From Desulfitobacterium dichloroeliminans LMG P-21439 (GTDB lineage: Bacteria > Bacillota > Desulfitobacteriia > Desulfitobacteriales > Desulfitobacteriaceae), in assembly GCF_000243135.2 (NCBI RefSeq), contig NC_019903.1, positions 906,001 to 970,000 of the forward strand: DNA of 64,000 nucleotides, given 5' to 3'. Each line of letters opens with the position of its first letter. The stretch's first letter is position 1. Shown here piece after piece: positions 1 to 64,000 of this stretch. The notes below the pieces were generated by a model, which saw only the letters and a list, made by a program, of their open reading frames with translations, was not told where the DNA came from and made no database searches. Position numbers and translations under genes: made by a program.

Positions 1-1789
1 GGAAGATGGCTTATATCTCCGTAATGATGAGCAGAGTGAAGATGAAGTTCGTGGTCTACATCTTGGTAAGCCTCTGGTTTGGGATCAGGCAGATCAACGT
101 GCAAAAGCCTTTGATGATCCAGCCCTTCAAAAACCTACACTCGATGGAACTTTCGTAATCAACGGTAAAAGCTATCGCACTGCCTTTAATTCCTTGAAAG
201 AGCACGTCAAGGCATACACTCCAGAAAAAGGAGAAGAAATCACAGGTATTTCAGCTGATACAGTACGTCGATTAGCTAAAGAATGGGTTGAGTACGCAGA
301 GATTGGCAACAGCATTACGATAGGAGATCAGACTTATCCCTACCGTCCGGTAGCAATCATTTCTGAGCAAGGGTCAAAATGTCATGTGGATAATTATATG
401 GTTGTCCATGCTACAAAGATTCTCTCTCTCATTGTAGGGGCAGCTGAGGTCCCGGGTTCCGCCAAGGCAGCAGGGGCTCCTTTCTATAAGATTAACCCTG
501 TAGACGGAGTCACGACTTCAGAGGAGTTAGTTTATGTTCCGCTCAAAAAGAATCCTGATACTATCTCTCTTGTTGAGCATTCTCCCATAGCAGGATCTTC
601 TACCGGTTTAGCTTGGCTTAGTCTAACCGACCCCAAGTCCTATGGATTCGACTATGTTCCGGAGGTATTGGGCATGTGGGGAGGAAATCCCCAATCCCTT
701 CTCGGAGACTACGAACGAGTTAACGGCATAATGAAGAGTTTCCCATTTACCTTCGCGATTTCCTATGAGTTCGACGAGCCCACTGAATTTGCTGACATCG
801 TCTTGCCTGAGAGTAGCTGGCTAGAGCGCTATGGACTGAGTGCTTATGCTCCAAGGACTTCCTTCACTGATGTTTTCCAAGAAAAAGGAAACTACGGATG
901 GGCAATCCAGCAACCTGTTTTAGAAGAGCCCTTATATGATACTAAAGAGGGAAACCAGATTATCCTGGAACTCAGCGAGGCGCTAGGTATTCTCAAGGGT
1001 GATGGCGGAGTACTATCCCGGCTAAATTCGACGCTTGGCTTAAAGGGTGAGTACCAACTTGATACAGCAAAGAAATACACTTGGGAACAAGTTATTAATT
1101 TAATGTGCTTAGCAAAAACGGGTGGTCAATATGATCTAGAATGGTTTAAGAAAAATGGTATTGCCTCCTATGATGTTTACAATACGCAAAATTATTACGG
1201 TTATAGCAAATACCCGCAAGCCAGACTTCCTATTTACTTAGAGGAGTTTGCTTCTCACCATATGCGCCTTACACAGGAGTTTGAAGAAAAAGGCATCACA
1301 AGGAAACCAGGAAACGAGTTTGTGTTAAATCAGCTTACTCCACTTCCGAATTGGGAACCCCACCCAGAACACAAAGCCTCTCAAGAATATGACCTCTATT
1401 GTATCAACTATAAAAACATGCAACATCACTTTGCCTGTAATATCGGTAATGGATGGCTTATGGAGCTTACTGAAAATCAGGACCCCTATGCTTTATATGT
1501 AATGGTCAATGCCTATACTGCACAGGAACGGGGACTGAAGGATGGGGACTTGATTGAAATCGAATCCTTTGTGGGAAGCAGAATCGAAGGAAAGGTCAAG
1601 ACCACACACCTCATCCATAAAGAAGTCCTTGGCATCGCTGGTGCTTATGGCATTCAAACTGCTAACTTTAACCCTGAAGCCAAACGAGGCCCTGCCTTTG
1701 GTGACTTGCTAAAGCTTTCGGAGGAGCTCTTCAACCCCTTGAAAATCAACCTCGATCGAGATATCAAAGTAAAAATCCGGAAGGTATAA
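1..1789 (+). CDS. Molybdopterin oxidoreductase catalytic subunit, 5' end outside window
   Basis: This is the C-terminal part, about 595 residues, of a large molybdopterin oxidoreductase of the polysulfide/thiosulfate/tetrathionate reductase (CISM) type. The frame is open to base 2, so the first in-window start-like codon (TTG at 194) is internal. The N-terminal [4Fe-4S] motif and much of the cofactor-binding region lie upstream of the window. Visible family features are a stretch ending in ADIVLPESSWLERYG and a C-terminal molybdopterin-dinucleotide-binding domain over roughly the last 120 residues. A four-cluster ferredoxin and an NrfD anchor follow within 30 bases, so this should be the catalytic subunit of a three-part membrane respiratory complex, probably outside the cytoplasmic membrane. 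The substrate cannot be told from what is visible. Confidence 0.9.
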   Translation, partial: EDGLYLRNDEQSEDEVRGLHLGKPLVWDQADQRAKAFDDPALQKPTLDGTFVINGKSYRTAFNSLKEHVKAYTPEKGEEITGISADTVRRLAKEWVEYAEIGNSITIGDQTYPYRPVAIISEQGSKCHVDNYMVVHATKILSLIVGAAEVPGSAKAAGAPFYKINPVDGVTTSEELVYVPLKKNPDTISLVEHSPIAGSSTGLAWLSLTDPKSYGFDYVPEVLGMWGGNPQSLLGDYERVNGIMKSFPFTFAISYEFDEPTEFADIVLPESSWLERYGLSAYAPRTSFTDVFQEKGNYGWAIQQPVLEEPLYDTKEGNQIILELSEALGILKGDGGVLSRLNSTLGLKGEYQLDTAKKYTWEQVINLMCLAKTGGQYDLEWFKKNGIASYDVYNTQNYYGYSKYPQARLPIYLEEFASHHMRLTQEFEEKGITRKPGNEFVLNQLTPLPNWEPHPEHKASQEYDLYCINYKNMQHHFACNIGNGWLMELTENQDPYALYVMVNAYTAQERGLKDGDLIEIESFVGSRIEGKVKTTHLIHKEVLGIAGAYGIQTANFNPEAKRGPAFGDLLKLSEELFNPLKINLDRDIKVKIRKV

Positions 1790-1815
1790 CGCCAAAGTAA
1801 ATGGAGGGAATCGTA

Positions 1816-2451
1816 ATGGCTCGATATGGGATGCTAATCGATTTGAGACGATGTGTCGGCTGTTTCGCCTGCGTTATGGCGTGTAAAGCTGAGCATGCAA
1901 CCCCAAAAGGAGTGACTTGGAACCGGGTCATCGTAGAGGAAAAAGGTGAATATCCAGAGGCTCGGATGACCTTTATGCCGATTCTCTGTAATCACTGTTC
2001 AAATCCACCCTGTTTAAAGGTCTGCCCTACGGGCGCGACATCGAAACGAGCGGATGGAATTGTCACCGTAAACCAGAAGATATGTATCGGCTGCCAATAT
2101 TGCGTAGTCGCCTGTCCTTATCAAGCAAGAAGCTTTAATAAGAAATCAGAAGGGTACTTTCCTAAATATGGCCTAACTCCGCTAGAGGAACAGGGATATA
2201 AGCAACATATTAAGGGAACTCCGGGAAAGTGTAATTTCTGCTATGAACGCGTCGACCAAGGTTTAGCTCCATCCTGTACTGTAAGCTGTCCGGGACGCGC
2301 GCGAATTTTTGGTGACTTAGACGATCCACAAAGCGAAATATCTATTCTGTTAAAAGAGCATGAGACCTTTCAGCTTATAGAGAACCAGGGGACTGGTTCG
2401 GCCGTGTATTATCTGCCTGAATCTGCTGTTGTAAAAGGGGGGAATGTCTAA
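1816..2451 (+). CDS. Four-cluster 4Fe-4S ferredoxin subunit of the molybdoenzyme
   Basis: A 211-residue electron-transfer subunit of the PsrB/PhsB/DmsB type that passes electrons between the NrfD quinone site and the catalytic subunit. Four cysteine groups are visible: CVGCFACVMAC near residue 15, CNHCSNPPCLKVC, CIGCQYCVVAC, and CNFC followed eleven residues later by CTVSC. The last group has the long gap usual in this family. An in-frame ATG at 1801 exists, but GGAGGG at 1803-1808 lies inside that extension and is seven bases before the ATG at 1816, so 1816 is preferred. The stop codon overlaps the start of the NrfD gene (TAATG), indicating translational coupling. Confidence 0.93.
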   Translation: MARYGMLIDLRRCVGCFACVMACKAEHATPKGVTWNRVIVEEKGEYPEARMTFMPILCNHCSNPPCLKVCPTGATSKRADGIVTVNQKICIGCQYCVVACPYQARSFNKKSEGYFPKYGLTPLEEQGYKQHIKGTPGKCNFCYERVDQGLAPSCTVSCPGRARIFGDLDDPQSEISILLKEHETFQLIENQGTGSAVYYLPESAVVKGGNV

Positions 2452-3308
2452 TGCATCCTCAACACGTCTGGCATGATCTTGTAGTTTGGTATCTCTTTTT
2501 GGCGGGTACAGGGGCGGGGATATACCTAATCACCCTTGGGAATAAGTTGTTACGCAAGGATAATTCCTTGCAGAATATTGGGTATTTCTGGGGTCCTGCT
2601 TTTGTTGCAGTTGGAACAGGATTTTTGCTACTTGATTTAGGAAGACCCCTGTTTGCTCCCTTGGCTGTACTTAAACCGTTTTCCTCAATGATCTCCATAG
2701 GTACGATTATTCTATCGCTATTCCTAGTTCTCGGTTTGGTACAAATGATTCAAAATCTATATCGCAAGAGAGAAACACCTCGTTACTTCGATTGGATAGG
2801 TTTTTGCCTTGCCATAGGAACCGCAACCTACACAGGGCTTTTGCTAGGAGTTGTTAAAGCAATTCCGTTTTGGAACAGCCCAATTCTTCTCCCTCTACTA
2901 TTTTTGGCATCAGCATTATCCTCAGGGGTTGGCTTTATACTCTTTAGTCTTGTTGTCGCTAAAAAAGTCCGATCAGAACAAATTTCCCAGGCCTTGCATT
3001 CCATCCTTAAGCTTGACGTGGGTCTGATCCTTACAGAAATTGTTGTCCTTGGCTTAATTCTTTATATTTCAAATCAATCGGGTGGAGCAGCAGCAAGTAG
3101 TGTTGCAATTCTTCTTGAGGGATTCCTCGCGCTTCCTTTTTGGGGTTTAGTGATTGGTGTTGGGCTTCTACTACCCCTGCTTCTCGAAACGCTTGTTCGC
3201 TCCCAGAAAGAAAGCGTCTTACTGATTTGTGCTTTATCACTCCTTGTGGGAGGAATTGCCCTGCGATATTCCATCGTTTTCGCAGGGGTATTTGTTCCCT
3301 TTAGCTAA
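2451..3308 (+). CDS. NrfD/PsrC-family membrane anchor subunit
   Basis: A 285-residue polytopic membrane protein, with about eight hydrophobic segments, of the NrfD/PsrC family. These subunits hold the ferredoxin and catalytic subunits at the membrane and exchange electrons with menaquinone. The N-terminal W-YLFLAGTGAGIYL pattern fits the family. It shares one base with the ferredoxin stop codon and is the last gene of the operon. No separate cytochrome subunit is seen, as usual for PsrABC-like complexes. Confidence 0.9.
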   Translation: MHPQHVWHDLVVWYLFLAGTGAGIYLITLGNKLLRKDNSLQNIGYFWGPAFVAVGTGFLLLDLGRPLFAPLAVLKPFSSMISIGTIILSLFLVLGLVQMIQNLYRKRETPRYFDWIGFCLAIGTATYTGLLLGVVKAIPFWNSPILLPLLFLASALSSGVGFILFSLVVAKKVRSEQISQALHSILKLDVGLILTEIVVLGLILYISNQSGGAAASSVAILLEGFLALPFWGLVIGVGLLLPLLLETLVRSQKESVLLICALSLLVGGIALRYSIVFAGVFVPFS

Positions 3309-3354
3309 TCAAAAAGGTAACCCTTAACATCATATAGATTAACCTACCAAGAAA

Positions 3355-3400
3355 AAGAGGCTAAAGCAGACCGAAGACGTTCGGTAAGCTATGGCCTCTT
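3355..3400. terminator. Imperfect 46-nt hairpin after the molybdoenzyme operon
   Basis: AAGAGGC and GCCTCTT form the outer stem, and ACCGAA/TTCGGT the inner stem around a GACG loop, with a few mismatches between. The T-rich side (CTCTTTTTC) is on the minus strand and the plus side is not followed by a T-run. It may end the NrfD operon, but as a plus-strand terminator it is atypical. Confidence 0.5.
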
Positions 3401-3489
3401 CTGCCTTAATTTGCTATGCACTAACCAATACTGGCTAAATATCTGCTAGATTTTTAAAAAGCGTAGGTACTAAGAGAGTTTTGCTTATA

Positions 3490-3518
3490 TTGACAAATAC
3501 TCATCGTATAGATATACT
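3490..3518 (+). promoter_or_regulatory. SigA-type promoter, TTGACA-17-TATACT
   Basis: TTGACA at 3490-3495 and TATACT at 3513-3518 are separated by 17 bases. It is the strongest promoter match in this gap and points at the DUF6530-like gene about 160 bases downstream, leaving a leader of roughly 150 nt. Confidence 0.7.
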
Positions 3519-3524
3519 TACTTT

Positions 3525-3596
3525 GTAATTTAGTAGATGAGTAAATTACTAAACTACTAGACTACTAAATTATTAATTACCAAATCACCAAATTGA
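3525..3596 (+). repeat. A+T-rich leader with ACTA-type short repeats and an 8-bp inverted repeat
   Basis: GTAATTTA (3525-3532) and TAAATTAC (3542-3549) form a perfect inverted repeat just downstream of the promoter. They are followed by a run of degenerate ACTA/ATTA units to about 3596. The rest of the 3309-3679 gap holds no gene that I can see. Confidence 0.5.
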
Positions 3597-3679
3597 AAGG
3601 TGGCCCTTCTAAGGACTACAGAGTAAAGCATGGGAGTAGATAATCGATCCTAATAAATAGGGTGTATGGAGGTAAAACC

Positions 3680-4159
3680 ATGAAAATACCCACAAGTTTA
3701 AAGCATAAACCCGTTATTGTATCAGAAAACTACGAGAATGTAGATGGCCGCTACGCTTATGAATCAGATGCCAAAGGCCTTTCCTTAGGTCTAGCTCAAT
3801 GGAATGATCGGGGGAAGGTTGATATTTCTGCTAAGGTATGGCGCTATACTGGAGAAAAATGGTCAAGGCAATCGGAAGAACTACCCCTTCACAGGGTCCT
3901 CGACCTAGCAATCCTTGTCTGCCGAACCAAGCTCCACTTCCGGGAAGCCTATCGGTATGAAAAGCTCTATGATCCAGAAAATCCCGTGATTGATAGAGTC
4001 GGTTTGCAAGGGGATGCTATGACGGTGGCTGTCTGCACTGATAATGATAGGATTGATGAAGATATCAAGCTTTTTAATCAGGCACTGAGTAATGACGATG
4101 AGCTCATGGGTGAGCGCTTACGGACGCTCGCCAGACTTCTTAAGGAGATGGGATATTAA
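3680..4159 (+). CDS. DUF6530-like protein of unknown function
   Basis: A 159-residue soluble protein, rich in charged residues, with no signal peptide or membrane segment. It begins MKIPTSLKHKPVIV and contains the stretch DAKGLSLGLAQWN, which I associate with the DUF6530 family found across Bacillota; the family name is from memory. An in-frame GTG exists at 3662, but GGAGG at 3668-3672 stands seven bases before the ATG at 3680. The next gene starts five bases after the stop, so the two are probably cotranscribed from the promoter at 3490. No function is known to me. Confidence 0.7.
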   Translation: MKIPTSLKHKPVIVSENYENVDGRYAYESDAKGLSLGLAQWNDRGKVDISAKVWRYTGEKWSRQSEELPLHRVLDLAILVCRTKLHFREAYRYEKLYDPENPVIDRVGLQGDAMTVAVCTDNDRIDEDIKLFNQALSNDDELMGERLRTLARLLKEMGY

Positions 4160-4163
4160 AGTT

Positions 4164-4514
4164 ATGGATAGAAAAAAGGAGCTTAAAGAACAATATAAGC
4201 AGATGAGACCAGATATGGGGATCATGGGCATTCGCTCCAAGCTAGATACTTGGTGTTATATTGAAGGAAGTCAGAATCTGCGTGCGGTCCTCAACGGATC
4301 CCGCTTCAAACTGGAAACGAATTTTCATCCAAGTCGCGAACTGTTGAAAAAGTTTCAAGAGCAGGGAGTAGAGAATTTCACATTTGAAGTACTGGAACAG
4401 CTAGAGTATGATAAAGATGAAACGAAAACGGATTATACCGATGACCTAGAAATTTTATTGCTCGAGTGGGAAGAAAGATTAGTGAATCAAGGTATCACAG
4501 TGGTCAAAAGATAA
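4164..4514 (+). CDS. GIY-YIG-like nuclease family protein (degenerate motif)
   Basis: A 116-residue protein resembling the small stand-alone GIY-YIG family proteins of Bacillota. The segment MGIMGIRSKLDTWCYIEGS sits where the GIY and YIG strands are expected, but GIM replaces GIY and YIE replaces YIG, so nuclease activity is doubtful. The C-terminal half is acidic (TDYTDDLEILLLEWEERL). The ATG at 4164 lies just after the preceding stop; a longer in-frame reading from 4092 would overlap that gene and has no ribosome site. Assignment is by family resemblance, not by a full catalytic motif. Confidence 0.65.
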   Translation: MDRKKELKEQYKQMRPDMGIMGIRSKLDTWCYIEGSQNLRAVLNGSRFKLETNFHPSRELLKKFQEQGVENFTFEVLEQLEYDKDETKTDYTDDLEILLLEWEERLVNQGITVVKR

Positions 4515-4620
4515 CTATTTGGCTTGGAATGAGAGTGCCTTTAGCACCGCGAATTGACAGGTACCAGAGGTTTGAAATTATCACATAGCATTATCACATA
4601 GCAAAGGTCTGATATGAAAA

Positions 4621-5889
4621 ATGCACAAACGAAGGATAGTCGCCTTGGGAATTGCCATCATTGTCCTTGTCGTAGGAATTCTGTATGCCCTCACCCAAGG
4701 GGGAAATGCAAACAATAACGGCCCCTCGTCTAATCAGCAGGGAGGGAACAATTCCTCTATGCTACCGAGCGCTCCGCCCAAGGTTGACCCCATCGCCGAA
4801 CAGCTGAAAGAGATGTCCTTAGAGGAAAAAGTAGGACAGCTGGTGATTGTTGGGACTGATGGATATGAGATCAATGAAAATACCCAGCGGCTGATTCAAA
4901 CCTATCATGTGGGTGGGTTTATTCTTTTTCAGAAAAATATCAGGGATACTCAACAAATGCTCGATCTCGTCAATTCCTTAAAGAAGACCAATGCCATTAA
5001 TGAGGTTCCGTTGTTTTTAGCCCTTGATGAGGAGGGAGGGAGAGTTTCCCGGATGCCTGCTGAATTGCGGAGGATGCCTTCCAGTCAAAAGGTGGGAAAG
5101 CAGAATGACAGTGATTTGGCGACCCGCGTAGGAGTAGTCCTGGGCCAAGAACTTAAGGTCTTCGGTATGAATGTTAATTTCGCTCCCGTTTTAGATATTT
5201 TCAGCAACCCTCAGAACACGGTTATCGGGGACCGGGCATTGGGGAGTACTCCTGAGCTGGTCAGTGAGCTGGGCATTCAGTCGATGAAGGGGATCCAAGC
5301 TCAAAACATCATCCCTGTGGTCAAGCATTTTCCAGGACATGGAGATACTACGGTGGATTCTCATGTGGGTCTACCCAAAGTCGATTATGACCTTGAACGC
5401 TTGCAAAGCTTCGAGTTAATTCCTTTTTCCGAGGCCATCGCCCATGATGCGGATGCCATTATGCTGGCTCATATCCTGATACCACAGCTTGATCCTGAGT
5501 ATCCCGCGTCGCTTTCAAAAACCCTGATCTCGGACATTTTACGGGAAGACATGAAATTTGAGGGAGTCGTCTTCACTGATGATATGACCATGGGGGCGAT
5601 CCTGGAGAATTATGAGATTGGCGAGGCGGCAGTAAAATCCCTGCAAGCCGGGAGCGATATCGTTTTGATTTGTCATGACTTTGTACAAGAAGAAGCGGCA
5701 TTGCAGGCGATTCTAGCAGCAGCCCGGACCGGGGTAATATCTAGCGATAGAATCGATGAAAGCGTGTATCGGGTGCTTGCTTTGAAGAAGAAGTACGGGC
5801 TTTCCAATCAGTCTGTGGAATCCGTCGATGTTCAAGGAATAAACGCTGAAATCACAAAGCTGTACGAGGATTATCCTGCGCTACGATAG
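4621..5889 (+). CDS. nagZ: Glycoside hydrolase family 3 beta-N-acetylhexosaminidase, membrane-anchored
   Basis: A 422-residue NagZ-type enzyme expected to cleave N-acetylglucosamine from peptidoglycan fragments during cell-wall turnover. Residues 7-25 form a hydrophobic signal or anchor, followed by an Asn/Gly/Ser-rich linker, so the enzyme probably works outside the membrane as in other Gram-positives. GH3 landmarks are LALDEEGGRVSRM, the KHFPGHGDTTVDSH loop (which carries the catalytic His/Asp pair in NagZ enzymes) and GVVFTDDMTMGAI with the likely nucleophile Asp. The length is close to single-domain NagZ plus anchor, shorter than two-domain B. subtilis NagZ. Between its stop and 6033 there is only a 28-codon TTG-started frame (5908-5994) of no recognised family. 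Confidence 0.9.
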   Translation: MHKRRIVALGIAIIVLVVGILYALTQGGNANNNGPSSNQQGGNNSSMLPSAPPKVDPIAEQLKEMSLEEKVGQLVIVGTDGYEINENTQRLIQTYHVGGFILFQKNIRDTQQMLDLVNSLKKTNAINEVPLFLALDEEGGRVSRMPAELRRMPSSQKVGKQNDSDLATRVGVVLGQELKVFGMNVNFAPVLDIFSNPQNTVIGDRALGSTPELVSELGIQSMKGIQAQNIIPVVKHFPGHGDTTVDSHVGLPKVDYDLERLQSFELIPFSEAIAHDADAIMLAHILIPQLDPEYPASLSKTLISDILREDMKFEGVVFTDDMTMGAILENYEIGEAAVKSLQAGSDIVLICHDFVQEEAALQAILAAARTGVISSDRIDESVYRVLALKKKYGLSNQSVESVDVQGINAEITKLYEDYPALR

Positions 5890-6032
5890 GAGAATGGAAT
5901 AGCAGAATTGGATAAAGACAGCCCAAGTGTTGAGCCTGTAGGACTCGTAAATGATCAAGTCTATAGCGCCCTAACAGTGTATGGTGGAAAGTAAGGTACA
6001 GTACAAAAGGTGAGCGTTAAATTTATATGGAG

Positions 6033-6079
6033 AAAGAGAGCCGCGCAGATGAACAATTCGTTCACAGCGTCGGCTCTTT
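6033..6079. terminator. Bidirectional hairpin between convergent genes
   Basis: AGAGCCG (6037-6043) pairs with CGGCTCT (6071-6077), with GAAC/GTTC at the tip. A and T runs flank both sides, so it can serve the nagZ gene on plus and the anti-sigma gene on minus. Confidence 0.7.
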
Positions 6080-6085
6080 AATGAT

Positions 6086-7762
6086 TTAGCGCGCTAGATA
6101 ACCGGTAACGGTCCAGATGCCTGTCTCATCTTGACGAATCAAGCGCTCCAGATACACAGCTTTGACCGGCCCTTCTGCGGCTTGCACGACAGCTTTTTTA
6201 CCGTCGTTTTCAATCATTGTCAAGGTATCATAGTCCAGAGGTGGCTCGCCAACGATCCCTTCGGGGGAAATCTGCAGGGCAATGAAGGTAAAAGCGACTT
6301 GGACAGGATCAAGCTGCCAAGGGCTGCTTCCCGAATCAACTTGTTGTTGGTTGTTTTTCACAATCTCCAGATCGATAGGGAGCTTGATCATGGTCTTCTC
6401 GGGAGGTAGTGGCTTGGCTTGAGGGGTGAGGTCTAGGGTGTAGGTCAATTGTCGAGCCAGCTCTTCAAAGCGCTTCCCTTGAACTTGGATTTCCAAATCC
6501 TTTTGCAGCCAGCGCAAGCTATTGGGCAGGATTTCTAGAGGTCCGCCTTCGGCTTGGCCCAAAGCCGCTAGAGGATCGATGACCAGCGCCCCAGTGGCTT
6601 TGGATTGGATAATGATCGTATCTTCAAAGTCAAAGACAATACGCTCCGGTGCCGCAAAAATGCGCCGTGGGGTGGTGGTGAGTTCTAGGGGAGCTAAACC
6701 ACTGACCTGGATAGCTTCCTCAAGACTAGCAACGAGTTGGTCGTTCGTGTTGTCCACCACGCGGTAATCTTGGGGTGGATTGTAAGCGAAAATATCTTCT
6801 GGAATCGTAGTATTGGTTGCCAAGCTAATATAGGTGTAGGTGGTTTGCAGAGATTTCTGTAGGGCTGTTTGTAGTTGGATAGGCAAATGAGTTTCTTGGT
6901 CAATCCAGAGAGAATAGGGCAGCCCTCCGGGTGGTTGGATTTCAATATGGGTGGCAACTCGCCCGGCAATAGTTTCCTCACCGAGAATTTGGTGAGGATA
7001 GCTTAAGGCTTTGGCGGCTTCCTTCTGAAGATCGAAGTCATGGGGATCTGCATAAATGGGGAGAAGTGAGATTTCCTTGGTAGCGGAGTTGGTGCGCCAA
7101 CGGGTCTCGCCGTTATTAACGGTAAGAATTCCATCTTGAGTTTGGGTGGCATAGTTTTCTCCGACAGACCAGATCTCCGTTCGAATCTGGAATTGACGTT
7201 CGCCTGCTTCATTGGTGCTGGTTTTTTCTAGGATGCCATGGTAATTCTCTAGTTTTTTGACCGAATCTTCCATGGCCAGGACGATGTTTTGCGAAGAACC
7301 TGACCAAGTGGAGAAGAAAAAGAGAAAGACGAGGATGCTTGCTACAAGTCCGGCCCAGGGGAGGAATTTTTTCTTCACCGGAGAAGGGCTTGGGGTTCGT
7401 GAGAGGTTATTATTTGCATAGAACGGGCTGAGTTCATGTGTTTTCTCCTGTCCCTTTTCGAGGGGTTCAAGCTTTTGCCAGAGACTAGCTATAAAATCTT
7501 CACTTGGCCCTTCTATAGGTGAAGACTCTTTTATTAGGATTTGGGCGATGGCTTGTAGCTCTCTGACATCTTCGGTTGCATCTTTACTTACTCCACCAAT
7601 TGCCTTGGTAGATATCTCATAAGTCACTTTAGCAGTCGCTTCTTCTGTGTCTGCTGTTGTCTTTTTTGGCTTAAGCTGTTGCTCTTGATTTAGATCATTG
7701 ATAAAGACATCCACTAGATCTTCTGCAGAGGGCGTGTTTTTCTGCTGATTGTCGTTTGTCAC
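6086..7762 (-). CDS. Anti-sigma factor with one membrane segment and a LolA/RseB-like outer domain
   Basis: A 558-residue protein with a cytoplasmic N-terminal region of about 130 residues and one transmembrane helix (near FLPWAGLVASILVFLFFF). The large outer region starts with a fold resembling outer-membrane lipoprotein carrier/MucB-RseB sensors (LENYHGILEKTSTNEAGERQ onward, YSLWIDQETHLPIQLQT). Its ATG overlaps the stop of the ECF sigma gene (ATGA), the usual arrangement for a sigma factor and its membrane anti-sigma. The inferred role is to hold the sigma factor at the membrane until an envelope signal triggers release. No zinc-binding HxxxCxxC motif is visible in the N-terminal part. Confidence 0.75.
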   Translation of the reverse strand: MTNDNQQKNTPSAEDLVDVFINDLNQEQQLKPKKTTADTEEATAKVTYEISTKAIGGVSKDATEDVRELQAIAQILIKESSPIEGPSEDFIASLWQKLEPLEKGQEKTHELSPFYANNNLSRTPSPSPVKKKFLPWAGLVASILVFLFFFSTWSGSSQNIVLAMEDSVKKLENYHGILEKTSTNEAGERQFQIRTEIWSVGENYATQTQDGILTVNNGETRWRTNSATKEISLLPIYADPHDFDLQKEAAKALSYPHQILGEETIAGRVATHIEIQPPGGLPYSLWIDQETHLPIQLQTALQKSLQTTYTYISLATNTTIPEDIFAYNPPQDYRVVDNTNDQLVASLEEAIQVSGLAPLELTTTPRRIFAAPERIVFDFEDTIIIQSKATGALVIDPLAALGQAEGGPLEILPNSLRWLQKDLEIQVQGKRFEELARQLTYTLDLTPQAKPLPPEKTMIKLPIDLEIVKNNQQQVDSGSSPWQLDPVQVAFTFIALQISPEGIVGEPPLDYDTLTMIENDGKKAVVQAAEGPVKAVYLERLIRQDETGIWTVTGYLAR

Positions 7763-8235
7763 GATGCTCCTCCTTTCTGTTCGTTGTTCCGCATCAAATC
7801 TCGTAAGGCTTGCAGAGCACGATATTGAAGCCCGCGAATGGCATCCTCACTGCGACCCATGAATGTGGCAGTCTCTTTGCGCGAGTAGCCTTGGATAATG
7901 CGGAGATCAATGGCTTGCCGATAATCAGGGGGGAGTTGTTCCATGAGTTCCTGGATTAGGGCTTGATTCAACCAATCCTCTTCCGGAGAGGGGGATTCTT
8001 GACTGAGTACTTGGCCGAGATGGTGTTGAGCTCGGCGTGTCGTTCGAAAACGATCGGTGATGAGATTGCGCGCAATCTGCTTAAGATAGGGGTAAGGGGG
8101 GAGGTTTTCTGGTTGTTGCTTAAAGCAACGCAGATAGGTCTCTTGAGTGATATCTTCAGTCTCTTCGCGATTTTGGACTTGGGAGTAGATGAATCGATAC
8201 AGCTTTGTAACAGTTTCCCGGTACCAGGTCTCCAC
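7759..8235 (-). CDS. ECF-type RNA polymerase sigma factor
   Basis: A 158-residue sigma-70 family ECF factor. Region 2 is visible around YRFIYSQVQNREETEDITQE and region 4 around QLPPDYRQAIDLRIIQGYS, with a helix-turn-helix near the C terminus. The start is GTG at 8235, seven bases after AGGAGG; the ATG-like reading one frame over is not in the coding frame. It is translationally coupled to the anti-sigma gene downstream and divergent from a second ECF gene. The promoter region (8236-8354) is shared. Confidence 0.9.
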   Translation of the reverse strand: METWYRETVTKLYRFIYSQVQNREETEDITQETYLRCFKQQPENLPPYPYLKQIARNLITDRFRTTRRAQHHLGQVLSQESPSPEEDWLNQALIQELMEQLPPDYRQAIDLRIIQGYSRKETATFMGRSEDAIRGLQYRALQALRDLMRNNEQKGGAS

Positions 8236-8293
8236 ATCTTCACCTCCTTTATTAGCTTAAACGAGTAAAAAAAGAAAATGTCACGTAAAATTT

Positions 8294-8319
8294 AAACTTT
8301 CTTTAGGGGGTTGTGCGTC
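8294..8319 (+). promoter_or_regulatory. Candidate ECF-type promoter (AAAC...CGTC)
   Basis: AAAC at 8294-8297 and CGTC at 8316-8319 are separated by 18 bases, similar to the AAC/CGT elements of SigW/SigX/SigV-type promoters, though the gap is slightly long. It would make the downstream sigma operon autoregulated. An overlapping TATACT (8320-8325) lacks a good -35 box. Confidence 0.4.
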
Positions 8320-8378
8320 TATACTATAGAAGAGGATGATTATCCAAGAATGAAGTGCACTTCAAAGGAGTAGGAGTT

Positions 8379-8900
8379 ATGTTATCTAAAAAGTCCGCTC
8401 GTGAGCTGGAGGACTACTTACTAACGAATCAAGAGTATATTTATCGACTAGCATACAGTTACGTTAAGAACCCGGAGGATGCCCTAGATCTTGTCCAAGA
8501 GTCCATCATTAAGGCCATATCGTCAGCGGATTTACTGAAGGATACCCAAGGTATGAAGAGTTGGGTTTATCGCATAGTGGTCAATACAGCGTTGGACTTT
8601 TTGCGCAAGCAAAAGCGTATGGTGGTGGTCGATCAGGAGACGCTTAATAACTACACTGAGAGTGCGGCTGGAGCGGATGATTATTCCGATCTAGATTTAG
8701 CTAAGGCTATCGAAGGGTTAACGCCTACGGATCGGTCTCGCATCGTGCTTCGTTATTATGAGGACCTAAAAATAGAAGAGGTTGCTTTTATTTTAAAGGA
8801 AAATGTGAATACAACAAAATCCCGTCTTTATGGGACCCTAAAAAAGCTGCGTTTACAGATGGAAGAACCTATCGATGTACAATCCGTTCAGGAGGTGTAA
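8379..8900 (+). CDS. ECF sigma factor, SigV-like
   Basis: A 173-residue ECF sigma factor. Region 2 includes YRLAYSYVKNPEDALDLVQE and region 4 includes GLTPTDRSRIVLRYYEDL. An in-frame GTG at 8355 exists, but the ATG at 8379 follows AAAGGAG and is the better start. The next gene starts two bases after its stop and encodes an RsiV-like anti-sigma, so by analogy this pair is SigV/RsiV. In B. subtilis, Enterococcus and C. difficile that system responds to lysozyme and turns on cell-wall protection. The specific signal here is inferred. Confidence 0.88.
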   Translation: MLSKKSARELEDYLLTNQEYIYRLAYSYVKNPEDALDLVQESIIKAISSADLLKDTQGMKSWVYRIVVNTALDFLRKQKRMVVVDQETLNNYTESAAGADDYSDLDLAKAIEGLTPTDRSRIVLRYYEDLKIEEVAFILKENVNTTKSRLYGTLKKLRLQMEEPIDVQSVQEV

Positions 8901-8901
8901 T

Positions 8902-9813
8902 ATGAGCGAGAAGAATCTAAACGAGAAGAAGCTTAATGAGTTAAAGGAAGACCATCAGAAGGTTGCTATCCCGGAAGAATTAGACCAAGTTGTGCGCAAG
9001 GCACTACAGACCGGCAAGCAAAGTCGCAAGAATCGCCAATGGCTGCATCGTGTGTCAGCAGTGGCCGCGGCCATCATTATCTTTGTGGGGGGTATTAATA
9101 TCAGTCCCACCATGGCTAGTGTATTAGCGGAGGTGCCGGGTATGAAAAACCTGGTTCAAGTCTTAACCTTTCGGGATTATCAATTTGACGATGGGTTGCA
9201 TCAAGCTAACATCGAGGTGCCAGTCATTACCGGTCTCGAAGAGTCTGGCTTAGGGGATGCACTAAACCAGAAGTATCTTGAAGAGAACCAAGCGCTTTAT
9301 GAGCAATTCATGATCAACGTGAAAGAAATGGAAGCGCTAGGGGAAGGCCACCTAGGGGTGGACAGTGGTTATATGATCAAGACGGACAATGAGCGTTTGC
9401 TATCGATTGGCCGCTATGTGGTAGAAATGGTCGGTTCTTCGTCCACAGTAATCAAATATGATACGATCGATAAGGTGGAGCAAGTCCTCATTACTTTACC
9501 CAGTCTCTTTAAAGATGATCAGTATGTGGCAGTCATCAGTGACTATATCGTTGCCCAAATGAACCAAGCTATGGATAAGGACCCCAACATGATGTATTGG
9601 ATTGAAAGAGAAGGACAAGAGGAAGATTTGTATTTTGAACCCTTCCAACAGATTTCCCCTGCGCAGAGCTTCTTTATCAATCCCGATTATAAGCTGGTCA
9701 TATCCTTTGATAAGTATGAAGTCGGTCCTGGGGTGATGGGGATCCAAGAATTTGTAATTCCGACTGAGGTCATAGCTGACCTACTGGTCAGTAATGAGTA
9801 TATTAGACCCTGA
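8902..9813 (+). CDS. RsiV-like anti-sigma factor (DUF3298 C-terminal domain)
   Basis: A 303-residue protein with a charged cytoplasmic N terminus, one membrane helix (VSAVAAAIIIFVGGINI) and an outer DUF3298-type domain resembling RsiV, the anti-sigma of SigV that in B. subtilis directly binds lysozyme. The conserved end of the family, YEVGPGVMGIQEFVIP, is present. AGGAGGTG sits just upstream of the ATG at 8902; a longer in-frame reading from 8875 would overlap the sigma gene. Regulated destruction by site-1 and site-2 proteolysis is expected from the family but not visible here. Confidence 0.85.
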   Translation: MSEKNLNEKKLNELKEDHQKVAIPEELDQVVRKALQTGKQSRKNRQWLHRVSAVAAAIIIFVGGINISPTMASVLAEVPGMKNLVQVLTFRDYQFDDGLHQANIEVPVITGLEESGLGDALNQKYLEENQALYEQFMINVKEMEALGEGHLGVDSGYMIKTDNERLLSIGRYVVEMVGSSSTVIKYDTIDKVEQVLITLPSLFKDDQYVAVISDYIVAQMNQAMDKDPNMMYWIEREGQEEDLYFEPFQQISPAQSFFINPDYKLVISFDKYEVGPGVMGIQEFVIPTEVIADLLVSNEYIRP

Positions 9814-9872
9814 CAAAGTTAAGAAAAACCCGTATGAGTGATATCTATAGTAGTGGACTGTGTGAAGAATGT

Positions 9873-9904
9873 GAAACTCCGCAAGAAGAACCTTGCGGAG
9901 TTTC
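9873..9904 (+). terminator. Intrinsic terminator after the SigV/RsiV-like pair
   Basis: A 13-bp perfect stem GAAACTCCGCAAG/CTTGCGGAGTTTC around a 6-nt loop, with T-rich sequence after it. Confidence 0.85.
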
Positions 9905-9933
9905 TATTTCTTATTTCATTATGGTAAAATTAT

Positions 9934-9948
9934 TCATAATCATTGGTT
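9934..9948 (+). promoter_or_regulatory. Weak Fur-box-like sequence upstream of the MFS gene
   Basis: TCATAATCATTGGTT matches the left half of the Fur consensus in six of seven positions, but the right half poorly. It lies about 80 bases before the exporter gene. This is only suggestive. Confidence 0.2.
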
Positions 9949-10024
9949 TTATCGGCTTTAATGGGAATTATGTGGATTAACCCACTCAGGCGAGGATGAC
10001 CTAGTATAAGAATTCAGCAAACGA

Positions 10025-11275
10025 TTGGAGCGGATTTCTCTGGATAGCAAGCAAGACTGGAAAAAGAACATTATATTATTCCTAACAAGTCAGACCATAT
10101 CCCTTTTTGGCTCATCCTTGGTTCAATATTCTATTATGTGGTATATCATCTTGAAGACTCAATCGGGAATTATGATGATGATCTCCATTATTTGTGGTTT
10201 TTTGCCCACCTTTTTTCTTTCGCCCTTTGCCGGGGTATGGGCAGATCGATATAACCGCAAAACCCTGATTATCCTAGCTGATTCCATGATTGCTACCTGT
10301 ACCCTTATCTTGGCGCTCCTGTTTTATGCCGGATATGACATGATGTGGCTGCTTTTTGCGATGTCAGCGATTCGTGCTCTGGGAGCAGCCGTGCAAATGC
10401 CTGCGATAGGGGCCTTCCTTCCCCAGTTGGTTCCGGAGGAGCAATTAACCAGGGTGAATGCGGTCAACGGCAGTATCCAATCGGCGGTTATGCTGATTTC
10501 CCCGTTGTTGAGCGGGGCCTTGATGTCGGTGACTTCTCTTGAAGTAATTTTCATGATCGATGTGCTGACAGCGACGGTTGCCATTGTATTTTTGCTACTG
10601 TTTTTGCATGTCCCTGCCCACCGCAAAGCTCAAGAGAAACAGTCAGTAAGTTATTTTGGTGATATGGTTGAAGGAATACGTTATATAAATAGCCATGCCT
10701 TTTTAAAGAAGTTCTTCCTTTTCTGCGCAGGGTTCATGATTCTGGCCGCTCCGGCAGCGTTTCTGACACCCTTGCATGTGACTCGAGCCTTTGGGGTCGA
10801 TGTCTGGCGCTTGACAGCTCTTGAAGTGACTTTTTCTATAGGGATGATGGTGGGTGGAATTCTAATGGCGGCCTGGGGAGGGTTCAAGAATCGGGTGTAC
10901 TCCATGACTCTTGGCACACTTATGTTTGGAGTTTGCACCGTAGCTCTTGGGGTCACTCCGAATTTTTGGGTATACCTTTTGTTTATGAGTTTGATTGGAG
11001 TAGCCATGCCGATATTTAATACTCCTTCTTATGTCATGCTTCAGGAGAAGGTTGAGCCGGATTTTCTCGGGCGGGTTTTTGGGGTGCTCTCCATGATTTC
11101 CAGCACCATGATGCCCTTAGGGATGCTTGTTTTCGGCCCGCTAGCTGATATTGTCCCCATAGAATATATGCTCTTAGGAACCGGAGTGTTGATATTTTTT
11201 GAGAGCTTTTTCCTTTTGGGCAGTAAGGTTCTGGTGGAGGCAGGGAAACCAAATGTTAAGGCTGATCCGTCATAG
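10025..11275 (+). CDS. MFS exporter, DHA3 (macrolide-efflux/EntS-like) type
   Basis: A 416-residue major facilitator with about twelve membrane segments. The loop motif GVWADRYNRKTLIILAD after helix 2 and the VPEEQLTRVNAVNGSIQS stretch are typical of the DHA3 family, which includes Mef macrolide exporters and the enterobactin exporter EntS. The substrate is unknown. The first codon in frame is TTG at 10025, which lacks a clear ribosome site, while GGAGCGG just inside it could serve a later non-ATG start, so the N terminus is uncertain. It is a single-gene unit between two strong terminators, convergent with carB. Confidence 0.85.
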   Translation: MERISLDSKQDWKKNIILFLTSQTISLFGSSLVQYSIMWYIILKTQSGIMMMISIICGFLPTFFLSPFAGVWADRYNRKTLIILADSMIATCTLILALLFYAGYDMMWLLFAMSAIRALGAAVQMPAIGAFLPQLVPEEQLTRVNAVNGSIQSAVMLISPLLSGALMSVTSLEVIFMIDVLTATVAIVFLLLFLHVPAHRKAQEKQSVSYFGDMVEGIRYINSHAFLKKFFLFCAGFMILAAPAAFLTPLHVTRAFGVDVWRLTALEVTFSIGMMVGGILMAAWGGFKNRVYSMTLGTLMFGVCTVALGVTPNFWVYLLFMSLIGVAMPIFNTPSYVMLQEKVEPDFLGRVFGVLSMISSTMMPLGMLVFGPLADIVPIEYMLLGTGVLIFFESFFLLGSKVLVEAGKPNVKADPS

Positions 11276-11280
11276 TACAG

Positions 11281-11324
11281 AAAAGTGGCAGTGTGAAATC
11301 TCAAAGCTTCACACTGCCACTTTT
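11281..11324. terminator. Bidirectional terminator between MFS gene and carB
   Basis: A 17-bp perfect stem starting AAAAGTGGCAGTGTGAA with a 10-nt loop. A-runs and T-runs on both sides serve both converging genes. Confidence 0.9.
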
Positions 11325-11335
11325 AATTCACTTAT

Positions 11336-14300
11336 TTACTTTTCGTTATCTGTCGGATTCAACTGAGCATGATATTCTTGCAAGGATTTCACAACGGCAT
11401 TGGTGTTGGCAGCCTCGCGATGTGCAGCAATTCCTTTGGCGCTAGCTAAGGCAGCAGCCGTGGTAGTGATGTAAGGTATTTTGTGTTTAATAGCTGTCTT
11501 GCGAATATAGGAATCGTCCTGCAGACTGCGCTTGCCGGTGGGGGTGTTAATAACCAATTGAATCTTGCCATTCATAATCTCATCAGGGATATGGGGTCGG
11601 CCTTCATAAATCTTATAGATGTATTCGGAGTCGATGCCGTGGTCTTGCAGATACTGACGGGTTCCTTGGGTTGCTTTGATGGTAAACCCTAATTTCAGAA
11701 ACTCTTGGGCAGTTTCGGCAACGATGGGGGAACGATCCTGCTCAGCAATACTCATGAGCACGGTTCCTGTTGAGGGAAGAGGGGATTGAGTAGCTTCCTG
11801 AGCCTTATAATAAGCCAAACCAAAGGAGTCGGCCATGCCTAAGACTTCTCCTGTCGAACGCATCTCCGGTCCGAGCAGAGGATCGACCTCTGGGAATTTG
11901 TCGAAGGGGAAGACCGCTTCTTTCACCCCAAAGTGTTGAAGCACGGGCGGTTTAAAGTTGGTCACCGTATCGTTTTCAATGCCTGCATAATCGGCCATCA
12001 CTAACTCGGTGGCTAAGCGGGCCATGGGAATGTTGCAGACCTTGGAAACCAATGGCACAGTACGGGAGGCGCGCGGATTGGCTTCCAGTACATAGACTTT
12101 ATCATCGGCTATGGCGTATTGAATATTCATCAACCCAATGACGTGAAGCTCTTGGGCGATTTTTTGGGTGTAGTCGACGATCGTTTTTAGGTGGTTTTCC
12201 GGAATACTGATGGGTGGAATGACGCAGGCGGAGTCCCCGGAGTGAATCCCTGCTAATTCAATATGCTCCATGACAGCCGGGACGCAAGCAAGCTTGCCGT
12301 CGGAAACCGCATCGGCTTCCGCTTCGATGGCATTGACTAAAAATCTATCGATGAGAATCGGATTTTCTGAGGTGAGGTCAACAGCTGCGCTTACGTATTC
12401 TTGAAGTTGCTCCTTATCATAAACAACTTCCATTCCTCGCCCACCTAGGACAAAAGAAGGGCGGACCATGACGGGATAACCAATGAATTCAGCTGCTTCC
12501 AGTGCTTCCTCTAAGTTAGCTGCCATACCGGCTTGGGGCATAGGGATATCCAATTGTTCCATCATTTTGCGGAACTGATCCCGATCCTCGGCCAGATTAA
12601 TCACATCCGGAGGGGTACCCAGTATTTTCACCCCTGCATCCTGTAATTGAGTGGCTATATTTAGAGGGGTTTGACCGCCAAACTGAACGATTGCGCCGAG
12701 GGGTTGCTCTTTTTCGTAAATACTTAAGACGTCTTCCACGGTAAGCGGTTCAAAATAGAGTTTATCCGAGGTGTCATAATCTGTAGAAACAGTCTCCGGG
12801 TTGCAGTTGATCATGATGGTCTCGTAGCCTAAATCCCGTAAGGCAAAAGCAGCGTGGACACAGCAGTAATCGAATTCGATCCCTTGACCAATACGGTTAG
12901 GGCCACCGCCTAAAATGAGAACTTTTTCGCGGTTGCTGGTGCTTACTTTGTCGGGACCGTTATAGGTGGAGTAGTAATAAGCGGCATTTTCCACTCCGCT
13001 TACCGGCACGCTATCCCAAGCTTGAGGAAGGGCTAAGGCTAAACGTTGCTTTCTAATGTTGGCTTCCGGCACATGTAAGATCTGAGCCAGATAGCGGTCT
13101 GCAAAACCATCCTTCTTGGCTTGCAACAGTAGGTGACCGGGAAGCTCTTGATCTTGATAATTAAGAATTTTTTCTTCCAAGTCTACGAGCTCTTTCATTT
13201 GTTGGATAAACCAGAGCTTAATATAGGTTATTTGACTTAAGTCTTCGGGATTGGCCCCCTTGCGCAAGGCTTCATACATAATAAATTGTCGTTCACTGGA
13301 GGGCTCCTGCAGCAAAGCGAGTAGCTCTCCTAAGCTTTTATTGTGGAAATCCTTAGCGAAGCCTAAGCCGTAGCGACCGATCTCCAAGGAACGGATCGCT
13401 TTCTGTAGGGCTTCCTTATAGTTTTTACCGATACTCATGACTTCCCCAACAGCGCGCATTTGTGTTCCGAGTTTGTCTTCTACCCCTTTAAACTTTTCAA
13501 AAGCCCAGCGAGCAAATTTAATCACGACATAATCGCCGTAGGGTGTATATTTATCCAAAGTCCCAGCGCGCCAGTAGGGTATTTCATCGAGAGTGAGTCC
13601 CGCAGCCAGCAGAGAGGAGATTAAGGCAATGGGAAATCCGGTAGCTTTGGAGGCTAGTGCTGAGGACCTGGAGGTTCGGGGATTGATTTCGATGATGACG
13701 ACCCGCCCTGTGGCTGGGTTGTGAGCAAACTGAACGTTGGTTCCACCGATGACTTCGATGGCTTCAACGATGGAATAGGCATATTTTTGCAAGCGCTCTT
13801 GAAGCTCTTGGCTGATGGTTAACATCGGTGCACTACAGAAGGAGTCTCCCGTGTGAACGCCGACGGGGTCAATGTTTTCGATGAAGCAGACCGTAATCAT
13901 TTGGTTCTTGGCATCGCGAACTACTTCTAACTCCAACTCTTCCCAACCCAGCACAGATTCTTCAATCAGAATTTGCCCAATCATACTGGCGGCAATACCG
14001 CGGTTGCTGACGGTTCTTAGCTCTTCCACATTGTAGACTAAACCGCCACCGGTACCACCCATGGTATATGCTGGACGCACAACTACAGGGTAACCCAGCT
14101 CCTGCGCGATTTTTTCTGCTTCTTCGACGCTGTAAGCAGGACTGCTCTTCGGCATGTCAATGCCCAGCTTCTCCATGGTTTGCTTAAAGGCGATGCGATC
14201 TTCACCGCGCTCGATAGCGTCTAACTGAACCCCAATGATTTGCACCCCATAGTGATCGAGAATCCCTTCCTTAGCTAGCTCAGAACTGAGGTTTAAACCC

Positions 14301-14581
14301 GTCTGTCCACCTAAATTAGGTAGGAGAGCATCAGGACGCTCTTTTTCAATAATCTCGGCTATTCTCTTGACATTGAGAGGCTCAATATACGTAGCATCTG
14401 CCGTGGTAGGATCAGTCATGACCGTGGCAGGGTTGGAATTTACTAAGACGATTTCATAACCTAGCTGCTTCAGTGCTTTACAGGCTTGTGTTCCTGAATA
14501 ATCAAATTCTGCAGCTTGTCCGATCACAATCGGCCCTGAACCGATAATCATAATCTTATGGATATCATTTCTTTTGGGCAT
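11336..14581 (-). CDS. carB: Carbamoyl-phosphate synthase large subunit
   Basis: A 1081-residue CarB that makes carbamoyl phosphate from bicarbonate, ATP and ammonia for pyrimidine and arginine synthesis. Both ATP-grasp halves are visible, each opening with a nucleotide motif (IMIIGSGPIVIGQAAEFDYS and VLILGGGPNRIGQGIEFDYC), followed by the allosteric MGS-like C-terminal domain. The start MPKRNDIHKI at 14581 matches the family. A TTG four codons upstream is too close to AAGGAG, although that site is rather far (12 bases) from 14581. No carA or pyr gene is next to it, so the glutaminase partner must be elsewhere. Confidence 0.95.
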   Translation of the reverse strand: MPKRNDIHKIMIIGSGPIVIGQAAEFDYSGTQACKALKQLGYEIVLVNSNPATVMTDPTTADATYIEPLNVKRIAEIIEKERPDALLPNLGGQTGLNLSSELAKEGILDHYGVQIIGVQLDAIERGEDRIAFKQTMEKLGIDMPKSSPAYSVEEAEKIAQELGYPVVVRPAYTMGGTGGGLVYNVEELRTVSNRGIAASMIGQILIEESVLGWEELELEVVRDAKNQMITVCFIENIDPVGVHTGDSFCSAPMLTISQELQERLQKYAYSIVEAIEVIGGTNVQFAHNPATGRVVIIEINPRTSRSSALASKATGFPIALISSLLAAGLTLDEIPYWRAGTLDKYTPYGDYVVIKFARWAFEKFKGVEDKLGTQMRAVGEVMSIGKNYKEALQKAIRSLEIGRYGLGFAKDFHNKSLGELLALLQEPSSERQFIMYEALRKGANPEDLSQITYIKLWFIQQMKELVDLEEKILNYQDQELPGHLLLQAKKDGFADRYLAQILHVPEANIRKQRLALALPQAWDSVPVSGVENAAYYYSTYNGPDKVSTSNREKVLILGGGPNRIGQGIEFDYCCVHAAFALRDLGYETIMINCNPETVSTDYDTSDKLYFEPLTVEDVLSIYEKEQPLGAIVQFGGQTPLNIATQLQDAGVKILGTPPDVINLAEDRDQFRKMMEQLDIPMPQAGMAANLEEALEAAEFIGYPVMVRPSFVLGGRGMEVVYDKEQLQEYVSAAVDLTSENPILIDRFLVNAIEAEADAVSDGKLACVPAVMEHIELAGIHSGDSACVIPPISIPENHLKTIVDYTQKIAQELHVIGLMNIQYAIADDKVYVLEANPRASRTVPLVSKVCNIPMARLATELVMADYAGIENDTVTNFKPPVLQHFGVKEAVFPFDKFPEVDPLLGPEMRSTGEVLGMADSFGLAYYKAQEATQSPLPSTGTVLMSIAEQDRSPIVAETAQEFLKLGFTIKATQGTRQYLQDHGIDSEYIYKIYEGRPHIPDEIMNGKIQLVINTPTGKRSLQDDSYIRKTAIKHKIPYITTTAAALASAKGIAAHREAANTNAVVKSLQEYHAQLNPTDNEK

Positions 14582-14650
14582 GTGTATGATCAACTCCTTA
14601 TTTAAGTAGTGGGGTATTTCTCAGGGAAGATTAAGACTTAGTTTTGTATA

Positions 14651-14680
14651 ATTATACATTAAGAGGTATAAAAATAACAA
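14651..14680 (-). promoter_or_regulatory. carB promoter, TTGTTA-18-TATAAT
   Basis: On the minus strand TTGTTA (14680-14675) and TATAAT (14656-14651) are separated by 18 bases, about 70 bases ahead of the carB start. No PyrR-type attenuator is seen in the short leader. Confidence 0.6.
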
Positions 14681-14754
14681 TACTTTTTTATTGCTTTAGC
14701 AATATTTATATTTAAGGCAGTGCCTTGCCTTCGGTCATCGATTAACTTTCTTTG

Positions 14755-14782
14755 TTGACAACATAAGAGGGTACTCTAGAAT
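14755..14782 (+). promoter_or_regulatory. Promoter TTGACA-16-TAGAAT for the gene at 14880
   Basis: TTGACA at 14755-14760 and TAGAAT at 14777-14782 point toward the membrane-anchored protein gene about 100 bases downstream. A second TTGACA at 14812 lacks a good -10. Confidence 0.5.
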
Positions 14783-14879
14783 GAATATAGAAGATAGTAT
14801 TCCAAAGTGTCTTGACAAAATTCTTGGAAGCAGGTTGGACAGTAGATTTCAAGAAGTTTGCTGAAGGGGAGGCGGGAAA

Positions 14880-15815
14880 GTGATGAAGAGATGGAAAAAA
14901 TATTTGCGGATGGGCGCCTTTGTGGCTCTGTTAATTATTGCTTTGGGTGCGATGGGATTTAGCATGGTAAACAATCAGGCAGGAATGGTGTTGACAGATC
15001 AGGAAACTTTTAAGACGAAAGATGTGTTAATGGTTCTAAAAAAGGCCGGGCTTGAACTAAAGATCTCTAAAGAGCCGGCTTTAGCTCCCAAAGAGTGTGC
15101 ACTAGGGAGGGTGGAACCGAAAGTCTATGATATTGATGATGGCCTTAGCCAGTTGTATATCTACGAATTTAATTCTACTTTGGAAAGGCGAACTACTTTA
15201 GAAGAACTATCCGGAAGAGGAGATCCTAATTCCCAAGATCCCTTTTCTCGTGATCCGTTTATTAAGGCACAGAAGCTGAGCAGAGCTTATGGGGCTAAAA
15301 ATATGGTGATGGTCCTAGTTTATAATATTACCTTGGAAAATATGGAAAACGAAACTAAAATTCTAACCCCTATCACCTTAACCGTGGGGAAAACGATCTT
15401 TTACGAGTTAAATCAAGGGAGGAAATTTGTCCTTCAGGGTGAGGGAGAGCACTGGGAAGGTAAATTAGTTGTATCGACCTATGAAGAGCAGTGGACCGAT
15501 GAAAAAGGGTATAAACGTACTCAAACGAATTCCACTGAATTGCCCTTGATCCGCTATAAGGGCAACCCGGAAGAGATACGAGATATCACTTACCGTTTTG
15601 AATGGCCTGGTGGGGCATCTTCTCTAACATCGGATGATGGGTTTCGACAAGGCAACTTTGATGACGAACAGACAAGTGTCTATGGGGGCTCAAACCTGTG
15701 GTGGGGGTGGTTCGGATTTGGCACAGGTCGTGTTCCGGAGGAGGACGATACCTGTGATTTCTCGGTTCGATGGAATGGGGGGGAAGAAGAGCGGGTCACT
15801 TTGAAAGCGCAGTGA
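14880..15815 (+). CDS. Membrane-anchored protein of unknown function
   Basis: A 311-residue protein with a basic N terminus and one hydrophobic segment (residues 12-30), then a polar outer domain. The start GTG-ATG at 14880/14883 follows a GGGGAGGCGGG stretch. I recognise no family. Visible features are an Asp/Pro-rich loop (GDPNSQDPFSRDPF), a beta-rich middle and a Trp/Gly-rich patch GGSNLWWGWFGFGTGR near the C terminus. It stands alone, divergent from carB and about 100 bases before an amidohydrolase gene. Confidence 0.6.
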   Translation: MMKRWKKYLRMGAFVALLIIALGAMGFSMVNNQAGMVLTDQETFKTKDVLMVLKKAGLELKISKEPALAPKECALGRVEPKVYDIDDGLSQLYIYEFNSTLERRTTLEELSGRGDPNSQDPFSRDPFIKAQKLSRAYGAKNMVMVLVYNITLENMENETKILTPITLTVGKTIFYELNQGRKFVLQGEGEHWEGKLVVSTYEEQWTDEKGYKRTQTNSTELPLIRYKGNPEEIRDITYRFEWPGGASSLTSDDGFRQGNFDDEQTSVYGGSNLWWGWFGFGTGRVPEEDDTCDFSVRWNGGEEERVTLKAQ

Positions 15816-15923
15816 GAAACGGGGGAGGCAATGAACCTATCCCGGTGTCCCTCATAATCTACAAAGATGACCGAGTACTCATCTCGCTTGCAATAATCTC
15901 GGGCAGACTAAGGGGGAAGTGAA

Positions 15924-17108
15924 TTGCTGGAAAAAATAATGAAGTCGGCACAATCCATTGAAGATAAGCTTATAACCATAAGACGGGATATGCACAGACA
16001 ACCGGAATTGGCATTGCAGGAAGAAAGAACGGCAAACTATATAGCGGATAAACTTAGAGCTTTAGGGTGTGAGGTCACTGAGAATGTCGGAAAAACTGGG
16101 GTCGTCGGGCTTCTCAAAGGAAGTGAAGCAGGGAAGACCCTAGCCATTCGTGCCGATATGGATGCATTACCTATCCAAGAAGAGACAGGTCATGAGTTTT
16201 GCTCTACCAGGTCAGGAGTCATGCATGCTTGTGGCCATGATGCCCATATAGCCGTTGTTTTAGGGACCGCGGAGATACTCTCCGGCATGAGGGATTCCTT
16301 TGCCGGTAATATAAAGCTGATTTTCCAACCTAGTGAGGAATCTCCGATAGGGGGAGCAGACGAGATGATTCGAGAAGGGGTGCTAGAAAATCCAACTGTG
16401 GATGCAGCAATAGCGCTCCATGTCAATCCAGGGTTATCGACAGGTCAAATCGGCTATAAAGAGGGTCCCTTCTTTGCCTCGGTGGCTTTCTTTGCCATAG
16501 AAATTTTGGGAAAAGGTGGACATGGTGCCTTGCCCCATCATTCGGTTAATCCGATTTTGGTGGCTGCTGAGTGCATTCAGGCCCTTCAAACCATAGCTTC
16601 AGCCCAAATTGATCCGATGGAGCCCTTTGTCTTAAGCTTAGGATCGATTCATGGAGGACAAAAATCCAATATTATCCCTGAAAAGGTCTCCATCGAGGGG
16701 ACGGTACGGTGCTTTGGGGATGAATTAATGAATCGCACAGGCCAGATGATGGAGAATATCCTGCGTTCCATCACTTCGGCATACGGGGCGGGTTACACTT
16801 TAAAGTTTAAACCAGAAGTAAAGACCTTAATCAATGACAAAATCATGATCGGGCTTATCAAGGAAGCAGGAGAGCAAATTCTGGGAAAAGAGAATACTCT
16901 AGCGGTTTCACCCGTTCTATTGGGCGATGATTTTGCATCCTTCAGCCAGCTTGTTCCGTCAGCTTATATCTATTTAGGTGGTGGCTTCCACGGACAACCG
17001 AATTTCGCCCTTCACCATCCGAAATTTGACTTGGATGAAGGAGCATTGCCCCTTGGGGCTGCCTTGCTTAGCTACACTGCTCTCAAGTTTTTAAGTAAGG
17101 GACCATAA
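15924..17108 (+). CDS. M20-family amidohydrolase (hippurate / N-acyl-amino-acid hydrolase type)
   Basis: A 394-residue peptidase-M20D family metalloenzyme that should release an amino acid from an N-acyl or aromatic amide. Metal-site motifs include IRADMDALPIQEETGHEF, MHACGHDAHIA (Cys and His ligands) and the QPSEESPIGGADEMI stretch with the catalytic Glu pair. The dimerisation domain follows around residues 185-300. The start is TTG at 15924 behind AGGGGGAAG; a later in-frame ATG is six codons in. No signal peptide, so cytoplasmic. The substrate is not predictable from the neighbours. Confidence 0.9.
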   Translation: MLEKIMKSAQSIEDKLITIRRDMHRQPELALQEERTANYIADKLRALGCEVTENVGKTGVVGLLKGSEAGKTLAIRADMDALPIQEETGHEFCSTRSGVMHACGHDAHIAVVLGTAEILSGMRDSFAGNIKLIFQPSEESPIGGADEMIREGVLENPTVDAAIALHVNPGLSTGQIGYKEGPFFASVAFFAIEILGKGGHGALPHHSVNPILVAAECIQALQTIASAQIDPMEPFVLSLGSIHGGQKSNIIPEKVSIEGTVRCFGDELMNRTGQMMENILRSITSAYGAGYTLKFKPEVKTLINDKIMIGLIKEAGEQILGKENTLAVSPVLLGDDFASFSQLVPSAYIYLGGGFHGQPNFALHHPKFDLDEGALPLGAALLSYTALKFLSKGP

Positions 17109-17203
17109 ACTTGACATTCTCTGCCTATGTTATTTAGCGTTTACTCAGGAGGGGGATGGGGTTGCTTTTTCAGGTTTAACTTTGCATGCCACCGCTCAAA
17201 AAA

Positions 17204-17248
17204 AGACCTTTGCACAGAGAAACATAATCTTTCACTGTGCAAAGGTCT
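17204..17248 (-). terminator. Terminator downstream of the coiled-coil gene
   Basis: A 14-bp perfect stem AGACCTTTGCACAG/CTGTGCAAAGGTCT with a 17-nt loop. On the minus strand it is followed by a run of seven T. Confidence 0.85.
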
Positions 17249-17270
17249 CATTGTATATTTGTGCTTCTGA

Positions 17271-17738
17271 TTATTCGATTCGTTTTAATAAAGAGCTACG
17301 CTTAGCCAAGTGCTCATCATCGATTTCAATTAGCTTCTCCGTAGTTTGTAGTGACTTTTGCACTTGTAGTGCGACTTTCTCCAACTCTTCATGATGCTGG
17401 CTGGAAAGAATCTTCAAATCAGCTAGTTCGCTTTTGATTTCTGCAAATTGTAAATCATGTTCATTTAATTTGGAGTCAATTTTATCAAATCGCTCTTCCA
17501 TGCTGACAAATCGTGCATCAGTGCCTTTAGAACGCTCGTCGATGCTGTTAAAACGTTCGTCAATGCCTTCAAAGCGCTCGTCAATGCTGTTAAAATGTTC
17601 GTCAATGCCTTGAAAGCGCTCGTCGATGCTGTTAAAACGTTCGTCAATGCCTTGAAAGCGCTCATCGATGCTGTTAAAACGTTCATTCATTTCTTTAAAA
17701 CCGTTTAATACCAGTCTTTGAAATTCTTCGTTTTCCAT
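17271..17738 (-). CDS. Heptad-repeat coiled-coil protein of unknown function
   Basis: A 155-residue cytoplasmic protein that is almost wholly coiled coil. From residue 18 to about 80 it consists of nearly identical heptads alternating IDERFNS and IDERFQG, then more diverged heptads (MEERFDK, IDSKLNE, IKSELAD) to the C-terminal helix. Regular I and F spacing suggests a self-assembling helical rod. AAGGAG stands just before the ATG. Such proteins are common in Bacillota, usually without known role, and repeat number varies between strains. It is a single gene with its own terminator. Confidence 0.75.
   Translation of the reverse strand: MENEEFQRLVLNGFKEMNERFNSIDERFQGIDERFNSIDERFQGIDEHFNSIDERFEGIDERFNSIDERSKGTDARFVSMEERFDKIDSKLNEHDLQFAEIKSELADLKILSSQHHEELEKVALQVQKSLQTTEKLIEIDDEHLAKRSSLLKRIE
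17521..17690 (-). repeat. Tandem 42-bp (two-heptad) coding repeats
   Basis: Units reading CGTTCGTCAATGCCTTGAAA or its partner with GATGCTGTTAAA alternate every 21 bases, giving a 42-bp period. The copies are nearly identical, so slippage or recombination can change repeat number without breaking the frame. Confidence 0.8.
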
Positions 17739-17978
17739 TTTGACAGCTCCTTCGAATTCCTATTATTTACATCCTAACATAGCTTGTCTACTACTACAAT
17801 AAATCTTTTTGCAAACCAAAAGGTCTCCTATCGGCAAAGGCGAAGGGTGAACCATTACTGGTAGGCAGGCAAGAATTGGATAGAGAAAAACGTCAGAATC
17901 AGACATCCTCTCTCGTCTAATATACCAGTTGTACAACTTAATAATGGCTGATAGGTAATAAAACTGGAGGGATTCAAT

Positions 17979-18614
17979 TTGCTTAAATTTAAATTTGCAA
18001 AGTCATTGGTTTTGGGAATGTGCTTAACTATAGCTTTTTCAGGAGCTGTTTATGCTAGTGATGATAAAACTTCTGCTGAAGCTGCGGGTCAAGTTCAGCC
18101 AGCTGCTGCAAGCACGATGCTTGCGCCAGATACTGCGGTTTCAAGTCCTGCTTACCCGGGTTTAGATATTCCCGCAGACCTGCTTAATCGACAAAGAGAG
18201 ATTGATCAGTTTGTTTTTGAACAGCATCGCGGGGAGTTTGCAGAAAAGGGCTTTTCTGTAACTCATACCGGCCCGATGGCTGATTATGTGGAGATCGGGA
18301 TTGAACCTTATAGCGAAGCAAGTGCTGAATATCTTTATGGTATTTTTGGTAAAGAGAAGGTCAAAGTCGTGGAAGGACAACTGGCAGTCGCTTTAGCCGC
18401 AACTTCCGGAGGAGCCGAACCGGCATTGGATACCCCTCTCTCTGCACCTGTTGGAGGGGTTGTTGCTGACGTAAGCATAACCTCCTCTGAAAGTGGCGAT
18501 AAAGGAACAGAAGAAAGCGCGTCATCCAACACATTGCTCTATGGAATCGGTGCTGTTGTCGTCCTTGGCGCAGGGGCTTTTGGGATTAAGCGTATTCTTC
18601 CTCAGAAAAAGTAG
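17979..18614 (+). CDS. Secreted, C-terminally anchored surface protein
   Basis: A 211-residue protein with a signal peptide ending near AVYA, a Pro/Ala-rich stretch, a compact domain of about 75 residues (DIPADLLNRQREIDQFVFEQ to KVKVVEGQ), a Ser/Thr-rich linker, and a C-terminal membrane helix with a basic tail (KRILPQKK). There is no LPxTG motif, so anchoring is by the helix itself. The start is TTG at 17979, seven bases after GGAGGG. I do not recognise the central domain. Single gene with a strong terminator. Confidence 0.7.
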   Translation: MLKFKFAKSLVLGMCLTIAFSGAVYASDDKTSAEAAGQVQPAAASTMLAPDTAVSSPAYPGLDIPADLLNRQREIDQFVFEQHRGEFAEKGFSVTHTGPMADYVEIGIEPYSEASAEYLYGIFGKEKVKVVEGQLAVALAATSGGAEPALDTPLSAPVGGVVADVSITSSESGDKGTEESASSNTLLYGIGAVVVLGAGAFGIKRILPQKK

Positions 18615-18680
18615 TTCTGTATCGACTCAGTCCCACTTACTAGAATAACGGAATATGCTGATTTAACGCATCTAATCGTA

Positions 18681-18720
18681 GGAGCATGGATTACTTTAGA
18701 AGTAATCCATGCTCCCTTTT
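18681..18720. terminator. Bidirectional terminator, 16-bp stem
   Basis: GGAGCATGGATTACTT pairs perfectly with AAGTAATCCATGCTCC across a 3-nt loop, followed by CTTTT. It separates the surface-protein gene from the converging MFS gene. Confidence 0.85.
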
Positions 18721-18727
18721 AGTGTTA

Positions 18728-20038
18728 CTATATTAATTCGTTGATTAGGCCCGTGATGGATAGTGCTACTAATACCACGAATGTCCCTAAAAACTGGTCG
18801 ATTCCGCTGATTGCGCCGACTTCCGGCAACATGCCCACTAATAAGGTGATCCCGACAGAGGCGCCAAAGTATCTTCCTAGTTGGACCAGGCCACTTAAGA
18901 CGGTTCGGTCTTCGCTTTGCACCGCGTTTTGGGAGTTGATTAGAAAGGTGGCCATGATGCCTCCGGTGCTCAGGCCAGTCATGATGGAGAACAGGCTAAA
19001 ACCTATGATGTTCTCGGCTTGAATGGAATAGAGAAGAAGAATCGAGCTTAGGGACAAGGCTACCCACAGATAGCGAGGGGCTTGGCTCAATCTTAGCTTG
19101 CTCAAGCGGCTACCGGCGAGAAGTCCTAAAGTAATACCGACCATGAAAAAGAGAAGAACTCTGCTTTCATTCAGTTGGTAACCCAGTTGATTAAGAATGA
19201 CCCCACAGAGAGGAAGGATAGTAACTAAGCCGTACATGATCGCCCCGGCCAAAACTGCACTAATAAGCGAGCGACGCAGGATTTTGACTTTAAAGAATTC
19301 TGTTTTAATAATAGGATTCTTTTGTCTCTTTTCATTATAGAAAAGTAAAACTCCGGCAAGGATCCAAGCGGCAAGAAGCAGGAAAGACCCGCTGTTTAAA
19401 AGGCTTAAGCTACTTTCACCAGCTTGTGCGCTCACTTTATTGGATAATAGAACAGCTAGAAGGCAAAATCCCCCGAAAAGTAAACCGCCGAAGATATCGA
19501 CTTCTTTGAGCTTCAGATCAAGCTTGCTTTTCTGTGTTCCTCTTGCCAAGGCAACCAAGGTAACCGAGAAAAATACCATCCCTAAGTTCAATAAGAAAAT
19601 CCAAGTCCAGCCCAGCTCTTTTGTAATAAAGCTGCCGAGAGGTGGACTGAGTAGATTGGCCAGAAGTTGGACGAAACTGAACATCCCAATCATATTCCCG
19701 CGCTTTTCCGGTGGGAACATATCCGTGACCATAGCCATCGACACGGGAGTAATGATACCGGCTCCGAAGCCTTGAATAACTCTTGCTCCAATTAAATGAG
19801 GCATGGTAGAGGCTAAGGCTCCGTATAAACTACCTAAGGCAAAGACCATCATGCCCAGAATATAGAATCTTCTTTTGCCATAGATGTCAGCAAGCTTAGA
19901 GAACAGAGGAATCGCAGCAATCGAGGCCAGCATATAACTGGAAAAGACCCAGCTATATAACTCGCTGCCACCGATTTCCTGAACAATGAAGGGCATAGCC
20001 GTGGCTAGGATTAACTGCATAACTCCAATGGCAAACAT
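18728..20038 (-). CDS. MFS drug exporter (DHA2-like)
   Basis: A multidrug-type major facilitator, 436 residues from the first ATG, with many membrane segments. Motif A is visible as SKLADIYGKRRFYILGM and motif C-like residues as GFGAGIITPVSMAMV. The ATG at 20038 falls inside helix 1: the frame is open upstream and reads IHAFVGLLFGMFAIG, the normal start of this helix. The only plausible start there is an ATT at 20068, just after GGGGGGTG, so a non-canonical start or an N-terminally trimmed protein must be considered. It follows the PEP-synthase-like gene closely and is probably its partner in a drug-response operon. Confidence 0.82.
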   Translation of the reverse strand: MFAIGVMQLILATAMPFIVQEIGGSELYSWVFSSYMLASIAAIPLFSKLADIYGKRRFYILGMMVFALGSLYGALASTMPHLIGARVIQGFGAGIITPVSMAMVTDMFPPEKRGNMIGMFSFVQLLANLLSPPLGSFITKELGWTWIFLLNLGMVFFSVTLVALARGTQKSKLDLKLKEVDIFGGLLFGGFCLLAVLLSNKVSAQAGESSLSLLNSGSFLLLAAWILAGVLLFYNEKRQKNPIIKTEFFKVKILRRSLISAVLAGAIMYGLVTILPLCGVILNQLGYQLNESRVLLFFMVGITLGLLAGSRLSKLRLSQAPRYLWVALSLSSILLLYSIQAENIIGFSLFSIMTGLSTGGIMATFLINSQNAVQSEDRTVLSGLVQLGRYFGASVGITLLVGMLPEVGAISGIDQFLGTFVVLVALSITGLINELI

Positions 20039-20080
20039 GCCGAAGAGTAGGCCTACGAAAGCGTGAATAGGACACCCCCC

Positions 20081-22762
20081 CTATTCTTCCAGCACTAACA
20101 CGAAACCTGCATTCCCATCGACCCGAATTTTTTGTCCGGTTTCGATGCGCTTAGTGGCATCAGTTATGCCGACAACGGCGGGAATCCCATATTCCCGGGC
20201 TACTACGGTGCCATGTGTTAAGAGGCCGCCCACTTCCATAACCAGACCAGCCGCATTGATGAAGAGAGGTGTCCAACCGGGATCGGTAAAAGGAGCTACT
20301 AGGATTTCTCCTTTGTTTAGGCTGGCTTTCGTGGGGTCGGTAATCACTCGGGCGATGCCTTCGATCACCCCGGAGGACACCGGCATGCCCACTAAAGCAT
20401 CTTCTGGTAGGTTAGCCCGCTGATAACTTCCCTTAATTCCCTCTCCGTCGCTGGTTAAGAGGCGTGGGGCACTGAGCCTTATATAATGTTGGTATTCTTC
20501 TTTTCTTTTTTTGACAAGCTCTAGGAGGCTGGAGTTTTCTTGAATTGCTTTGTGGAGCTCCCAAAAGCCCACATAGAAGATATCCTTTTCTGTAACGAGA
20601 TGTCCTTGAGCTACCAGGATTTTAGCTTCTTCTAAAAAGGCCTTCTTGCAAATCAGGATCAGTTTCATGATCAAATATTTCGGATGTTCACGGATGGGTA
20701 AGTAGTTGCGGACAACCCTGACGACCCTACGAATGACTTTAGCCTTTAGTTTTCCGTGTTTTGTCTCGACTTCCTTGATCAGGTCCTCGGCGGCCAGCTT
20801 TGCTTTCATGATCGTGTCCTTGTATTCTAGACGGTGAGCTCCTGCTTGGGCGGTTTTCGCGGTGGATAGGATGGATCTGACTAAGGGTTCCGGATTTTCG
20901 ATCCAGCGGTCCTTAGCCATATCGATTTCACCAGCTGCTCGCATATCGTATTTGGTCATGAAGCTGTGGAAGGCTTTCTTGAATCCCGCATGGCCGGGTA
21001 GATTGTCAAGGCGAGCGAATAAGGTGTCGTAGTCTTCGTTTTCTAATTCACGGATTAGCTCCGGCGACTCACGAACGAAATCGGCTAAGTCTCCTACCAA
21101 AAGTCCCATTTCCGTGGTGATATTCCCTTCCAGTCCGGTAACAATTGATTGGGCATACTTATGTCCTCCTAGAAACTTTTCTTCCAGAGTTTCCAAGGCT
21201 TTAAATCCTAACATAGCCGGTGCCATTTTGGGCAAAAGAACTTGAAAATCAGAGGTAAAGCGAGCTGAATTATAGATAGCCTCCAGTCTCTCAATACCCG
21301 GTTTAGCCTTGTTGACTTCTTCCTTGATTTGTCTGACTCGCTTGTCAATATAATCGCCCACAAATTCAACAGTGCCTTCTGGCTTTTTATAGGTTAGGTT
21401 CTTCAGTGCTTTGATGGCAATGGGCTTAATGAATCCTCTCACTGATTTTACGGTATGCTCATTCTTTTTGATTCGAGTAGCAAAGTCGGGTCTGTTCATG
21501 AGCTCACTCAAGGAGGCTGCCATCAAGGCATCGGCATTAACTAAGAAGCGAGAGAAGGATTTCCCGATGGTTTTATGAGCTAGAAGCTCACTGATATCAA
21601 TATAGATTCTTCCCGCCGCCGATGTCATGACTCGATAATCTTCGGGGCACCGAGCTCCTTTGTCAAATGAAGCAATCATCCTAAGCATATCAATGCCCAA
21701 GGGGGAGATTGGGTCGGTCATCACCTGAAGATGATTAAAGGAAAAATAAGCATGTAGAGCATCGTCCTGAGGCAAGGGGGCGGGAAGGGGGAAGAGGGAA
21801 GTAATCGCGCGGCTTTGGACAATGCTAAGAGTCGGTACGGTTTCTCCTGTGGCAGAAATCTCCGAACTTAGGCACCACTCAATATCTTGGGGGCAGCCAT
21901 AGTGACTTTCGATATTCATCCCCAACTCGGCTAGGGTTTGAATAAGGGAATCATCGAGAACTTGGCTGGTTGCCTTTTCTCCGCTAAGCTCTACCTTTTG
22001 GGTACCCCCTCCCGCAAGGGGTATAATAGCTATTTTTTTCTCAGCGATGGTTATATTTTCGATTTCTCTAGACTTTTTATTGAATTTATAAATATCCGGG
22101 GAGACAAGACCTGATACGAGGGCTTCTCCTAGACCATATCCGGCATCAATAGAGATGATTCCTCTGTGCCCAGATACGGGATCGGCTGTGAAGAGGATTC
22201 CCGATGCTTCGGGGAGGACCATCCTCTGGACGACGACAGACATAAGCACCATTTCATGGGCGATATTATTTTGGATTCGGTAGAGAATAGCCCGGTCTGT
22301 AAAGAGGGAAGCCCAACAGTTGCGAATTGCCTCGAGGAGGGCGGCTTCGCCTTTAACATTGAGATAGGTGTCCTGCTGGCCGGCAAAGGATGCAAAAGCT
22401 AAATCCTCAGCTGTAGCACTGGACCTTACAGCATAATAGGTATCTGGACCTGTATGATTCATGGCTTGCAGTATGGAGCCTTTGACCTGCTCAGGTATTT
22501 CTGAGTCGCTTAGTTTCCTGCGGAGGGTCTCACCGACTTGGCTAATAGTATCAGGGCTGGCATCCTTAATCCCTTCAGTAATAAAGCTCTGTAAGTGGTT
22601 AAGGGAAAGAAACTCTTGATAACTTTTCGTAGTGACGCAGAAACCATAAGGTATCGGGAACCCAGCCTTGGTCATTTCCCCAAGATTGGCTCCTTTACCA
22701 CCCACAAGAGGGAGGTCCTTTTGGTCAATCTCATCAAAGAATAGGGTATATCGTTTCTCCAT
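20081..22762 (-). CDS. Rifampicin-phosphotransferase-like / PEP-synthase-like enzyme
   Basis: An 893-residue three-domain protein. Residues 1-330 form a PPDK/PEP-synthase-type ATP-grasp domain (LVGGKGANLGEMTKAGFPIP, YYAVRSSATAEDLAFASFAG). A long middle domain of about 420 residues follows, then a C-terminal swivelling phospho-His domain with GGLLTHGTVVAREYGIPAVV. The likely catalytic His is near residue 850, about 43 residues from the end, as in Listeria rifampin phosphotransferase (His825 of 867). That enzyme phosphorylates rifamycins; true PEP synthases lack this middle domain. AAAGGAGG precedes the ATG at 22762. The TetR gene upstream and exporter downstream favour a drug-modifying role, but activity on rifamycin is inference. 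Confidence 0.8.
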   Translation of the reverse strand: MEKRYTLFFDEIDQKDLPLVGGKGANLGEMTKAGFPIPYGFCVTTKSYQEFLSLNHLQSFITEGIKDASPDTISQVGETLRRKLSDSEIPEQVKGSILQAMNHTGPDTYYAVRSSATAEDLAFASFAGQQDTYLNVKGEAALLEAIRNCWASLFTDRAILYRIQNNIAHEMVLMSVVVQRMVLPEASGILFTADPVSGHRGIISIDAGYGLGEALVSGLVSPDIYKFNKKSREIENITIAEKKIAIIPLAGGGTQKVELSGEKATSQVLDDSLIQTLAELGMNIESHYGCPQDIEWCLSSEISATGETVPTLSIVQSRAITSLFPLPAPLPQDDALHAYFSFNHLQVMTDPISPLGIDMLRMIASFDKGARCPEDYRVMTSAAGRIYIDISELLAHKTIGKSFSRFLVNADALMAASLSELMNRPDFATRIKKNEHTVKSVRGFIKPIAIKALKNLTYKKPEGTVEFVGDYIDKRVRQIKEEVNKAKPGIERLEAIYNSARFTSDFQVLLPKMAPAMLGFKALETLEEKFLGGHKYAQSIVTGLEGNITTEMGLLVGDLADFVRESPELIRELENEDYDTLFARLDNLPGHAGFKKAFHSFMTKYDMRAAGEIDMAKDRWIENPEPLVRSILSTAKTAQAGAHRLEYKDTIMKAKLAAEDLIKEVETKHGKLKAKVIRRVVRVVRNYLPIREHPKYLIMKLILICKKAFLEEAKILVAQGHLVTEKDIFYVGFWELHKAIQENSSLLELVKKRKEEYQHYIRLSAPRLLTSDGEGIKGSYQRANLPEDALVGMPVSSGVIEGIARVITDPTKASLNKGEILVAPFTDPGWTPLFINAAGLVMEVGGLLTHGTVVAREYGIPAVVGITDATKRIETGQKIRVDGNAGFVLVLEE

Positions 22763-22775
22763 AGTCTTGCCTCCT

Positions 22776-23390
22776 TTAGTTTTGCTTGGCTCCATTAAGA
22801 AATAGTGTAATGAGTTGTTCTCTTAAGTGTTCGAGCTCAGCGGATTCTTGGGAAAACTGACAAGATATAAAATAATTGACGGTTATGAGTTGGAAGCTCC
22901 TGGCGAGAACTGTGACAGGCATATCGTCGCGAATTTCCTTGTTCTTTTGGGCTTCTAAGAGGATTTTTAATATGACCTTTTCTAAACCACTGCGTTCAGG
23001 ATGTTCAAAGGGGCTGGTAGGACCGTTGAAAAGATTCTGCATGCGGTAGCTTAAATAGATAGCGGTTAGTTCGGGATCTTTACCAAAAAAATCATGTCTA
23101 AAATCTAGCAATAGTCGTAGTCTTGCCTCGATTCCTGAATGATCTTTAAGGAGAGATTCCAGCTCTTCTCCGAAATCCATAATAGAGGATTGTACGTAGG
23201 CGCTAAGTATGGACTCCTTATTTTCAAAGTAATTATAGAGAGTGCCTTTAGCGATGTCCGTTTTTGTGGCGATTTCCTCCATGGATGTTTCTTGAAACCC
23301 TTTTGCCCTAAAAAGCTCGATGGAACAGTCGATGATATTCAGTCTTGTCTCTTCTTTTTTACGCTCTCTTCGATTCATTGGCATAGTCAT
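22776..23390 (-). CDS. TetR-family regulator
   Basis: A 204-residue TetR-type repressor. The N-terminal helix-turn-helix is visible as IDCSIELFRAKGFQETSMEE to KGTLYNYFENKESI, and the rest is the ligand-binding, dimerising region. It starts at 23390 behind GAGGTG. The stop is 13 bases before the start of the phosphotransferase-like gene, so regulator, enzyme and exporter appear to form one operon. A 24-bp palindrome overlapping its promoter (23474-23497) is the likely autoregulatory operator. The inducer is unknown. Confidence 0.9.
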   Translation of the reverse strand: MTMPMNRRERKKEETRLNIIDCSIELFRAKGFQETSMEEIATKTDIAKGTLYNYFENKESILSAYVQSSIMDFGEELESLLKDHSGIEARLRLLLDFRHDFFGKDPELTAIYLSYRMQNLFNGPTSPFEHPERSGLEKVILKILLEAQKNKEIRDDMPVTVLARSFQLITVNYFISCQFSQESAELEHLREQLITLFLNGAKQN

Positions 23391-23473
23391 AACTCAATCA
23401 CCTCGCAAAAAATACTCAAGATTAAGATAGCCTAACGATAGCCTAACTATAGTACAATAATGACCTCATGGAT

Positions 23474-23505
23474 AATATTATACTGTAGTACAATATTATT
23501 AGCAA
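23474..23505 (-). promoter_or_regulatory. TetR-operon promoter overlapped by a 24-bp palindrome
   Basis: On minus, TTGCTA (23505-23500) and TATAAT (23482-23477) are 17 bases apart. The sequence AATATT-n-TACT-nn-AGTA-n-AATATT (23474-23497) is an almost perfect palindrome covering the -10 region. A partial copy lies near 23448-23464. It fits a repressor operator; TetR is the nearest candidate, although the TGTAGTA core also resembles BlaI/MecI boxes. Confidence 0.6.
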
Positions 23506-23544
23506 TAGGATGTCGGGGTAGGGAAGTTTAGTTGACCAGTGTAG

Positions 23545-23584
23545 GTTTACTGCGATAAACTTAATTGAGTATATTGTAGTAAAC
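23545..23584 (+). promoter_or_regulatory. GTTTACT / AGTAAAC operator-like repeats
   Basis: GTTTACTGCGATAAAC (23545-23560) and TATTGTAGTAAAC (23572-23584) are related dyads of the TACA/TGTA type bound by BlaI/MecI repressors. They lie immediately ahead of the blaI remnant, where such operators are expected. Binding is inferred. Confidence 0.4.
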
Positions 23585-23604
23585 CTTTTAGATGGTCTGT
23601 AAAT

Positions 23605-23756
23605 AGGCAAAGATACGGAATTCTCAAAAGTTTGTTTTTGGAAAATCCTTTGATAATTCTCTGCCAGCTTTTTTAGCCACCTTTCTTAAAGATAAGAAGC
23701 TGTCTAGACAGGAGGCTGAGCAAATGAAGAAGATGATCGAGGAGGCGAGGAAATGA
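23605..23756 (+). pseudogene. 3' remnant of a BlaI/MecI-family repressor gene
   Basis: An open frame from after the stop at 23602-23604 to TGA at 23754-23756 encodes about 50 residues with no usable start. Its end, SFDNSLPAFLATFLKDKK then LSRQEAEQMKKMIEEARK, matches the C-terminal dimerisation helices of BlaI/MecI repressors. The stop overlaps the ATG of the next gene (ATGA), the normal blaI-blaR1 junction. The DNA-binding part is missing. The reading is mine by eye and the assignment rests on about 45 residues plus context. Confidence 0.65.
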
Positions 23757-25363
23757 GTTCGGATAGGGCAAATATTCTTAATTATAAGAAGCCTGCTTTT
23801 TGGATCGCGATTGCTTTGATCATTACCATAGGTGGTATAGTGTTCGCTTTAATAGCTAACCCTGTTAAAAAGGAACCGGATCTATCCTTCCTCAATCCGG
23901 ATAATCTGGCCACCCTCCTTGTGCAAGGAGAAGGAGTACAGATTGACGAAGCGGGCTACCCTTATCCTATTGTTGTGTCCAGTCTGGAGTTAGGAAGATG
24001 GCTTCATTCGGCGACAGATGAATGGAAGAAAAAAAGGGTCTTTTCGCCATATGAACTCACCCCCTCCATAACAATTCGTGTGAATACTGATAACGAGATT
24101 CGCTTTTATGAAGCGGAACCAGCTCTGGCCATGATCCAATCCGGGGATCAATATCGTTACTATGCCATTCCAAAGGAAGATTTCCGAGTTATCCAAGAAG
24201 TAGCGTTGCTCGGCTATCCAAAAGTGCAAAGCTTGACCCTTACTGAGTGGAAAAAAGGGGAACCGGCTACTCCCGTTACCATTACCGACAGTTCAATAAT
24301 GGAGATGGCGGTGCTATTAGCACAAGGAGAGGAAAATCTCCTTGCTATGAAATATTCCAGCGTGAACGACGCACCTACTGTCGATGAATATATCCGGGTG
24401 GATCTGTTAGGTCAGGAACCTTCTCAGACTTATTTCGTTTATACCAAGGACGGGAAGAACTATTTTATTGAAAGACCTTATCAAAGGATCAATAGAATCA
24501 GTTCAGGGACAGCCCAAGCAATCTTTAACATTTTTACGGAGGCTGGAATTAAGCCGAAAGAAACTACCTCTTTTGATATAGAGCATAGCCTTAATGCCAT
24601 TATCTCCTCGCCGCTAAGCTCCTCCAATCCACAGGATTACATCCGGGCCCATGAGGATGAATACGAAACTATCCTGAAATTCGGTGGCGAAGAGGCTTTG
24701 CAATATATGCTCTATCAATTCGAGCAAGGGAATGCAGAAGGGCTAAGGGGACAGATCATGATGCGCCTTTGCAAAGATATTTTAGGGGCGAGAAATACCA
24801 TAATTGATGAATCGCTTTCTCCTGAAGAGTGGTATACTGCCTTTTCTAAGCAAGAGCCAATCAAGCTCCCGGATTATTCTTATGACGGCAAAGATGAGTT
24901 GGAAAAGCTCGTCTATACTACTGAAACAGCTCACTATTCCCAGCCACAAAGAGGCTTCACAGTAGTTGCACCGAAAATATTTAAGAGTATTGAGGAAGGG
25001 GATTTCCTGAAAGTTTTTGTGACTACCTACAGTGCAACCTACATAATGAATACTACTGCTAATGCTGCTTCTATTCGGGAAGTAAGTGGAGGCATTATTC
25101 CCTCGGCCATTACCTTTGAAAGGAGTGAGGCGGGAAACTATCAATTGGTCAGCTATGAGCAGGCCAAGGATGGTTCTGAATGGCTCCCTTCGATTCGCCA
25201 ATATTGCACTACCCCTGTATCAGGTAAAGAAATCCCCGGACTCGCCGATGATATTATTAATCATTATGGGGATTATGAGGATCTCCATAAGCTGCAGAGA
25301 GAAAACCTGCTTAAGCATTTGCAGAAATATGGAGTTCAGAATCCGCTCATTGTTAAGCCATGA
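23753..25363 (+). CDS. BlaR1/M56-type C-terminal region without the peptidase domain
   Basis: A 536-residue protein whose first 40 residues (RANILNYKKPAFWIAIALII to ANPVKKEP) match the segment that follows the M56 metallopeptidase domain in long clostridial BlaR1-like proteins, including the last membrane helix. The rest is the long extracytoplasmic extension of such proteins (VRVDLLGQEPSQTYFVYTKD-like stretch; SSNPQDYIRAHEDEYETILK). No HExxH zinc-protease motif is present. With the truncated blaI just upstream this looks like the surviving end of a deleted blaI-blaR1 locus. The frame is intact, so it may still be made as a one-helix membrane protein. Confidence 0.7.
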   Translation: MSSDRANILNYKKPAFWIAIALIITIGGIVFALIANPVKKEPDLSFLNPDNLATLLVQGEGVQIDEAGYPYPIVVSSLELGRWLHSATDEWKKKRVFSPYELTPSITIRVNTDNEIRFYEAEPALAMIQSGDQYRYYAIPKEDFRVIQEVALLGYPKVQSLTLTEWKKGEPATPVTITDSSIMEMAVLLAQGEENLLAMKYSSVNDAPTVDEYIRVDLLGQEPSQTYFVYTKDGKNYFIERPYQRINRISSGTAQAIFNIFTEAGIKPKETTSFDIEHSLNAIISSPLSSSNPQDYIRAHEDEYETILKFGGEEALQYMLYQFEQGNAEGLRGQIMMRLCKDILGARNTIIDESLSPEEWYTAFSKQEPIKLPDYSYDGKDELEKLVYTTETAHYSQPQRGFTVVAPKIFKSIEEGDFLKVFVTTYSATYIMNTTANAASIREVSGGIIPSAITFERSEAGNYQLVSYEQAKDGSEWLPSIRQYCTTPVSGKEIPGLADDIINHYGDYEDLHKLQRENLLKHLQKYGVQNPLIVKP

Positions 25364-25482
25364 GGCAGCGCGTGGGGAATAGTTAAAAAGATAGGATTTC
25401 AAAGTTTTTAAATAACCAAGATAAAGATATTCGATTAGATTCGATTAAGTTAATTCAAATTGGACCGGAGGGAATGCTGAGT

Positions 25483-26271
25483 ATGAAAACCGTAGTTATA
25501 ACCGGAAGTACTAGGGGTGTGGGACTATGCATGGCAAAAGAGTTTTTGAAATCAGGATGCAATGTCACTATCTCTGGGAGAAGTGACAAGTCCTTTGAAC
25601 GTGCCAAGCAAGAACTGGCTGAGTTCACCGATAAGGTGTTGTACGTCCCCTGCAATGTAAGGGCAAAAGAAGAACTAGAAAACCTTTGGCAGGAATCGGT
25701 CAAAAAATGGGGGCGAGTAGATTACTGGATTAACAACGCTGGACAAAACGTCCCCCATGAATTTGCTTATGATACGGAACCAAACTATGTCGATGCAGTG
25801 ATAGACACTAACATCAAAGGCATGATTTATGGCTCTCAAGTTGCAGTGAGTAACATGTTGTCTCAGGGGAGCGGACAGCTATGGAATATGGAGGGTCTCG
25901 GTTCTAACGATATGATACAAGTTAAAACAATTCTTTATGGTACTTCTAAACGTGCTTTGACCTATTTTACGAGGGGGCTGGCCAAAGAGCTTGAGGGTAA
26001 GCCTGTATTAGTGGGACGCCTTTCCCCGGGCATGATGCTAACAGATTTTATTACTAAAACCCCGGACGGTGAAAAGTCACCCGTGATTGAGGATCAGAAA
26101 TTCAGGAAGATATTTAATATTCTTGGCGATAAGCCAGAGACCGTCGCGGCCTTCTTTGTTCCACAGATGCTTCAGAATACAAAGAATGACGCCCATATCG
26201 TGTGGTTGACCAAAATGAAGGCTATGCAACGTTTTGCAACGGCTTCTTTTAATAAGCGTGAATTGATCTAA
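25483..26271 (+). CDS. Short-chain dehydrogenase/reductase, NYC1/NOL-like subgroup
   Basis: A 262-residue NAD(P)-dependent oxidoreductase. The cofactor motif is TGSTRGVG at residues 7-14, NNAG is at the end of strand 4, and the catalytic Tyr/Lys are in LYGTSKRAL. The segment LWNMEGLGSNDMIQVKTILY resembles the plant chlorophyll-b-reductase-like branch (NYC1/NOL) and its bacterial relatives more than the usual SSxxG pattern. The ATG at 25483 is ten bases from GGAGGG; one at 25474 is too close. The substrate is unknown. Single gene with its own terminator. Confidence 0.85.
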   Translation: MKTVVITGSTRGVGLCMAKEFLKSGCNVTISGRSDKSFERAKQELAEFTDKVLYVPCNVRAKEELENLWQESVKKWGRVDYWINNAGQNVPHEFAYDTEPNYVDAVIDTNIKGMIYGSQVAVSNMLSQGSGQLWNMEGLGSNDMIQVKTILYGTSKRALTYFTRGLAKELEGKPVLVGRLSPGMMLTDFITKTPDGEKSPVIEDQKFRKIFNILGDKPETVAAFFVPQMLQNTKNDAHIVWLTKMKAMQRFATASFNKRELI

Positions 26272-26272
26272 C

Positions 26273-26303
26273 AAAAAATACGCCCGTTGATGGGCGTATT
26301 TTT
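26273..26303 (+). terminator. Intrinsic terminator after the SDR gene
   Basis: AAAATACGCCC pairs with GGGCGTATTTT around a 6-nt loop and is followed by a T-run. Confidence 0.9.
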
Positions 26304-26387
26304 ACATTCTAAGTTGATAAGAGTTCATCTGGACTATGAAGCCATTTTATTTTTAGGGAGGCCAAGATCTTGAGTAAATGGGACTCC

Positions 26388-26542
26388 TTAGATGGGATTA
26401 GCTAATCTTGCCCCTAGCTCGAAGGCTTTTTGGCATTCCTGCGGAAACTGCTCCTGTCTAACTTGAGCCTTATGCTTCGCATCGAACCTTGAGGCCTCAT
26501 ATTTTGTATAGTCATCAAATTGGTAGGTATCTGTAGAAAGTA
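26388..26542 (-). pseudogene. C-terminal part of a flavodoxin-family gene split by the transposition unit
   Basis: On minus, 26537-26388 encodes 49 residues starting STDTYQFDDYTKYEASRFDA and ending AFELGARLANPI, then a stop. This matches the C terminus of NADPH-dependent FMN-reductase/flavodoxin-family proteins of the iron-sulfur flavoprotein type. Joined to 30663-30166 with one copy of the 5-bp duplication it continues in frame after residue 166 (EYLL), giving a 215-residue protein. The longer open frame to 26633 is chimeric: its first 31 residues come from inserted DNA and have no ribosome site. Confidence 0.88.
26538..26542. repeat. Left 5-bp target-site duplication (AAGTA)
   Basis: AAGTA here is identical to 30166-30170 at the other end of the unit. 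The matching copies lie exactly at the two break points of the flavodoxin reading frame. Confidence 0.85.
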
Positions 26543-26556
26543 CCCTGATGTTGCGT
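26543..26556 (+). repeat. Alternative right-end inverted repeat of the transposition unit
   Basis: CCCTGATGTTGCGT keeps the terminal CC and the inner CGT of the element's ends and directly abuts the target duplication. Confidence 0.7.
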
Positions 26557-26560
26557 AATA

Positions 26561-26580
26561 AATTCCTGGACGCAGGAATT
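26561..26580. repeat. 20-bp inverted repeat in the captured DNA
   Basis: AATTCCTG and CAGGAATT form perfect 8-bp arms around GACG, starting five bases inside the unit's far end. It belongs to the donor locus; role unknown. Confidence 0.5.
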
Positions 26581-26604
26581 TGTGACCAGTCTACTTCGTT
26601 ACCC

Positions 26605-26650
26605 AAACAAGAAGTGGAGTTATGATTTTTCATAACTCCACTTCTTGTTT
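26605..26650. terminator. Strong hairpin in captured DNA upstream of the hydrogenase
   Basis: A 21-bp perfect stem (AAACAAGAAGTGGAGTTATGA and its complement) with a TTTT loop and a T-run on plus. It is probably the terminator of the gene that preceded the hydrogenase at the donor locus, carried along with the cargo. Confidence 0.8.
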
Positions 26651-26705
26651 TTTGAATGATTAGCCCTTCTTTGGGGGAAAATATTCCTTTAAGGAGGGTT
26701 ATGAT

Positions 26706-27833
26706 GTGCTGAACCGTCGAGAATTTCTTAAGCTGGTCGTCAAAGGAGCCATTCTTGGCAACTTTATCAGCTTAGTAACCCCCGAATTAGAAAAAGCCTT
26801 AGCTCAAGGAGATATTAAAAAGAAGCTACCCATTCTGATGGTAGAGACGGGAACCTGTACCGGAGATAGTATCTCTTTAGATAATATTTGGACACCGACA
26901 CTATCCGATATTTTTACCAACATCACTGAATGGCGTTATGACTGGACCATGATGCAAACCCAAGGGGAGTCAGCCTATAAGGTCTTATTGGATATGGAAG
27001 AAACTCTAGCCCATGAATTCATACTTATTGTCCAAGGATCTATCGCGCGTAGAGATAATGGTCATTATAATTACGCCGGCCTCGAAAACGGCCAAATGGT
27101 CACAGGCCTGGACCTGGTTCGTAGGCTGGGTTTAAAAGCTAAATATATCGTGGCCATAGGTAATTGTGCTACTTATGGGGGGCCTGCCTCTGGGTATCCT
27201 AACCCGTCCCAGAGTACCGGTACACAAACGATCCTCCCCGAACGCCGAATTATCAATGTCTCCGGTTGCCCTGCCCATCCGGATTGGATTATGGGTACCC
27301 TTCTGCATTTGGCTCTATATGGGGAGCCTGAACTAGAAAAATTCGGCCGTCCCAAAATGTTTTACGGAGAAACCATTCATAACAACTGCCCGCGACGTCG
27401 TTACTACGACCAAGGTATCTTTGCTACAGATATCGGTCAGAAGGAATGTCTTTACCGCGTAGGCTGCAAAGGACCCGTCACCTATGCCGACTGCCCTATC
27501 CGTCGCTGGAACGACCGCTACAACTGGCCAATCGGCTGTAACTCTCCCTGCATCGGCTGCACCGAGCCCGGGTTTCCTGATCTTATGGAGCCTTTTACCA
27601 ATCATTTTTCCGACATCACCTTCCCCGGAGGAACCCGCGAAACAACCGATCGAATCGGTAGAGGGGTCTTAGGCTTAGCTACCCTAGGGATTGGCGGACA
27701 TTTTCTAAGCTCACTTTATAAAGGACGTCTTCATCGGAATCTAATTCAATCGACGAACCAGGTGAAGAAAAAGATCCAGCTGAAGAAAGCCAAGACGTAT
27801 CATACCTATCGGCCCAAGAAATCTCAGCAATGA
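26706..27833 (+). CDS. [NiFe] hydrogenase small subunit (group 1, Tat-exported)
   Basis: A 375-residue iron-sulfur subunit with a twin-arginine signal (RREFLK, then a hydrophobic stretch). Later cluster ligands are in place: GNCATYGG and SGCPAHPDW for the proximal cluster, the distal His/Cys set from ETIHNNCPRR to ECLYRVGCKG, and DCPIRRW with CNSPCIGC for the medial one. The first motif reads CTGDS where most have CTGCS, so the second proximal ligand is Asp. The C terminus has a short hydrophobic segment and a basic tail. GTG at 26706 follows GGAGGG. The gene is complete but lies inside the transposition unit, next to a truncated large subunit, so no working hydrogenase is made here. Confidence 0.92.
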   Translation: MLNRREFLKLVVKGAILGNFISLVTPELEKALAQGDIKKKLPILMVETGTCTGDSISLDNIWTPTLSDIFTNITEWRYDWTMMQTQGESAYKVLLDMEETLAHEFILIVQGSIARRDNGHYNYAGLENGQMVTGLDLVRRLGLKAKYIVAIGNCATYGGPASGYPNPSQSTGTQTILPERRIINVSGCPAHPDWIMGTLLHLALYGEPELEKFGRPKMFYGETIHNNCPRRRYYDQGIFATDIGQKECLYRVGCKGPVTYADCPIRRWNDRYNWPIGCNSPCIGCTEPGFPDLMEPFTNHFSDITFPGGTRETTDRIGRGVLGLATLGIGGHFLSSLYKGRLHRNLIQSTNQVKKKIQLKKAKTYHTYRPKKSQQ

Positions 27834-27888
27834 CCAAAAGTGATGCCGCCAATCGACATGGGCGGTTGATTTTACAAGTGAACGAGGA

Positions 27889-28509
27889 GTGAGCTTACTG
27901 GAGAAGAAGGTTGTTTTTCCGTTTACCCGAATCCACAATCCGATGTTGGTAGAGGCCCATCTAGAAAACGGAGTGATCCAAGACGCCTTGATCGCGGATA
28001 CCCTCTACCGAGGCTTTGAGCAAATTCTCGAAGGTCGATCCGCTTTTGATATGCCTTATTATACGCAGCGCATCTGCGGCATCTGCTCCTCAGTTCATGG
28101 GGTGGCGGCGTCTTATGCAGTGGAGCAAGCCCTGGGGATGGCCGTTCCACCGAACGGATTGGTCCTCCGCAATCTTATTATGGGTAGTGATTTCCTGCAG
28201 AATCATCTCCGTCATTTCTACCTTCTGAGCATGCCTGATTATTTCAAAGGCCCCGACATCCCCCCCTTCCTACCTCATTTGGAGGGAGATATTCGCCTTA
28301 CTCCCCAAGAAGATCAACGTATGACTGATCATTATTTCCAAGCCATCGAAGTTTCTCGGTATGCACATGCGGCGTTCGGAGTTTTCGGGGGCAAGGCTCC
28401 CCATGGGCACGGGATTGTACCCGGAGGGTGTACCATGCACGTGGATGCCGATAAAATCAACCGCTATCGCGGTTATCTTATCACTATCCTCGAGTTTATT
28501 AATAATGTA
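27889..28509 (+). pseudogene. [NiFe] hydrogenase large subunit, truncated by the IS element
   Basis: Codons 1-207 of a group 1 large subunit are intact, including the N-terminal nickel-ligand motif RICGICSSVHGVA and the GGKAPHGHGIVPGG loop. The homology stops at EFINNV exactly where the IS right end (CCTAAATTCC) begins; a further 19 codons to the stop at 28569 are IS sequence. The C-terminal DPCxxCxxH half, about 300 residues or more, is absent, so the product cannot bind the NiFe centre. GTG at 27889 overlaps the GAGGAG site; CTG at 27898 is a possible alternative start. Confidence 0.92.
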
Positions 28510-28523
28510 CCTAAATTCCACGT
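28510..28523 (+). repeat. IS right inverted repeat (IRR)
   Basis: CCTAAATTCCACGT, directly adjoining codon 207 of the hydrogenase large subunit. Confidence 0.88.
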
Positions 28524-28583
28524 GTGTTTTTTATTAGCTTCAAAAATCACTATTTCACGAAGAATTTAGACTGCTTCTCACAC

Positions 28584-28613
28584 ATTGTAACATTATTTAC
28601 AACCACCTTTCAA
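28584..28613 (-). promoter_or_regulatory. Outward-facing promoter at the IS right end
   Basis: On minus, TTGAAA (28613-28608) and TACAAT (28589-28584) are 18 bases apart and fire out of the element through IRR. This is the promoter known to express captured beta-lactamase genes in ISEcp1 units. Here the cargo genes run the other way, so it would yield antisense RNA to the hydrogenase genes. Confidence 0.8.
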
Positions 28614-28716
28614 TCATTTTTGATAAATCATTGATTTCATCTTTGCTGCAATGATACTTAATAAACTCTGCAAGTTATCCACAGAGCAACACTCAATTTT
28701 ATTGATGATATTCTTA

Positions 28717-29979
28717 TTATACCAGACATTTTTCATACACTCCCTTGTACGGATAGTTTTCCGACAACTTCATGATTACATATCTTGCGGTTTTGATTAT
28801 TTTTGCTGCAAGAAATACATACTTCAAACGAAAGGTCTTTATTTGCTGTCTGTATTCTGAAGAGTCCAAGGAATCAAACTTGAACAACAAAAATAGGTTA
28901 TATGAAAGCATCATCATTTGAAACACGGCTTCATTCGCCCAAAATGACTTTAGCAAGAGATGACCCACCGCCATGTCGTATTTGGCTTCTTTGATATAGT
29001 TTTCAGCATTACCACGCTTTTCATAGTATATAACTACTTTTTCAGAAAGCAAGGTAGTATTTGTTACAAAGAAAAAGTAGTCGTATTCGGAACCTTCTAA
29101 AAGTGATAATTGTGCTCTTTCTTTTTCTGGTTTCAGTACGCGAGATACGACAAATCTTCTGTCTTTTTCCCATTTAACTAATTTTGTATACAGTTCTGTA
29201 GTTTCTCTACCTTCTTCTCCTTTAACGAATACAATTGATGAATTCGTTGCTTGTGAGGTGAGTGTAGAATAACTTTTGGCTTTAATTAAATATTTGCATC
29301 CAAGAGATTCTATCGTTTCGATAATTTTTTCATCAAAGTAGCCACTATCCATTCGAAATAAAATTTCTAAATCGTCTGATTTGATGTTAGCAACAATTTC
29401 TTTGATCATTTCCGCAGCACCGTTTGCAGTGTAAGTATTGCCACTTCTTACAAATCCGGTAACATATGCTTTTAATTCGTCGCAAAATGCAAATTGGATA
29501 TTGTAGCATCGGTTTCCCAGTTTCTTAGGATTATATCCTTTTGACGCACCTTCTTGATGACCTTCTACGTTAATTACACTACTATCAATATCAATCGTAA
29601 TGGATGTCAATTTACTTTTAGTGAGCAGTTTTTTAAAGACTTTAAAATTAATGTCTCTAAACATTTGGGTTGTCTTGAAGTTGAAGTTTCCTAGAAACCG
29701 TGACACTGTTTCAGGTTCTTTTACGGAAATATCAAACTCGTTGACGAGGGGATCATTTTGAAGTAGCTTTAGACGTTCTAACTTATCAATGCCAATGAAG
29801 TGACCGCAGAGCATGGTCTTTATATGATTCATCTTGATTTTATTTGTTGAGTCATTATCAAATACGAGGTCATTTTCAATAAAATCAAAAATCCCATTGC
29901 TTTTTGCATTCTCAAGGAGCAGAAAAAGACCTGCATTTGATGTTAGATTCTTAGCTTTGAAATCAATTTTATTAATCAT
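28717..29979 (-). CDS. tnpA: IS1380-family transposase (ISEcp1 TnpA-like)
   Basis: A 420-residue DDE transposase. The IS1380 signature around the first catalytic Asp is visible as TIDIDSSVINVEGHQEGASK followed by GYNPKKLGNRCYN, the second as FRMDSGYFDEK, and the C-terminal Glu region as YYEKRGNAENYIKEAKYD. The frame is intact from ATG to stop, so the element may still be active. Downstream of the stop about 200 bp remain to IRR, containing the outward promoter. Its base composition is much more A+T-rich than neighbouring genes. Confidence 0.95.
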   Translation of the reverse strand: MINKIDFKAKNLTSNAGLFLLLENAKSNGIFDFIENDLVFDNDSTNKIKMNHIKTMLCGHFIGIDKLERLKLLQNDPLVNEFDISVKEPETVSRFLGNFNFKTTQMFRDINFKVFKKLLTKSKLTSITIDIDSSVINVEGHQEGASKGYNPKKLGNRCYNIQFAFCDELKAYVTGFVRSGNTYTANGAAEMIKEIVANIKSDDLEILFRMDSGYFDEKIIETIESLGCKYLIKAKSYSTLTSQATNSSIVFVKGEEGRETTELYTKLVKWEKDRRFVVSRVLKPEKERAQLSLLEGSEYDYFFFVTNTTLLSEKVVIYYEKRGNAENYIKEAKYDMAVGHLLLKSFWANEAVFQMMMLSYNLFLLFKFDSLDSSEYRQQIKTFRLKYVFLAAKIIKTARYVIMKLSENYPYKGVYEKCLV

Positions 29980-30151
29980 AATTAGAACCCCTTTTTACTA
30001 CTTTTCTTACTATTATTTTACCATATATCGAGTCATAAAAGCTGATAATTTAACATATTTTTGAGCACTTTTCTTTCACCCAATGGGTGAAAGCTGAATT
30101 TCGAAGGAACGCATATTTATCAAGGCTTTGATTATGCTTTTTGAAGTACTG

Positions 30152-30165
30152 ACGTAGAATCTAGG
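30152..30165 (-). repeat. IS left inverted repeat (IRL)
   Basis: Read on minus, CCTAGATTCTACGT, directly abutting the AAGTA duplication and codon 166 of the flavodoxin-family gene. Confidence 0.88.
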
Positions 30166-30170
30166 AAGTA
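30166..30170. repeat. Right 5-bp target-site duplication (AAGTA)
   Basis: Identical to 26538-26542. Five bases is the duplication length reported for ISEcp1 insertions. Confidence 0.85.
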
Positions 30171-30663
30171 GATATTCTGTAGGTCCATTTAGGAGTTCTA
30201 GACTGCGCGCGTTGCCATTATATAAGAATTCGTAACCCATCTGCTGTGAATTGCTTTCCGGGAGATTCATTGTATAGATAAATCCTGAAGCTATCTTGCC
30301 TTGAAATACGCTACGTTGGCCTTCATTATAGCTTAGGTTAGAGAAATACAACCGTTCTAAAAAAGAGCGCATTTCTCCGGTAACATTGCCGAAGTAGATT
30401 GGGGAACCCAGCAACAGGACATCACTTATGAGGATTTTCTCTAAGAGAGGGGTAAGATCATCTTTTAAGGCGCAATGGCCGAGATACTTAGTGTTCCTCT
30501 GTTTACATATAAAGCAACTGATACAGCCTTTGAAGTTTAAGTCATAAAGATGAACCAATTCGGTCTCCGCACCGACTGATTGAGCTCCCTTGAGCGCTTC
30601 TTGTAAGAGTGTTGCAGTATTCCACTTTTTTCGTGGACTACCATTTACCGCGATGACGTTCAT
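30166..30663 (-). pseudogene. N-terminal part of a flavodoxin-family (FMN reductase/iron-sulfur flavoprotein) gene
   Basis: 166 codons from ATG at 30663 encode a flavodoxin-like fold: MNVIAVNGSPRKKWNTAT is the phosphate-binding loop, GCISCFICKQ the Cys-rich loop seen in iron-sulfur flavoprotein-type reductases, and LLLGSPIYFGNVTGEMRSF the FMN-binding loop. At EYLL the sequence runs into the IS left end; the open frame continues 29 codons into IS DNA to 30076. The missing C-terminal 49 codons lie at 26537-26388. The gene is therefore broken; the truncated chimera would lack the last helix. Confidence 0.9.
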
Positions 30664-30786
30664 TTTTTATCAACTCCAATTTATTAGTTATTATCTATAA
30701 CTTCATTATAACAGCTGCGTTTTTGATTGTACTTATTTTTCACTAGCTAACAATTAACTGTGAAGATTATGAGATCAGTTCTGGGT

Positions 30787-30816
30787 TTGCATTTTTTTAG
30801 TGATTGTGTTTATAAT
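30787..30816 (+). promoter_or_regulatory. Promoter of the glycine-riboswitch operon, TTGCAT-18-TATAAT
   Basis: TTGCAT at 30787-30792 and TATAAT at 30811-30816. The start point would be about 20 bases before the riboswitch. The 30664-31129 gap holds this promoter, the riboswitch and its terminator, and no gene. Confidence 0.65.
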
Positions 30817-30842
30817 ACGATATAAGTAAATAGGACTGGATG

Positions 30843-30977
30843 AAGTTCTCAGGAGTGCATGGGTGTAAAACCGATGGTAAACTGGAAATGGACAGAACTC
30901 TGGAGAGTTCCGTAAGGACGCCGAAGGGGCAAGACAGTAGAAGATACTGTCCAATCTCTCAGGCAAAAGGACAGAGA
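30843..30977 (+). ncRNA. Glycine riboswitch, single aptamer with 5' partner (ghost) stem
   Basis: The core of the glycine aptamer is plain at 30897-30976: GGAGAG, then CGCCGAAGGGGCAA, and CTCTCAGGCAAAAGGACAGAG at the 3' side closing the P1 stem with CTCT. There is no second full aptamer. Just 5', AGTTCT (30844-30849) pairs with AGAACT (30894-30899) around a 44-nt segment without the conserved glycine-binding core, as in type-2 singlet riboswitches with a 5' ghost aptamer. The terminator at 31050 is the likely output. Confidence 0.88.
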
Positions 30978-31049
30978 AAAGATTTGGGCGCTTTTGGCTA
31001 CGATTCTTGCATTAGATGTTGCCGCTTAAATGAATTCTCTTTGCTCACC

Positions 31050-31080
31050 AGAGTCAAACTTTTAGTTGACTCTTTTTTAT
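31050..31080 (+). terminator. Riboswitch-controlled terminator
   Basis: AGAGTCAA/TTGACTCT stem with an 8-nt loop followed by TTTTTTATT, about 75 nt after the aptamer and 50 nt before the ACT-domain gene. This placement indicates transcriptional control by glycine. Confidence 0.85.
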
Positions 31081-31129
31081 TGCTCAAAATGGGAACGATA
31101 GAAAATCAAGAAGAAAAGGGGTAAAGGAA

Positions 31130-31429
31130 ATGAGCTTAGAAAGTACTAAAGAAACTTCCAACCGAGTGATTATCTCCATTCTCGGTAAGGATCAGATTGG
31201 CATTATCGCTTGGCTGACCGGACGTTTAGCTGAAAAATCCATCAATGTCTTAGATCTCAGCCAAACGATCCTCCAGGGATTTTTCACCATGATTATGATT
31301 GTGGATGTCGCCCAAGCGTCCGTATCTTTAGGGGATCTCACCAAGCAGCTGCAGAGTGAGGGAGAACCCCGTGGGTTAAAAGTCAATGTTCAGCATGAAG
31401 ATATTTTTGAATTCATGCATCGAGTTTAA
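31130..31429 (+). CDS. ACT-domain protein, UPF0237 family
   Basis: A 99-residue single ACT-domain protein (ISILGKDQIGIIAWLTGRLA, then SINVLDLSQTILQGFFTMIM). UPF0237 proteins are generally found just before a UPF0210 gene, as here with 12 bases between. ACT domains bind amino acids, and the glycine riboswitch upstream suggests that glycine or a derived one-carbon or serine metabolite is the relevant ligand. The function of the pair is not established. AAAGGAA precedes the ATG. Confidence 0.9.
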   Translation: MSLESTKETSNRVIISILGKDQIGIIAWLTGRLAEKSINVLDLSQTILQGFFTMIMIVDVAQASVSLGDLTKQLQSEGEPRGLKVNVQHEDIFEFMHRV

Positions 31430-31441
31430 GGGGGTAAAAGG

Positions 31442-32809
31442 ATGAAAATGCATATCGCTCCCCACGAAATACTTCAAACCATCGAGATGGTTGAGAATGA
31501 GAACCTCGATATCCGTACGATCACTATGGGTATTAGCTTGTTGGATTGTGCCGGAGATGATGTTCAGCGTGTGGAACAAAAGATCTATGATAAAATCACT
31601 CAGCAAGCGGAGCATCTCGTCAGTGTAGGTGAAAGTCTATCTGCTCGCTATGGAATTCCCATCGTCAACAAGCGGGTTTCCGTAACCCCGATCGCTCTTC
31701 TCGGTTCAAGCTTTAACCCGGAAGAAATGGTGCGTTTAGCTAAGGCACTGGACCGAGCGGCAGAGGTAGTGGGAATCAACTTTCTGGGAGGCTTTTCAGC
31801 CTTAGTCCAAAAGGGATTAACCAAAGGAGATCGGGCTCTCATCGCGGCGATTCCGCAAGCCTTAGCAGAAACAAAACGAGTTTGCTCCTCGGTAAATATC
31901 GGTTCTACGAAAACCGGGATCAATATGGATGCGGTTTTAACCATGGGAGAAGTCATCCTCGAATGCGCTCGACGCACTGCAGACCAAGATGGTATTGCCG
32001 CTGCCAAGTTGGTTGTCTTCTGCAATGCGCCGGAAGATAACCCCTTTATGGCTGGAGCCTTTCATGGGGTAGGTGAGCCGGAGACGGTGATCAACGTAGG
32101 GGTTAGTGGCCCCGGGGTGGTGGCCCATGCAGTCAAGAAAAGTCCGGAAGCGGATTTAGGGGAAATAGCCAACCTGATTAAACGCACAGCCTTTAAGATT
32201 ACGCGCATGGGTGAACTCATCGGTCGCGAGGCTTCCAAGGTTCTTAATGTACCCTTTGGGATTGTGGATCTTTCCTTAGCTCCTACCCCAGCTGTAGGGG
32301 ATAGTGTGGCAGAAATTCTAGAGAATATGGGACTGGAGCGCTGCGGAGCTCATGGAACCACCGCTGCCTTGGCCTTGCTCAATGACGCCGTGAAAAAGGG
32401 TGGCGCCATGGCCTCCTCCCATGTGGGAGGGTTGAGCGGAGCCTTTATTCCTGTCTCGGAAGATGCGGGCATGATTCGCGCGGTAGAGGAGGGGGCTTTA
32501 AGCATTGAAAAGCTGGAGGCTATGACTTGTGTCTGCTCCGTGGGCTTGGATATGATTGCGATTCCCGGGGATGTCGAGCCGGAGACGATTGCCGGTATTA
32601 TAGCCGATGAAGCAGCTATTGGGATGATTAATAAGAAGACAACCGCGGTGCGGGTCATTCCCGCCATCGGCAAAAAGGTCGGCGAGCGGGTAGAATTTGG
32701 TGGACTGTTGGGAGGAGCTCCGGTCATTAGGCTTAATCCCTTTTCCTCCCGTGACTTTATCCGCCGCGGGGGCAGAATTCCGGCGCCGATCACGAGTCTG
32801 TCGAATTAA
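31442..32809 (+). CDS. UPF0210 (DUF711/PFL) family protein
   Basis: A 455-residue cytoplasmic protein of the UPF0210 family, whose fold is related to pyruvate-formate-lyase-type barrels but without a known activity. Typical stretches are [40 protein letters not shown] and [11 protein letters not shown]. It is cotranscribed with the ACT-domain gene under the glycine riboswitch, which suggests an amino-acid-linked role. Full length for the family. The stop is followed by about 50 bases and then an IS3-type remnant. Confidence 0.92.
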
Positions 32810-32855
32810 GTGAAGAGGACATAGCAGATATAGAAAAAGGAACAAGCAGCTTTGA

Positions 32856-32970
32856 TGAACTGCACCCAATTGTTAGACATACCCAACAATTGGAGGTTGG
32901 AAATGGTATGATAAACTGGACACTAAGATAAGAGAAAAAGGTGACAGTTTATGAGTAGGAGAAGTTATGG
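32856..32970 (+). mobile_element. Left-end remnant of an IS3-family (IS150-like) element
   Basis: The sequence from TGAACTGCACCCAATTGTTA onward resembles the left end of IS3/IS150-group elements, and about 95 bases later an ATG begins MSRRSYG, the usual start of their OrfA. The similarity stops there and the rest is missing. CCAATTGTT and AACAATTGG (32866-32893) form an internal inverted repeat. The end overlaps the stop of the response-regulator gene. Assignment is by resemblance only. Confidence 0.45.
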
Positions 32971-33693
32971 TTGGATCCCTTTTTCCACAAACAAATATTG
33001 CATATAAGCTTCTCTTACTTTTCCGTAAAGTAGCCTTGATATAGGAGCGCTTTGATGAGCATATGTAATAAGTTCTCTGCCGTTTATTTCCTGTATACAG
33101 CACATATTTACGATACACGAACGGTGCACTTTAACGAACTCTTCACGGCTCAGTAGCTCAGGCTCAAAGTCGGAGAGCGAACCATAGATTTCTTTTACAC
33201 TGCCATCATTGATGTGAAAATATAGCTTCTTATTGATGACTTCTAAAAACTCTAGCCTACTAAAGGGTATACGCATCACTCCCGAGGCTGTCTTAATATT
33301 TAAGGCAGCCTCTTCTTTATGTGAATCCAGAAAAAGGCTATCCAGAACAGGGTAGAGCTTTTCTGGGGCACAGGGTTTGAGTAAATAGTAATAAGCATCG
33401 ACAGCATAGCTTTCAATTGCAAATTCAGGTGAAGATGTCAAGAAGATAATTCTTACCTCACTGTCAAATCGCCTAATTTCATGAGCTGCCTCCATACCAT
33501 TTACTCCAGGCATTAGTATGTCAAGTAGTAGGACATCATAGATACCTTTACGCATGGTTTCTAAAAGTTCTATGGCATTGGAGAAAGTCACATATTTCAT
33601 AGTGGCTTTCTTCTCAGCTTGATATTTTTTCATTAGATTAGTAAGACGAGTAAGCTCTTGTACATCATCATCACAAATAGCAATCTTTAGCAC
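32965..33693 (-). CDS. LytTR-family response regulator (AgrA/VirR-like)
   Basis: A 242-residue regulator. The receiver domain starts KIAICDDDVQE (acidic pocket), carries the phosphoacceptor Asp in VLLLDILMPG, a Thr in FLTSS and Lys in LLKPC. The C-terminal LytTR DNA-binding domain spans roughly residues 135-240 (IPFSRLEFLEVINKKLYFHI, FVKVHRSCIVNM). GTG at 33693 is seven bases after AGGAGG, better than longer in-frame readings. A GHKL-type sensor kinase in the same orientation lies 8 kb away (41747-43033) and is the likely partner. The divergent lipoprotein gene at 33887 is a candidate target. Confidence 0.9.
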   Translation of the reverse strand: MLKIAICDDDVQELTRLTNLMKKYQAEKKATMKYVTFSNAIELLETMRKGIYDVLLLDILMPGVNGMEAAHEIRRFDSEVRIIFLTSSPEFAIESYAVDAYYYLLKPCAPEKLYPVLDSLFLDSHKEEAALNIKTASGVMRIPFSRLEFLEVINKKLYFHINDGSVKEIYGSLSDFEPELLSREEFVKVHRSCIVNMCCIQEINGRELITYAHQSAPISRLLYGKVREAYMQYLFVEKGIQP

Positions 33694-33886
33694 TACGATG
33701 CCTCCTAGTGTTAATATAACCCAAGTATATTTTATCATAATAACAGAGAATAGTTTGAATCTTGGTCAAACTTTCAGGACGAAAAAACTACATTTCACGC
33801 CCTCAACAGTTTTAGGAAGTTTATTTTGCTATGCTGATAACAAGGTATTTACGCCAAGGAAATTTATGAGAAGAGGAGATTGATCA

Positions 33887-34417
33887 ATGAAAAAGTTATT
33901 AGTAGTCCTTATGATAGCGGTTATGTCTTTAAGTCTTATAGGCTGTGGAGGAGATGAGGCTCCGGCTTCTGCGCCAGCTAGCAATCCACCTACAAACGAA
34001 GTGCCTGCGGACCAGGTGGCCCAGGTGCAAGCGTTGGCTAATGCAGATTATGCTCAGCTCCAAGAACTAATGGAAGGTATCGTCGAACACCAAAACATGG
34101 GACCGGAATTCGCAGCTCTGCGTCAAAAGGTAATCGATGGCCAAGCTGAAGAAAGTGCCCTGTTAGAAGCCACGAAGCAGTTGGCTGATCATGCACAAGC
34201 CCTGCTGGAGACTGCGGAAAAAGCGCAGTGGAAGACGGAGTATTATAAGGAGCATGTTGCCCTTCTAACTGCTTCGATTAGAGCCTTAGCTGATGGGGAA
34301 CGTTTAAGCTATGAAGCGGGTGTAGAAAATGATGAATCCAAGCTGGTTCAAGTGGCTGAATTAATGGCCGAATATGATAAAAAATTAGGTGAATTCCTTG
34401 ACCGGTTGGAGAAATAA
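33887..34417 (+). CDS. Lipoprotein with helical outer domain, function unknown
   Basis: A 176-residue lipoprotein: basic N terminus, hydrophobic stretch and lipobox LIGC at residues 17-20, then an Ala/Pro/Ser linker and a helix-rich domain of about 140 residues with Glu/Ala/Leu-rich segments. No family recognised. It is the first of five envelope genes running plus to 41620. In the 150-bp gap before it, ACAGTTTTA (33806) and GAAGTTTAT (33816) weakly resemble LytTR binding half-sites. Confidence 0.75.
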   Translation: MKKLLVVLMIAVMSLSLIGCGGDEAPASAPASNPPTNEVPADQVAQVQALANADYAQLQELMEGIVEHQNMGPEFAALRQKVIDGQAEESALLEATKQLADHAQALLETAEKAQWKTEYYKEHVALLTASIRALADGERLSYEAGVENDESKLVQVAELMAEYDKKLGEFLDRLEK

Positions 34418-34434
34418 ATTTTGAACTTTTAACT

Positions 34435-34486
34435 AAGAGCAGACAGATAGATAGATAGATAGTATACTTTCAGCCTGCTCTTTTAT
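34435..34486 (+). terminator. Terminator-like hairpin with (GATA)4 in its loop
   Basis: AAGAGCAG (34435-34442) pairs with CTGCTCTT (34475-34482), followed by TTTATTTT. The 32-nt loop holds GATA repeated four times (34446-34461). It separates the lipoprotein gene from lemA and may attenuate transcription. Confidence 0.6.
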
Positions 34487-34510
34487 TTTATGATTGAGGA
34501 GTGATTTGCT

Positions 34511-35065
34511 TTGCCAACTACATTGATTATTTTAGGTGTTGCTGTCGTTCTGGTTGTTTTATGGGTTATGTCCACACAGCGTAGATTAGTAGTGTTAGAT
34601 GAGAACATCAATAATGCCATGAGTCAGATAGGGGTTCAGCTATCCTCACGCTTTGATGCTCTGACGGCCCTGCTGGATTTAACGAAGGGCTATGCCAAGC
34701 ATGAAAGTGAAACTCTAATCGAGACGATTAAGTCCCGTCGTAGTGTCATTACTGCCAAATCAACCCCGAACGAGGTCTTACGCCAGGAGGGGATCATAGC
34801 GGAAGCGTTAGGCAGGATTGCCATGGTGGCTGAGCAGTACCCAGAGCTTAAAGCTAACGAAACCTATGCTGAGACAATGGATGCTGTCAATACATATGAA
34901 AACCTGGTGCGCAACAGCCGTCTTATTTATAACGATAGTGTGACAAAGCTGAATCGCGAGATCCGCATGTTTCCTGTGTTGCTCATCGCCGGTATGTTGG
35001 GCTTTCGGCAAAGAGATTACCTGCAGGAGCAGGAAGGCAAGACGGTTATGCCGAGCATGAAATGA
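34511..35065 (+). CDS. LemA-family membrane protein
   Basis: A 184-residue protein with an N-terminal membrane helix (LIILGVAVVLVVLWVM) and a long helical domain with family signatures LDENINNAMSQIGVQLSSRF, YENLVRNSRLIYNDSVTKLN and FPVLLIAGMLGFRQRDY. LemA proteins are usually coupled to a DUF2207 or TPM-domain partner, as here. TTG at 34511 follows GAGGAG. The stop overlaps the ATG of the DUF2207 gene, so the two are translationally coupled. Confidence 0.92.
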   Translation: MPTTLIILGVAVVLVVLWVMSTQRRLVVLDENINNAMSQIGVQLSSRFDALTALLDLTKGYAKHESETLIETIKSRRSVITAKSTPNEVLRQEGIIAEALGRIAMVAEQYPELKANETYAETMDAVNTYENLVRNSRLIYNDSVTKLNREIRMFPVLLIAGMLGFRQRDYLQEQEGKTVMPSMK

Positions 35066-36774
35066 GGTCTGCTATGAAAACAATGATGAGATATAGCTGC
35101 GGAATTTTGCTAGTTGTTTTGCTGTTAACTATTGGCCCTAAGCCGACTTATGCTCAAAACCATGTCCGCACCATAGATATTGAGGCAGTCATCTATGACG
35201 ATGGTTCAATGTATATTACCCAGGTCTGGGAGGGTGACTTTGACGAAGGAACCGAAATCTACATTCCTATGGCTGCTCCCGATTATCTGCAGATCAGTGA
35301 CTTAAGAGTGGCTGACCACAATGGTGTCTATCAGGTTGTGGAGCCTTGGGATCTGGAGGCCGGCTTTGCGGAGAAAGCCTCCAAATGTGGGCTCAACTAC
35401 ACGGAGGAAGGTTATGAGATCTGCTTCGGACTTAGCGAGTACGGCACCAACCGTTATGCGATTGAGTATCGGCTGAAAAATGTCATTGGTAGCTATACCG
35501 ATCTCGATGGAGTGAATTTTCGCTTTGCCAACAAGGGTATGAATACGACTCCCACGGATGTGAAAGTAGACATACGCTTAGCTGATGGAACACCTCTCAA
35601 GGATGAAGGCAGTGACATCTGGGCTTTTGGTTATGAGGGACAGGTGCTTTTTGAAGATGGGGCCATTAGAGCCTATACAGAAAAACCGCTTACTGAATAC
35701 AACCATGTGACAGTCATGCTGAGCCTTGAGAAGGGTCTTCTGAATCCCTCAAGAACGGAGAGTGTTAGCTTCGCAGAGGTCAGAGAGCAAGCCTTTCAAG
35801 ATAGCGATTATGACGATGAAGGCTCAGGGGAGGAAGTCTCAGCGCTAGCAGTATTTTTAACGGTAGCGCTCTCTATTGGGATCCCGCTGGCCCTTATCCT
35901 GCTGATTAGCAAGCTAAGAAAGCGCAGTGCAGCTAAGAAGATGCAAGAGTTCGGGCAGCGCTGGGGATATTTTCGCGAGGTTCCCAACAGCGGCAATGTT
36001 CAAGCAACTTACGCCTTGGGCAGATTGTTTGAGCTTTGTGAGGAGGGCGCTATCTTGGGGACGGGAATGCTGCGCTTGATTCAATTGGGTTGTTTAGCCC
36101 CTGTCCGGCTGGAAGAAGTGGGATTTATGGGCAAGACAAAGGAAATTGTTAGCTTAGAGCTTAAAGGCAGTAACCACAAAGAGATGAACGAATATGATGA
36201 GTATTTGTATACAGTTTTAGAAGGAGCAGCAGGGTCTGATGGAATTTTACAGCCAAAGGAATTGCCAAGGTTTGCTGAAAGAAATGATACCTTGCTACGA
36301 AATTATCTTGATCAATCGAATGCAGGGGGACTTAAGTATTTGCAGGAAAGGCAATGCCTGACAAGCTGGGAGCCGCCTTTAAAACTAAAGCATCTAACTC
36401 CTAGTGGCGAAAAAGAGTTAGGCGAGCTAGTGGGCTTTAAGCAGTATCTGGAGGATTTTTCCTTGGTGGCCGAGCGGGGAGTGGAAACAATGCCTATCTG
36501 GCAAGAGCTCTTATCCTATGCCTTGCTCTTTGGCATTGCGGACAAGGTTGCGGAACAGATGCAGGAAGTCTATCCGCAGCTGGGGCGAGAAGTGGAGCAA
36601 TACAGCCAAAACTTAAAGACATCTTATGCCTATAGTCATCTGTTGGTAACTCACATGCTTCAAGCTGAAGAAAGACGAGCCCAGGCAGCCCGTAGCAAGG
36701 GTAGTGGTGGGTTTTCATCCTTGGGAGGCGGTGGAGGCTCAATAGGCGGTGGTCGTGGCGGTGGAACAAGGTAA
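35062..36774 (+). CDS. DUF2207-domain membrane protein with Gly-rich tail
   Basis: A 570-residue protein with a signal peptide ending near PTYAQ, an outer DUF2207 domain (residues 35-260; ITQVWEGDFDEGTEIYIPM), a membrane helix around 262-285, and a cytoplasmic region ending in FSSLGGGGGSIGGGRGGGTR, the Gly-rich tail usual in this family. An unusual point is that only one central helix is obvious, where many relatives have two or three. It is coupled to LemA by an ATGA overlap. Function unknown; the LemA/DUF2207 pair is generally linked to the envelope. Confidence 0.88.
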   Translation: MRSAMKTMMRYSCGILLVVLLLTIGPKPTYAQNHVRTIDIEAVIYDDGSMYITQVWEGDFDEGTEIYIPMAAPDYLQISDLRVADHNGVYQVVEPWDLEAGFAEKASKCGLNYTEEGYEICFGLSEYGTNRYAIEYRLKNVIGSYTDLDGVNFRFANKGMNTTPTDVKVDIRLADGTPLKDEGSDIWAFGYEGQVLFEDGAIRAYTEKPLTEYNHVTVMLSLEKGLLNPSRTESVSFAEVREQAFQDSDYDDEGSGEEVSALAVFLTVALSIGIPLALILLISKLRKRSAAKKMQEFGQRWGYFREVPNSGNVQATYALGRLFELCEEGAILGTGMLRLIQLGCLAPVRLEEVGFMGKTKEIVSLELKGSNHKEMNEYDEYLYTVLEGAAGSDGILQPKELPRFAERNDTLLRNYLDQSNAGGLKYLQERQCLTSWEPPLKLKHLTPSGEKELGELVGFKQYLEDFSLVAERGVETMPIWQELLSYALLFGIADKVAEQMQEVYPQLGREVEQYSQNLKTSYAYSHLLVTHMLQAEERRAQAARSKGSGGFSSLGGGGGSIGGGRGGGTR

Positions 36775-36800
36775 CGAATTTTTAAAGGGAGGCATTTACT

Positions 36801-37697
36801 ATGGGATTATTTTCATCCAAGAAAAACCCTTGCGGAATTTGTGGGGGGGCAACCCCGAGGATTTTTGCCAGAGTGATTGAAGAACAGCCCCTTTGCAGTG
36901 ATTGTAACGATAGAATCGATATGGAGCCCAGCTTGCAGGATAATTTGACCCTTCAAAGTATCAAAGAGCATTTTGTGTATTTGGAGGAAAACCAGGTACT
37001 GCGCGACAACTTTGTGATATCAAAAGATCTCGATTTTGGGTTTTTCTGTGAAAAAGTTATCTTTGATTTTTATAATAAGCTTTTTTGTATGAGTGGAGAA
37101 CCTGACAAGATGGTTTTTGCAGGTAGCCATCTCAAGTCTTTTACGATTAAAGAGGATCAGGAGACTCTTTTTGAAGGATCTTCTGCTGGATTAAAGCGTT
37201 ATACGAGCAGTGTGCCTGACCGTGTTGCCGCTCTAGCTCCTCAGTTGGCTATGGTTAGAATGACAGCGCAGGTAGCTAATCAGCTTGATCGGGATGAAGA
37301 TAACAAAAATAGCTATCGCCCAAGAATGGATATGCCTGAGCCCTTTGAAGAATTTCACATTGAGCTGAAGCTGGAGCATCCTTATTGGCAGACTATCGAA
37401 TTTAAAGTAAGTGGCCCGGATTTCAACAATACCCACCCCGATGCGAACTCCTTTATGCGTGAGTATGATCAGACTGCGGCTAAGTTAGAAGAGCTAGCTG
37501 GCTCCTTGATGCATATTGCTTTCCCGGATGCGGAGGAAATGCTTGTGGGTTGGGTTAATCCTTTACAACAGGCAATGGCAGCGGAAAGGCCGGTGGACAG
37601 CATCGAAGAGATTAGACGCTTTAAAGGCTTGCTGGAAGAAGGTCTTATCACAGAGGAGGAGTTTGCAGCTAAGAAAAAACAGCTCTTAGGAATCTAG
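36801..37697 (+). CDS. Zinc-ribbon protein with C-terminal SHOCT domain
   Basis: A 298-residue cytoplasmic protein. An N-terminal zinc ribbon (CGIC at residues 11-14 and CSDC about twenty residues later) resembles the DUF4428-type domain. The middle is unassigned. The C terminus EEIRRFKGLLEEGLITEEEF is a SHOCT motif, a short oligomerisation/targeting element. GGGAGG precedes the ATG. It follows the DUF2207 gene by 26 bases and is probably cotranscribed with lemA. Confidence 0.82.
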   Translation: MGLFSSKKNPCGICGGATPRIFARVIEEQPLCSDCNDRIDMEPSLQDNLTLQSIKEHFVYLEENQVLRDNFVISKDLDFGFFCEKVIFDFYNKLFCMSGEPDKMVFAGSHLKSFTIKEDQETLFEGSSAGLKRYTSSVPDRVAALAPQLAMVRMTAQVANQLDRDEDNKNSYRPRMDMPEPFEEFHIELKLEHPYWQTIEFKVSGPDFNNTHPDANSFMREYDQTAAKLEELAGSLMHIAFPDAEEMLVGWVNPLQQAMAAERPVDSIEEIRRFKGLLEEGLITEEEFAAKKKQLLGI

Positions 37698-37885
37698 TTA
37701 TTAAAGCTTGACTCTATAGTTAATAACTTAAGCAGCGTAGATTGGGAGGATGCCCCAGTCACCTTTGAGACCATTGACGGGTAGATCTTCACCAGCGTGT
37801 AGTGAGGATAAACAAAAAAGGATGAATAAGTGAGAAAAACCGAACAAGATAGAAAATGCAAATAAGCATAAGAGGAGGAATTGCA

Positions 37886-40800
37886 TTGCTTAAGAAACGA
37901 ATTCTCAGTATACTGCTGGTGCTCTGTATGGTGCTTACCATGGTGCCGGCTGAGGTGTTTGGGGAGGGCGAACCACCGTCACCACCAACAGTAACAAGTG
38001 TAAGTGCTACAACTACAAACGGTTCCTATAAGCAAGGAGACACGATAGCCATAACCGTAACCTTCAGCAGCGCGGTTACCGTAACCGGTACACCACGGTT
38101 GGGGCTGGAGACCGTAACAACGGACCGGACTGCAAGCTATGGTTTCAGAGGCGGCACAAATACCTTAACCTTCATTTACACGGTTCAGGCCGGAGACAGC
38201 GCGGAGGACCTTGACTATAAGGCCACAGATTCGCTGAAGTTAAACGGAGGAACCATTATAGCGGGAGCAACAGATGCAATTCTAACCTTGCCGGATCCCG
38301 GGGCACCAGGTTCTCTCGGGGCCAACAAGGACATCGTTATTGACGGAATTGCCCCGAGCGCAATTACCATATCAGCCCAGAACACCATTCCGGCAGGTGG
38401 AAGCGTCACCCTGACAGCCGTGGGAGGCCCGCTAGCCATTGGTTCCTGGACGGCCATCTTTAACCAAATCAAAGCAAACACAGCCGCAGGAGCAAACTGG
38501 ATCACCGGAATTGCAGCGAGCGATTTAACCATGTCCCCGGCAGGCGACGGCGTAAGCGCGACCCTGAATAACGGCGGCGCCAGTGCGGCAACCATCGCCG
38601 CAGATTTTGTCATTACAGCGGCCAACGTTGTTGACCGCGCCGGTAATATGGCAGCAGGAAATATCACGATAGATTCGGCTCATGCCTTAGTAGTCGGCGA
38701 TGTGTTCACCGCCAATATTACAGTGGGCGCTGCAGCTGTTCCCTGCACCTATAAAATTATAGAGGTGCCTGCGGGCGAAGGCACTTTCGGAAAGGTGCAG
38801 ATCGGTGATGGTATGAATAGTGCAATTGCGCCAGATACCGCAGGTCAGCTAATCATTCCCCCTACTGTTGTAAAAGATGGCAAGACCTACGACGTTACTG
38901 CCATCGGTAATAATGCCTTCACTAACTGCACCCAGCTTAATGGCACCCTGAACCTACCCGCCAGCGTGACCACTATTGGTGTTGCAGCCTTCGACGGCTG
39001 CAGTGGTCTTACCGGCACCCTGAACCTACCCGCCAGCGTGACCACTATTGGTGTTGCAGCCTTCGACGGCTGCAGTGGTCTTACCGGCACCCTGAACCTA
39101 CCCGCCAGTGTGACCACTATTGGTGTTAGAGCCTTCACGAACTGCAGCGGTTTTACCGGCAATCTGACCATACCCGCCGGTGTGACCACTATCAGTGTTT
39201 ATGCCTTTAATGGCTGCAGTGGTCTCAACGGCCTGAGCTTTGCTCCAGGCAGTCAGCTTACGACCATTGGTCCTGAAGCATTTCAAGGCTGCAGCAACCT
39301 GACCGGCACCCTGACCATACCGGCCGGTGTGACCATTATTGATCCATATGCTTTCGAAGGCTGCAGTGGTCTGACCGCTGTAAGCTTTCTGGGAAACACA
39401 CGGCCTAATATGTTAGAGGTTGGTGATGTTTTTTTAAACTGCACGCTCCTTGCTACCGTCTATGTTCCCGGTACCTGGGAAGAGGGGAATTCGGTTACCC
39501 TTCCAGGTATTGCGACAGCCTATACGACCGCAAACGGAAAGCTGATCAGGGAGATTGTGGAGATTGCCTTCAACGGTCTGACTGCCAACGGGGTAGCAAA
39601 TACCACCACAACAACCGAGCTGACTCTTACCTTTGACAGCAGCGTAACAGGACTTGCAGCCGGGGATATCACCCTGACTGGTGCAACCAAAGGTGCCTTA
39701 AGTGCCACAGAGACAAACGGCGTGTATAAACTGGCGATTTCCGACATTACCGTTGCCGACAGCGCCAATGTAACCGTAGCGGTTGCTAAAACAGGCTTTG
39801 CTTTTACCCCATCCAGCAAAACGGCGGCGGTGTATGTGGGTTCAGCACTGGTAGCTCCGAGTATCACCACCACCAACCTACCGGGGGGCACAGTGGGAAC
39901 AGCGTATTCACAGACGCTTGCTGCCACAGGGAGTACGTCGATTACCTGGTCGCTGGACAGCAGTAGTTTGCCGGCAGGTTTGACCCTGGCCGCAGGCACC
40001 GGCACGATCAGCGGCACACCCACGACCAGCGGAAGCGTGACCTTCACGGTTAAAGCCACAAACGGAGTAAGTCCGGATGATACACAAGAGCTGAGCATCA
40101 CCATCGCTGCCCGGCCATCATCAGACGGCGGAGGCGGTGGCGGTTCTGTCCCGGCCCCAACCCCAACCCCAACCGCCGGAATCTTTACCTTTACCCCTAC
40201 TCAGCTTACGGAGATGATCAGCGGCAACCAGGCCATTCAAGTGGAAAACGGCCTGCAAATTACTGCCCAGCCGCAGGATATCCCCCGCGCCGAGGGTGAA
40301 GCCCTTGTGATCAAAGCCTCGGAAATCAAAGAATCAAATACCCTTAATTCCTTCTATCTGACCTATCCCGACCAACAGGGCCTTCGCAAAGGCTACAACA
40401 TTACCTTTGCTACCGAGAAAGACGGACAGACCAATAATATTACCCAGCTAAAGGGGAAGATCACTTTAACCTTCCAGCTGACGGAAGAAGAAATCCAGAG
40501 CATCGATCCCAGTACACTAGTGGTTTATAAGGAGGGTGGTGACGGGGGCATTACGACTCTGGTCGGAACCTTTGACTGGGAAAACAATGCCTTTAGCGTC
40601 ACCACCGACCACCTATGCAACTTCTATCTAATGGCTCAAAAAGGTATTCCGGCCCAAAGACTCAGTGGGGCCAATCGCTATGAGACTGCGGCGGCCATCA
40701 GCCGTCAGGGTTGGAAAACGGCTAATAATGTTGTCTTAGCCAGTGGTGAGGATTATCCTGATGCTTTGGTGGCAGCGACCCTGGCTGGGGTGAAGGATGC

Positions 40801-41620
40801 TCCGGTTCTCCTGACAGCTAAAGACAGCTTAAGTCCGGAGACATTACGGGAGATTCAGCGTCTGCAAGCTAAAAACATTTATATTCTGGGTGGTTCGGGA
40901 GTGATCGCTCTAGCAGTGGAGGACCAGTTGGCTCAAAACTATACTACTCAACGTATCTATGGTGTGAATCGCTATGAAACTGCCGTAAAGATGGGAGAGT
41001 TGATCCAGTCCGATAAGGCAAACACCGCTAACTATAACACATCAAAAACAGTCATCCTGGCAACGGGTCTAGATTATCCCGATGCCTTGAGTATCGCACC
41101 TTTTGCGGCTCAGTACGCACTGCCGATTCTCTTTACCGGAAAAGAAGCTTTGCAGGAAAAGACGGCTCAAGCTTTACGAGATTGGGGCATTGAGGAGGTT
41201 ATCCTGGTGGGTGGCTCAGGGGTCATAGCCGAAGCTGTGGGAGATACTCTTGAAAACCAGCTAAAGATAAAAATCACTCGCCTCAGTGGCAGTGATCGTT
41301 ATCAAACCAGTCTGGCCATAGCCCAATACTTTGAGAACTATGGCGTGGCAGATCAAAGCAATGCCAGTACAAACAACTCAGCAAAGCTATATACCAAAGC
41401 GGCTTTTGCAACAGGGGAAAGCTATGCCGATGCACTGGCTGGAGCAGCACTGGCCGGCAAAGAAAGAATGCCCCTCTTCCTGGTGAATGAATCCTCTCTC
41501 CGTACGGAGCTAAGTGCTTTTTTACAAGAGCGGCAGCTCCAAAAGATCTATGTCTTAGGAGGTGAAGGTGCACTTTCTGAGGTAGTGAAAAAGGAAATTA
41601 GTATTAAAGCCCAGCAATAG
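37886..41620 (+). CDS. Large cell-surface protein: Ig-like, BspA-type LRR and three CWB2 repeats
   Basis: A 1244-residue secreted adhesin-like protein. TTG at 37886, seven bases after AGGAGG, gives a clean signal peptide (LKKRILSILLVLCMVLTMVP to VFGEG). Order of domains: Ig-like/Big domain (residues 30-140), a second Ig-like segment, BspA-type leucine-rich repeats (about 315-520; TLNLPASVTTIGVAAFDGCS units), further Ig-like domains including a He_PIG-type one (LPGGTVGTAYSQTL), a Gly/Pro/Thr linker, and three cell-wall-binding type 2 repeats from about residue 922 (RLSGANRYETA, RIYGVNRYETA, RLSGSDRYQTS). CWB2 repeats bind anionic wall polymers, so the protein is held noncovalently on the surface. 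Confidence 0.93.
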   Translation: MLKKRILSILLVLCMVLTMVPAEVFGEGEPPSPPTVTSVSATTTNGSYKQGDTIAITVTFSSAVTVTGTPRLGLETVTTDRTASYGFRGGTNTLTFIYTVQAGDSAEDLDYKATDSLKLNGGTIIAGATDAILTLPDPGAPGSLGANKDIVIDGIAPSAITISAQNTIPAGGSVTLTAVGGPLAIGSWTAIFNQIKANTAAGANWITGIAASDLTMSPAGDGVSATLNNGGASAATIAADFVITAANVVDRAGNMAAGNITIDSAHALVVGDVFTANITVGAAAVPCTYKIIEVPAGEGTFGKVQIGDGMNSAIAPDTAGQLIIPPTVVKDGKTYDVTAIGNNAFTNCTQLNGTLNLPASVTTIGVAAFDGCSGLTGTLNLPASVTTIGVAAFDGCSGLTGTLNLPASVTTIGVRAFTNCSGFTGNLTIPAGVTTISVYAFNGCSGLNGLSFAPGSQLTTIGPEAFQGCSNLTGTLTIPAGVTIIDPYAFEGCSGLTAVSFLGNTRPNMLEVGDVFLNCTLLATVYVPGTWEEGNSVTLPGIATAYTTANGKLIREIVEIAFNGLTANGVANTTTTTELTLTFDSSVTGLAAGDITLTGATKGALSATETNGVYKLAISDITVADSANVTVAVAKTGFAFTPSSKTAAVYVGSALVAPSITTTNLPGGTVGTAYSQTLAATGSTSITWSLDSSSLPAGLTLAAGTGTISGTPTTSGSVTFTVKATNGVSPDDTQELSITIAARPSSDGGGGGGSVPAPTPTPTAGIFTFTPTQLTEMISGNQAIQVENGLQITAQPQDIPRAEGEALVIKASEIKESNTLNSFYLTYPDQQGLRKGYNITFATEKDGQTNNITQLKGKITLTFQLTEEEIQSIDPSTLVVYKEGGDGGITTLVGTFDWENNAFSVTTDHLCNFYLMAQKGIPAQRLSGANRYETAAAISRQGWKTANNVVLASGEDYPDALVAATLAGVKDAPVLLTAKDSLSPETLREIQRLQAKNIYILGGSGVIALAVEDQLAQNYTTQRIYGVNRYETAVKMGELIQSDKANTANYNTSKTVILATGLDYPDALSIAPFAAQYALPILFTGKEALQEKTAQALRDWGIEEVILVGGSGVIAEAVGDTLENQLKIKITRLSGSDRYQTSLAIAQYFENYGVADQSNASTNNSAKLYTKAAFATGESYADALAGAALAGKERMPLFLVNESSLRTELSAFLQERQLQKIYVLGGEGALSEVVKKEISIKAQQ
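38942..39157 (+). repeat. 72-bp tandem repeats in the leucine-rich region
   Basis: Three consecutive 24-codon units start at 38942, 39014 and 39086. The first two are essentially identical over 72 bases and the third diverges in its second half. This points to recent duplication within the LRR array. Confidence 0.9.
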
Positions 41621-41663
41621 CCGGTAGAAGTAGAAGGTAACTATTTGCTGATTAACACAAAAA

Positions 41664-41706
41664 AGCGTGCCGCCAAGAGGTTGTAAATAACCCAGAGCGG
41701 CACGCT
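41664..41706 (-). terminator. Terminator of the sensor kinase gene
   Basis: AGCGTGCCGC/GCGGCACGCT stem of 10 bp; on minus it is followed by TTTTTTGTG. It also separates the surface-protein gene from the converging kinase gene. Confidence 0.85.
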
Positions 41707-41746
41707 AGCCAACACAATAAAAGAGCGGATTTCAAGGAAGAGAAGT

Positions 41747-43033
41747 TTAACTATTGCCTAAGGGCAGCACAATTTTAAGAGTAAAAATAGCATTCTTAGC
41801 TGCAAAGGAGCAGTAGCCTTGGTGTTTATCGGTGATCATCATGATACTTTTGGTGCCGAAGCCGTGCTCGGAGTCCTTGCCTGGCCTTTGGGGCAGACCG
41901 TTCTCCAATATTAATTGGCCGGCATAGCTATTCTCTATGAGGATAAGCAAGTTACCCTTATGAGTTTGGCAGTTAGCGCGCACCATTCTATACGCGGGAT
42001 CGGTTACTAGTGCCGCAGCACTCATGGCATTTTCAAGCCCGTTGGATAGCAAAGCGCAAAGCTCAGTTTCGAGAAATGGAAGGCTCGGCGGCAAGTTAGC
42101 CTTCACCGAGAATTTGACACCGTGGGTCTTTGCTTTGACCGCGAAGGAAGAAAGAATAAGATTGACAGTGTTGTTCTTCGAGTAGCGGTGGGGTGTCATC
42201 TCTTCAATATCCGCTTGAGTAAGCTGAATATAGTCTAAGGCTTGCTGCTGTTCACCATCGGTAAGATAACCCCTGATTAGGGAAAGATGATGACGCATAT
42301 CATGCCGGTAAATGGCTACTGCTTTCTGGGCTTCTTTGAGGGCAGACATTTCCAATTCGGATTGTTTGAAAAGTAGCTGTAGGTTAGCATTCTCAAGTGC
42401 CATGTCCCGTTTCTGCTTGGATATTTTTAAATACATGATGGAGAATATGAAGTAAACAATAGCAATGGCGGTATCTAAGAATTCAACCACCGCAGGTCCA
42501 CCACTATATAACAAGTCACTGTATACTGTGATACCATATTCGATTACATAATAAGTCAGAGGCACATATATAAATAAGGAAACAACTCGATGATCTTCTT
42601 GCTTCAAACCAATAATAATCGGTGCTGCTGCTTTTATAATTAAGATCAACAAAGGGATCGTGATCAAGATTTGTACCAAATAAGAGATATCGCTGTTATA
42701 TCCCCAAAAGGACGAAACTACTGTACCGATCCATTTCCGTGGTGTGCATAGTAAATAAGCAGTCAACACAGAAACTAAGGCGATGTTGATAGGTTTCTTG
42801 TAATAGATTACCAAGAGTATAATCAAGGGGATATGGGTAAAAAAGGGATAAGATTTATATAAAAAATCTGTACCCAAAAGCAGATGGACACTTAATTGCA
42901 CTATCAAAAAGCTCAGGGCTATAAAAATAACACTTTTTAAGTATCTTCTAATCGAAACATTGGCAAAGGATAAAGACATTATCAGTCCATATATCAAGAC
43001 GAAGCAGTAATTAATGATAGAAAATGATAGCAT
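41747..43033 (-). CDS. GHKL-type sensor histidine kinase (AgrC-like)
   Basis: A 428-residue kinase with six to seven N-terminal membrane segments (residues 1-205), a coiled-coil linker and a GHKL ATPase domain. The phosphoacceptor is in YRHDMRHHLSLIRGYL, the N box is GLENAMSAA and the G box HGFGTKSIMM. This class pairs with LytTR regulators, and the only one here lies 8 kb downstream in the same orientation (32965-33693), with plus-strand envelope genes in between. The ligand is unknown; no peptide pheromone gene is obvious. Confidence 0.9.
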   Translation of the reverse strand: MLSFSIINYCFVLIYGLIMSLSFANVSIRRYLKSVIFIALSFLIVQLSVHLLLGTDFLYKSYPFFTHIPLIILLVIYYKKPINIALVSVLTAYLLCTPRKWIGTVVSSFWGYNSDISYLVQILITIPLLILIIKAAAPIIIGLKQEDHRVVSLFIYVPLTYYVIEYGITVYSDLLYSGGPAVVEFLDTAIAIVYFIFSIMYLKISKQKRDMALENANLQLLFKQSELEMSALKEAQKAVAIYRHDMRHHLSLIRGYLTDGEQQQALDYIQLTQADIEEMTPHRYSKNNTVNLILSSFAVKAKTHGVKFSVKANLPPSLPFLETELCALLSNGLENAMSAAALVTDPAYRMVRANCQTHKGNLLILIENSYAGQLILENGLPQRPGKDSEHGFGTKSIMMITDKHQGYCSFAAKNAIFTLKIVLPLGNS

Positions 43034-43231
43034 ATCAAATTACCCTCACACAGCTCTATATACTTTGCTTCATTTTAGAGAAATTATTAGATAATCACGA
43101 AGATTTATTGGGAGAACAGAACAAGTATAGCACGAAAGTCTACCTAATTTAATATTTTTTGACTAGAAGGTATATCGATAGGTTATAAATTAATTAAGAC
43201 AGTTAGGGAAGGTAGAAAGAAGGGATGTGGC

Positions 43232-43567
43232 TTGGCGACAATAATCCTCACTTTAGTCGCAGGAATCAGCACCACAGCTTTTATGATTTTATGGTTTTGG
43301 GTAGTGCGCGAAAAGTTGCTGGCTAAACAATCTACAGTTCAAAGTGCCGCAAGTCAGCTCATCGTCTGCCGAAAGAAGTATTTACAAGCTAAAGATGAGC
43401 TGGACGAATTAGATGCCCAGAGTATTCTCCTGCGTAGTCAAGATATATATATCCAGTCGGTAAGGCTCTATAACCAAACTTTAAGGAAGCCTTGGAACCG
43501 CATTCCTGGATTCTGCATGGGTTTTTTCGGGATGTCTGACAAAGAAAGTTCCCAAAAGAAAGGCTGA
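43232..43567 (+). CDS. Small membrane protein related to LemA
   Basis: A 111-residue protein with one N-terminal membrane helix (IILTLVAGISTTAFMILWFW) and a helical tail ending LYNQTLRKPWNRIPGFCMGF, which recalls the YNxxxxxFP..GMLGF end of LemA proteins in shortened form. TTG at 43232 follows AAGGGA by seven bases. It is divergent from the sensor kinase gene. Function unknown; LemA kinship is a tentative reading. Confidence 0.6.
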   Translation: MATIILTLVAGISTTAFMILWFWVVREKLLAKQSTVQSAASQLIVCRKKYLQAKDELDELDAQSILLRSQDIYIQSVRLYNQTLRKPWNRIPGFCMGFFGMSDKESSQKKG

Positions 43568-43608
43568 CTCGCCCTTCATGTTGATACTAAAAGGGTGACC
43601 TTTTTGTA
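43558..43608 (+). terminator. Imperfect terminator after the LemA-like gene
   Basis: AAAGG and GCCCTT segments pair with AAGGGTGA and CCTTTTT on the 3' side, followed by T residues. The stem has bulges. Confidence 0.5.
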
Positions 43609-43683
43609 CTGTGCGTGCCTAGGTGCGCATTATCTAGCTGGAAAAAGTAGATACTGTGCTCCTGTTCTACTAAGCGTATATAT

Positions 43684-43729
43684 AGGCCTGTCCCAAATAC
43701 GAAGGCGCCTTCGTATTTGGGACAGGCCT
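43684..43729. repeat. 46-bp perfect palindrome without spacer
   Basis: AGGCCTGTCCCAAATACGAA followed by GGC, then its exact reverse complement, gives 23-bp arms meeting at GGC|GCC (43706/43707). No T-run follows, so it is not a typical terminator. The rest of 43610-43844 shows no gene. Confidence 0.85.
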
Positions 43730-43844
43730 GTGCATTGTCACCCATTCATACTCACTTGAGCCGAGACTTCTCTGTCGTATTGTGGCATCGTGGTGGACAT
43801 CTAGGTTATAATAAGATAAGTAAATGAGGGAAATGAGGGAAAAC

Positions 43845-44465
43845 ATGTCGCTTCGAAATATTTACTGCGTGGGTCGCAACTACCGATTGCATGCAGAAGA
43901 GTTAAATAATGCGGTGCCGGAAGCCCCGTTGATTTTTACCAAACCAACTCATGCTTATACGGAGGCTAAGGGGCAGATCATTAAAATGCCGACCGACAAA
44001 GGGGCTGTGCATTATGAAGTGGAGCTCGTCATCCATCTCGACCAAGACTACGAAGAAGGAATGAGCGCCGATGAACTGATTGATAAGATTTCAATTGGGG
44101 TGGACTTCACCCTAAGAGAATTGCAAGAAGAACTGAAAAAGAAAGGTTATCCTTGGTTGCCTGCTAAAGGGTTTCCCAATTCTGCTCTTTGTTCTCCGTG
44201 GATGCCGTTTGCCGGTCTTGAGGCTATCAAGGAATATGATTTCGCTCTGCTGAAGAATGGGCAAGAAGTCCAGCATGGGAATATAAAAGATATGATTTTC
44301 GACATTCCTGAGATCTTAGAATATGTCGCCAAGGAATTTGGACTCGGAGCCGGGGATGTTATCTTCACGGGAACTCCGGCAGGGGTCGGGAAAATACAGG
44401 ATGGGGATCATTTAATCCTCAAATGGCAAGACACTAAAGTTGGTGAGTGCCAAATCGGTTTCTAA
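43845..44465 (+). CDS. Fumarylacetoacetate hydrolase (FAH) family protein
   Basis: A 206-residue FAH-family enzyme. Metal-binding acidic residues are seen in HYEVELVIHL and GVDFTLRELQEELKKKG; the substrate loop GRNYRLHAEE and the C-terminal IFTGTPAGVGKIQDGDHL are typical. Members act as acylpyruvate hydrolases, oxaloacetate tautomerases or decarboxylases; which one is not decidable here. The oxaloacetate option would fit the nearby PEP carboxykinase gene. A longer in-frame ATG at 43824 exists, but the ATG at 43845 follows GAGGGA and matches the family start. Confidence 0.88.
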   Translation: MSLRNIYCVGRNYRLHAEELNNAVPEAPLIFTKPTHAYTEAKGQIIKMPTDKGAVHYEVELVIHLDQDYEEGMSADELIDKISIGVDFTLRELQEELKKKGYPWLPAKGFPNSALCSPWMPFAGLEAIKEYDFALLKNGQEVQHGNIKDMIFDIPEILEYVAKEFGLGAGDVIFTGTPAGVGKIQDGDHLILKWQDTKVGECQIGF

Positions 44466-44595
44466 TTTCTAAAAAACTATTAAATATTGTATACATGGTG
44501 TAAAAAGGTTGATAGAATGTAAAATTCTCGGTAAATTTAAACCATCCCTCGGTAGAGGAAGAATCGTAAAAAACCTTAGAGTATGGAGGATGAAC

Positions 44596-46947
44596 ATGGT
44601 ACGTCTAATTAATAATGGTATATTCCTTATTCAAGGGAAGCAAGCCTTGGAGGTTAAGGATACAAATGTGCTTTGCGATCTGGCAGGGCAACCCGTTCAA
44701 CCGGATCAACTTCCTCAAGAAGTAATCCTAGATCGTCAAAGTGCCCAACAAAATACGATGGCTTATCAAATCTTATCCCGGCACAATACTTCCGGCACTA
44801 TGGAGCACTTGAAGATTCGCTTCGATGCCTTGACATCTCATGATATTACCTATGTAGGGATTGTCCAAACCGCTCGGGCTAGTGGCTTAAAGGAATTCCC
44901 CATTCCTTATGTTCTGACCAACTGTCATAATAGCTTATCGGCGGTCGGGGGAACCATCAATGAGGATGATCATGTGTTTGGTCTCTCAGCAGCTCAAAAA
45001 TATGGCGGAATCTTTGTTCCGGCCCATCAAGCAGTGATTCATCAATATATGCGAGAAATGATGACCGGTGGTGGCAAAATGCTGCTTGGCTCAGATAGCC
45101 ATACCCGTTACGGAGCCTTTGGTACCATGGGCGTGGGCGAAGGGGGACCGGAACTCGTCAAACAACTCTTGCAAAAGACCTATGATATTAAATATCCTGG
45201 GGTGGTCGCCATCTATCTGGAAGGTAAACCACAGCCTGGGGTGGGACCTCAAGATGTGGCCTTAGCCATTATTCGGGCCGTCTTCAACAATGGCTTTGTC
45301 AAAAATAAAGTCATGGAGTTTGTGGGCCCCGGAATTGCGAACTTATCGGTGGACTTCCGAAGCGGCATCGATGTTATGACCACAGAGACCACTTGCTTAA
45401 GCTCCATTTGGGTGACCGATGATCAGGTTAAGAAGTATATGGAGATCCATGGCCGTGGCGAAGCATATGCCAAAGTTGAGCCGGGGAATGTGGCTTATTA
45501 TGACGGCATGGTCCATGTGGATTTAAGCAAAATTAAACCGATGATTGCTATGCCCTTCCATCCCAGCAACGCCTTTACGATTGAGGAGCTCAACCAAAAC
45601 CCTTATGATATCCTCAAGCAGGTGGAAGAAGAGGGAAGAAAACAACTGGCTAATCCTAAAATCAATTTCAATCTTACGGATCGCATCAAAAACGGTCGAC
45701 TGTTTGTAGATCAAGCGATCGTTGCCGGCTGTGCCGGTGGTAGCTATCAAAACATCATGGATGTAGCTACTATTGTCGATAGCCAATCCGTGGGCAGTGA
45801 TTATCTTTCCTTCAGCGTCTATCCTGCCAGCCAGCCTATTTACTACGAGCTCATCAAGAGAGGTGCCATCGGCAAGCTTATGCAAGCAGGAGCACTAATC
45901 AAGACTGCCTTCTGTGGTCCTTGCTTTGGAGCGGGGGATGTACCGGCCAATGGTCAATTGAGCATTCGCCATACCACACGGAACTTCCCCAACCGAGAGG
46001 GTTCTAAACCGGGTGATCTTCAGATTTCTTCGGTTGCCTTGATGGACGCTCGTTCGATAGCCGCCACCGTAATTAATGGCGGTCGGCTCACTCCGGCTAC
46101 GGAGATTGAGTATACACCAGCAGACGCCGATTATGAATTTAATGCCGATATCTATGCCAAAAGGGTATACCAAGGCTTTGGTCAGGCGAAGCCCGAGACG
46201 GAGTTGAAGTTTGGGCCCAATATCGCAGATTGGCCGAAGATGATTACCCTCCCTGAGAATGTTCTCTTAAAGTTTGCCGCGGTCGTCCATGATCCGGTGA
46301 CCACCACGGATGAGTTAATTCCGTCTGGGGAAACCTCTTCTTACCGTTCTAACCCGTTACGACTTGCCGAATTCACCCTATCTCGAAAGGAACCACTCTA
46401 TGTATCCCGTGCTAAAGCGGTTCATGCCTTGGAGAAAGAACGTCAAGGTATTCAGTCTGGGCAAAAAGACCTTAGCGGCATAACGGGGGAATTGCGCGCG
46501 ACAGCAGAGAAAATGCTTCAGGCTGACCCAGCCCTTGGGAATGTGGAAAACGCACTGGCGAACACGGGAATCGGTACGGTGATTTATGCCGTAAAACCTG
46601 GTGATGGCTCCGCACGGGAACAGGCGGCATCCTGTCAGAGGGTTTTAGGTGGCATGGCCAATATCGCTCAAGAGTACGCCACGAAGCGGTATCGCAGCAA
46701 TCTGATCAACTGGGGCATGCTACCCTTTACTTGGGACTATGATGCGGATATTACATTCCAAGTGGATGACTATATTTTCATTCCCGGGATTCGTCAAAGT
46801 ATCTTGAATGAGGACGAATTCATCACCGGGCAGCTGGTAACTGCAGCAGGGGTTAAAGAGATGAAGCTTCAGCTCAATCCTCTGACCCAAGACGAGCGCG
46901 AAATTATCCTCAAGGGTAGCTTGATCAATTACTATGCAGCAAACTAG
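44596..46947 (+). CDS. Aconitase-family hydratase (YbhJ-like)
   Basis: A 783-residue protein of the aconitase superfamily. The segments [31 protein letters not shown] and [15 protein letters not shown] carry the active-site and [4Fe-4S]-ligand positions, and the C-terminal swivel domain holds [13 protein letters not shown]-like and final segments. It resembles the YbhJ/putative hydratase branch more than housekeeping AcnA or AcnB, and whether it makes isocitrate is uncertain. GGAGG stands six bases before the ATG at 44596; upstream in-frame ATGs at 44509 and 44590 lack a proper site. Its own terminator follows at 47104. Confidence 0.85.
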
Positions 46948-47103
46948 AACCTCCGAGACGAGAATAAAGAGTAGTCAAAGACAAGTAACAAAGACAAGTT
47001 AACAAGTGACGGAGACAACTACAATCAATACCCCCAAGAGCCTAATAATAGAAAAACCAAAAACTAAAAAATATAAAAACAAACAAATATATGGCTTAAA
47101 TAA

Positions 47104-47141
47104 AACGCTGGGAACCTCAGGAGAGGATTCCCGGCGTTTTT
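47104..47141 (+). terminator. Terminator after the hydratase gene
   Basis: AACGCTGGGAA pairs with TTCCCGGCGTT (one G-T pair) across a 13-nt loop, followed by TTTTTG. The stretch from 46948 to here is A+T-rich with short ACAAGT-type direct repeats and no gene. Confidence 0.85.
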
Positions 47142-47172
47142 GTTGAGGTCATCTTGCGGGTCGGGCATAGTT

Positions 47173-47237
47173 TTGGACATAGTTTTTTTAAGAATATAAA
47201 AATATGGGTGCCAAATCTGCGTAACAGCTGTTATAAT
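47173..47237 (+). promoter_or_regulatory. Candidate pckA promoter region
   Basis: TTGGAC (47173-47178) and TATAAA (47195-47200) are 16 bases apart. A better -10, TATAAT at 47232-47237, lacks a good -35. Either could start transcription 65-100 bases before pckA. Nothing else is seen in this gap. Confidence 0.4.
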
Positions 47238-47304
47238 GTTGAATGTGTGTTGAAAACGCAATGTATTTTGTATATTTTATCACTGAAAAAGGAGTAACAT
47301 TATC

Positions 47305-48852
47305 ATGGATCAAACAATTCATCATAATTTAGAGGTTTCAGAACTAGTGAATAGTGCCCTTAAACGCGGTGAAGGTGTTCTTTCTTCAACCGGTGCATTT
47401 CATGTCAGTACGGGGAAATATACGGGTCGTTCCCCTTTAGATAAATTCATTGTCGATGAACCTTCTGTTCATGATCAAATCGACTGGGGCTCGGTGAATC
47501 GTCCGATTTCTCAGGAGAATTTTGAACGTCTCTATGATGAAGTGAAAGCCTATGCGGAAACGAAGGAGGAGCTATTCATTTTTGATGGCTTTGCCGGAGC
47601 AGATGAAGAATATCGGTTGCCGATTCGCGTCATCAATGAATTTGCTTGGCAAAATCTCTTTGTTCATCAGCTTTTTATTCGTCCCACCCAAGAGGAATTG
47701 CAAAATCATCAAGCTCAATTCACCATATACGCTGTCCCTGGCTTCAAAGCTAACTCGGAAGTTCATGGGACCCACTCCGAAGCTTTTATCATTTGCTCCT
47801 TTGAGAAACGTGTCGTATTGATTGGCGGTACTCATTATGCCGGAGAAATGAAAAAATCTATCTTTAGTGTTATGAATTACTTTTTGCCTTTACGGGAAGT
47901 TGTACCCATGCATTGCTCGGCTAATATCGGTAAAGATGGGGATGTGGCTCTCTTTTTTGGCTTATCCGGAACTGGTAAAACGACGCTATCTGCTGACCCT
48001 GAGCGGTATTTAATCGGGGATGATGAGCATGGTTGGTCCAAAAACGGAGTCTTCAATTTTGAGGGAGGCTGCTATGCCAAATGCATTAACCTTTCTCAAG
48101 AAAAAGAACCCCAGATTTGGAATGCGATTAAATATGGAACTGTACTGGAAAATGTAATATTGGATTCACATGAAAAAGTGGCGGATTACTGCGATGCGTC
48201 TCTAACCGAGAACACCCGGGCGGCCTATCCGATTGATTATATCGAAGGCTCGGTTATCCCTGGAGTGGGAGGACAGCCCCAGGTTATTGTGTTCCTCACG
48301 GCGGATGCTTTTGGGGTATTGCCTCCAATTGCCAAATTGACCAAGGAACAGGCAATGTATCATTTTCTATCCGGCTACACCTCCAAATTGGCAGGTACCG
48401 AACGGGGAATTACAGAACCTCAAGCAACCTTCTCTACATGCTTTGGGGCACCCTTTCTGCCTTTAGCACCCCAGGTTTATGCGGAGATGCTGGGTGAAAG
48501 AATTGATAACTATGGGACACAAGTTTATCTGGTGAATACCGGCTGGTCCGGTGGTGCCTATGGAGTAGGTAAGCGGATCAACTTAAAATATACCCGAGCG
48601 ATGATTACAGCAGCACTCAACGGCTCCTTGGCGGAGGCCGAATTTACAGCAGACCCTAACTTTGGAGTCTTGATTCCCAATCATGTGGCTGGGGTTCCTA
48701 ATGATGTGTTAAAGCCAAGGCTCACTTGGCAGGATAAAGAAGCATATGACCATAATGCCAAAGAGTTGGCCCAGCGTTTCAGAAAGAACTTTGAACAGTT
48801 TGGGCAGATCACAGCTGAAATACGCGCGGCAGGACCGCAAGCCGGCGCGTGA
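47305..48852 (+). CDS. pckA: Phosphoenolpyruvate carboxykinase (ATP)
   Basis: A 515-residue ATP-dependent PEP carboxykinase interconverting oxaloacetate and PEP. Substrate- and metal-binding segments are [18 protein letters not shown] near the N terminus, the kinase-1a loop [20 protein letters not shown] around residues 218-237, and [20 protein letters not shown] with metal-binding residues. The C-terminal adenine-binding region [20 protein letters not shown] is intact. AAAGGAG precedes the ATG. Single gene. With the aconitase-family and FAH-family genes upstream it may serve C4/C3 interconversion. Confidence 0.96.
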
Positions 48853-48991
48853 GAAATAAACCCATTTTTGCCGAGATTTATGGAAATAAATTTTTTTTAT
48901 GAGAATCATAAAAAATCTGATATTTTTTCACAAAATCTTCACATCCATCCTGTATAATGAGCGAAGTTGTTTGTGATTTAGGAGGTAAGCG

Positions 48992-50398
48992 ATGCAGCCT
49001 GTGAAGATTATTACAGAATCGAAGATTTGGCTTCAGTCTTTAAATAAACTACCGTGGAAATCCCCGAAAGTGATTGGTGGAGCGTTAACAGCATTATTAG
49101 TCCTAGGTGGAGGCGGCTTTTATCTAAGCTCCACAGCTTCCGCGGCTTATGTTGTTGTCAATGGAGAAACCGTTGGTGTCGTGGAAAATGTTAAAACCGG
49201 CGAAGAGCTTGTAGAGCAAATCCTCGCTGAAGAGGGTGCTGCTTTTGGCGAAACTGCCAAGACCCATGATCAAATTGAATACAACCCTGCGCGGATTAAT
49301 AATCAATTTACCGCCTTATCCAAGGCGGATCTCAAAGAAAAACTATCCCTTTATATCGAGGCCGTTCAAGTTAACATTGCGGGTAACTCCCTTTTTAATC
49401 TAGCGGATCAAAAGGATGTCGATGAACTGATAAAAACTTATCAAGGAATCTACGTTCACGAGGATGAAAAGAACGTCGTTGAGAATGTCTCTTTTGATGA
49501 AGAGATAGAGATAAAGGATGTAGAAGTATTACCTGAACAAATCACTACAGCCGAAGCAGCCTTTGCTAAGCTTGAAGAGGGGAATATCCAAAAAGAAGAG
49601 TACGTCGTAGAAGAAAACGATTCTTGGTGGCTTATCGCCCGTAAGAACAATCTCAAAACTGTGGAGGTACTGGCCGCGAACCCTGGAACAACACTGGATA
49701 CGGTGATAAAGCCTGGGGAAAAGATAATGATTGAGAAAATTACACCCTATCTTACGGTAGTTTTTGAAGGAACGAAGACCGATACGGAAACCATTCCTTT
49801 TGATGTGGTGACAAAGGTTGATGCCAAGTTGGCTAGCGGTACCTCTAAGGTAACTAAAGCTGGAGCTGATGGGGAAAAAGTCGTTACATATTCTTATGTG
49901 CAAAAAAATGACAAAGTGGTCTCTAAAGCGATTGTTGATGAGAAAGTAACAAAAGAGGCAGTATCCCAGGTGGTCGCGAAAGGACCGAAACGCGTGCAGG
50001 TAGCAAGCGCTTCCCGGGGTAGCGGTTCCGTGCCGGGCTTAGTAAGGCCTTATGGGGGAAGTACATCTTCTTATTATGGATATCGGGGTGGAGAATTCCA
50101 CACAGGAATTGACTATGCCGGTCCGGCTGGCGAATCCTATGTAGCTGCGGCGGCAGGAACCGTTATCAGTGCAGGTTGGCAAGGGAACTATGGTAATTGC
50201 ATCGTGCTCGATCATGGTAATGGTGTTCAGACTCGCTATGCCCATTCTTCAAAATTATTGGTTTCAGTGGGACAATCTGTGTCTCAGGGAGAAACCATCG
50301 GATTGGTTGGCTCCACAGGACGATCGACTGGATCCCATTTGCATTTTGAGGTTATCGTCAATGGGGACACTGTCAACCCAAGAGATTACGTACGTTAA
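48992..50398 (+). CDS. Secreted M23 peptidoglycan endopeptidase with LysM and G5 domains
   Basis: A 468-residue cell-wall hydrolase. A hydrophobic anchor/signal lies at residues 26-50, then a domain of about 150 residues, a LysM motif (EYVVEENDSWWLIARKNNLK), a G5 domain (about 250-325; ETIPFDVVTKVDAKL) and a C-terminal M23 domain. Zinc ligands are visible in GEFHTGIDYAG (H and D) and GSHLHFEVIVNG (HxH). All catalytic parts are present. GGAGG stands before the ATG. The same architecture is common in sporulating Clostridia, where such enzymes process peptidoglycan during growth or spore formation. Confidence 0.93.
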   Translation: MQPVKIITESKIWLQSLNKLPWKSPKVIGGALTALLVLGGGGFYLSSTASAAYVVVNGETVGVVENVKTGEELVEQILAEEGAAFGETAKTHDQIEYNPARINNQFTALSKADLKEKLSLYIEAVQVNIAGNSLFNLADQKDVDELIKTYQGIYVHEDEKNVVENVSFDEEIEIKDVEVLPEQITTAEAAFAKLEEGNIQKEEYVVEENDSWWLIARKNNLKTVEVLAANPGTTLDTVIKPGEKIMIEKITPYLTVVFEGTKTDTETIPFDVVTKVDAKLASGTSKVTKAGADGEKVVTYSYVQKNDKVVSKAIVDEKVTKEAVSQVVAKGPKRVQVASASRGSGSVPGLVRPYGGSTSSYYGYRGGEFHTGIDYAGPAGESYVAAAAGTVISAGWQGNYGNCIVLDHGNGVQTRYAHSSKLLVSVGQSVSQGETIGLVGSTGRSTGSHLHFEVIVNGDTVNPRDYVR

Positions 50399-50401
50399 GC
50401 A

Positions 50402-50437
50402 AAAGTTCAGGTGAAGTTTACTTTGCCTGGACTTTTT
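50402..50437 (+). terminator. Terminator after the M23 peptidase gene
   Basis: AAAGTTCAGG pairs with CCTGGACTTT (one G-T pair) over a 14-nt loop, then T residues. It ends inside the spacer before the UroD-like gene. Confidence 0.75.
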
Positions 50438-50467
50438 TATCCTAGACCGTTGACGCCTGGAGGGAAT

Positions 50468-51373
50468 ATGACGAAGATTGAAAGAGTCTTAGCCACGATT
50501 TATGGGCAAGCAGTAGATAAACTTCCCAAGGGGGAGTTTCATATCGAAGATGGCTTGATCACCAAACTTCTGAAAGTGACTTCTCACCAAAGTTTGAAGC
50601 GGATTGATTTCGAGGATCGCGTAAAAGCGTCTGAATTATTAGGGCTCGATGCGCTTGTTTTTATGGCGGATACCGACAGCCAAGACGGCCCTTGGGCAGA
50701 ATTAAGACGTTGGGGTGAGGAAAGTGATTTTTTCACCTTTGCTTTAATCGATGGACCTTTTCAGGGAGTAGGGCATGGCTATCCCGATTTTACTGAGTTT
50801 TTAATGGATATCGTCAAGGATGAGGATAAGATGGACAGCTTGGTTCAAGGGTCGCTCAGGCGAAGTCTAGAGTTGGGGCGAGCCGCTATAGCTTCCGGAG
50901 CACATGGTATTTTAATTGCAGACGATATAGCCTATAATCAGGGGCTGTATGTATCTCCCCGGACGATGAGAGAACGTTTTTTTCCTTATCTTAAAGAATT
51001 ACGTGCAGAACTGGTGCAGAGCGCTCGAGCATTTACTGGCAGAGAGATACCGATATTTTTTCATTCTGACGGAAATCTCCAGCTCATTCTTCAGGATATA
51101 AAGGAGATGGGCTTTAACGGCCTCCATTCGTTAGAGTCCGTCATGGATTTGAGGAAGGTTCGTGAAGCTGTGGGCGATGATTTTTGTCTGATGGGCGGGT
51201 ACAGCTTGGCGTGGTTTAGCGCAGGAGGAAGCAATAAGGTGGATGAACTCATAGAAGCTGCCAGACCTGGCCGTTATATATTTGGCACCAGTGCAGGTAT
51301 CCTTGATTCTGGTCTTGAGGCCACGGAGGTTTTAGAGGTTTATCGCTATGCAGATACGCTAGCTTGCCGGTAG
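50468..51373 (+). CDS. Uroporphyrinogen decarboxylase-family protein (MtaA/CmuA-like)
   Basis: A 301-residue protein of the UroD superfamily. It lacks the N-terminal double Arg motif of true haem-pathway UroD and looks like the methyltransferase/corrinoid branch or a small uncharacterised branch: HGILIADDIAYNQGLYVSP, IPIFFHSDGNLQLILQDIKE and GFNGLHSLESVMDLRKVRE are family-like. His and Asp in FHSDGN could take part in metal or substrate binding. ATG at 50468 follows GGAGGG; the longer in-frame reading starts inside the preceding terminator. Substrate unknown. Confidence 0.8.
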   Translation: MTKIERVLATIYGQAVDKLPKGEFHIEDGLITKLLKVTSHQSLKRIDFEDRVKASELLGLDALVFMADTDSQDGPWAELRRWGEESDFFTFALIDGPFQGVGHGYPDFTEFLMDIVKDEDKMDSLVQGSLRRSLELGRAAIASGAHGILIADDIAYNQGLYVSPRTMRERFFPYLKELRAELVQSARAFTGREIPIFFHSDGNLQLILQDIKEMGFNGLHSLESVMDLRKVREAVGDDFCLMGGYSLAWFSAGGSNKVDELIEAARPGRYIFGTSAGILDSGLEATEVLEVYRYADTLACR

Positions 51374-51465
51374 GTTGAGCACAGCTTGCCAATCCTCATA
51401 GCATCAATCCTCTCAGTGAGTCAGTCTTCATAGCAAGTCGGTTCCATAGCATGTCCATAATACTA

Positions 51466-51514
51466 AAGAAGAGAGTTAGTATAAGGCAATATTCCTTATA
51501 CTAACTCTCTTCTT
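51466..51514. terminator. 21-bp-stem bidirectional terminator
   Basis: AAGAAGAGAGTTAGTATAAGG and its exact complement flank a 7-nt loop; pyrimidine-rich sequence follows on both strands. It separates the UroD-like gene from the converging MarR gene. Confidence 0.8.
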
Positions 51515-51573
51515 CTTCGTATTCTTAATATATGCTTATCTATGTGCTTATAGAGTTGAATAACAAAGAGCAA

Positions 51574-52029
51574 TCAATTTTCTAACAGCTTATTGCAATT
51601 GTCTAATACCTTTTCTAATACTTTAACGCAAACAGATAACTCATCAGGATCTATACCCTCGGTTATATCTTTGTTCATTCTTGCTCCGATAGTCATCAAG
51701 CCATCCCGCAGGTCCCTTCCGGATTCTGTGAGATAGATAAGGTTCGTGCGACGGTCATGAGGATGTCTGGTTCTAATAACTAGATTATTTTTTTCCATGG
51801 TATTGATAATTCTAGAAACGCTGGGTTCATCTTTACTTGTGGTATCTGCCAAGTAGTTTTGCGTTACGCCATCTTCGCGCCACAAATAGAGAAGAAGTCG
51901 CCATTGCTCTATGGAGATATTATAACCGTTTTCTTTAAATAGATGGGCCATTCTTTGTGACATGAGCCGTGCCGACTTGTTCACTTTATGCCCAAAAGAT
52001 CGTGAAGTATATTCTTGAAATGTTGGCAT
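51574..52029 (-). CDS. MarR-family regulator
   Basis: A 151-residue winged-helix regulator. Typical segments are YNISIEQWRLLLYLWREDGV, a recognition helix around TSKDEPSVSRIINTMEKNN and the wing RTRHPHDRRTNLIYLTESGR. ATG at 52029 follows GAGGT by eight bases; the longer in-frame reading begins without a ribosome site. No adjacent enzyme or transporter is obviously its target, so it may regulate itself or a distant gene. Confidence 0.9.
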   Translation of the reverse strand: MPTFQEYTSRSFGHKVNKSARLMSQRMAHLFKENGYNISIEQWRLLLYLWREDGVTQNYLADTTSKDEPSVSRIINTMEKNNLVIRTRHPHDRRTNLIYLTESGRDLRDGLMTIGARMNKDITEGIDPDELSVCVKVLEKVLDNCNKLLEN

Positions 52030-52245
52030 ATGTGTTACCTCGCGATTTGTTCCTTTTTTCTCTATCATACTTCTTTTTTGTTGCATAGGCAAGTATTTTT
52101 GGGGTAAATTCACGGAAGTTTAACATATGAATTATAAATATTTATATAGGTAACTTTAATACTAACTTTTAATCTCTCGGGTTTGGTCATGGTTTTCGTC
52201 TAGATAGGATTGGCGCCGAAGGGGAAGAAAGTATTGCAATTGGGG

Positions 52246-52282
52246 ACAAAAAAAGAACTCTGAGCCGTTAAACTCAAAGTTC
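52246..52282 (-). terminator. Terminator of the zinc-ribbon gene
   Basis: GAACTCTGAG/CTCAAAGTTC stem with one mismatch; on minus it is followed by seven T. Confidence 0.8.
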
Positions 52283-52300
52283 GCATGTAGATTTTAGAAA

Positions 52301-52606
52301 TTACCAGTTGCTGCGTTTGCGAGGGGTATAGCAATCACGGCAATATACAGGCTTGTCACCAGTAGGTTGGAAAGGAACTGTAGTTTCTTTCCCGCAAGTT
52401 GAGCAAGTTGCAGGGAACATTTCTCTTTCTGGGCGTGAAGAGTATCCACCACCGTTACGGCTTTGTGCTTTTCTTGCTGCGCGGCAAGAAGGGCAACGAC
52501 CGGGTTCGTTTGTAAAGCCTTTTTCTGCGTAAAATTCTTGTTCTGAAGCTGTGAAAACGAATTCTGCGCCGCAGTCTTTGCAGGATAATACTTTGTCTTC
52601 AAACAT
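52301..52606 (-). CDS. Small zinc-ribbon protein
   Basis: A 101-residue protein with three CxxC-type pairs: CKDCGAEFVF, CPSCRAARKA and CSTCG followed by CRDC. The start MFEDKVLSCKDCG and the segment YAEKGFTNEPGRCPSC are conserved in a family of small zinc-ribbon proteins found in Bacillota and Chloroflexota. TGGAGG precedes the ATG at 52606. Function unknown, nucleic-acid or protein binding is a guess. Single gene divergent from an XRE regulator across a long inverted repeat. Confidence 0.82.
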   Translation of the reverse strand: MFEDKVLSCKDCGAEFVFTASEQEFYAEKGFTNEPGRCPSCRAARKAQSRNGGGYSSRPEREMFPATCSTCGKETTVPFQPTGDKPVYCRDCYTPRKRSNW

Positions 52607-52762
52607 CAAAAAAACCTCCAAGATTTTATTCGACCCGTTACTGGGAAGTAGTATCCTTGATCCCCAAAGCCACAGGCAATCGAGAAGGTTTTCCATCCGC
52701 AAAATCTAACGAGTTTATTTAATTATACATAAATTTGTAAATAGAGTCAACAATTGTATATA

Positions 52763-52809
52763 GTATCCTCGTGTCACCAAAAAAGATAATTTTGGTGACA
52801 CGAGGATAC
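52763..52809. repeat. 20-bp perfect inverted repeat between divergent genes
   Basis: GTATCCTCGTGTCACCAAAA pairs with its exact complement across AAGATAA. No T-run follows on either strand. It lies about 97 bases before the XRE gene and 157 before the zinc-ribbon start, so it could be an operator or a leader hairpin. Confidence 0.7.
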
Positions 52810-52905
52810 AAGGAATGTTATAATTTTAAAGTTGATAATAAATATAATGTTCGAATTGATTGAGCAAAAGTGAAGTTGATTGGGACAAAATGAAGAGGTG
52901 TTGAA

Positions 52906-53241
52906 ATGGTTGCTTTGGGAGATTATCTATCCGTTCATAGAGTAGCGCAAAAGATCTCTATTCGGAAATTGGCAAGCTTGGCAAACTTGAGCCATACAGA
53001 AATCTATCGCTTAGAAAATGGAGAACGAAAGCACCCATCTCCTAATGTGCTCAAATCCATTGCTCTGGCTCTCCATCTAAATTACAACGAACTGATGAAA
53101 GTTGCGGGATACCTCGATGAGAGTTCAACGTCTGAGGGCCATTCCCGTAGGGAAATCAATGTGAAGGATCTAACAGAACTTGAGCTCGAGGAGGTGGAAA
53201 AGTTCATTGAATACTTGCGTCATAAGCGACGGCAGGTGTAG
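52906..53241 (+). CDS. XRE-family helix-turn-helix regulator
   Basis: A 111-residue protein. Residues 5-65 form a Cro/C1-type helix-turn-helix (LGDYLSVHRVAQKISIRKLA, then SHTEIYRLENGERKHPSPNV). The C-terminal 40 residues are charged and end in a helix (LELEEVEKFIEYLRHKRRQ) that may mediate dimerisation. GAAGAGGTG precedes the ATG. It is followed after 32 bases by the DUF1538 transporter gene and may be cotranscribed with it. Confidence 0.88.
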   Translation: MVALGDYLSVHRVAQKISIRKLASLANLSHTEIYRLENGERKHPSPNVLKSIALALHLNYNELMKVAGYLDESSTSEGHSRREINVKDLTELELEEVEKFIEYLRHKRRQV

Positions 53242-53273
53242 AAACTAAAAGACAGAAGGGAAGGGAAGTTTAT

Positions 53274-54767
53274 TTGAGTGTACTTTTAGAGAAACTTAAA
53301 GAAATTTTATGGTCCGTTGTCCCTATCGTTTTCATCGTATTGGTTCTTAATTTCACGATAACCCCTCTAGAACCCTACTTAATCATTCGATTCCTTCTGG
53401 GGGCCTTATTCATTGTTCTTGGCTTAGCAATTTTCCTTTTTGGGGTGGACATAGGCATTAGCAAAGTAGGTACCCTCATGGGAGGAGCTTTAGCGAAAAG
53501 CAATAAATTGTGGATCATTATTGGGGCTGGCTTATTGCTCGGCTTTTTTATTTCCATTGCCGAACCAGATCTGCATATTCTAGCTGGTCAAGTGGATATG
53601 GTGACATCAGGAGTGATATCTAAGCTGAGCCTTGTGGTTGTGGTATCCATTGGTGTTGCAATGATGCTCACTTGCGGTTTGGTGCGTATCGTTTATAATA
53701 TTCCTTTGTATAAGTTGCTGACGGTTCTCTATCTGTTGATTTTGGGATTAAGTTTCTTTACTTCCTCGGAATTCCTCGCGATATCCTTTGATGCGTCCGG
53801 TGCAACCACCGGGGCGCTCACAGTGCCTTTCATGCTGGCGCTTGCTTTAGGAGTTTCATCCTTGAAAAAGGACGGCAAGGCTTCGGAAAAGGATAGCTTT
53901 GGTCTCGTGGCCGTGACATCCACAGGGGCAATTCTAGCCGTGATGATCATGAGTATTTTGTCAAAACAAGATAAGATTACGGGAAGCCTCCAGGAGGCTG
54001 CTGCAACTTCGACGTCGGTTCTTGCTCCTTTTATGCATAAATTGCCTAGTGTAGCCTGGGAAATTTTGATTGCTTTAGCACCGATTATTCTAGTGTTTTT
54101 AGTGTTTCAGAAAGTCTCTTTTAAAATATCTAAAAAAGCCTATCGTAAAGTGCTCAAGGGTTTGCTTTATACCTTTATCGGATTGGTTCTATTTTTAACG
54201 GGTGTTAATGCCGGTTTTATGGAAGTCGGAACTAAGATCGGCTATAGCGTAGCCGCTTTAGATAATAAGTTGATTGTCATTGGTATTGGCTTTCTCATAG
54301 GACTTGTCGTAGTTTTAGCTGAACCTGCTGTTTACGTATTGACACATCAGATAGAAGATGTTACAAGTGGATATGTGAGGAGACCGGTGGTGCTCATTGC
54401 TCTATCTATTGGCGTTGCCTTTGCAGTAGCCCTGTCCATGGTAAGAATCCTGGTTCCCGGACTTCAATTGTGGCATTTTCTTTTGCCGGGTTATGTGGTT
54501 TCCATTCTCATGATGTATTTTGTGCCTAAGTTATTCGTGGGAATAGCTTTTGACGCCGGAGGGGTTGCATCCGGACCGATGACGGCAACATTTATTTTAG
54601 CCTTTGCTCAAGGCGCCGCGGAGGCGATTGAGGGGGCCAATGTGCTGGTCGATGGTTTTGGAGTTATTGCGATGGTCGCTATGACACCGATTATTGCGCT
54701 GCAAACCTTAGGGTTTATTTTTAAGATTAAATCGGTAAAGGAAGGGTTAGAACAACATGAAGGATAG
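53274..54767 (+). CDS. DUF1538 membrane transporter (UmpA-like), duplicated halves
   Basis: A 497-residue membrane protein made of two DUF1538 repeats, residues about 1-235 and 265-497, each with the sequence GxxxGFxISxAEPxxxxLxxQ (GLLLGFFISIAEPDLHILAG; GFLIGLVVVLAEPAVYVLTH) and FDAxGxxxGxxT (SFDASGATTGALTVPF; AFDAGGVASGPMTATF). Conserved Glu and Asp inside membrane regions suit cation transport; I recall reports of DUF1538 proteins acting as Na+/H+ antiporters together with a PII-like partner (UmpAB). TTG at 53274. The C-terminal end overlaps the next gene by 11 bases. Confidence 0.88.
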   Translation: MSVLLEKLKEILWSVVPIVFIVLVLNFTITPLEPYLIIRFLLGALFIVLGLAIFLFGVDIGISKVGTLMGGALAKSNKLWIIIGAGLLLGFFISIAEPDLHILAGQVDMVTSGVISKLSLVVVVSIGVAMMLTCGLVRIVYNIPLYKLLTVLYLLILGLSFFTSSEFLAISFDASGATTGALTVPFMLALALGVSSLKKDGKASEKDSFGLVAVTSTGAILAVMIMSILSKQDKITGSLQEAAATSTSVLAPFMHKLPSVAWEILIALAPIILVFLVFQKVSFKISKKAYRKVLKGLLYTFIGLVLFLTGVNAGFMEVGTKIGYSVAALDNKLIVIGIGFLIGLVVVLAEPAVYVLTHQIEDVTSGYVRRPVVLIALSIGVAFAVALSMVRILVPGLQLWHFLLPGYVVSILMMYFVPKLFVGIAFDAGGVASGPMTATFILAFAQGAAEAIEGANVLVDGFGVIAMVAMTPIIALQTLGFIFKIKSVKEGLEQHEG

Positions 54768-55422
54768 CCCTACAACACTGGAATTTGAATTGATTTCCCT
54801 CGTAGTGAATCATGGGGTGGGAACTAAAGTGCTCAAGTTTGCCAAGCAGCACGGAATATCCGGCGGGACCATTTGTTTAGGGCGAGGGACGGTCAATAAT
54901 CCTATACTGAAGCTGTTAGACTTAACAGATATACGCAAAGAAATTGTTATGATGATTGGGGAAAAGAAAGCAGCGGAGAACGCCCTCGCAGCACTTAATG
55001 AAAAACTGGCATTGCATAAGCCAAATCACGGGATTGCCTTTATAAGCTCTGTAAGGGGTTTTGTAGGACATCATCATAGTTATCGCCATGAAGATGAAAG
55101 TCGAGGTGCAGAAAACCCAATGTACAATGCGATCTATACCGTTGTCGACAGGGGCATGGCCGAAGATGTCATGGAAGCAGCGACAAAAGCCGGCTCTAGA
55201 GGGGGAACCATCATCAATGCTCGAGGTTCGGGTATCCATGAAACAAATACCCTTTTCTCTATGGCTATTGAACCGGAGAAAGAAATCGTGATGATTTTGG
55301 CAGAGTCCTCTACTACTGAAGCGATTATCACGGCCATTCGTCAGGAGCTTCATATAGATAATCCGGGGCATGGTATTATTTTTGTACTTGATGTAAATCG
55401 AACCTATGGTTTAAGGCAATAA
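54757..55422 (+). CDS. Tandem PII-like signalling protein (UmpB-like)
   Basis: A 221-residue soluble protein of two PII-like ferredoxin-fold halves: residues 10-95 (LISLVVNHGVGTKVLKFAKQ) and 125-221 (YTVVDRGMAEDVMEAATKAG). Each half carries a glycine-rich ribbon (GISGGTICLGRGT; GSRGGTIINARGSG). PII-like proteins bind nucleotides and gate the neighbouring transporter, so this should regulate the DUF1538 protein. A His-rich loop between the halves (HHHSYRHEDE) might bind metal. Translationally coupled to the transporter gene. Confidence 0.88.
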   Translation: MKDSPTTLEFELISLVVNHGVGTKVLKFAKQHGISGGTICLGRGTVNNPILKLLDLTDIRKEIVMMIGEKKAAENALAALNEKLALHKPNHGIAFISSVRGFVGHHHSYRHEDESRGAENPMYNAIYTVVDRGMAEDVMEAATKAGSRGGTIINARGSGIHETNTLFSMAIEPEKEIVMILAESSTTEAIITAIRQELHIDNPGHGIIFVLDVNRTYGLRQ

Positions 55423-55436
55423 ATTTAAAGGCAGTA

Positions 55437-55492
55437 AATTTACAAGGACTTCCCGCTAAGCTAGTCGGCTTAGCGGGAAGTCCTTGTAAATT
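55437..55492 (+). terminator. 25-bp perfect stem-loop after the PII-like gene
   Basis: AATTTACAAGGACTTCCCGC followed by TAAGC pairs with its complement around TAGTCG. No long T-run follows, but the stem is stable and the place fits transcription termination. Confidence 0.7.
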
Positions 55493-55566
55493 AATGGGGA
55501 ATTTGAAGGATATCTAAATCTAGTCGAGAATAGTATAACGTGTTAAAACCACGATAAGGAGGCGCT

Positions 55567-55968
55567 TTGGATTTGTTTATTCAATCGGATATGATGTTCT
55601 CCATAGTTCCGATCATGGTAACCATAGGGTTTGTTGTTGTTTTTGGGATAATACTTATGGGTATCATCCAAGGGATACGGACCTGGAAGTATAATAATTC
55701 ACAGCCGGTATTAATTGTACCCTCGCAGATTGTAGCTAAGAGAGATCATGTTACATCTCACCATCATAACAGCGGTAACGGGCTATCTCATAACCATCAT
55801 AGCACGACCTATTATGTGACCTTTGAAGTAGAGAGTGGAGATAGGATGGAATTCCAAGTGGGGGCCCAGGAGTATGGGATGTTGGCTGAGGAGGATATTG
55901 GAAGGTTAAGCTTTCAAGGGACACGTTACTTAGGCTTTGAACGATTGAGAGACACCGAGAGGAGTTAG
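55567..55968 (+). CDS. DUF2500-like membrane protein
   Basis: A 133-residue protein with one N-terminal membrane helix (SIVPIMVTIGFVVVFGIILM) and a small beta-rich domain beginning PVLIVPSQIVAKRDH and ending GTRYLGFERL, as in DUF2500 (YhhM) proteins. An insertion HHHNSGNGLSHNHH is rich in His. Starts TTG at 55567 or 55573 both follow AAGGAGG; spacing is four or ten bases. Function unknown. Confidence 0.78.
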   Translation: MDLFIQSDMMFSIVPIMVTIGFVVVFGIILMGIIQGIRTWKYNNSQPVLIVPSQIVAKRDHVTSHHHNSGNGLSHNHHSTTYYVTFEVESGDRMEFQVGAQEYGMLAEEDIGRLSFQGTRYLGFERLRDTERS

Positions 55969-56015
55969 ATCGTCATGCAATCGAATAAAAGATATTTTGT
56001 CCTTACTCTACTTAA

Positions 56016-56198
56016 TCAGATGGTGGTTCTGCCCACCCGGAAAACGTGCGCAATGCCAGCTATCCCTTCACCGTTCCGGTGTATGCAGTGACCCTAAAGT
56101 CTAATACCAATGGGAATAGCCAAAAGCTAATCCAGTGGATTTTATCAGCAGAGGGTCAAAGTCTCGTGGAGAAGACAGGATATATCTCAGTCAGATAA
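56016..56198 (+). pseudogene. C-terminal remnant of a PstS-like phosphate-binding protein
   Basis: After a stop at 56013 the frame is open to TAA at 56196 and encodes DGGSAHPENVRNASYPFTVP, then VYAVTLKS, NSQKLIQWILSAEGQSLVEK and TGYISVR. This is the end of a PstS-type solute-binding protein. An ATG at 55974 opens a short hydrophobic start (MQSNKRYFVLTLL) in another frame, so the gene seems to have lost its middle. About 250 residues are missing. It is a remnant, not a working gene. Confidence 0.72.
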
Positions 56199-56215
56199 TT
56201 GAACCCCCTAGGAGT

Positions 56216-56251
56216 TTGACAAAGCTCAGTATTCATATTACATTGATACTA
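56216..56251 (+). promoter_or_regulatory. Promoter TTGACA-17-TACATT of the Rrf2 gene with operator-like motif
   Basis: TTGACA at 56216-56221, TACATT at 56239-56244. CATATTA (56234-56240) and ATACTA (56246-56251) overlap the -10 and resemble the shared motif at 56963 and 60655, suggesting autoregulation. Confidence 0.55.
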
Positions 56252-56287
56252 AACCAATCAGAATTCTTAAGTTTGGAGTGTTAAGTA

Positions 56288-56731
56288 ATGAAGATATCGA
56301 CCAAAGGAAGATACGGACTAAGAGCATTGCTGGACTTAGCAGTTCATTCCCAGGGGGAGCATGTTCCTCTTTCGAATATTGCAGAGCGTCAAACTATTTC
56401 TGAGAATTATTTAGAGCAGGTTTTTTCCTCCTTGCGCAAGGCTGGAATCATCAAAAGCGTGAAGGGTGCACAAGGCGGTTATATCTTAGCAGATAAAGCC
56501 TCGGATATAAGAGTGGGTACAATTCTTAGGGTTTTGGAAGGAGATTTATCCGTGGCCAATGAAGAATTGAATCATGATAGCGGGGTAAGCATTCAGGAGT
56601 GCATCCAAATTAAGGTGTGGGATCAGATGACCGAACGGATCAATGAATTTGTGGATTCCATCACCTTGGAAGATCTCGTTCAGGAGTATAAAGCGATGAG
56701 CGGAAATGGTGCGATTATGTATTATATTTAA
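56288..56731 (+). CDS. Rrf2-family regulator, CymR-like
   Basis: A 147-residue Rrf2 regulator with the family start MKISTKGRYGLRALLDLA and a winged helix including ISENYLEQVFSSLRKAGIIK and GGYILADKASDIRVG. Only one Cys (QECIQIKVWDQ) is present, not the three that hold an Fe-S cluster in IscR, which points to CymR, the cysteine-metabolism repressor that acts with cysteine synthase. Downstream are a sulfhydrylase and, further on, cysK, both with a related promoter motif. The CymR role is inferred. Own promoter and terminator. Confidence 0.85.
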   Translation: MKISTKGRYGLRALLDLAVHSQGEHVPLSNIAERQTISENYLEQVFSSLRKAGIIKSVKGAQGGYILADKASDIRVGTILRVLEGDLSVANEELNHDSGVSIQECIQIKVWDQMTERINEFVDSITLEDLVQEYKAMSGNGAIMYYI

Positions 56732-56735
56732 GCGT

Positions 56736-56770
56736 AAAGCTGCCTTCAGATGATTGGAGGCGGCTTTTTT
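56736..56770 (+). terminator. Terminator of the Rrf2 gene
   Basis: AAAGCTGCCT pairs with AGGCGGCTTT (one G-T pair) with a 12-nt loop, then TTTT. Confidence 0.85.
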
Positions 56771-56914
56771 ATACTATCAGACTCCTATGCTGTTTACGTC
56801 AGCACTGCTGAATGAAAATTCTTGTCTTGGTCCAGAGTAGGTCTTTTTGTGCAAATCTGTTGGATGATAGAGAGCGAAAAAGATAAAAAATATATAATAC
56901 AGGGTGATTTTGTA

Positions 56915-56977
56915 TTGACAAAAGCAGAGAATGTGATTAAAATCTGTTTAAAGCCAAGTAAACATATTAAAATACTA
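56915..56977 (+). promoter_or_regulatory. Sulfhydrylase-gene promoter TTGACA-17-TAAAAT with downstream operator motif
   Basis: TTGACA at 56915-56920 and TAAAAT at 56938-56943. CATATTAAAATACTA at 56963-56977 lies just past the expected start point and matches 60655-60669 (upstream of cysK) in 13 of 15 bases. Confidence 0.65.
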
Positions 56978-57024
56978 GATAACACTTGGACTGCGAAGAT
57001 CTCTAATAGTTCCGGTCTTGCTAG

Positions 57025-58347
<1,323 letters not shown>

Positions 58348-58393
58348 TCATCAACGATGTGTGATAATAAACAAATGAATGCTAATGCGAAAG

Positions 58394-58428
58394 AAAAAGG
58401 ATGTTCCTTTGTTGGAACATCCCTTTTC
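58394..58428. terminator. Bidirectional terminator between sulfhydrylase gene and yeiH
   Basis: AAGGATGTTCC pairs with GGAACATCCC-type sequence with one mismatch around TTTGTT; A-run before and T-run after serve both converging genes. Confidence 0.8.
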
Positions 58429-58447
58429 TTTACGCTATCATATATTT

Positions 58448-59485
58448 TTAAAGAATTAGGGCGAGGTAGGAGACTGTAGAAACTAAAATAGACGCAATAA
58501 ACATGGCTAGGAGAGGACGGAGAGCACGAGCACGTAAGCTTGCTAAATGAACATTCAAGCCTAGGCCAACCATAGCGGCAGTCATCAAAAAGGTGGAGAG
58601 GGTTGCGATGCTATCTAAGATTACAGTGGGGATAGAGAAATACGTCCCGATAATACTTGTCAAGATGAATCCTAGTAAGAACCAAGGAAAGGAAGCTGTT
58701 TGAGTTGGGTCTTTTTCTTCTTTTGAATTACGACGCACCCACCAGAGCAGAATGAAGCTGACGGGGATTAAGAGGAAGACTCTTGCTAACTTGGCCATTA
58801 ACGCTGTAGTTAAAGCCTCCGACCCCACGGGGCCGGCGGCCGCAGCGGTATGAGCAATCTCGTGGAGGCTGATTCCGCTCCACATTCCGTATTGAGCGGG
58901 AGTAAGACCTAAATAGGGATAGAGTAGAGTATAGGCTAGAGTAAAGAATGTACCGATTAAAGCAATGATACCCACTCCAATAGCAGTATCTTCATCTTTT
59001 GCTTTGAGGATAGGAGAAACTGCAGCAATAGCCGCAGCTCCGCAAATCCCGGTGCCAATTCCTAGCAGAAGAGAAAGCTGCAGATCTGCCTTGAGCAATT
59101 TAGCGACAAAAAGGGTCGTAATAATAGCGATTGCAATCGTAAGTCCGCCTTGGATCAGCAGCGAAGGGCCTTGCTGAAAGATAAGTTGGATATTTAAGCG
59201 AAAGCCATATAGAATAATAGCAAAACGGAGGATTTTCTGAGCTGAAAATTGAATGCCGACTCGGTAGCTTTCCGGATAGCCAAGAGTATTGCGGTAAAGA
59301 ACAGCAATAAAAATGGCGCAGAGCATAGCTCCAATCTTGTTGAGACCGGGTAAGTTGGCAAGCCCTACGGCGAAAGCGGCAATGCCTACTGTAAAAAAAA
59401 CACCAAAGAAAAAAGGTGAGTAATTACTAAGGCTCGAATAAAAAGGACGTTCGGCTTTTTCTGCTAAGTAGTTTATAATTGACAT
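58448..59485 (-). CDS. YeiH-family (UPF0324) putative sulfate exporter
   Basis: A 345-residue membrane protein with about ten helices of the UPF0324/YeiH family. Typical stretches are LLGIGTGICGAAAIAAVSPI and SGISLHEIAHTAAAAG. Family members are annotated as putative sulfate exporters and usually lie next to a LysR regulator of the CysL/YeiE type, as here. CAGGAGG stands before the ATG. The role in moving sulfate or sulfite is from family context, not proven. Confidence 0.9.
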   Translation of the reverse strand: MSIINYLAEKAERPFYSSLSNYSPFFFGVFFTVGIAAFAVGLANLPGLNKIGAMLCAIFIAVLYRNTLGYPESYRVGIQFSAQKILRFAIILYGFRLNIQLIFQQGPSLLIQGGLTIAIAIITTLFVAKLLKADLQLSLLLGIGTGICGAAAIAAVSPILKAKDEDTAIGVGIIALIGTFFTLAYTLLYPYLGLTPAQYGMWSGISLHEIAHTAAAAGPVGSEALTTALMAKLARVFLLIPVSFILLWWVRRNSKEEKDPTQTASFPWFLLGFILTSIIGTYFSIPTVILDSIATLSTFLMTAAMVGLGLNVHLASLRARALRPLLAMFIASILVSTVSYLALIL

Positions 59486-59632
59486 GAGAACCTCCTGAAG
59501 TAAAGTAGAGAGACGGAATTAACATACTGCTTACTTTACTCTTGATAGGGAAGATGATGCAAATTGAATTGCAAATAGATCACATAGATAAATGTTATAA
59601 GTTAAAATCTAACTAAAGTGGAGGTAATATTC

Positions 59633-60559
59633 TTGATTATTGAACCGTTGGAGATTTTTAGAAAAGTGGCGGAAGAAAAAAGCTTTTCCAAAGCGGCGGA
59701 CGATCTCTTCCTTTCCCAGCCTGCTGTTAGCTCACATATCCGTAATCTGGAGAATGAATTTGGGACAAAGCTAATCAATCGATCATCAAAGCATGTAGAA
59801 CTTACTCCAGCTGGAGAGATTTTCTATGAGGAAGCCACTAGGATTATTAATCAGTACAAAGAAGCGAAAGAGAAAATCAACCAAATCCAAAGTGTAGTTA
59901 CAGGAACTCTGCGGATCGGGGCAAGCTTCACCATTGGGGAATATATTCTGCCGGAACTCATCAGCCAAATGGCGACCGGATATCCCAATCTCAACATTTC
60001 GGTCACGATAGCGAATACGGAAGAGATTGCCCAAGGATTACGCCAAAATCGGTTAGATATCGCTTTAGTAGAAGGAGTAGTGAATGAGAGGGAGTTTATG
60101 GTTGAGCCTTTCATGGAAGATGAGATGATTTTGATCGCTCCCGCGGGGCATCCATTAACGAAAATTAGGAGCGTTTCGGCAAAGGACCTCCAAGGCTTCG
60201 TCTGGATTCTCCGTGAGGCGGGTTCTGGAACTCGGGAATTTAGCGATCATTTTATGCAAGCTTTAAAAATAAAAATGCAACATTCTTATGTATTCAGCAG
60301 TAATACAGGAGTTAAGGCGGCAGTCATCAGCGGTTTGGGTATTGCCATGGTATCTAAATTAATTATCCAAAAAGAATTAAAGACCAAAGAATTGATGACC
60401 ATACCCCTCGACAAAAGCTGTCCTTATCTAGCGCGGGATTTTGTGATTGTCAGAGGATACGATACTTATTTCACCAAGGCTGCCGAGGTCTTTCTCACTG
60501 AGCTGAGTCAGTTTGGCCAGGATAAGCATGAGAGTATTTCGGCGGACGCTGTAGAATAA
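59633..60559 (+). CDS. LysR-type regulator, CysL/YeiE-like
   Basis: A 308-residue LysR regulator with N-terminal helix-turn-helix (LEIFRKVAEEKSFSKAADDL, then LSQPAVSSHIRNLENEFGTK) and a substrate-binding co-inducer domain. It is most like the CysL/YwfK and YeiE regulators that sit divergent to yeiH homologues or control sulfite reduction. TTG at 59633 is eight bases after GGAGGT; a GTG reading 15 bases upstream begins inside that site. It probably controls the divergent exporter through the 150-bp intergenic region. The co-inducer is unknown. Confidence 0.9.
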   Translation: MIIEPLEIFRKVAEEKSFSKAADDLFLSQPAVSSHIRNLENEFGTKLINRSSKHVELTPAGEIFYEEATRIINQYKEAKEKINQIQSVVTGTLRIGASFTIGEYILPELISQMATGYPNLNISVTIANTEEIAQGLRQNRLDIALVEGVVNEREFMVEPFMEDEMILIAPAGHPLTKIRSVSAKDLQGFVWILREAGSGTREFSDHFMQALKIKMQHSYVFSSNTGVKAAVISGLGIAMVSKLIIQKELKTKELMTIPLDKSCPYLARDFVIVRGYDTYFTKAAEVFLTELSQFGQDKHESISADAVE

Positions 60560-60612
60560 TAAAAATTGAACATTTAAACTTCAGGATGCACTAAGCTTTC
60601 TTGAATTTGCTC

Positions 60613-60669
60613 TTGACAGCTCCGAGAGGCCGTATTAAAATAAAGGCAACAAAACATATAAGAATACTA
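60613..60669 (+). promoter_or_regulatory. cysK promoter TTGACA-17-TAAAAT with downstream operator motif
   Basis: TTGACA at 60613-60618 and TAAAAT at 60636-60641 mirror the sulfhydrylase promoter. CATATAAGAATACTA at 60655-60669 is the related operator-like motif in the same relative place. Confidence 0.65.
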
Positions 60670-60743
60670 GGAATAATAAACCGGACATTACACGCAAAGA
60701 CAGACGTCGATTGCTTAAGTTTATTATTAGGGAGGAAAACACC

Positions 60744-61679
60744 ATGTCAAAGATTGCCAAGAGTTTAACTGACCTTATCGGAAATACCCCACTTTTAGAG
60801 TTGTCCAATTACAATCAAGCCAATGAATTAGAAGCCACTGTAATAGCGAAGCTCGAATACTTCAACCCCCTTTCCAGTGTTAAGGACAGAATTGGTTATG
60901 CCATGATTAAAGATGCCGAAGAAAGAGGTTTAATCACCAAGGACACCGTGATTATTGAGCCGACTAGTGGCAACACAGGGATCGCTCTGGCCTTCGTATC
61001 TGCTGCTCGTGGCTATCGTTTGATTTTAACCATGCCGGAAACGATGAGTGCGGAGAGAAGAAACCTTCTCAAAGCCCTCGGAGCTGAGCTTATTCTTACC
61101 CCGGGACCCGCTGGGATGAAAGGTGCTATTCAAAAAGCCGAAGAATTAGCGACAGAATATGAAAATGCCTTTATTCCGCAACAGTTTAACAATCCGGCTA
61201 ACCCTGAAATTCATAGAAAAACCACTGCCGAAGAAATTTGGCGAGACACGGATGGAGAGGTGGACATCTTTATCGCCGGAGTCGGTACCGGTGGCACCGT
61301 AACGGGTGTGGGCGAAGTGCTTAAGGAGAGAAAACCAGGGGTAAAGGTTATAGCTGTGGAGCCTCTCGATTCCCCTGTCTTATCAGGAGGAAACCCTGGG
61401 TCCCATAAGATTCAAGGTATTGGTGCCGGCTTTGTTCCTGGTGTATATAACTCTGAAATCATTGATGAAATCTATCAGGTGAAAAATGAAGAAGCCTTCG
61501 AAACCTCCAGAAAGCTCTCGAAAACCGAAGGCCTTCTTGTAGGGATTTCCTCCGGTGCAGCAGCTTATGCAGCCACGCAAATTGCTAAGAGACCAGAGAA
61601 TAAGGGTAAAAAGATTGTTGTCCTTCTCCCGGACACAGGAGAAAGATATCTCTCGACCGTCTTATTCCAAGAAGATTAA
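60744..61679 (+). CDS. cysK: Cysteine synthase A (O-acetylserine sulfhydrylase)
   Basis: A 311-residue PLP enzyme making cysteine from O-acetylserine and sulfide. The cofactor Lys is in [14 protein letters not shown], the substrate loop is [13 protein letters not shown], and the phosphate cradle [12 protein letters not shown]. The C-terminal [11 protein letters not shown] and [12 protein letters not shown] complete the family pattern. GGGAGG precedes the ATG at 60744. In Bacillota CysK also partners with CymR, which would link it to the Rrf2 regulator at 56288. Confidence 0.96.
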
Positions 61680-61695
61680 CACAGGACTAACCCGT

Positions 61696-61734
61696 CCTTT
61701 GACACTCGTCTTCATAGGAGACAGGTGTCAAAGG
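61696..61734 (+). terminator. Hairpin after cysK
   Basis: CCTTTGACAC pairs with GTGTCAAAGG, with GTCT/AGAC nested inside. No T-run follows, so termination here may be factor-assisted or weak. Confidence 0.6.
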
Positions 61735-61786
61735 GCGCTTAACTTATTTTCACACAATGTTAACAAAGAGTTTACGATTTCTTCAC

Positions 61787-61900
61787 TTGCATTTTAATTT
61801 AGTGTGTTATGATGCATATAACATTCTTCTCCTAACTTTTTATATAGACAAGGGTTTGCCCTTGTCGCCCTGAACCGTCTTTATTGGCGGTTTTTCTTTT
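61787..61900 (+). ncRNA. Possible small RNA: promoter-like boxes, two hairpins, T-run
   Basis: TTGCAT (61787-61792) and TATGAT (61808-61813), only 15 bases apart, precede a perfect 8-bp hairpin GACAAGGG-TTTG-CCCTTGTC (61847-61866) and a second stem AACCG/CGGTT followed by TTTTTCTTTTT (61873-61900). No reading frame fits. It could be a short regulatory RNA or an attenuated leader of the DedA gene. The rest of the 61680-62075 gap shows no gene. Confidence 0.35.
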
Positions 61901-62075
61901 TGGGTTCTTTATTGGTTTTCTTTTCCGAGGTATTTATTAAACTTTTCTTAAATTCGCCGTTCATAAATTGATTTTTCCCCCTCGAGGCGATATGATAATG
62001 CAGACGATATGATGATTCGAAGAAGTATTGAAGTTTCTTTTGCGACGGATAGGCTAAAAAATAGGAGGTTCAATC

Positions 62076-62744
62076 TTGGAATTTTTACAAACTGTGATTG
62101 ATATATTCATTCATTTGGACAAGCATCTTGGTGAAATTATTAGTGCCTATGGATTATGGACGTATCTCATACTTTTTTTGATTATTTTTGCGGAAACGGG
62201 ATTGGTTGTGACTCCGTTTCTTCCCGGAGATTCTTTGCTTTTTGTGGCGGGGACTTTTGCCGCTGCTGGGGCATTGGATATTAAGATTTTGTTTTTCTTA
62301 CTTCTGGGGGCTGCTGTCCTTGGCGACACTGTCAATTACGAGATCGGACGCTACCTTGGGCCCAAGGTATTCTCAAAGGAAATACGTTTCCTTAATCATG
62401 AGAATCTGCTGAAGACGCAGAAGTTCTATCAAAAACACGGGGGAAAGACCATTATCATTGCCCGTTTTCTACCCATCATTCGGACCTTTGCTCCCTTTGT
62501 GGCAGGTGTCGGCGCCATGAAGTATATGCGATTTCTTTCTTACAATCTCATCGGAGCCCTCTTATGGGTTACGGTCGCCCTTTTCGGAGGCTTTTTCTTT
62601 GGCAATTTGCCCTTCGTGCGAGATAACTTCACTCTAGTGATTTTTGCAATCATCGGAACATCGGCAATACCGCCGGTTTATGCTTATCTTAAAAGCTGGT
62701 TGCAGAAGAGAGCGCAGGAAAGAATAGGCGCTAACAACGAGTAG
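62076..62744 (+). CDS. DedA-family membrane protein
   Basis: A 222-residue membrane protein of the DedA/VTT family (now linked to lipid-carrier flipping such as undecaprenyl phosphate). Family landmarks are FAETGLVVTPFLPGDSLLFV, GAAVLGDTVNYEIGRYLG and the conserved ARFLPIIRTFAPFVAGVGAM with its Arg pair. TTG at 62076 follows AGGAGG. Single gene after a long gap, with a terminator at 62823. Confidence 0.93.
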   Translation: MEFLQTVIDIFIHLDKHLGEIISAYGLWTYLILFLIIFAETGLVVTPFLPGDSLLFVAGTFAAAGALDIKILFFLLLGAAVLGDTVNYEIGRYLGPKVFSKEIRFLNHENLLKTQKFYQKHGGKTIIIARFLPIIRTFAPFVAGVGAMKYMRFLSYNLIGALLWVTVALFGGFFFGNLPFVRDNFTLVIFAIIGTSAIPPVYAYLKSWLQKRAQERIGANNE

Positions 62745-62822
62745 GATTCCCCTGCAGTAAGGTCAGATGTCAGATGGTAGTTCAAAACAATAAGTTCAAA
62801 GCAATAATAAGTGCAACACAAA

Positions 62823-62863
62823 AGTCCACGGCTTTCGTCCCAACAAAAGGACAGCCGTGGACT
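62823..62863. terminator. Bidirectional terminator, 11-bp stem
   Basis: AGTCCACGGCT pairs with AGCCGTGGACT and GTCC with GGAC inside. It lies between the DedA gene and the converging short gene. Confidence 0.75.
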
Positions 62864-62885
62864 ATTCTTTTTGGCTAAGAACCTA

Positions 62886-63146
62886 TTACATCTTCGCTAA
62901 GAACCACTTGCAAGTGTTGAGTTCATACTTCAGCTCAAACACCTTGAGAAGTCCATTGATGACACTTTGGCAGCGGAAAATAATCATGCGATTGCCGGCC
63001 AGCTTCTCCTCAGTTTTTAGGATGATTTTATCAATGGAAACGACCACAGGAACCCCTTCGAAGCGGGCTTTAAACTTTACCGGACGGGGAATGCCCTGCT
63101 CATTGAAACGAGCCACCATCTCAATGGGTTGCATGATAACCTTCAC
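62886..63146 (-). CDS. Short protein of unknown function next to a Y-family polymerase gene
   Basis: An 86-residue protein, basic and without membrane segments, starting MKVIMQPIEMVARFNEQGIP. GTG at 63146 follows AAGGAGG by eight bases, a good site that supports a real gene. It has a predicted beta-rich N-terminal half (PRPVKFKARFEGVPVVVSID). It is 48 bases downstream of the Y-family polymerase gene in the same orientation, probably the same operon. No family recognised with confidence; a damage-response accessory role is only suggested by position. Confidence 0.7.
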   Translation of the reverse strand: MKVIMQPIEMVARFNEQGIPRPVKFKARFEGVPVVVSIDKIILKTEEKLAGNRMIIFRCQSVINGLLKVFELKYELNTCKWFLAKM

Positions 63147-63194
63147 TTAAACATTCCTCCTTGTATTTTGTTGTCGGGCGATTTTGATGGCAGC

Positions 63195-64000
63195 TTAAAG
63201 TAAACTGGTCATCATGGGATATTCCTCTTCGGCTATTACCCCTCCGGTCATGGCCTTGAGGCCGGAGTGAAGATAAGAAGAACGCATGATGGAATGAGAG
63301 CCAAAGCGCTCTCGAATCACGTCGATGGTCTGATCGATTTTCCGATCCTTCTCATAGTCCCTTTCGAAGAAGGATAACTGTAGAAAATCATTATGACAAA
63401 GCTCAGAGACCCGAACGCCCATATGTCTTAGGGGTTGACCCTTCCATAACTCATCGAAGAGCTCACAAGCGATCTCCCAGATTTCGTTGGTACAGTCTGT
63501 GGGGTGGGAGATTTTTCGTTGATGAGAATATGAGAGAAATTCATGGGTTCGAAAGGAAACGGCTACAAGTTGGGCGAAATACTGATCATGTCTTAAACGA
63601 GCGCTGACGGTTTCTACAAGGGAGAGCAGGACCAGGTGAGCTTCCTTGCGACTATCCACATCGAAGGGCAGGGTGGTGGAATTGCCCATACCTTTGACTT
63701 TCACGCGGCCGCCGGGTCGAACGGGGGAATTTTCAATCCCATGGGCATAATTCCAAATCAGGATGCCATGGCTTTTTAGAGTTGTTCTTAAGATGCGCGG
63801 ATCGGTGTGTGCCAGGTCGCCAATGGTTTTAATATTGCGCGAGAGAAGCTTTTGGGAGGTTGCTCTTCCCACCATGAAGAGCTCTTCGATGGGTAGGGGC
63901 CACATTTTTTCGGGGATTTCCTCAGAAAATAGAGTATGGACCTTGTCGGGCTTTTGGAATTCCGAGGCCATTTTTGCCAATAACTTATTGGTAGAGATAC
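63195..64000 (-). CDS. Y-family DNA polymerase (DinB/UmuC type), N-terminal part outside window
   Basis: The C-terminal 267 or so residues of a translesion DNA polymerase. The frame is open to the window edge and reads ISTNKLLAKMASEFQKPDKV, the end of the palm domain. The helix-hairpin-helix thumb (LPIEELFMVGRATSQKLLSR, IKTIGDLAHTDPRILRTTLK) and little-finger domain (GNSTTLPFDVDSRKEAHLVL) follow. The catalytic Asp/Glu residues would be outside the window. The TTG at 63980 is internal, not a start. These enzymes copy damaged DNA and are usually LexA-controlled; no LexA site can be seen because the promoter is off the edge. Confidence 0.93.
   Translation of the reverse strand, partial: ISTNKLLAKMASEFQKPDKVHTLFSEEIPEKMWPLPIEELFMVGRATSQKLLSRNIKTIGDLAHTDPRILRTTLKSHGILIWNYAHGIENSPVRPGGRVKVKGMGNSTTLPFDVDSRKEAHLVLLSLVETVSARLRHDQYFAQLVAVSFRTHEFLSYSHQRKISHPTDCTNEIWEIACELFDELWKGQPLRHMGVRVSELCHNDFLQLSFFERDYEKDRKIDQTIDVIRERFGSHSIMRSSYLHSGLKAMTGGVIAEEEYPMMTSLL

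Follow-up and report, generated by a model that had tools for sequence, protein, structure and literature searches.

An ISEcp1 unit carrying hydrogenase genes and bounded by a substitute right end, with its donor locus, in the chromosome of Desulfitobacterium dichloroeliminans

CTX-M genes are mobilised chiefly by ISEcp1, an element that spreads ESBL antibiotic-resistance genes, and the requirements of its transposase at the right end are only loosely defined. The window, which is the whole 64,000 bp stretch of Desulfitobacterium dichloroeliminans DNA analysed here, carries a copy of ISEcp1 whose own right end lies inside a longer duplicated-target segment together with hydrogenase genes. Was the far border of this segment chosen by the transposase, or did it arise in some other way beside an ordinary insertion? 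The chromosome that carries the window is a single contig of 3,624,449 bp, and the relevant features of the window are as follows.

26388-26542, minus strand: 3' part of an interrupted gene for an NADPH-dependent FMN reductase-like flavoprotein; the joined flanks give one frame.
26538-26542: left copy of the target-site duplication, AAGTA, directly before CCCTGATGTTGCGT.
26543-30165: whole ISEcp1 transposition unit, 3,623 bp, differing by 1 bp from the donor copy and likewise from the second product.
26543-26556, plus strand: substitute (alternative) right end CCCTGATGTTGCGT; exact border common to the second product (L015), and within native DNA in the donor (L016).
26606-26649, plus strand: terminator-like 20 bp hairpin with a T tract, in cargo DNA upstream of hupS.
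26706-27833, plus strand: hupS, [NiFe] hydrogenase small subunit (TIGR00391); cargo, complete frame.
27889-28509, plus strand: 5' part of hupL, [NiFe] hydrogenase large subunit; cargo, cut by ISEcp1 in the donor.
28505-28509: ATGTA adjoining the unused IRR; the donor's target duplication, found on both sides of ISEcp1 in L016.
28510-28523, plus strand: true IRR of ISEcp1, CCTAAATTCCACGT; internal, intact and unused.
28510-30165, minus strand: ISEcp1 (IS1380 family), 1,656 bp, 1655/1656 identical to plasmid ISEcp1 copies.
28584-28613, minus strand: promoter-like site TTGAAA-18-TACAAT, a consensus match only, reading outward from ISEcp1 into the cargo.
28717-29979, minus strand: ISEcp1 transposase, 420 aa (NF033539, PF13701).
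30152-30165, minus strand: IRL of ISEcp1, CCTAGATTCTACGT; the unit's terminus is at 30165.
30166-30170: right copy of the target-site duplication, AAGTA, directly after IRL.
30171-30663, minus strand: 5' part of the interrupted flavoprotein gene, recognised from its open reading frame, the joined frame and the orthologue in a congener.

The element is identified as ISEcp1 by its length of 1,656 bp, its imperfect 14 bp inverted repeats and its DNA, which matches at 1655 of 1656 positions the resistance-plasmid copies L095 and L129-L137, most of which carry the annotation 'IS1380-like element ISEcp1 family transposase'. The transposase scores 329.6 bits against the IS1380 model NF033539 (cut-off 180), also matches PF13701, and is identical at 420/420 residues to plasmid and genome copies, including those in Enterobacterales. 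A first guess placed the end of the element near 30060 and was dropped, as the sequence common to all copies extends to 30165.

The remainder of the unit is 1,967 bp of hydrogenase DNA (26543-28509) containing hupS and the 5' part of hupL. IRL is terminal, the intact IRR is internal, the substitute end lies opposite, and the 5 bp duplication surrounds the whole; the sequence-only reading of this locus had already described the true IRR as internal and flanked by ATGTA (28505-28509), distinct from the outer AAGTA (26538-26542 and 30166-30170), and both points hold. When the unit and one AAGTA are taken out, a single 215 aa FMN-reductase-like frame is restored on the minus strand, and its orthologue in the congener G002 is uninterrupted, with 74% identity over residues 1-212. 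Position 26543 is therefore a true insertion border.

A search of the organism's own genome recovered the hup segment three times in the chromosome and ISEcp1 15 times. At one of the three hup loci, L016 (genome 606000-625000), ISEcp1 lies within hupL with ATGTA on both sides, a plain insertion between true ends, and the ATGTA in the window is therefore the donor's old duplication, carried along. The hup donor occupies about 613.6-617.3 kb of the genome; removing ISEcp1 from it completes the hupL frame, which is followed by a cytochrome-like frame, and hupL is uninterrupted in the related genome G003. Left of the position equivalent to 26543, the sequence in L016 is not that of the window flank; it aligns straight across the border position with G003 and G002 at 83-87% identity. 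The substitute end sits in DNA that adjoins the IRR side of ISEcp1 in the donor and is native in both related genomes. No complete copy of the hupSL pair was seen in this genome, and a search for the hup cargo in plasmids gave no match.

Two further features of the donor region may be noted. In the donor, hupS is one A short in a homopolymer (matching window position 26817) and is frameshifted, while both products keep an open frame; the frameshift may be either real decay or a sequencing error. In addition, some 180-230 bp of apparently non-coding DNA across the substitute end (around 26543-26640), upstream of hupS, is conserved at 83-87% in three species, and the genes that flank it are less conserved, at 73-79% (L016 compared with G003 and G002). 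This stretch is possibly an unnamed regulatory or RNA element; an Rfam search with it gave no match.

The third copy, at L015 (genome 3472000-3490000), has the same hup segment with a left border identical to that at 26543, and is flanked by a different duplication, TACTT. Removal of this unit restores a 276 aa frame, which we call HAD-like from reading of its sequence rather than from a family search. The three copies of the segment differ only by single-base indels in homopolymers (one base in 3,623 between the window unit and the donor segment), from which we conclude that the events are recent. An attempt to order the two products by their sequence differences failed: both single-base differences lie in homopolymers, so that the order of events is not readable.

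These loci point strongly to the following course. ISEcp1 first made an ordinary insertion into hupL, in the hup operon at its native place (L016), duplicating ATGTA. Its transposase then skipped the element's own right end and paired IRL with a 14-mer resembling IRL that lies 1,967 bp beyond that end, upstream of hupS; and the whole 3,623 bp stretch moved to new targets with 5 bp duplicated each time, namely the flavoprotein gene with AAGTA in the window and the HAD-family-like gene with TACTT at L015. Since the donor still carries the full segment, the net outcome is a copy, which may have been made by replication or by repair from the sister chromosome. We put at about 0.96 the probability that the window unit was formed by ISEcp1 from the hup donor using a substitute right end. 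The donor, both products, their exact borders and duplications, the restored frames and, in two related species, native sequence running across the border position are seen directly; the choice of the end by the transposase in one step, and the route of copying, we infer. Transposition itself is read from the sequence, and we find nothing of weight against it. The mechanism is a known one, ISEcp1 having been described as pairing IRL with weakly related right ends and producing 5 bp duplications (PMC12116815, PMC12589106, PMC4609946), and the present case fits it in every testable respect. The literature refers to such events as 'one-ended', but 'substitute right end' is the better description here because both termini are exact.

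Two other origins of the border can be set against this evidence, and both are extremely improbable. In one, which the sequence-only reading had itself named as the case that would count against it, ISEcp1 made an ordinary insertion beside resident hydrogenase genes and a later deletion created the border at 26543. The internal position of the true IRR is the sole point for this account, which has to contend with the AAGTA pair, with a target gene that continues in frame beyond the unit, with an identical border next to another duplication at L015, and with a native hup operon elsewhere that is conserved at that place in related species; given a donor with native DNA across the border and a second product with a different duplication, we consider deletion excluded. 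In the other, the hup segment owes its new position to composite transposition or to homologous recombination between copies of ISEcp1. Fifteen copies could indeed recombine, but each unit has a single IS copy, the left border at 26543 has neither IS sequence nor an ISEcp1 remnant, and exact 5 bp duplications flank the whole unit. The donor locus, the second product and the intact orthologue of the target gene instead bear out the earlier proposal that the transposase skipped its own right end.

A more balanced question bears solely on how the second product arose, and either answer is compatible with use of a substitute end by ISEcp1 at the outset: the second hup unit could have come from the finished unit transposing once more, the substitute end now serving as an ordinary end. 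The identical borders agree with this, as does the single end common to four units of another cargo (cargo A, below) that has no donor left in the genome; moreover, in a published experiment only 2/13 ISEcp1 transfers kept the structure of the donor element, so that frequent independent reuse of an end is not expected. On the other hand few sites in the donor flank resemble IRL as closely as the hup end does, which makes a repeated choice plausible, and no sequence difference tells the two histories apart. We hold it equally probable that the second product derives from the donor and that it derives from the first product.

Beyond hup, the same pattern recurs for two more cargoes, which use three further ends. 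Eight of the 15 ISEcp1 copies are units with a substitute right end and an exact 5 bp duplication, and the seven others are plain insertions (the donors L016 and L020, and five more), likewise with 5 bp duplications. Four distinct substitute ends occur among the eight units, two of them used repeatedly. The true IRR is intact in all 15 copies, and its skipping is therefore not due to damage. Cargo A consists of a Crp/Fnr-type regulator and a small membrane protein; four units end at CGGAAAATCTATGC (duplications AGGTA, TATCA, TATAA and TAATA), and a shorter unit at L018 (genome 2015000-2023000), inserted in a gene for a 699 aa Fe-S protein-like product, has the nested end TTGAATTTCCATAC and the duplication TCATA. 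Cargo B comprises a MarR-type regulator, cbiD and a cobalamin riboswitch. Its donor, L020 (genome 1057000-1065000), is a plain insertion with the duplication TATGT, and its product, L023 (genome 504000-512000), is a 3.64 kb unit with the end TCCCTTATCTTCCC and the duplication TATTA, inserted into an IS3-type transposase-like gene. The chromosome thus offers four substitute right ends for one element, all with exactly defined borders, and for two of these ends the original donor is still present.

No donor of cargo A, either ISEcp1-free or as a plain insertion, was found in this genome, nor was the cargo found in other genomes of the same genus. Its 1,430 bp (L017 1865-3294) have a counterpart of 99.9-100% identity, free of ISEcp1, in the order-level relative G038 (locus L153, G038:C1:1403000-1416000), where the sequence runs unbroken past the substitute end and past the point at which ISEcp1 is inserted; two further genomes from the genus of that relative match in parts, and a search of G038 for ISEcp1 found none. 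These matches indicate that cargo A, with its Crp/Fnr-type regulator, came from outside by horizontal transfer, and recently.

What do the ends have in common? The window end CCCTGATGTTGCGT matches IRL at 9/14 positions and IRR at 7/14, as first counted. It had been taken for a chance sequence, a view that does not stand: of 3,987 donor-flank positions only 7, among them the hup end, reach 9/14 or more against IRL (p = 0.002), and this end occurs in two products. Against IRL the cargo A end matches at 8 of 14 positions and the L018 and L023 ends at 5 each, the latter two not being significant alone. For comparison with published ends we extracted three from public loci (CTX-M group 1, 10/14; CMY-2, 6/14; a Vibrio unit, 8/14, all against IRL) and took one quoted in PMC12116815 (4/14). 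For seven ends combined p is about 3e-7 against IRL and 6e-5 against IRR, with the ends taken as independent and nearby positions as the null. Judged by these comparisons, similarity to IRL helps a sequence to serve as a right end. The terminal CC and inner CGT, proposed earlier as a clue to the minimum requirement, are indeed shared by the window end, but CGGAAAATCTATGC, TTGAATTTCCATAC and TCCCTTATCTTCCC are without both. The terminal G:C pair of a substitute end is called crucial in a passage of PMC12116815 that cites earlier work. The window and cargo A ends both start with C, in keeping with this, but the first base of the end is T in L018, in L023 and in the CMY-2 unit L130; the pair is therefore frequent but not absolute. 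Neither terminal CC, inner CGT nor the terminal G:C pair is strictly required.

The units resemble those in which ISEcp1 (ISEc9) carries blaCTX-M, blaCMY or blaOXA-181, with the IS matching at 1655/1656 positions, the same IRL, 5 bp duplications and substitute right ends. The CTX-M group 1 units examined also reuse one end, CCTGGGACCTACGT (with a two-base variant in L129), at three targets, TCATA, TATGA and TACTT. The present units stand apart in that their host is a strict anaerobe, their cargo is housekeeping DNA of the chromosome and includes no resistance gene, and a single chromosome has kept both donor and products. A close parallel is ISEcp1-blaOXA-181 in Klebsiella pneumoniae MS6671, where one chromosome holds both primary and derived units and the substitute ends differ between them (IRRalt1 and IRRalt2; PMC4609946). 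However, the primary site in MS6671 is already a unit, whereas the hup and cbiD primary sites are plain insertions between true ends, so that the initial passing over of the true IRR can be seen here. The 36 kb ISEc9 transposition into Acinetobacter (PMC12116815) likewise joined IRL to a poorly matching right end with a 5 bp duplication, but with a very long cargo, a 4/14 end and laboratory transformation. With donor and second copy in the same chromosome, each step of the transposition can be traced in the sequence itself. A literature search found no paper naming ISEcp1 together with Desulfitobacterium. What is new is the host organism, the cargo and the survival of donors beside their products; the mechanism is already known. 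The interest of the locus lies in its complete donor-product sets and in the question of where ISEcp1 comes from.

On that question, ISEcp1 and its units are present here in a strict-anaerobe lineage without resistance cargo. ISEcp1 copies with 99.8-99.9% DNA identity occur in Alkalibacterium, Asaccharospora and Proteiniclasticum (L054, L061, L084 and L090), and relatives at 90-95% (L063-L069 and L094) are mostly in Clostridia, which suggests a reservoir of the element in anaerobes. ISEcp1 may tentatively be seen as native to anaerobic Clostridia and their neighbours, where it would already package chromosomal genes into units and pass them between organohalide-respiring genera, independently of its role with resistance genes. 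The near-identical copies, the relatives in Clostridia and the match of a cargo to the DNA of an order-level relative favour this; an identity of 99.94% equally allows a recent arrival from Enterobacterales, and we lean slightly away from a native origin.

Among other features of the units, the putative outward promoter TTGAAA-18-TACAAT would be antisense to hupL in the window unit. Its hexamers are those of the outward promoter described for ISEcp1. The genes of cargoes A and B are oriented such that it would drive them, which is also the orientation of the bla genes in ISEcp1-bla units. Frames read through the right end of ISEcp1 at L017 2583-3335, L020 4918-5463 and window 27889-28569, either fusing IS-derived residues (MIFEANKKHTWNLG...) to cargo proteins or extending the cut hupL into the IS. 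Finally, in an ISEcp1 unit on an Edwardsiella plasmid (L058), TAATC precedes IRL and GATTA follows the substitute end. This is an inverted duplication, as expected if the flank had been inverted during or after transposition.
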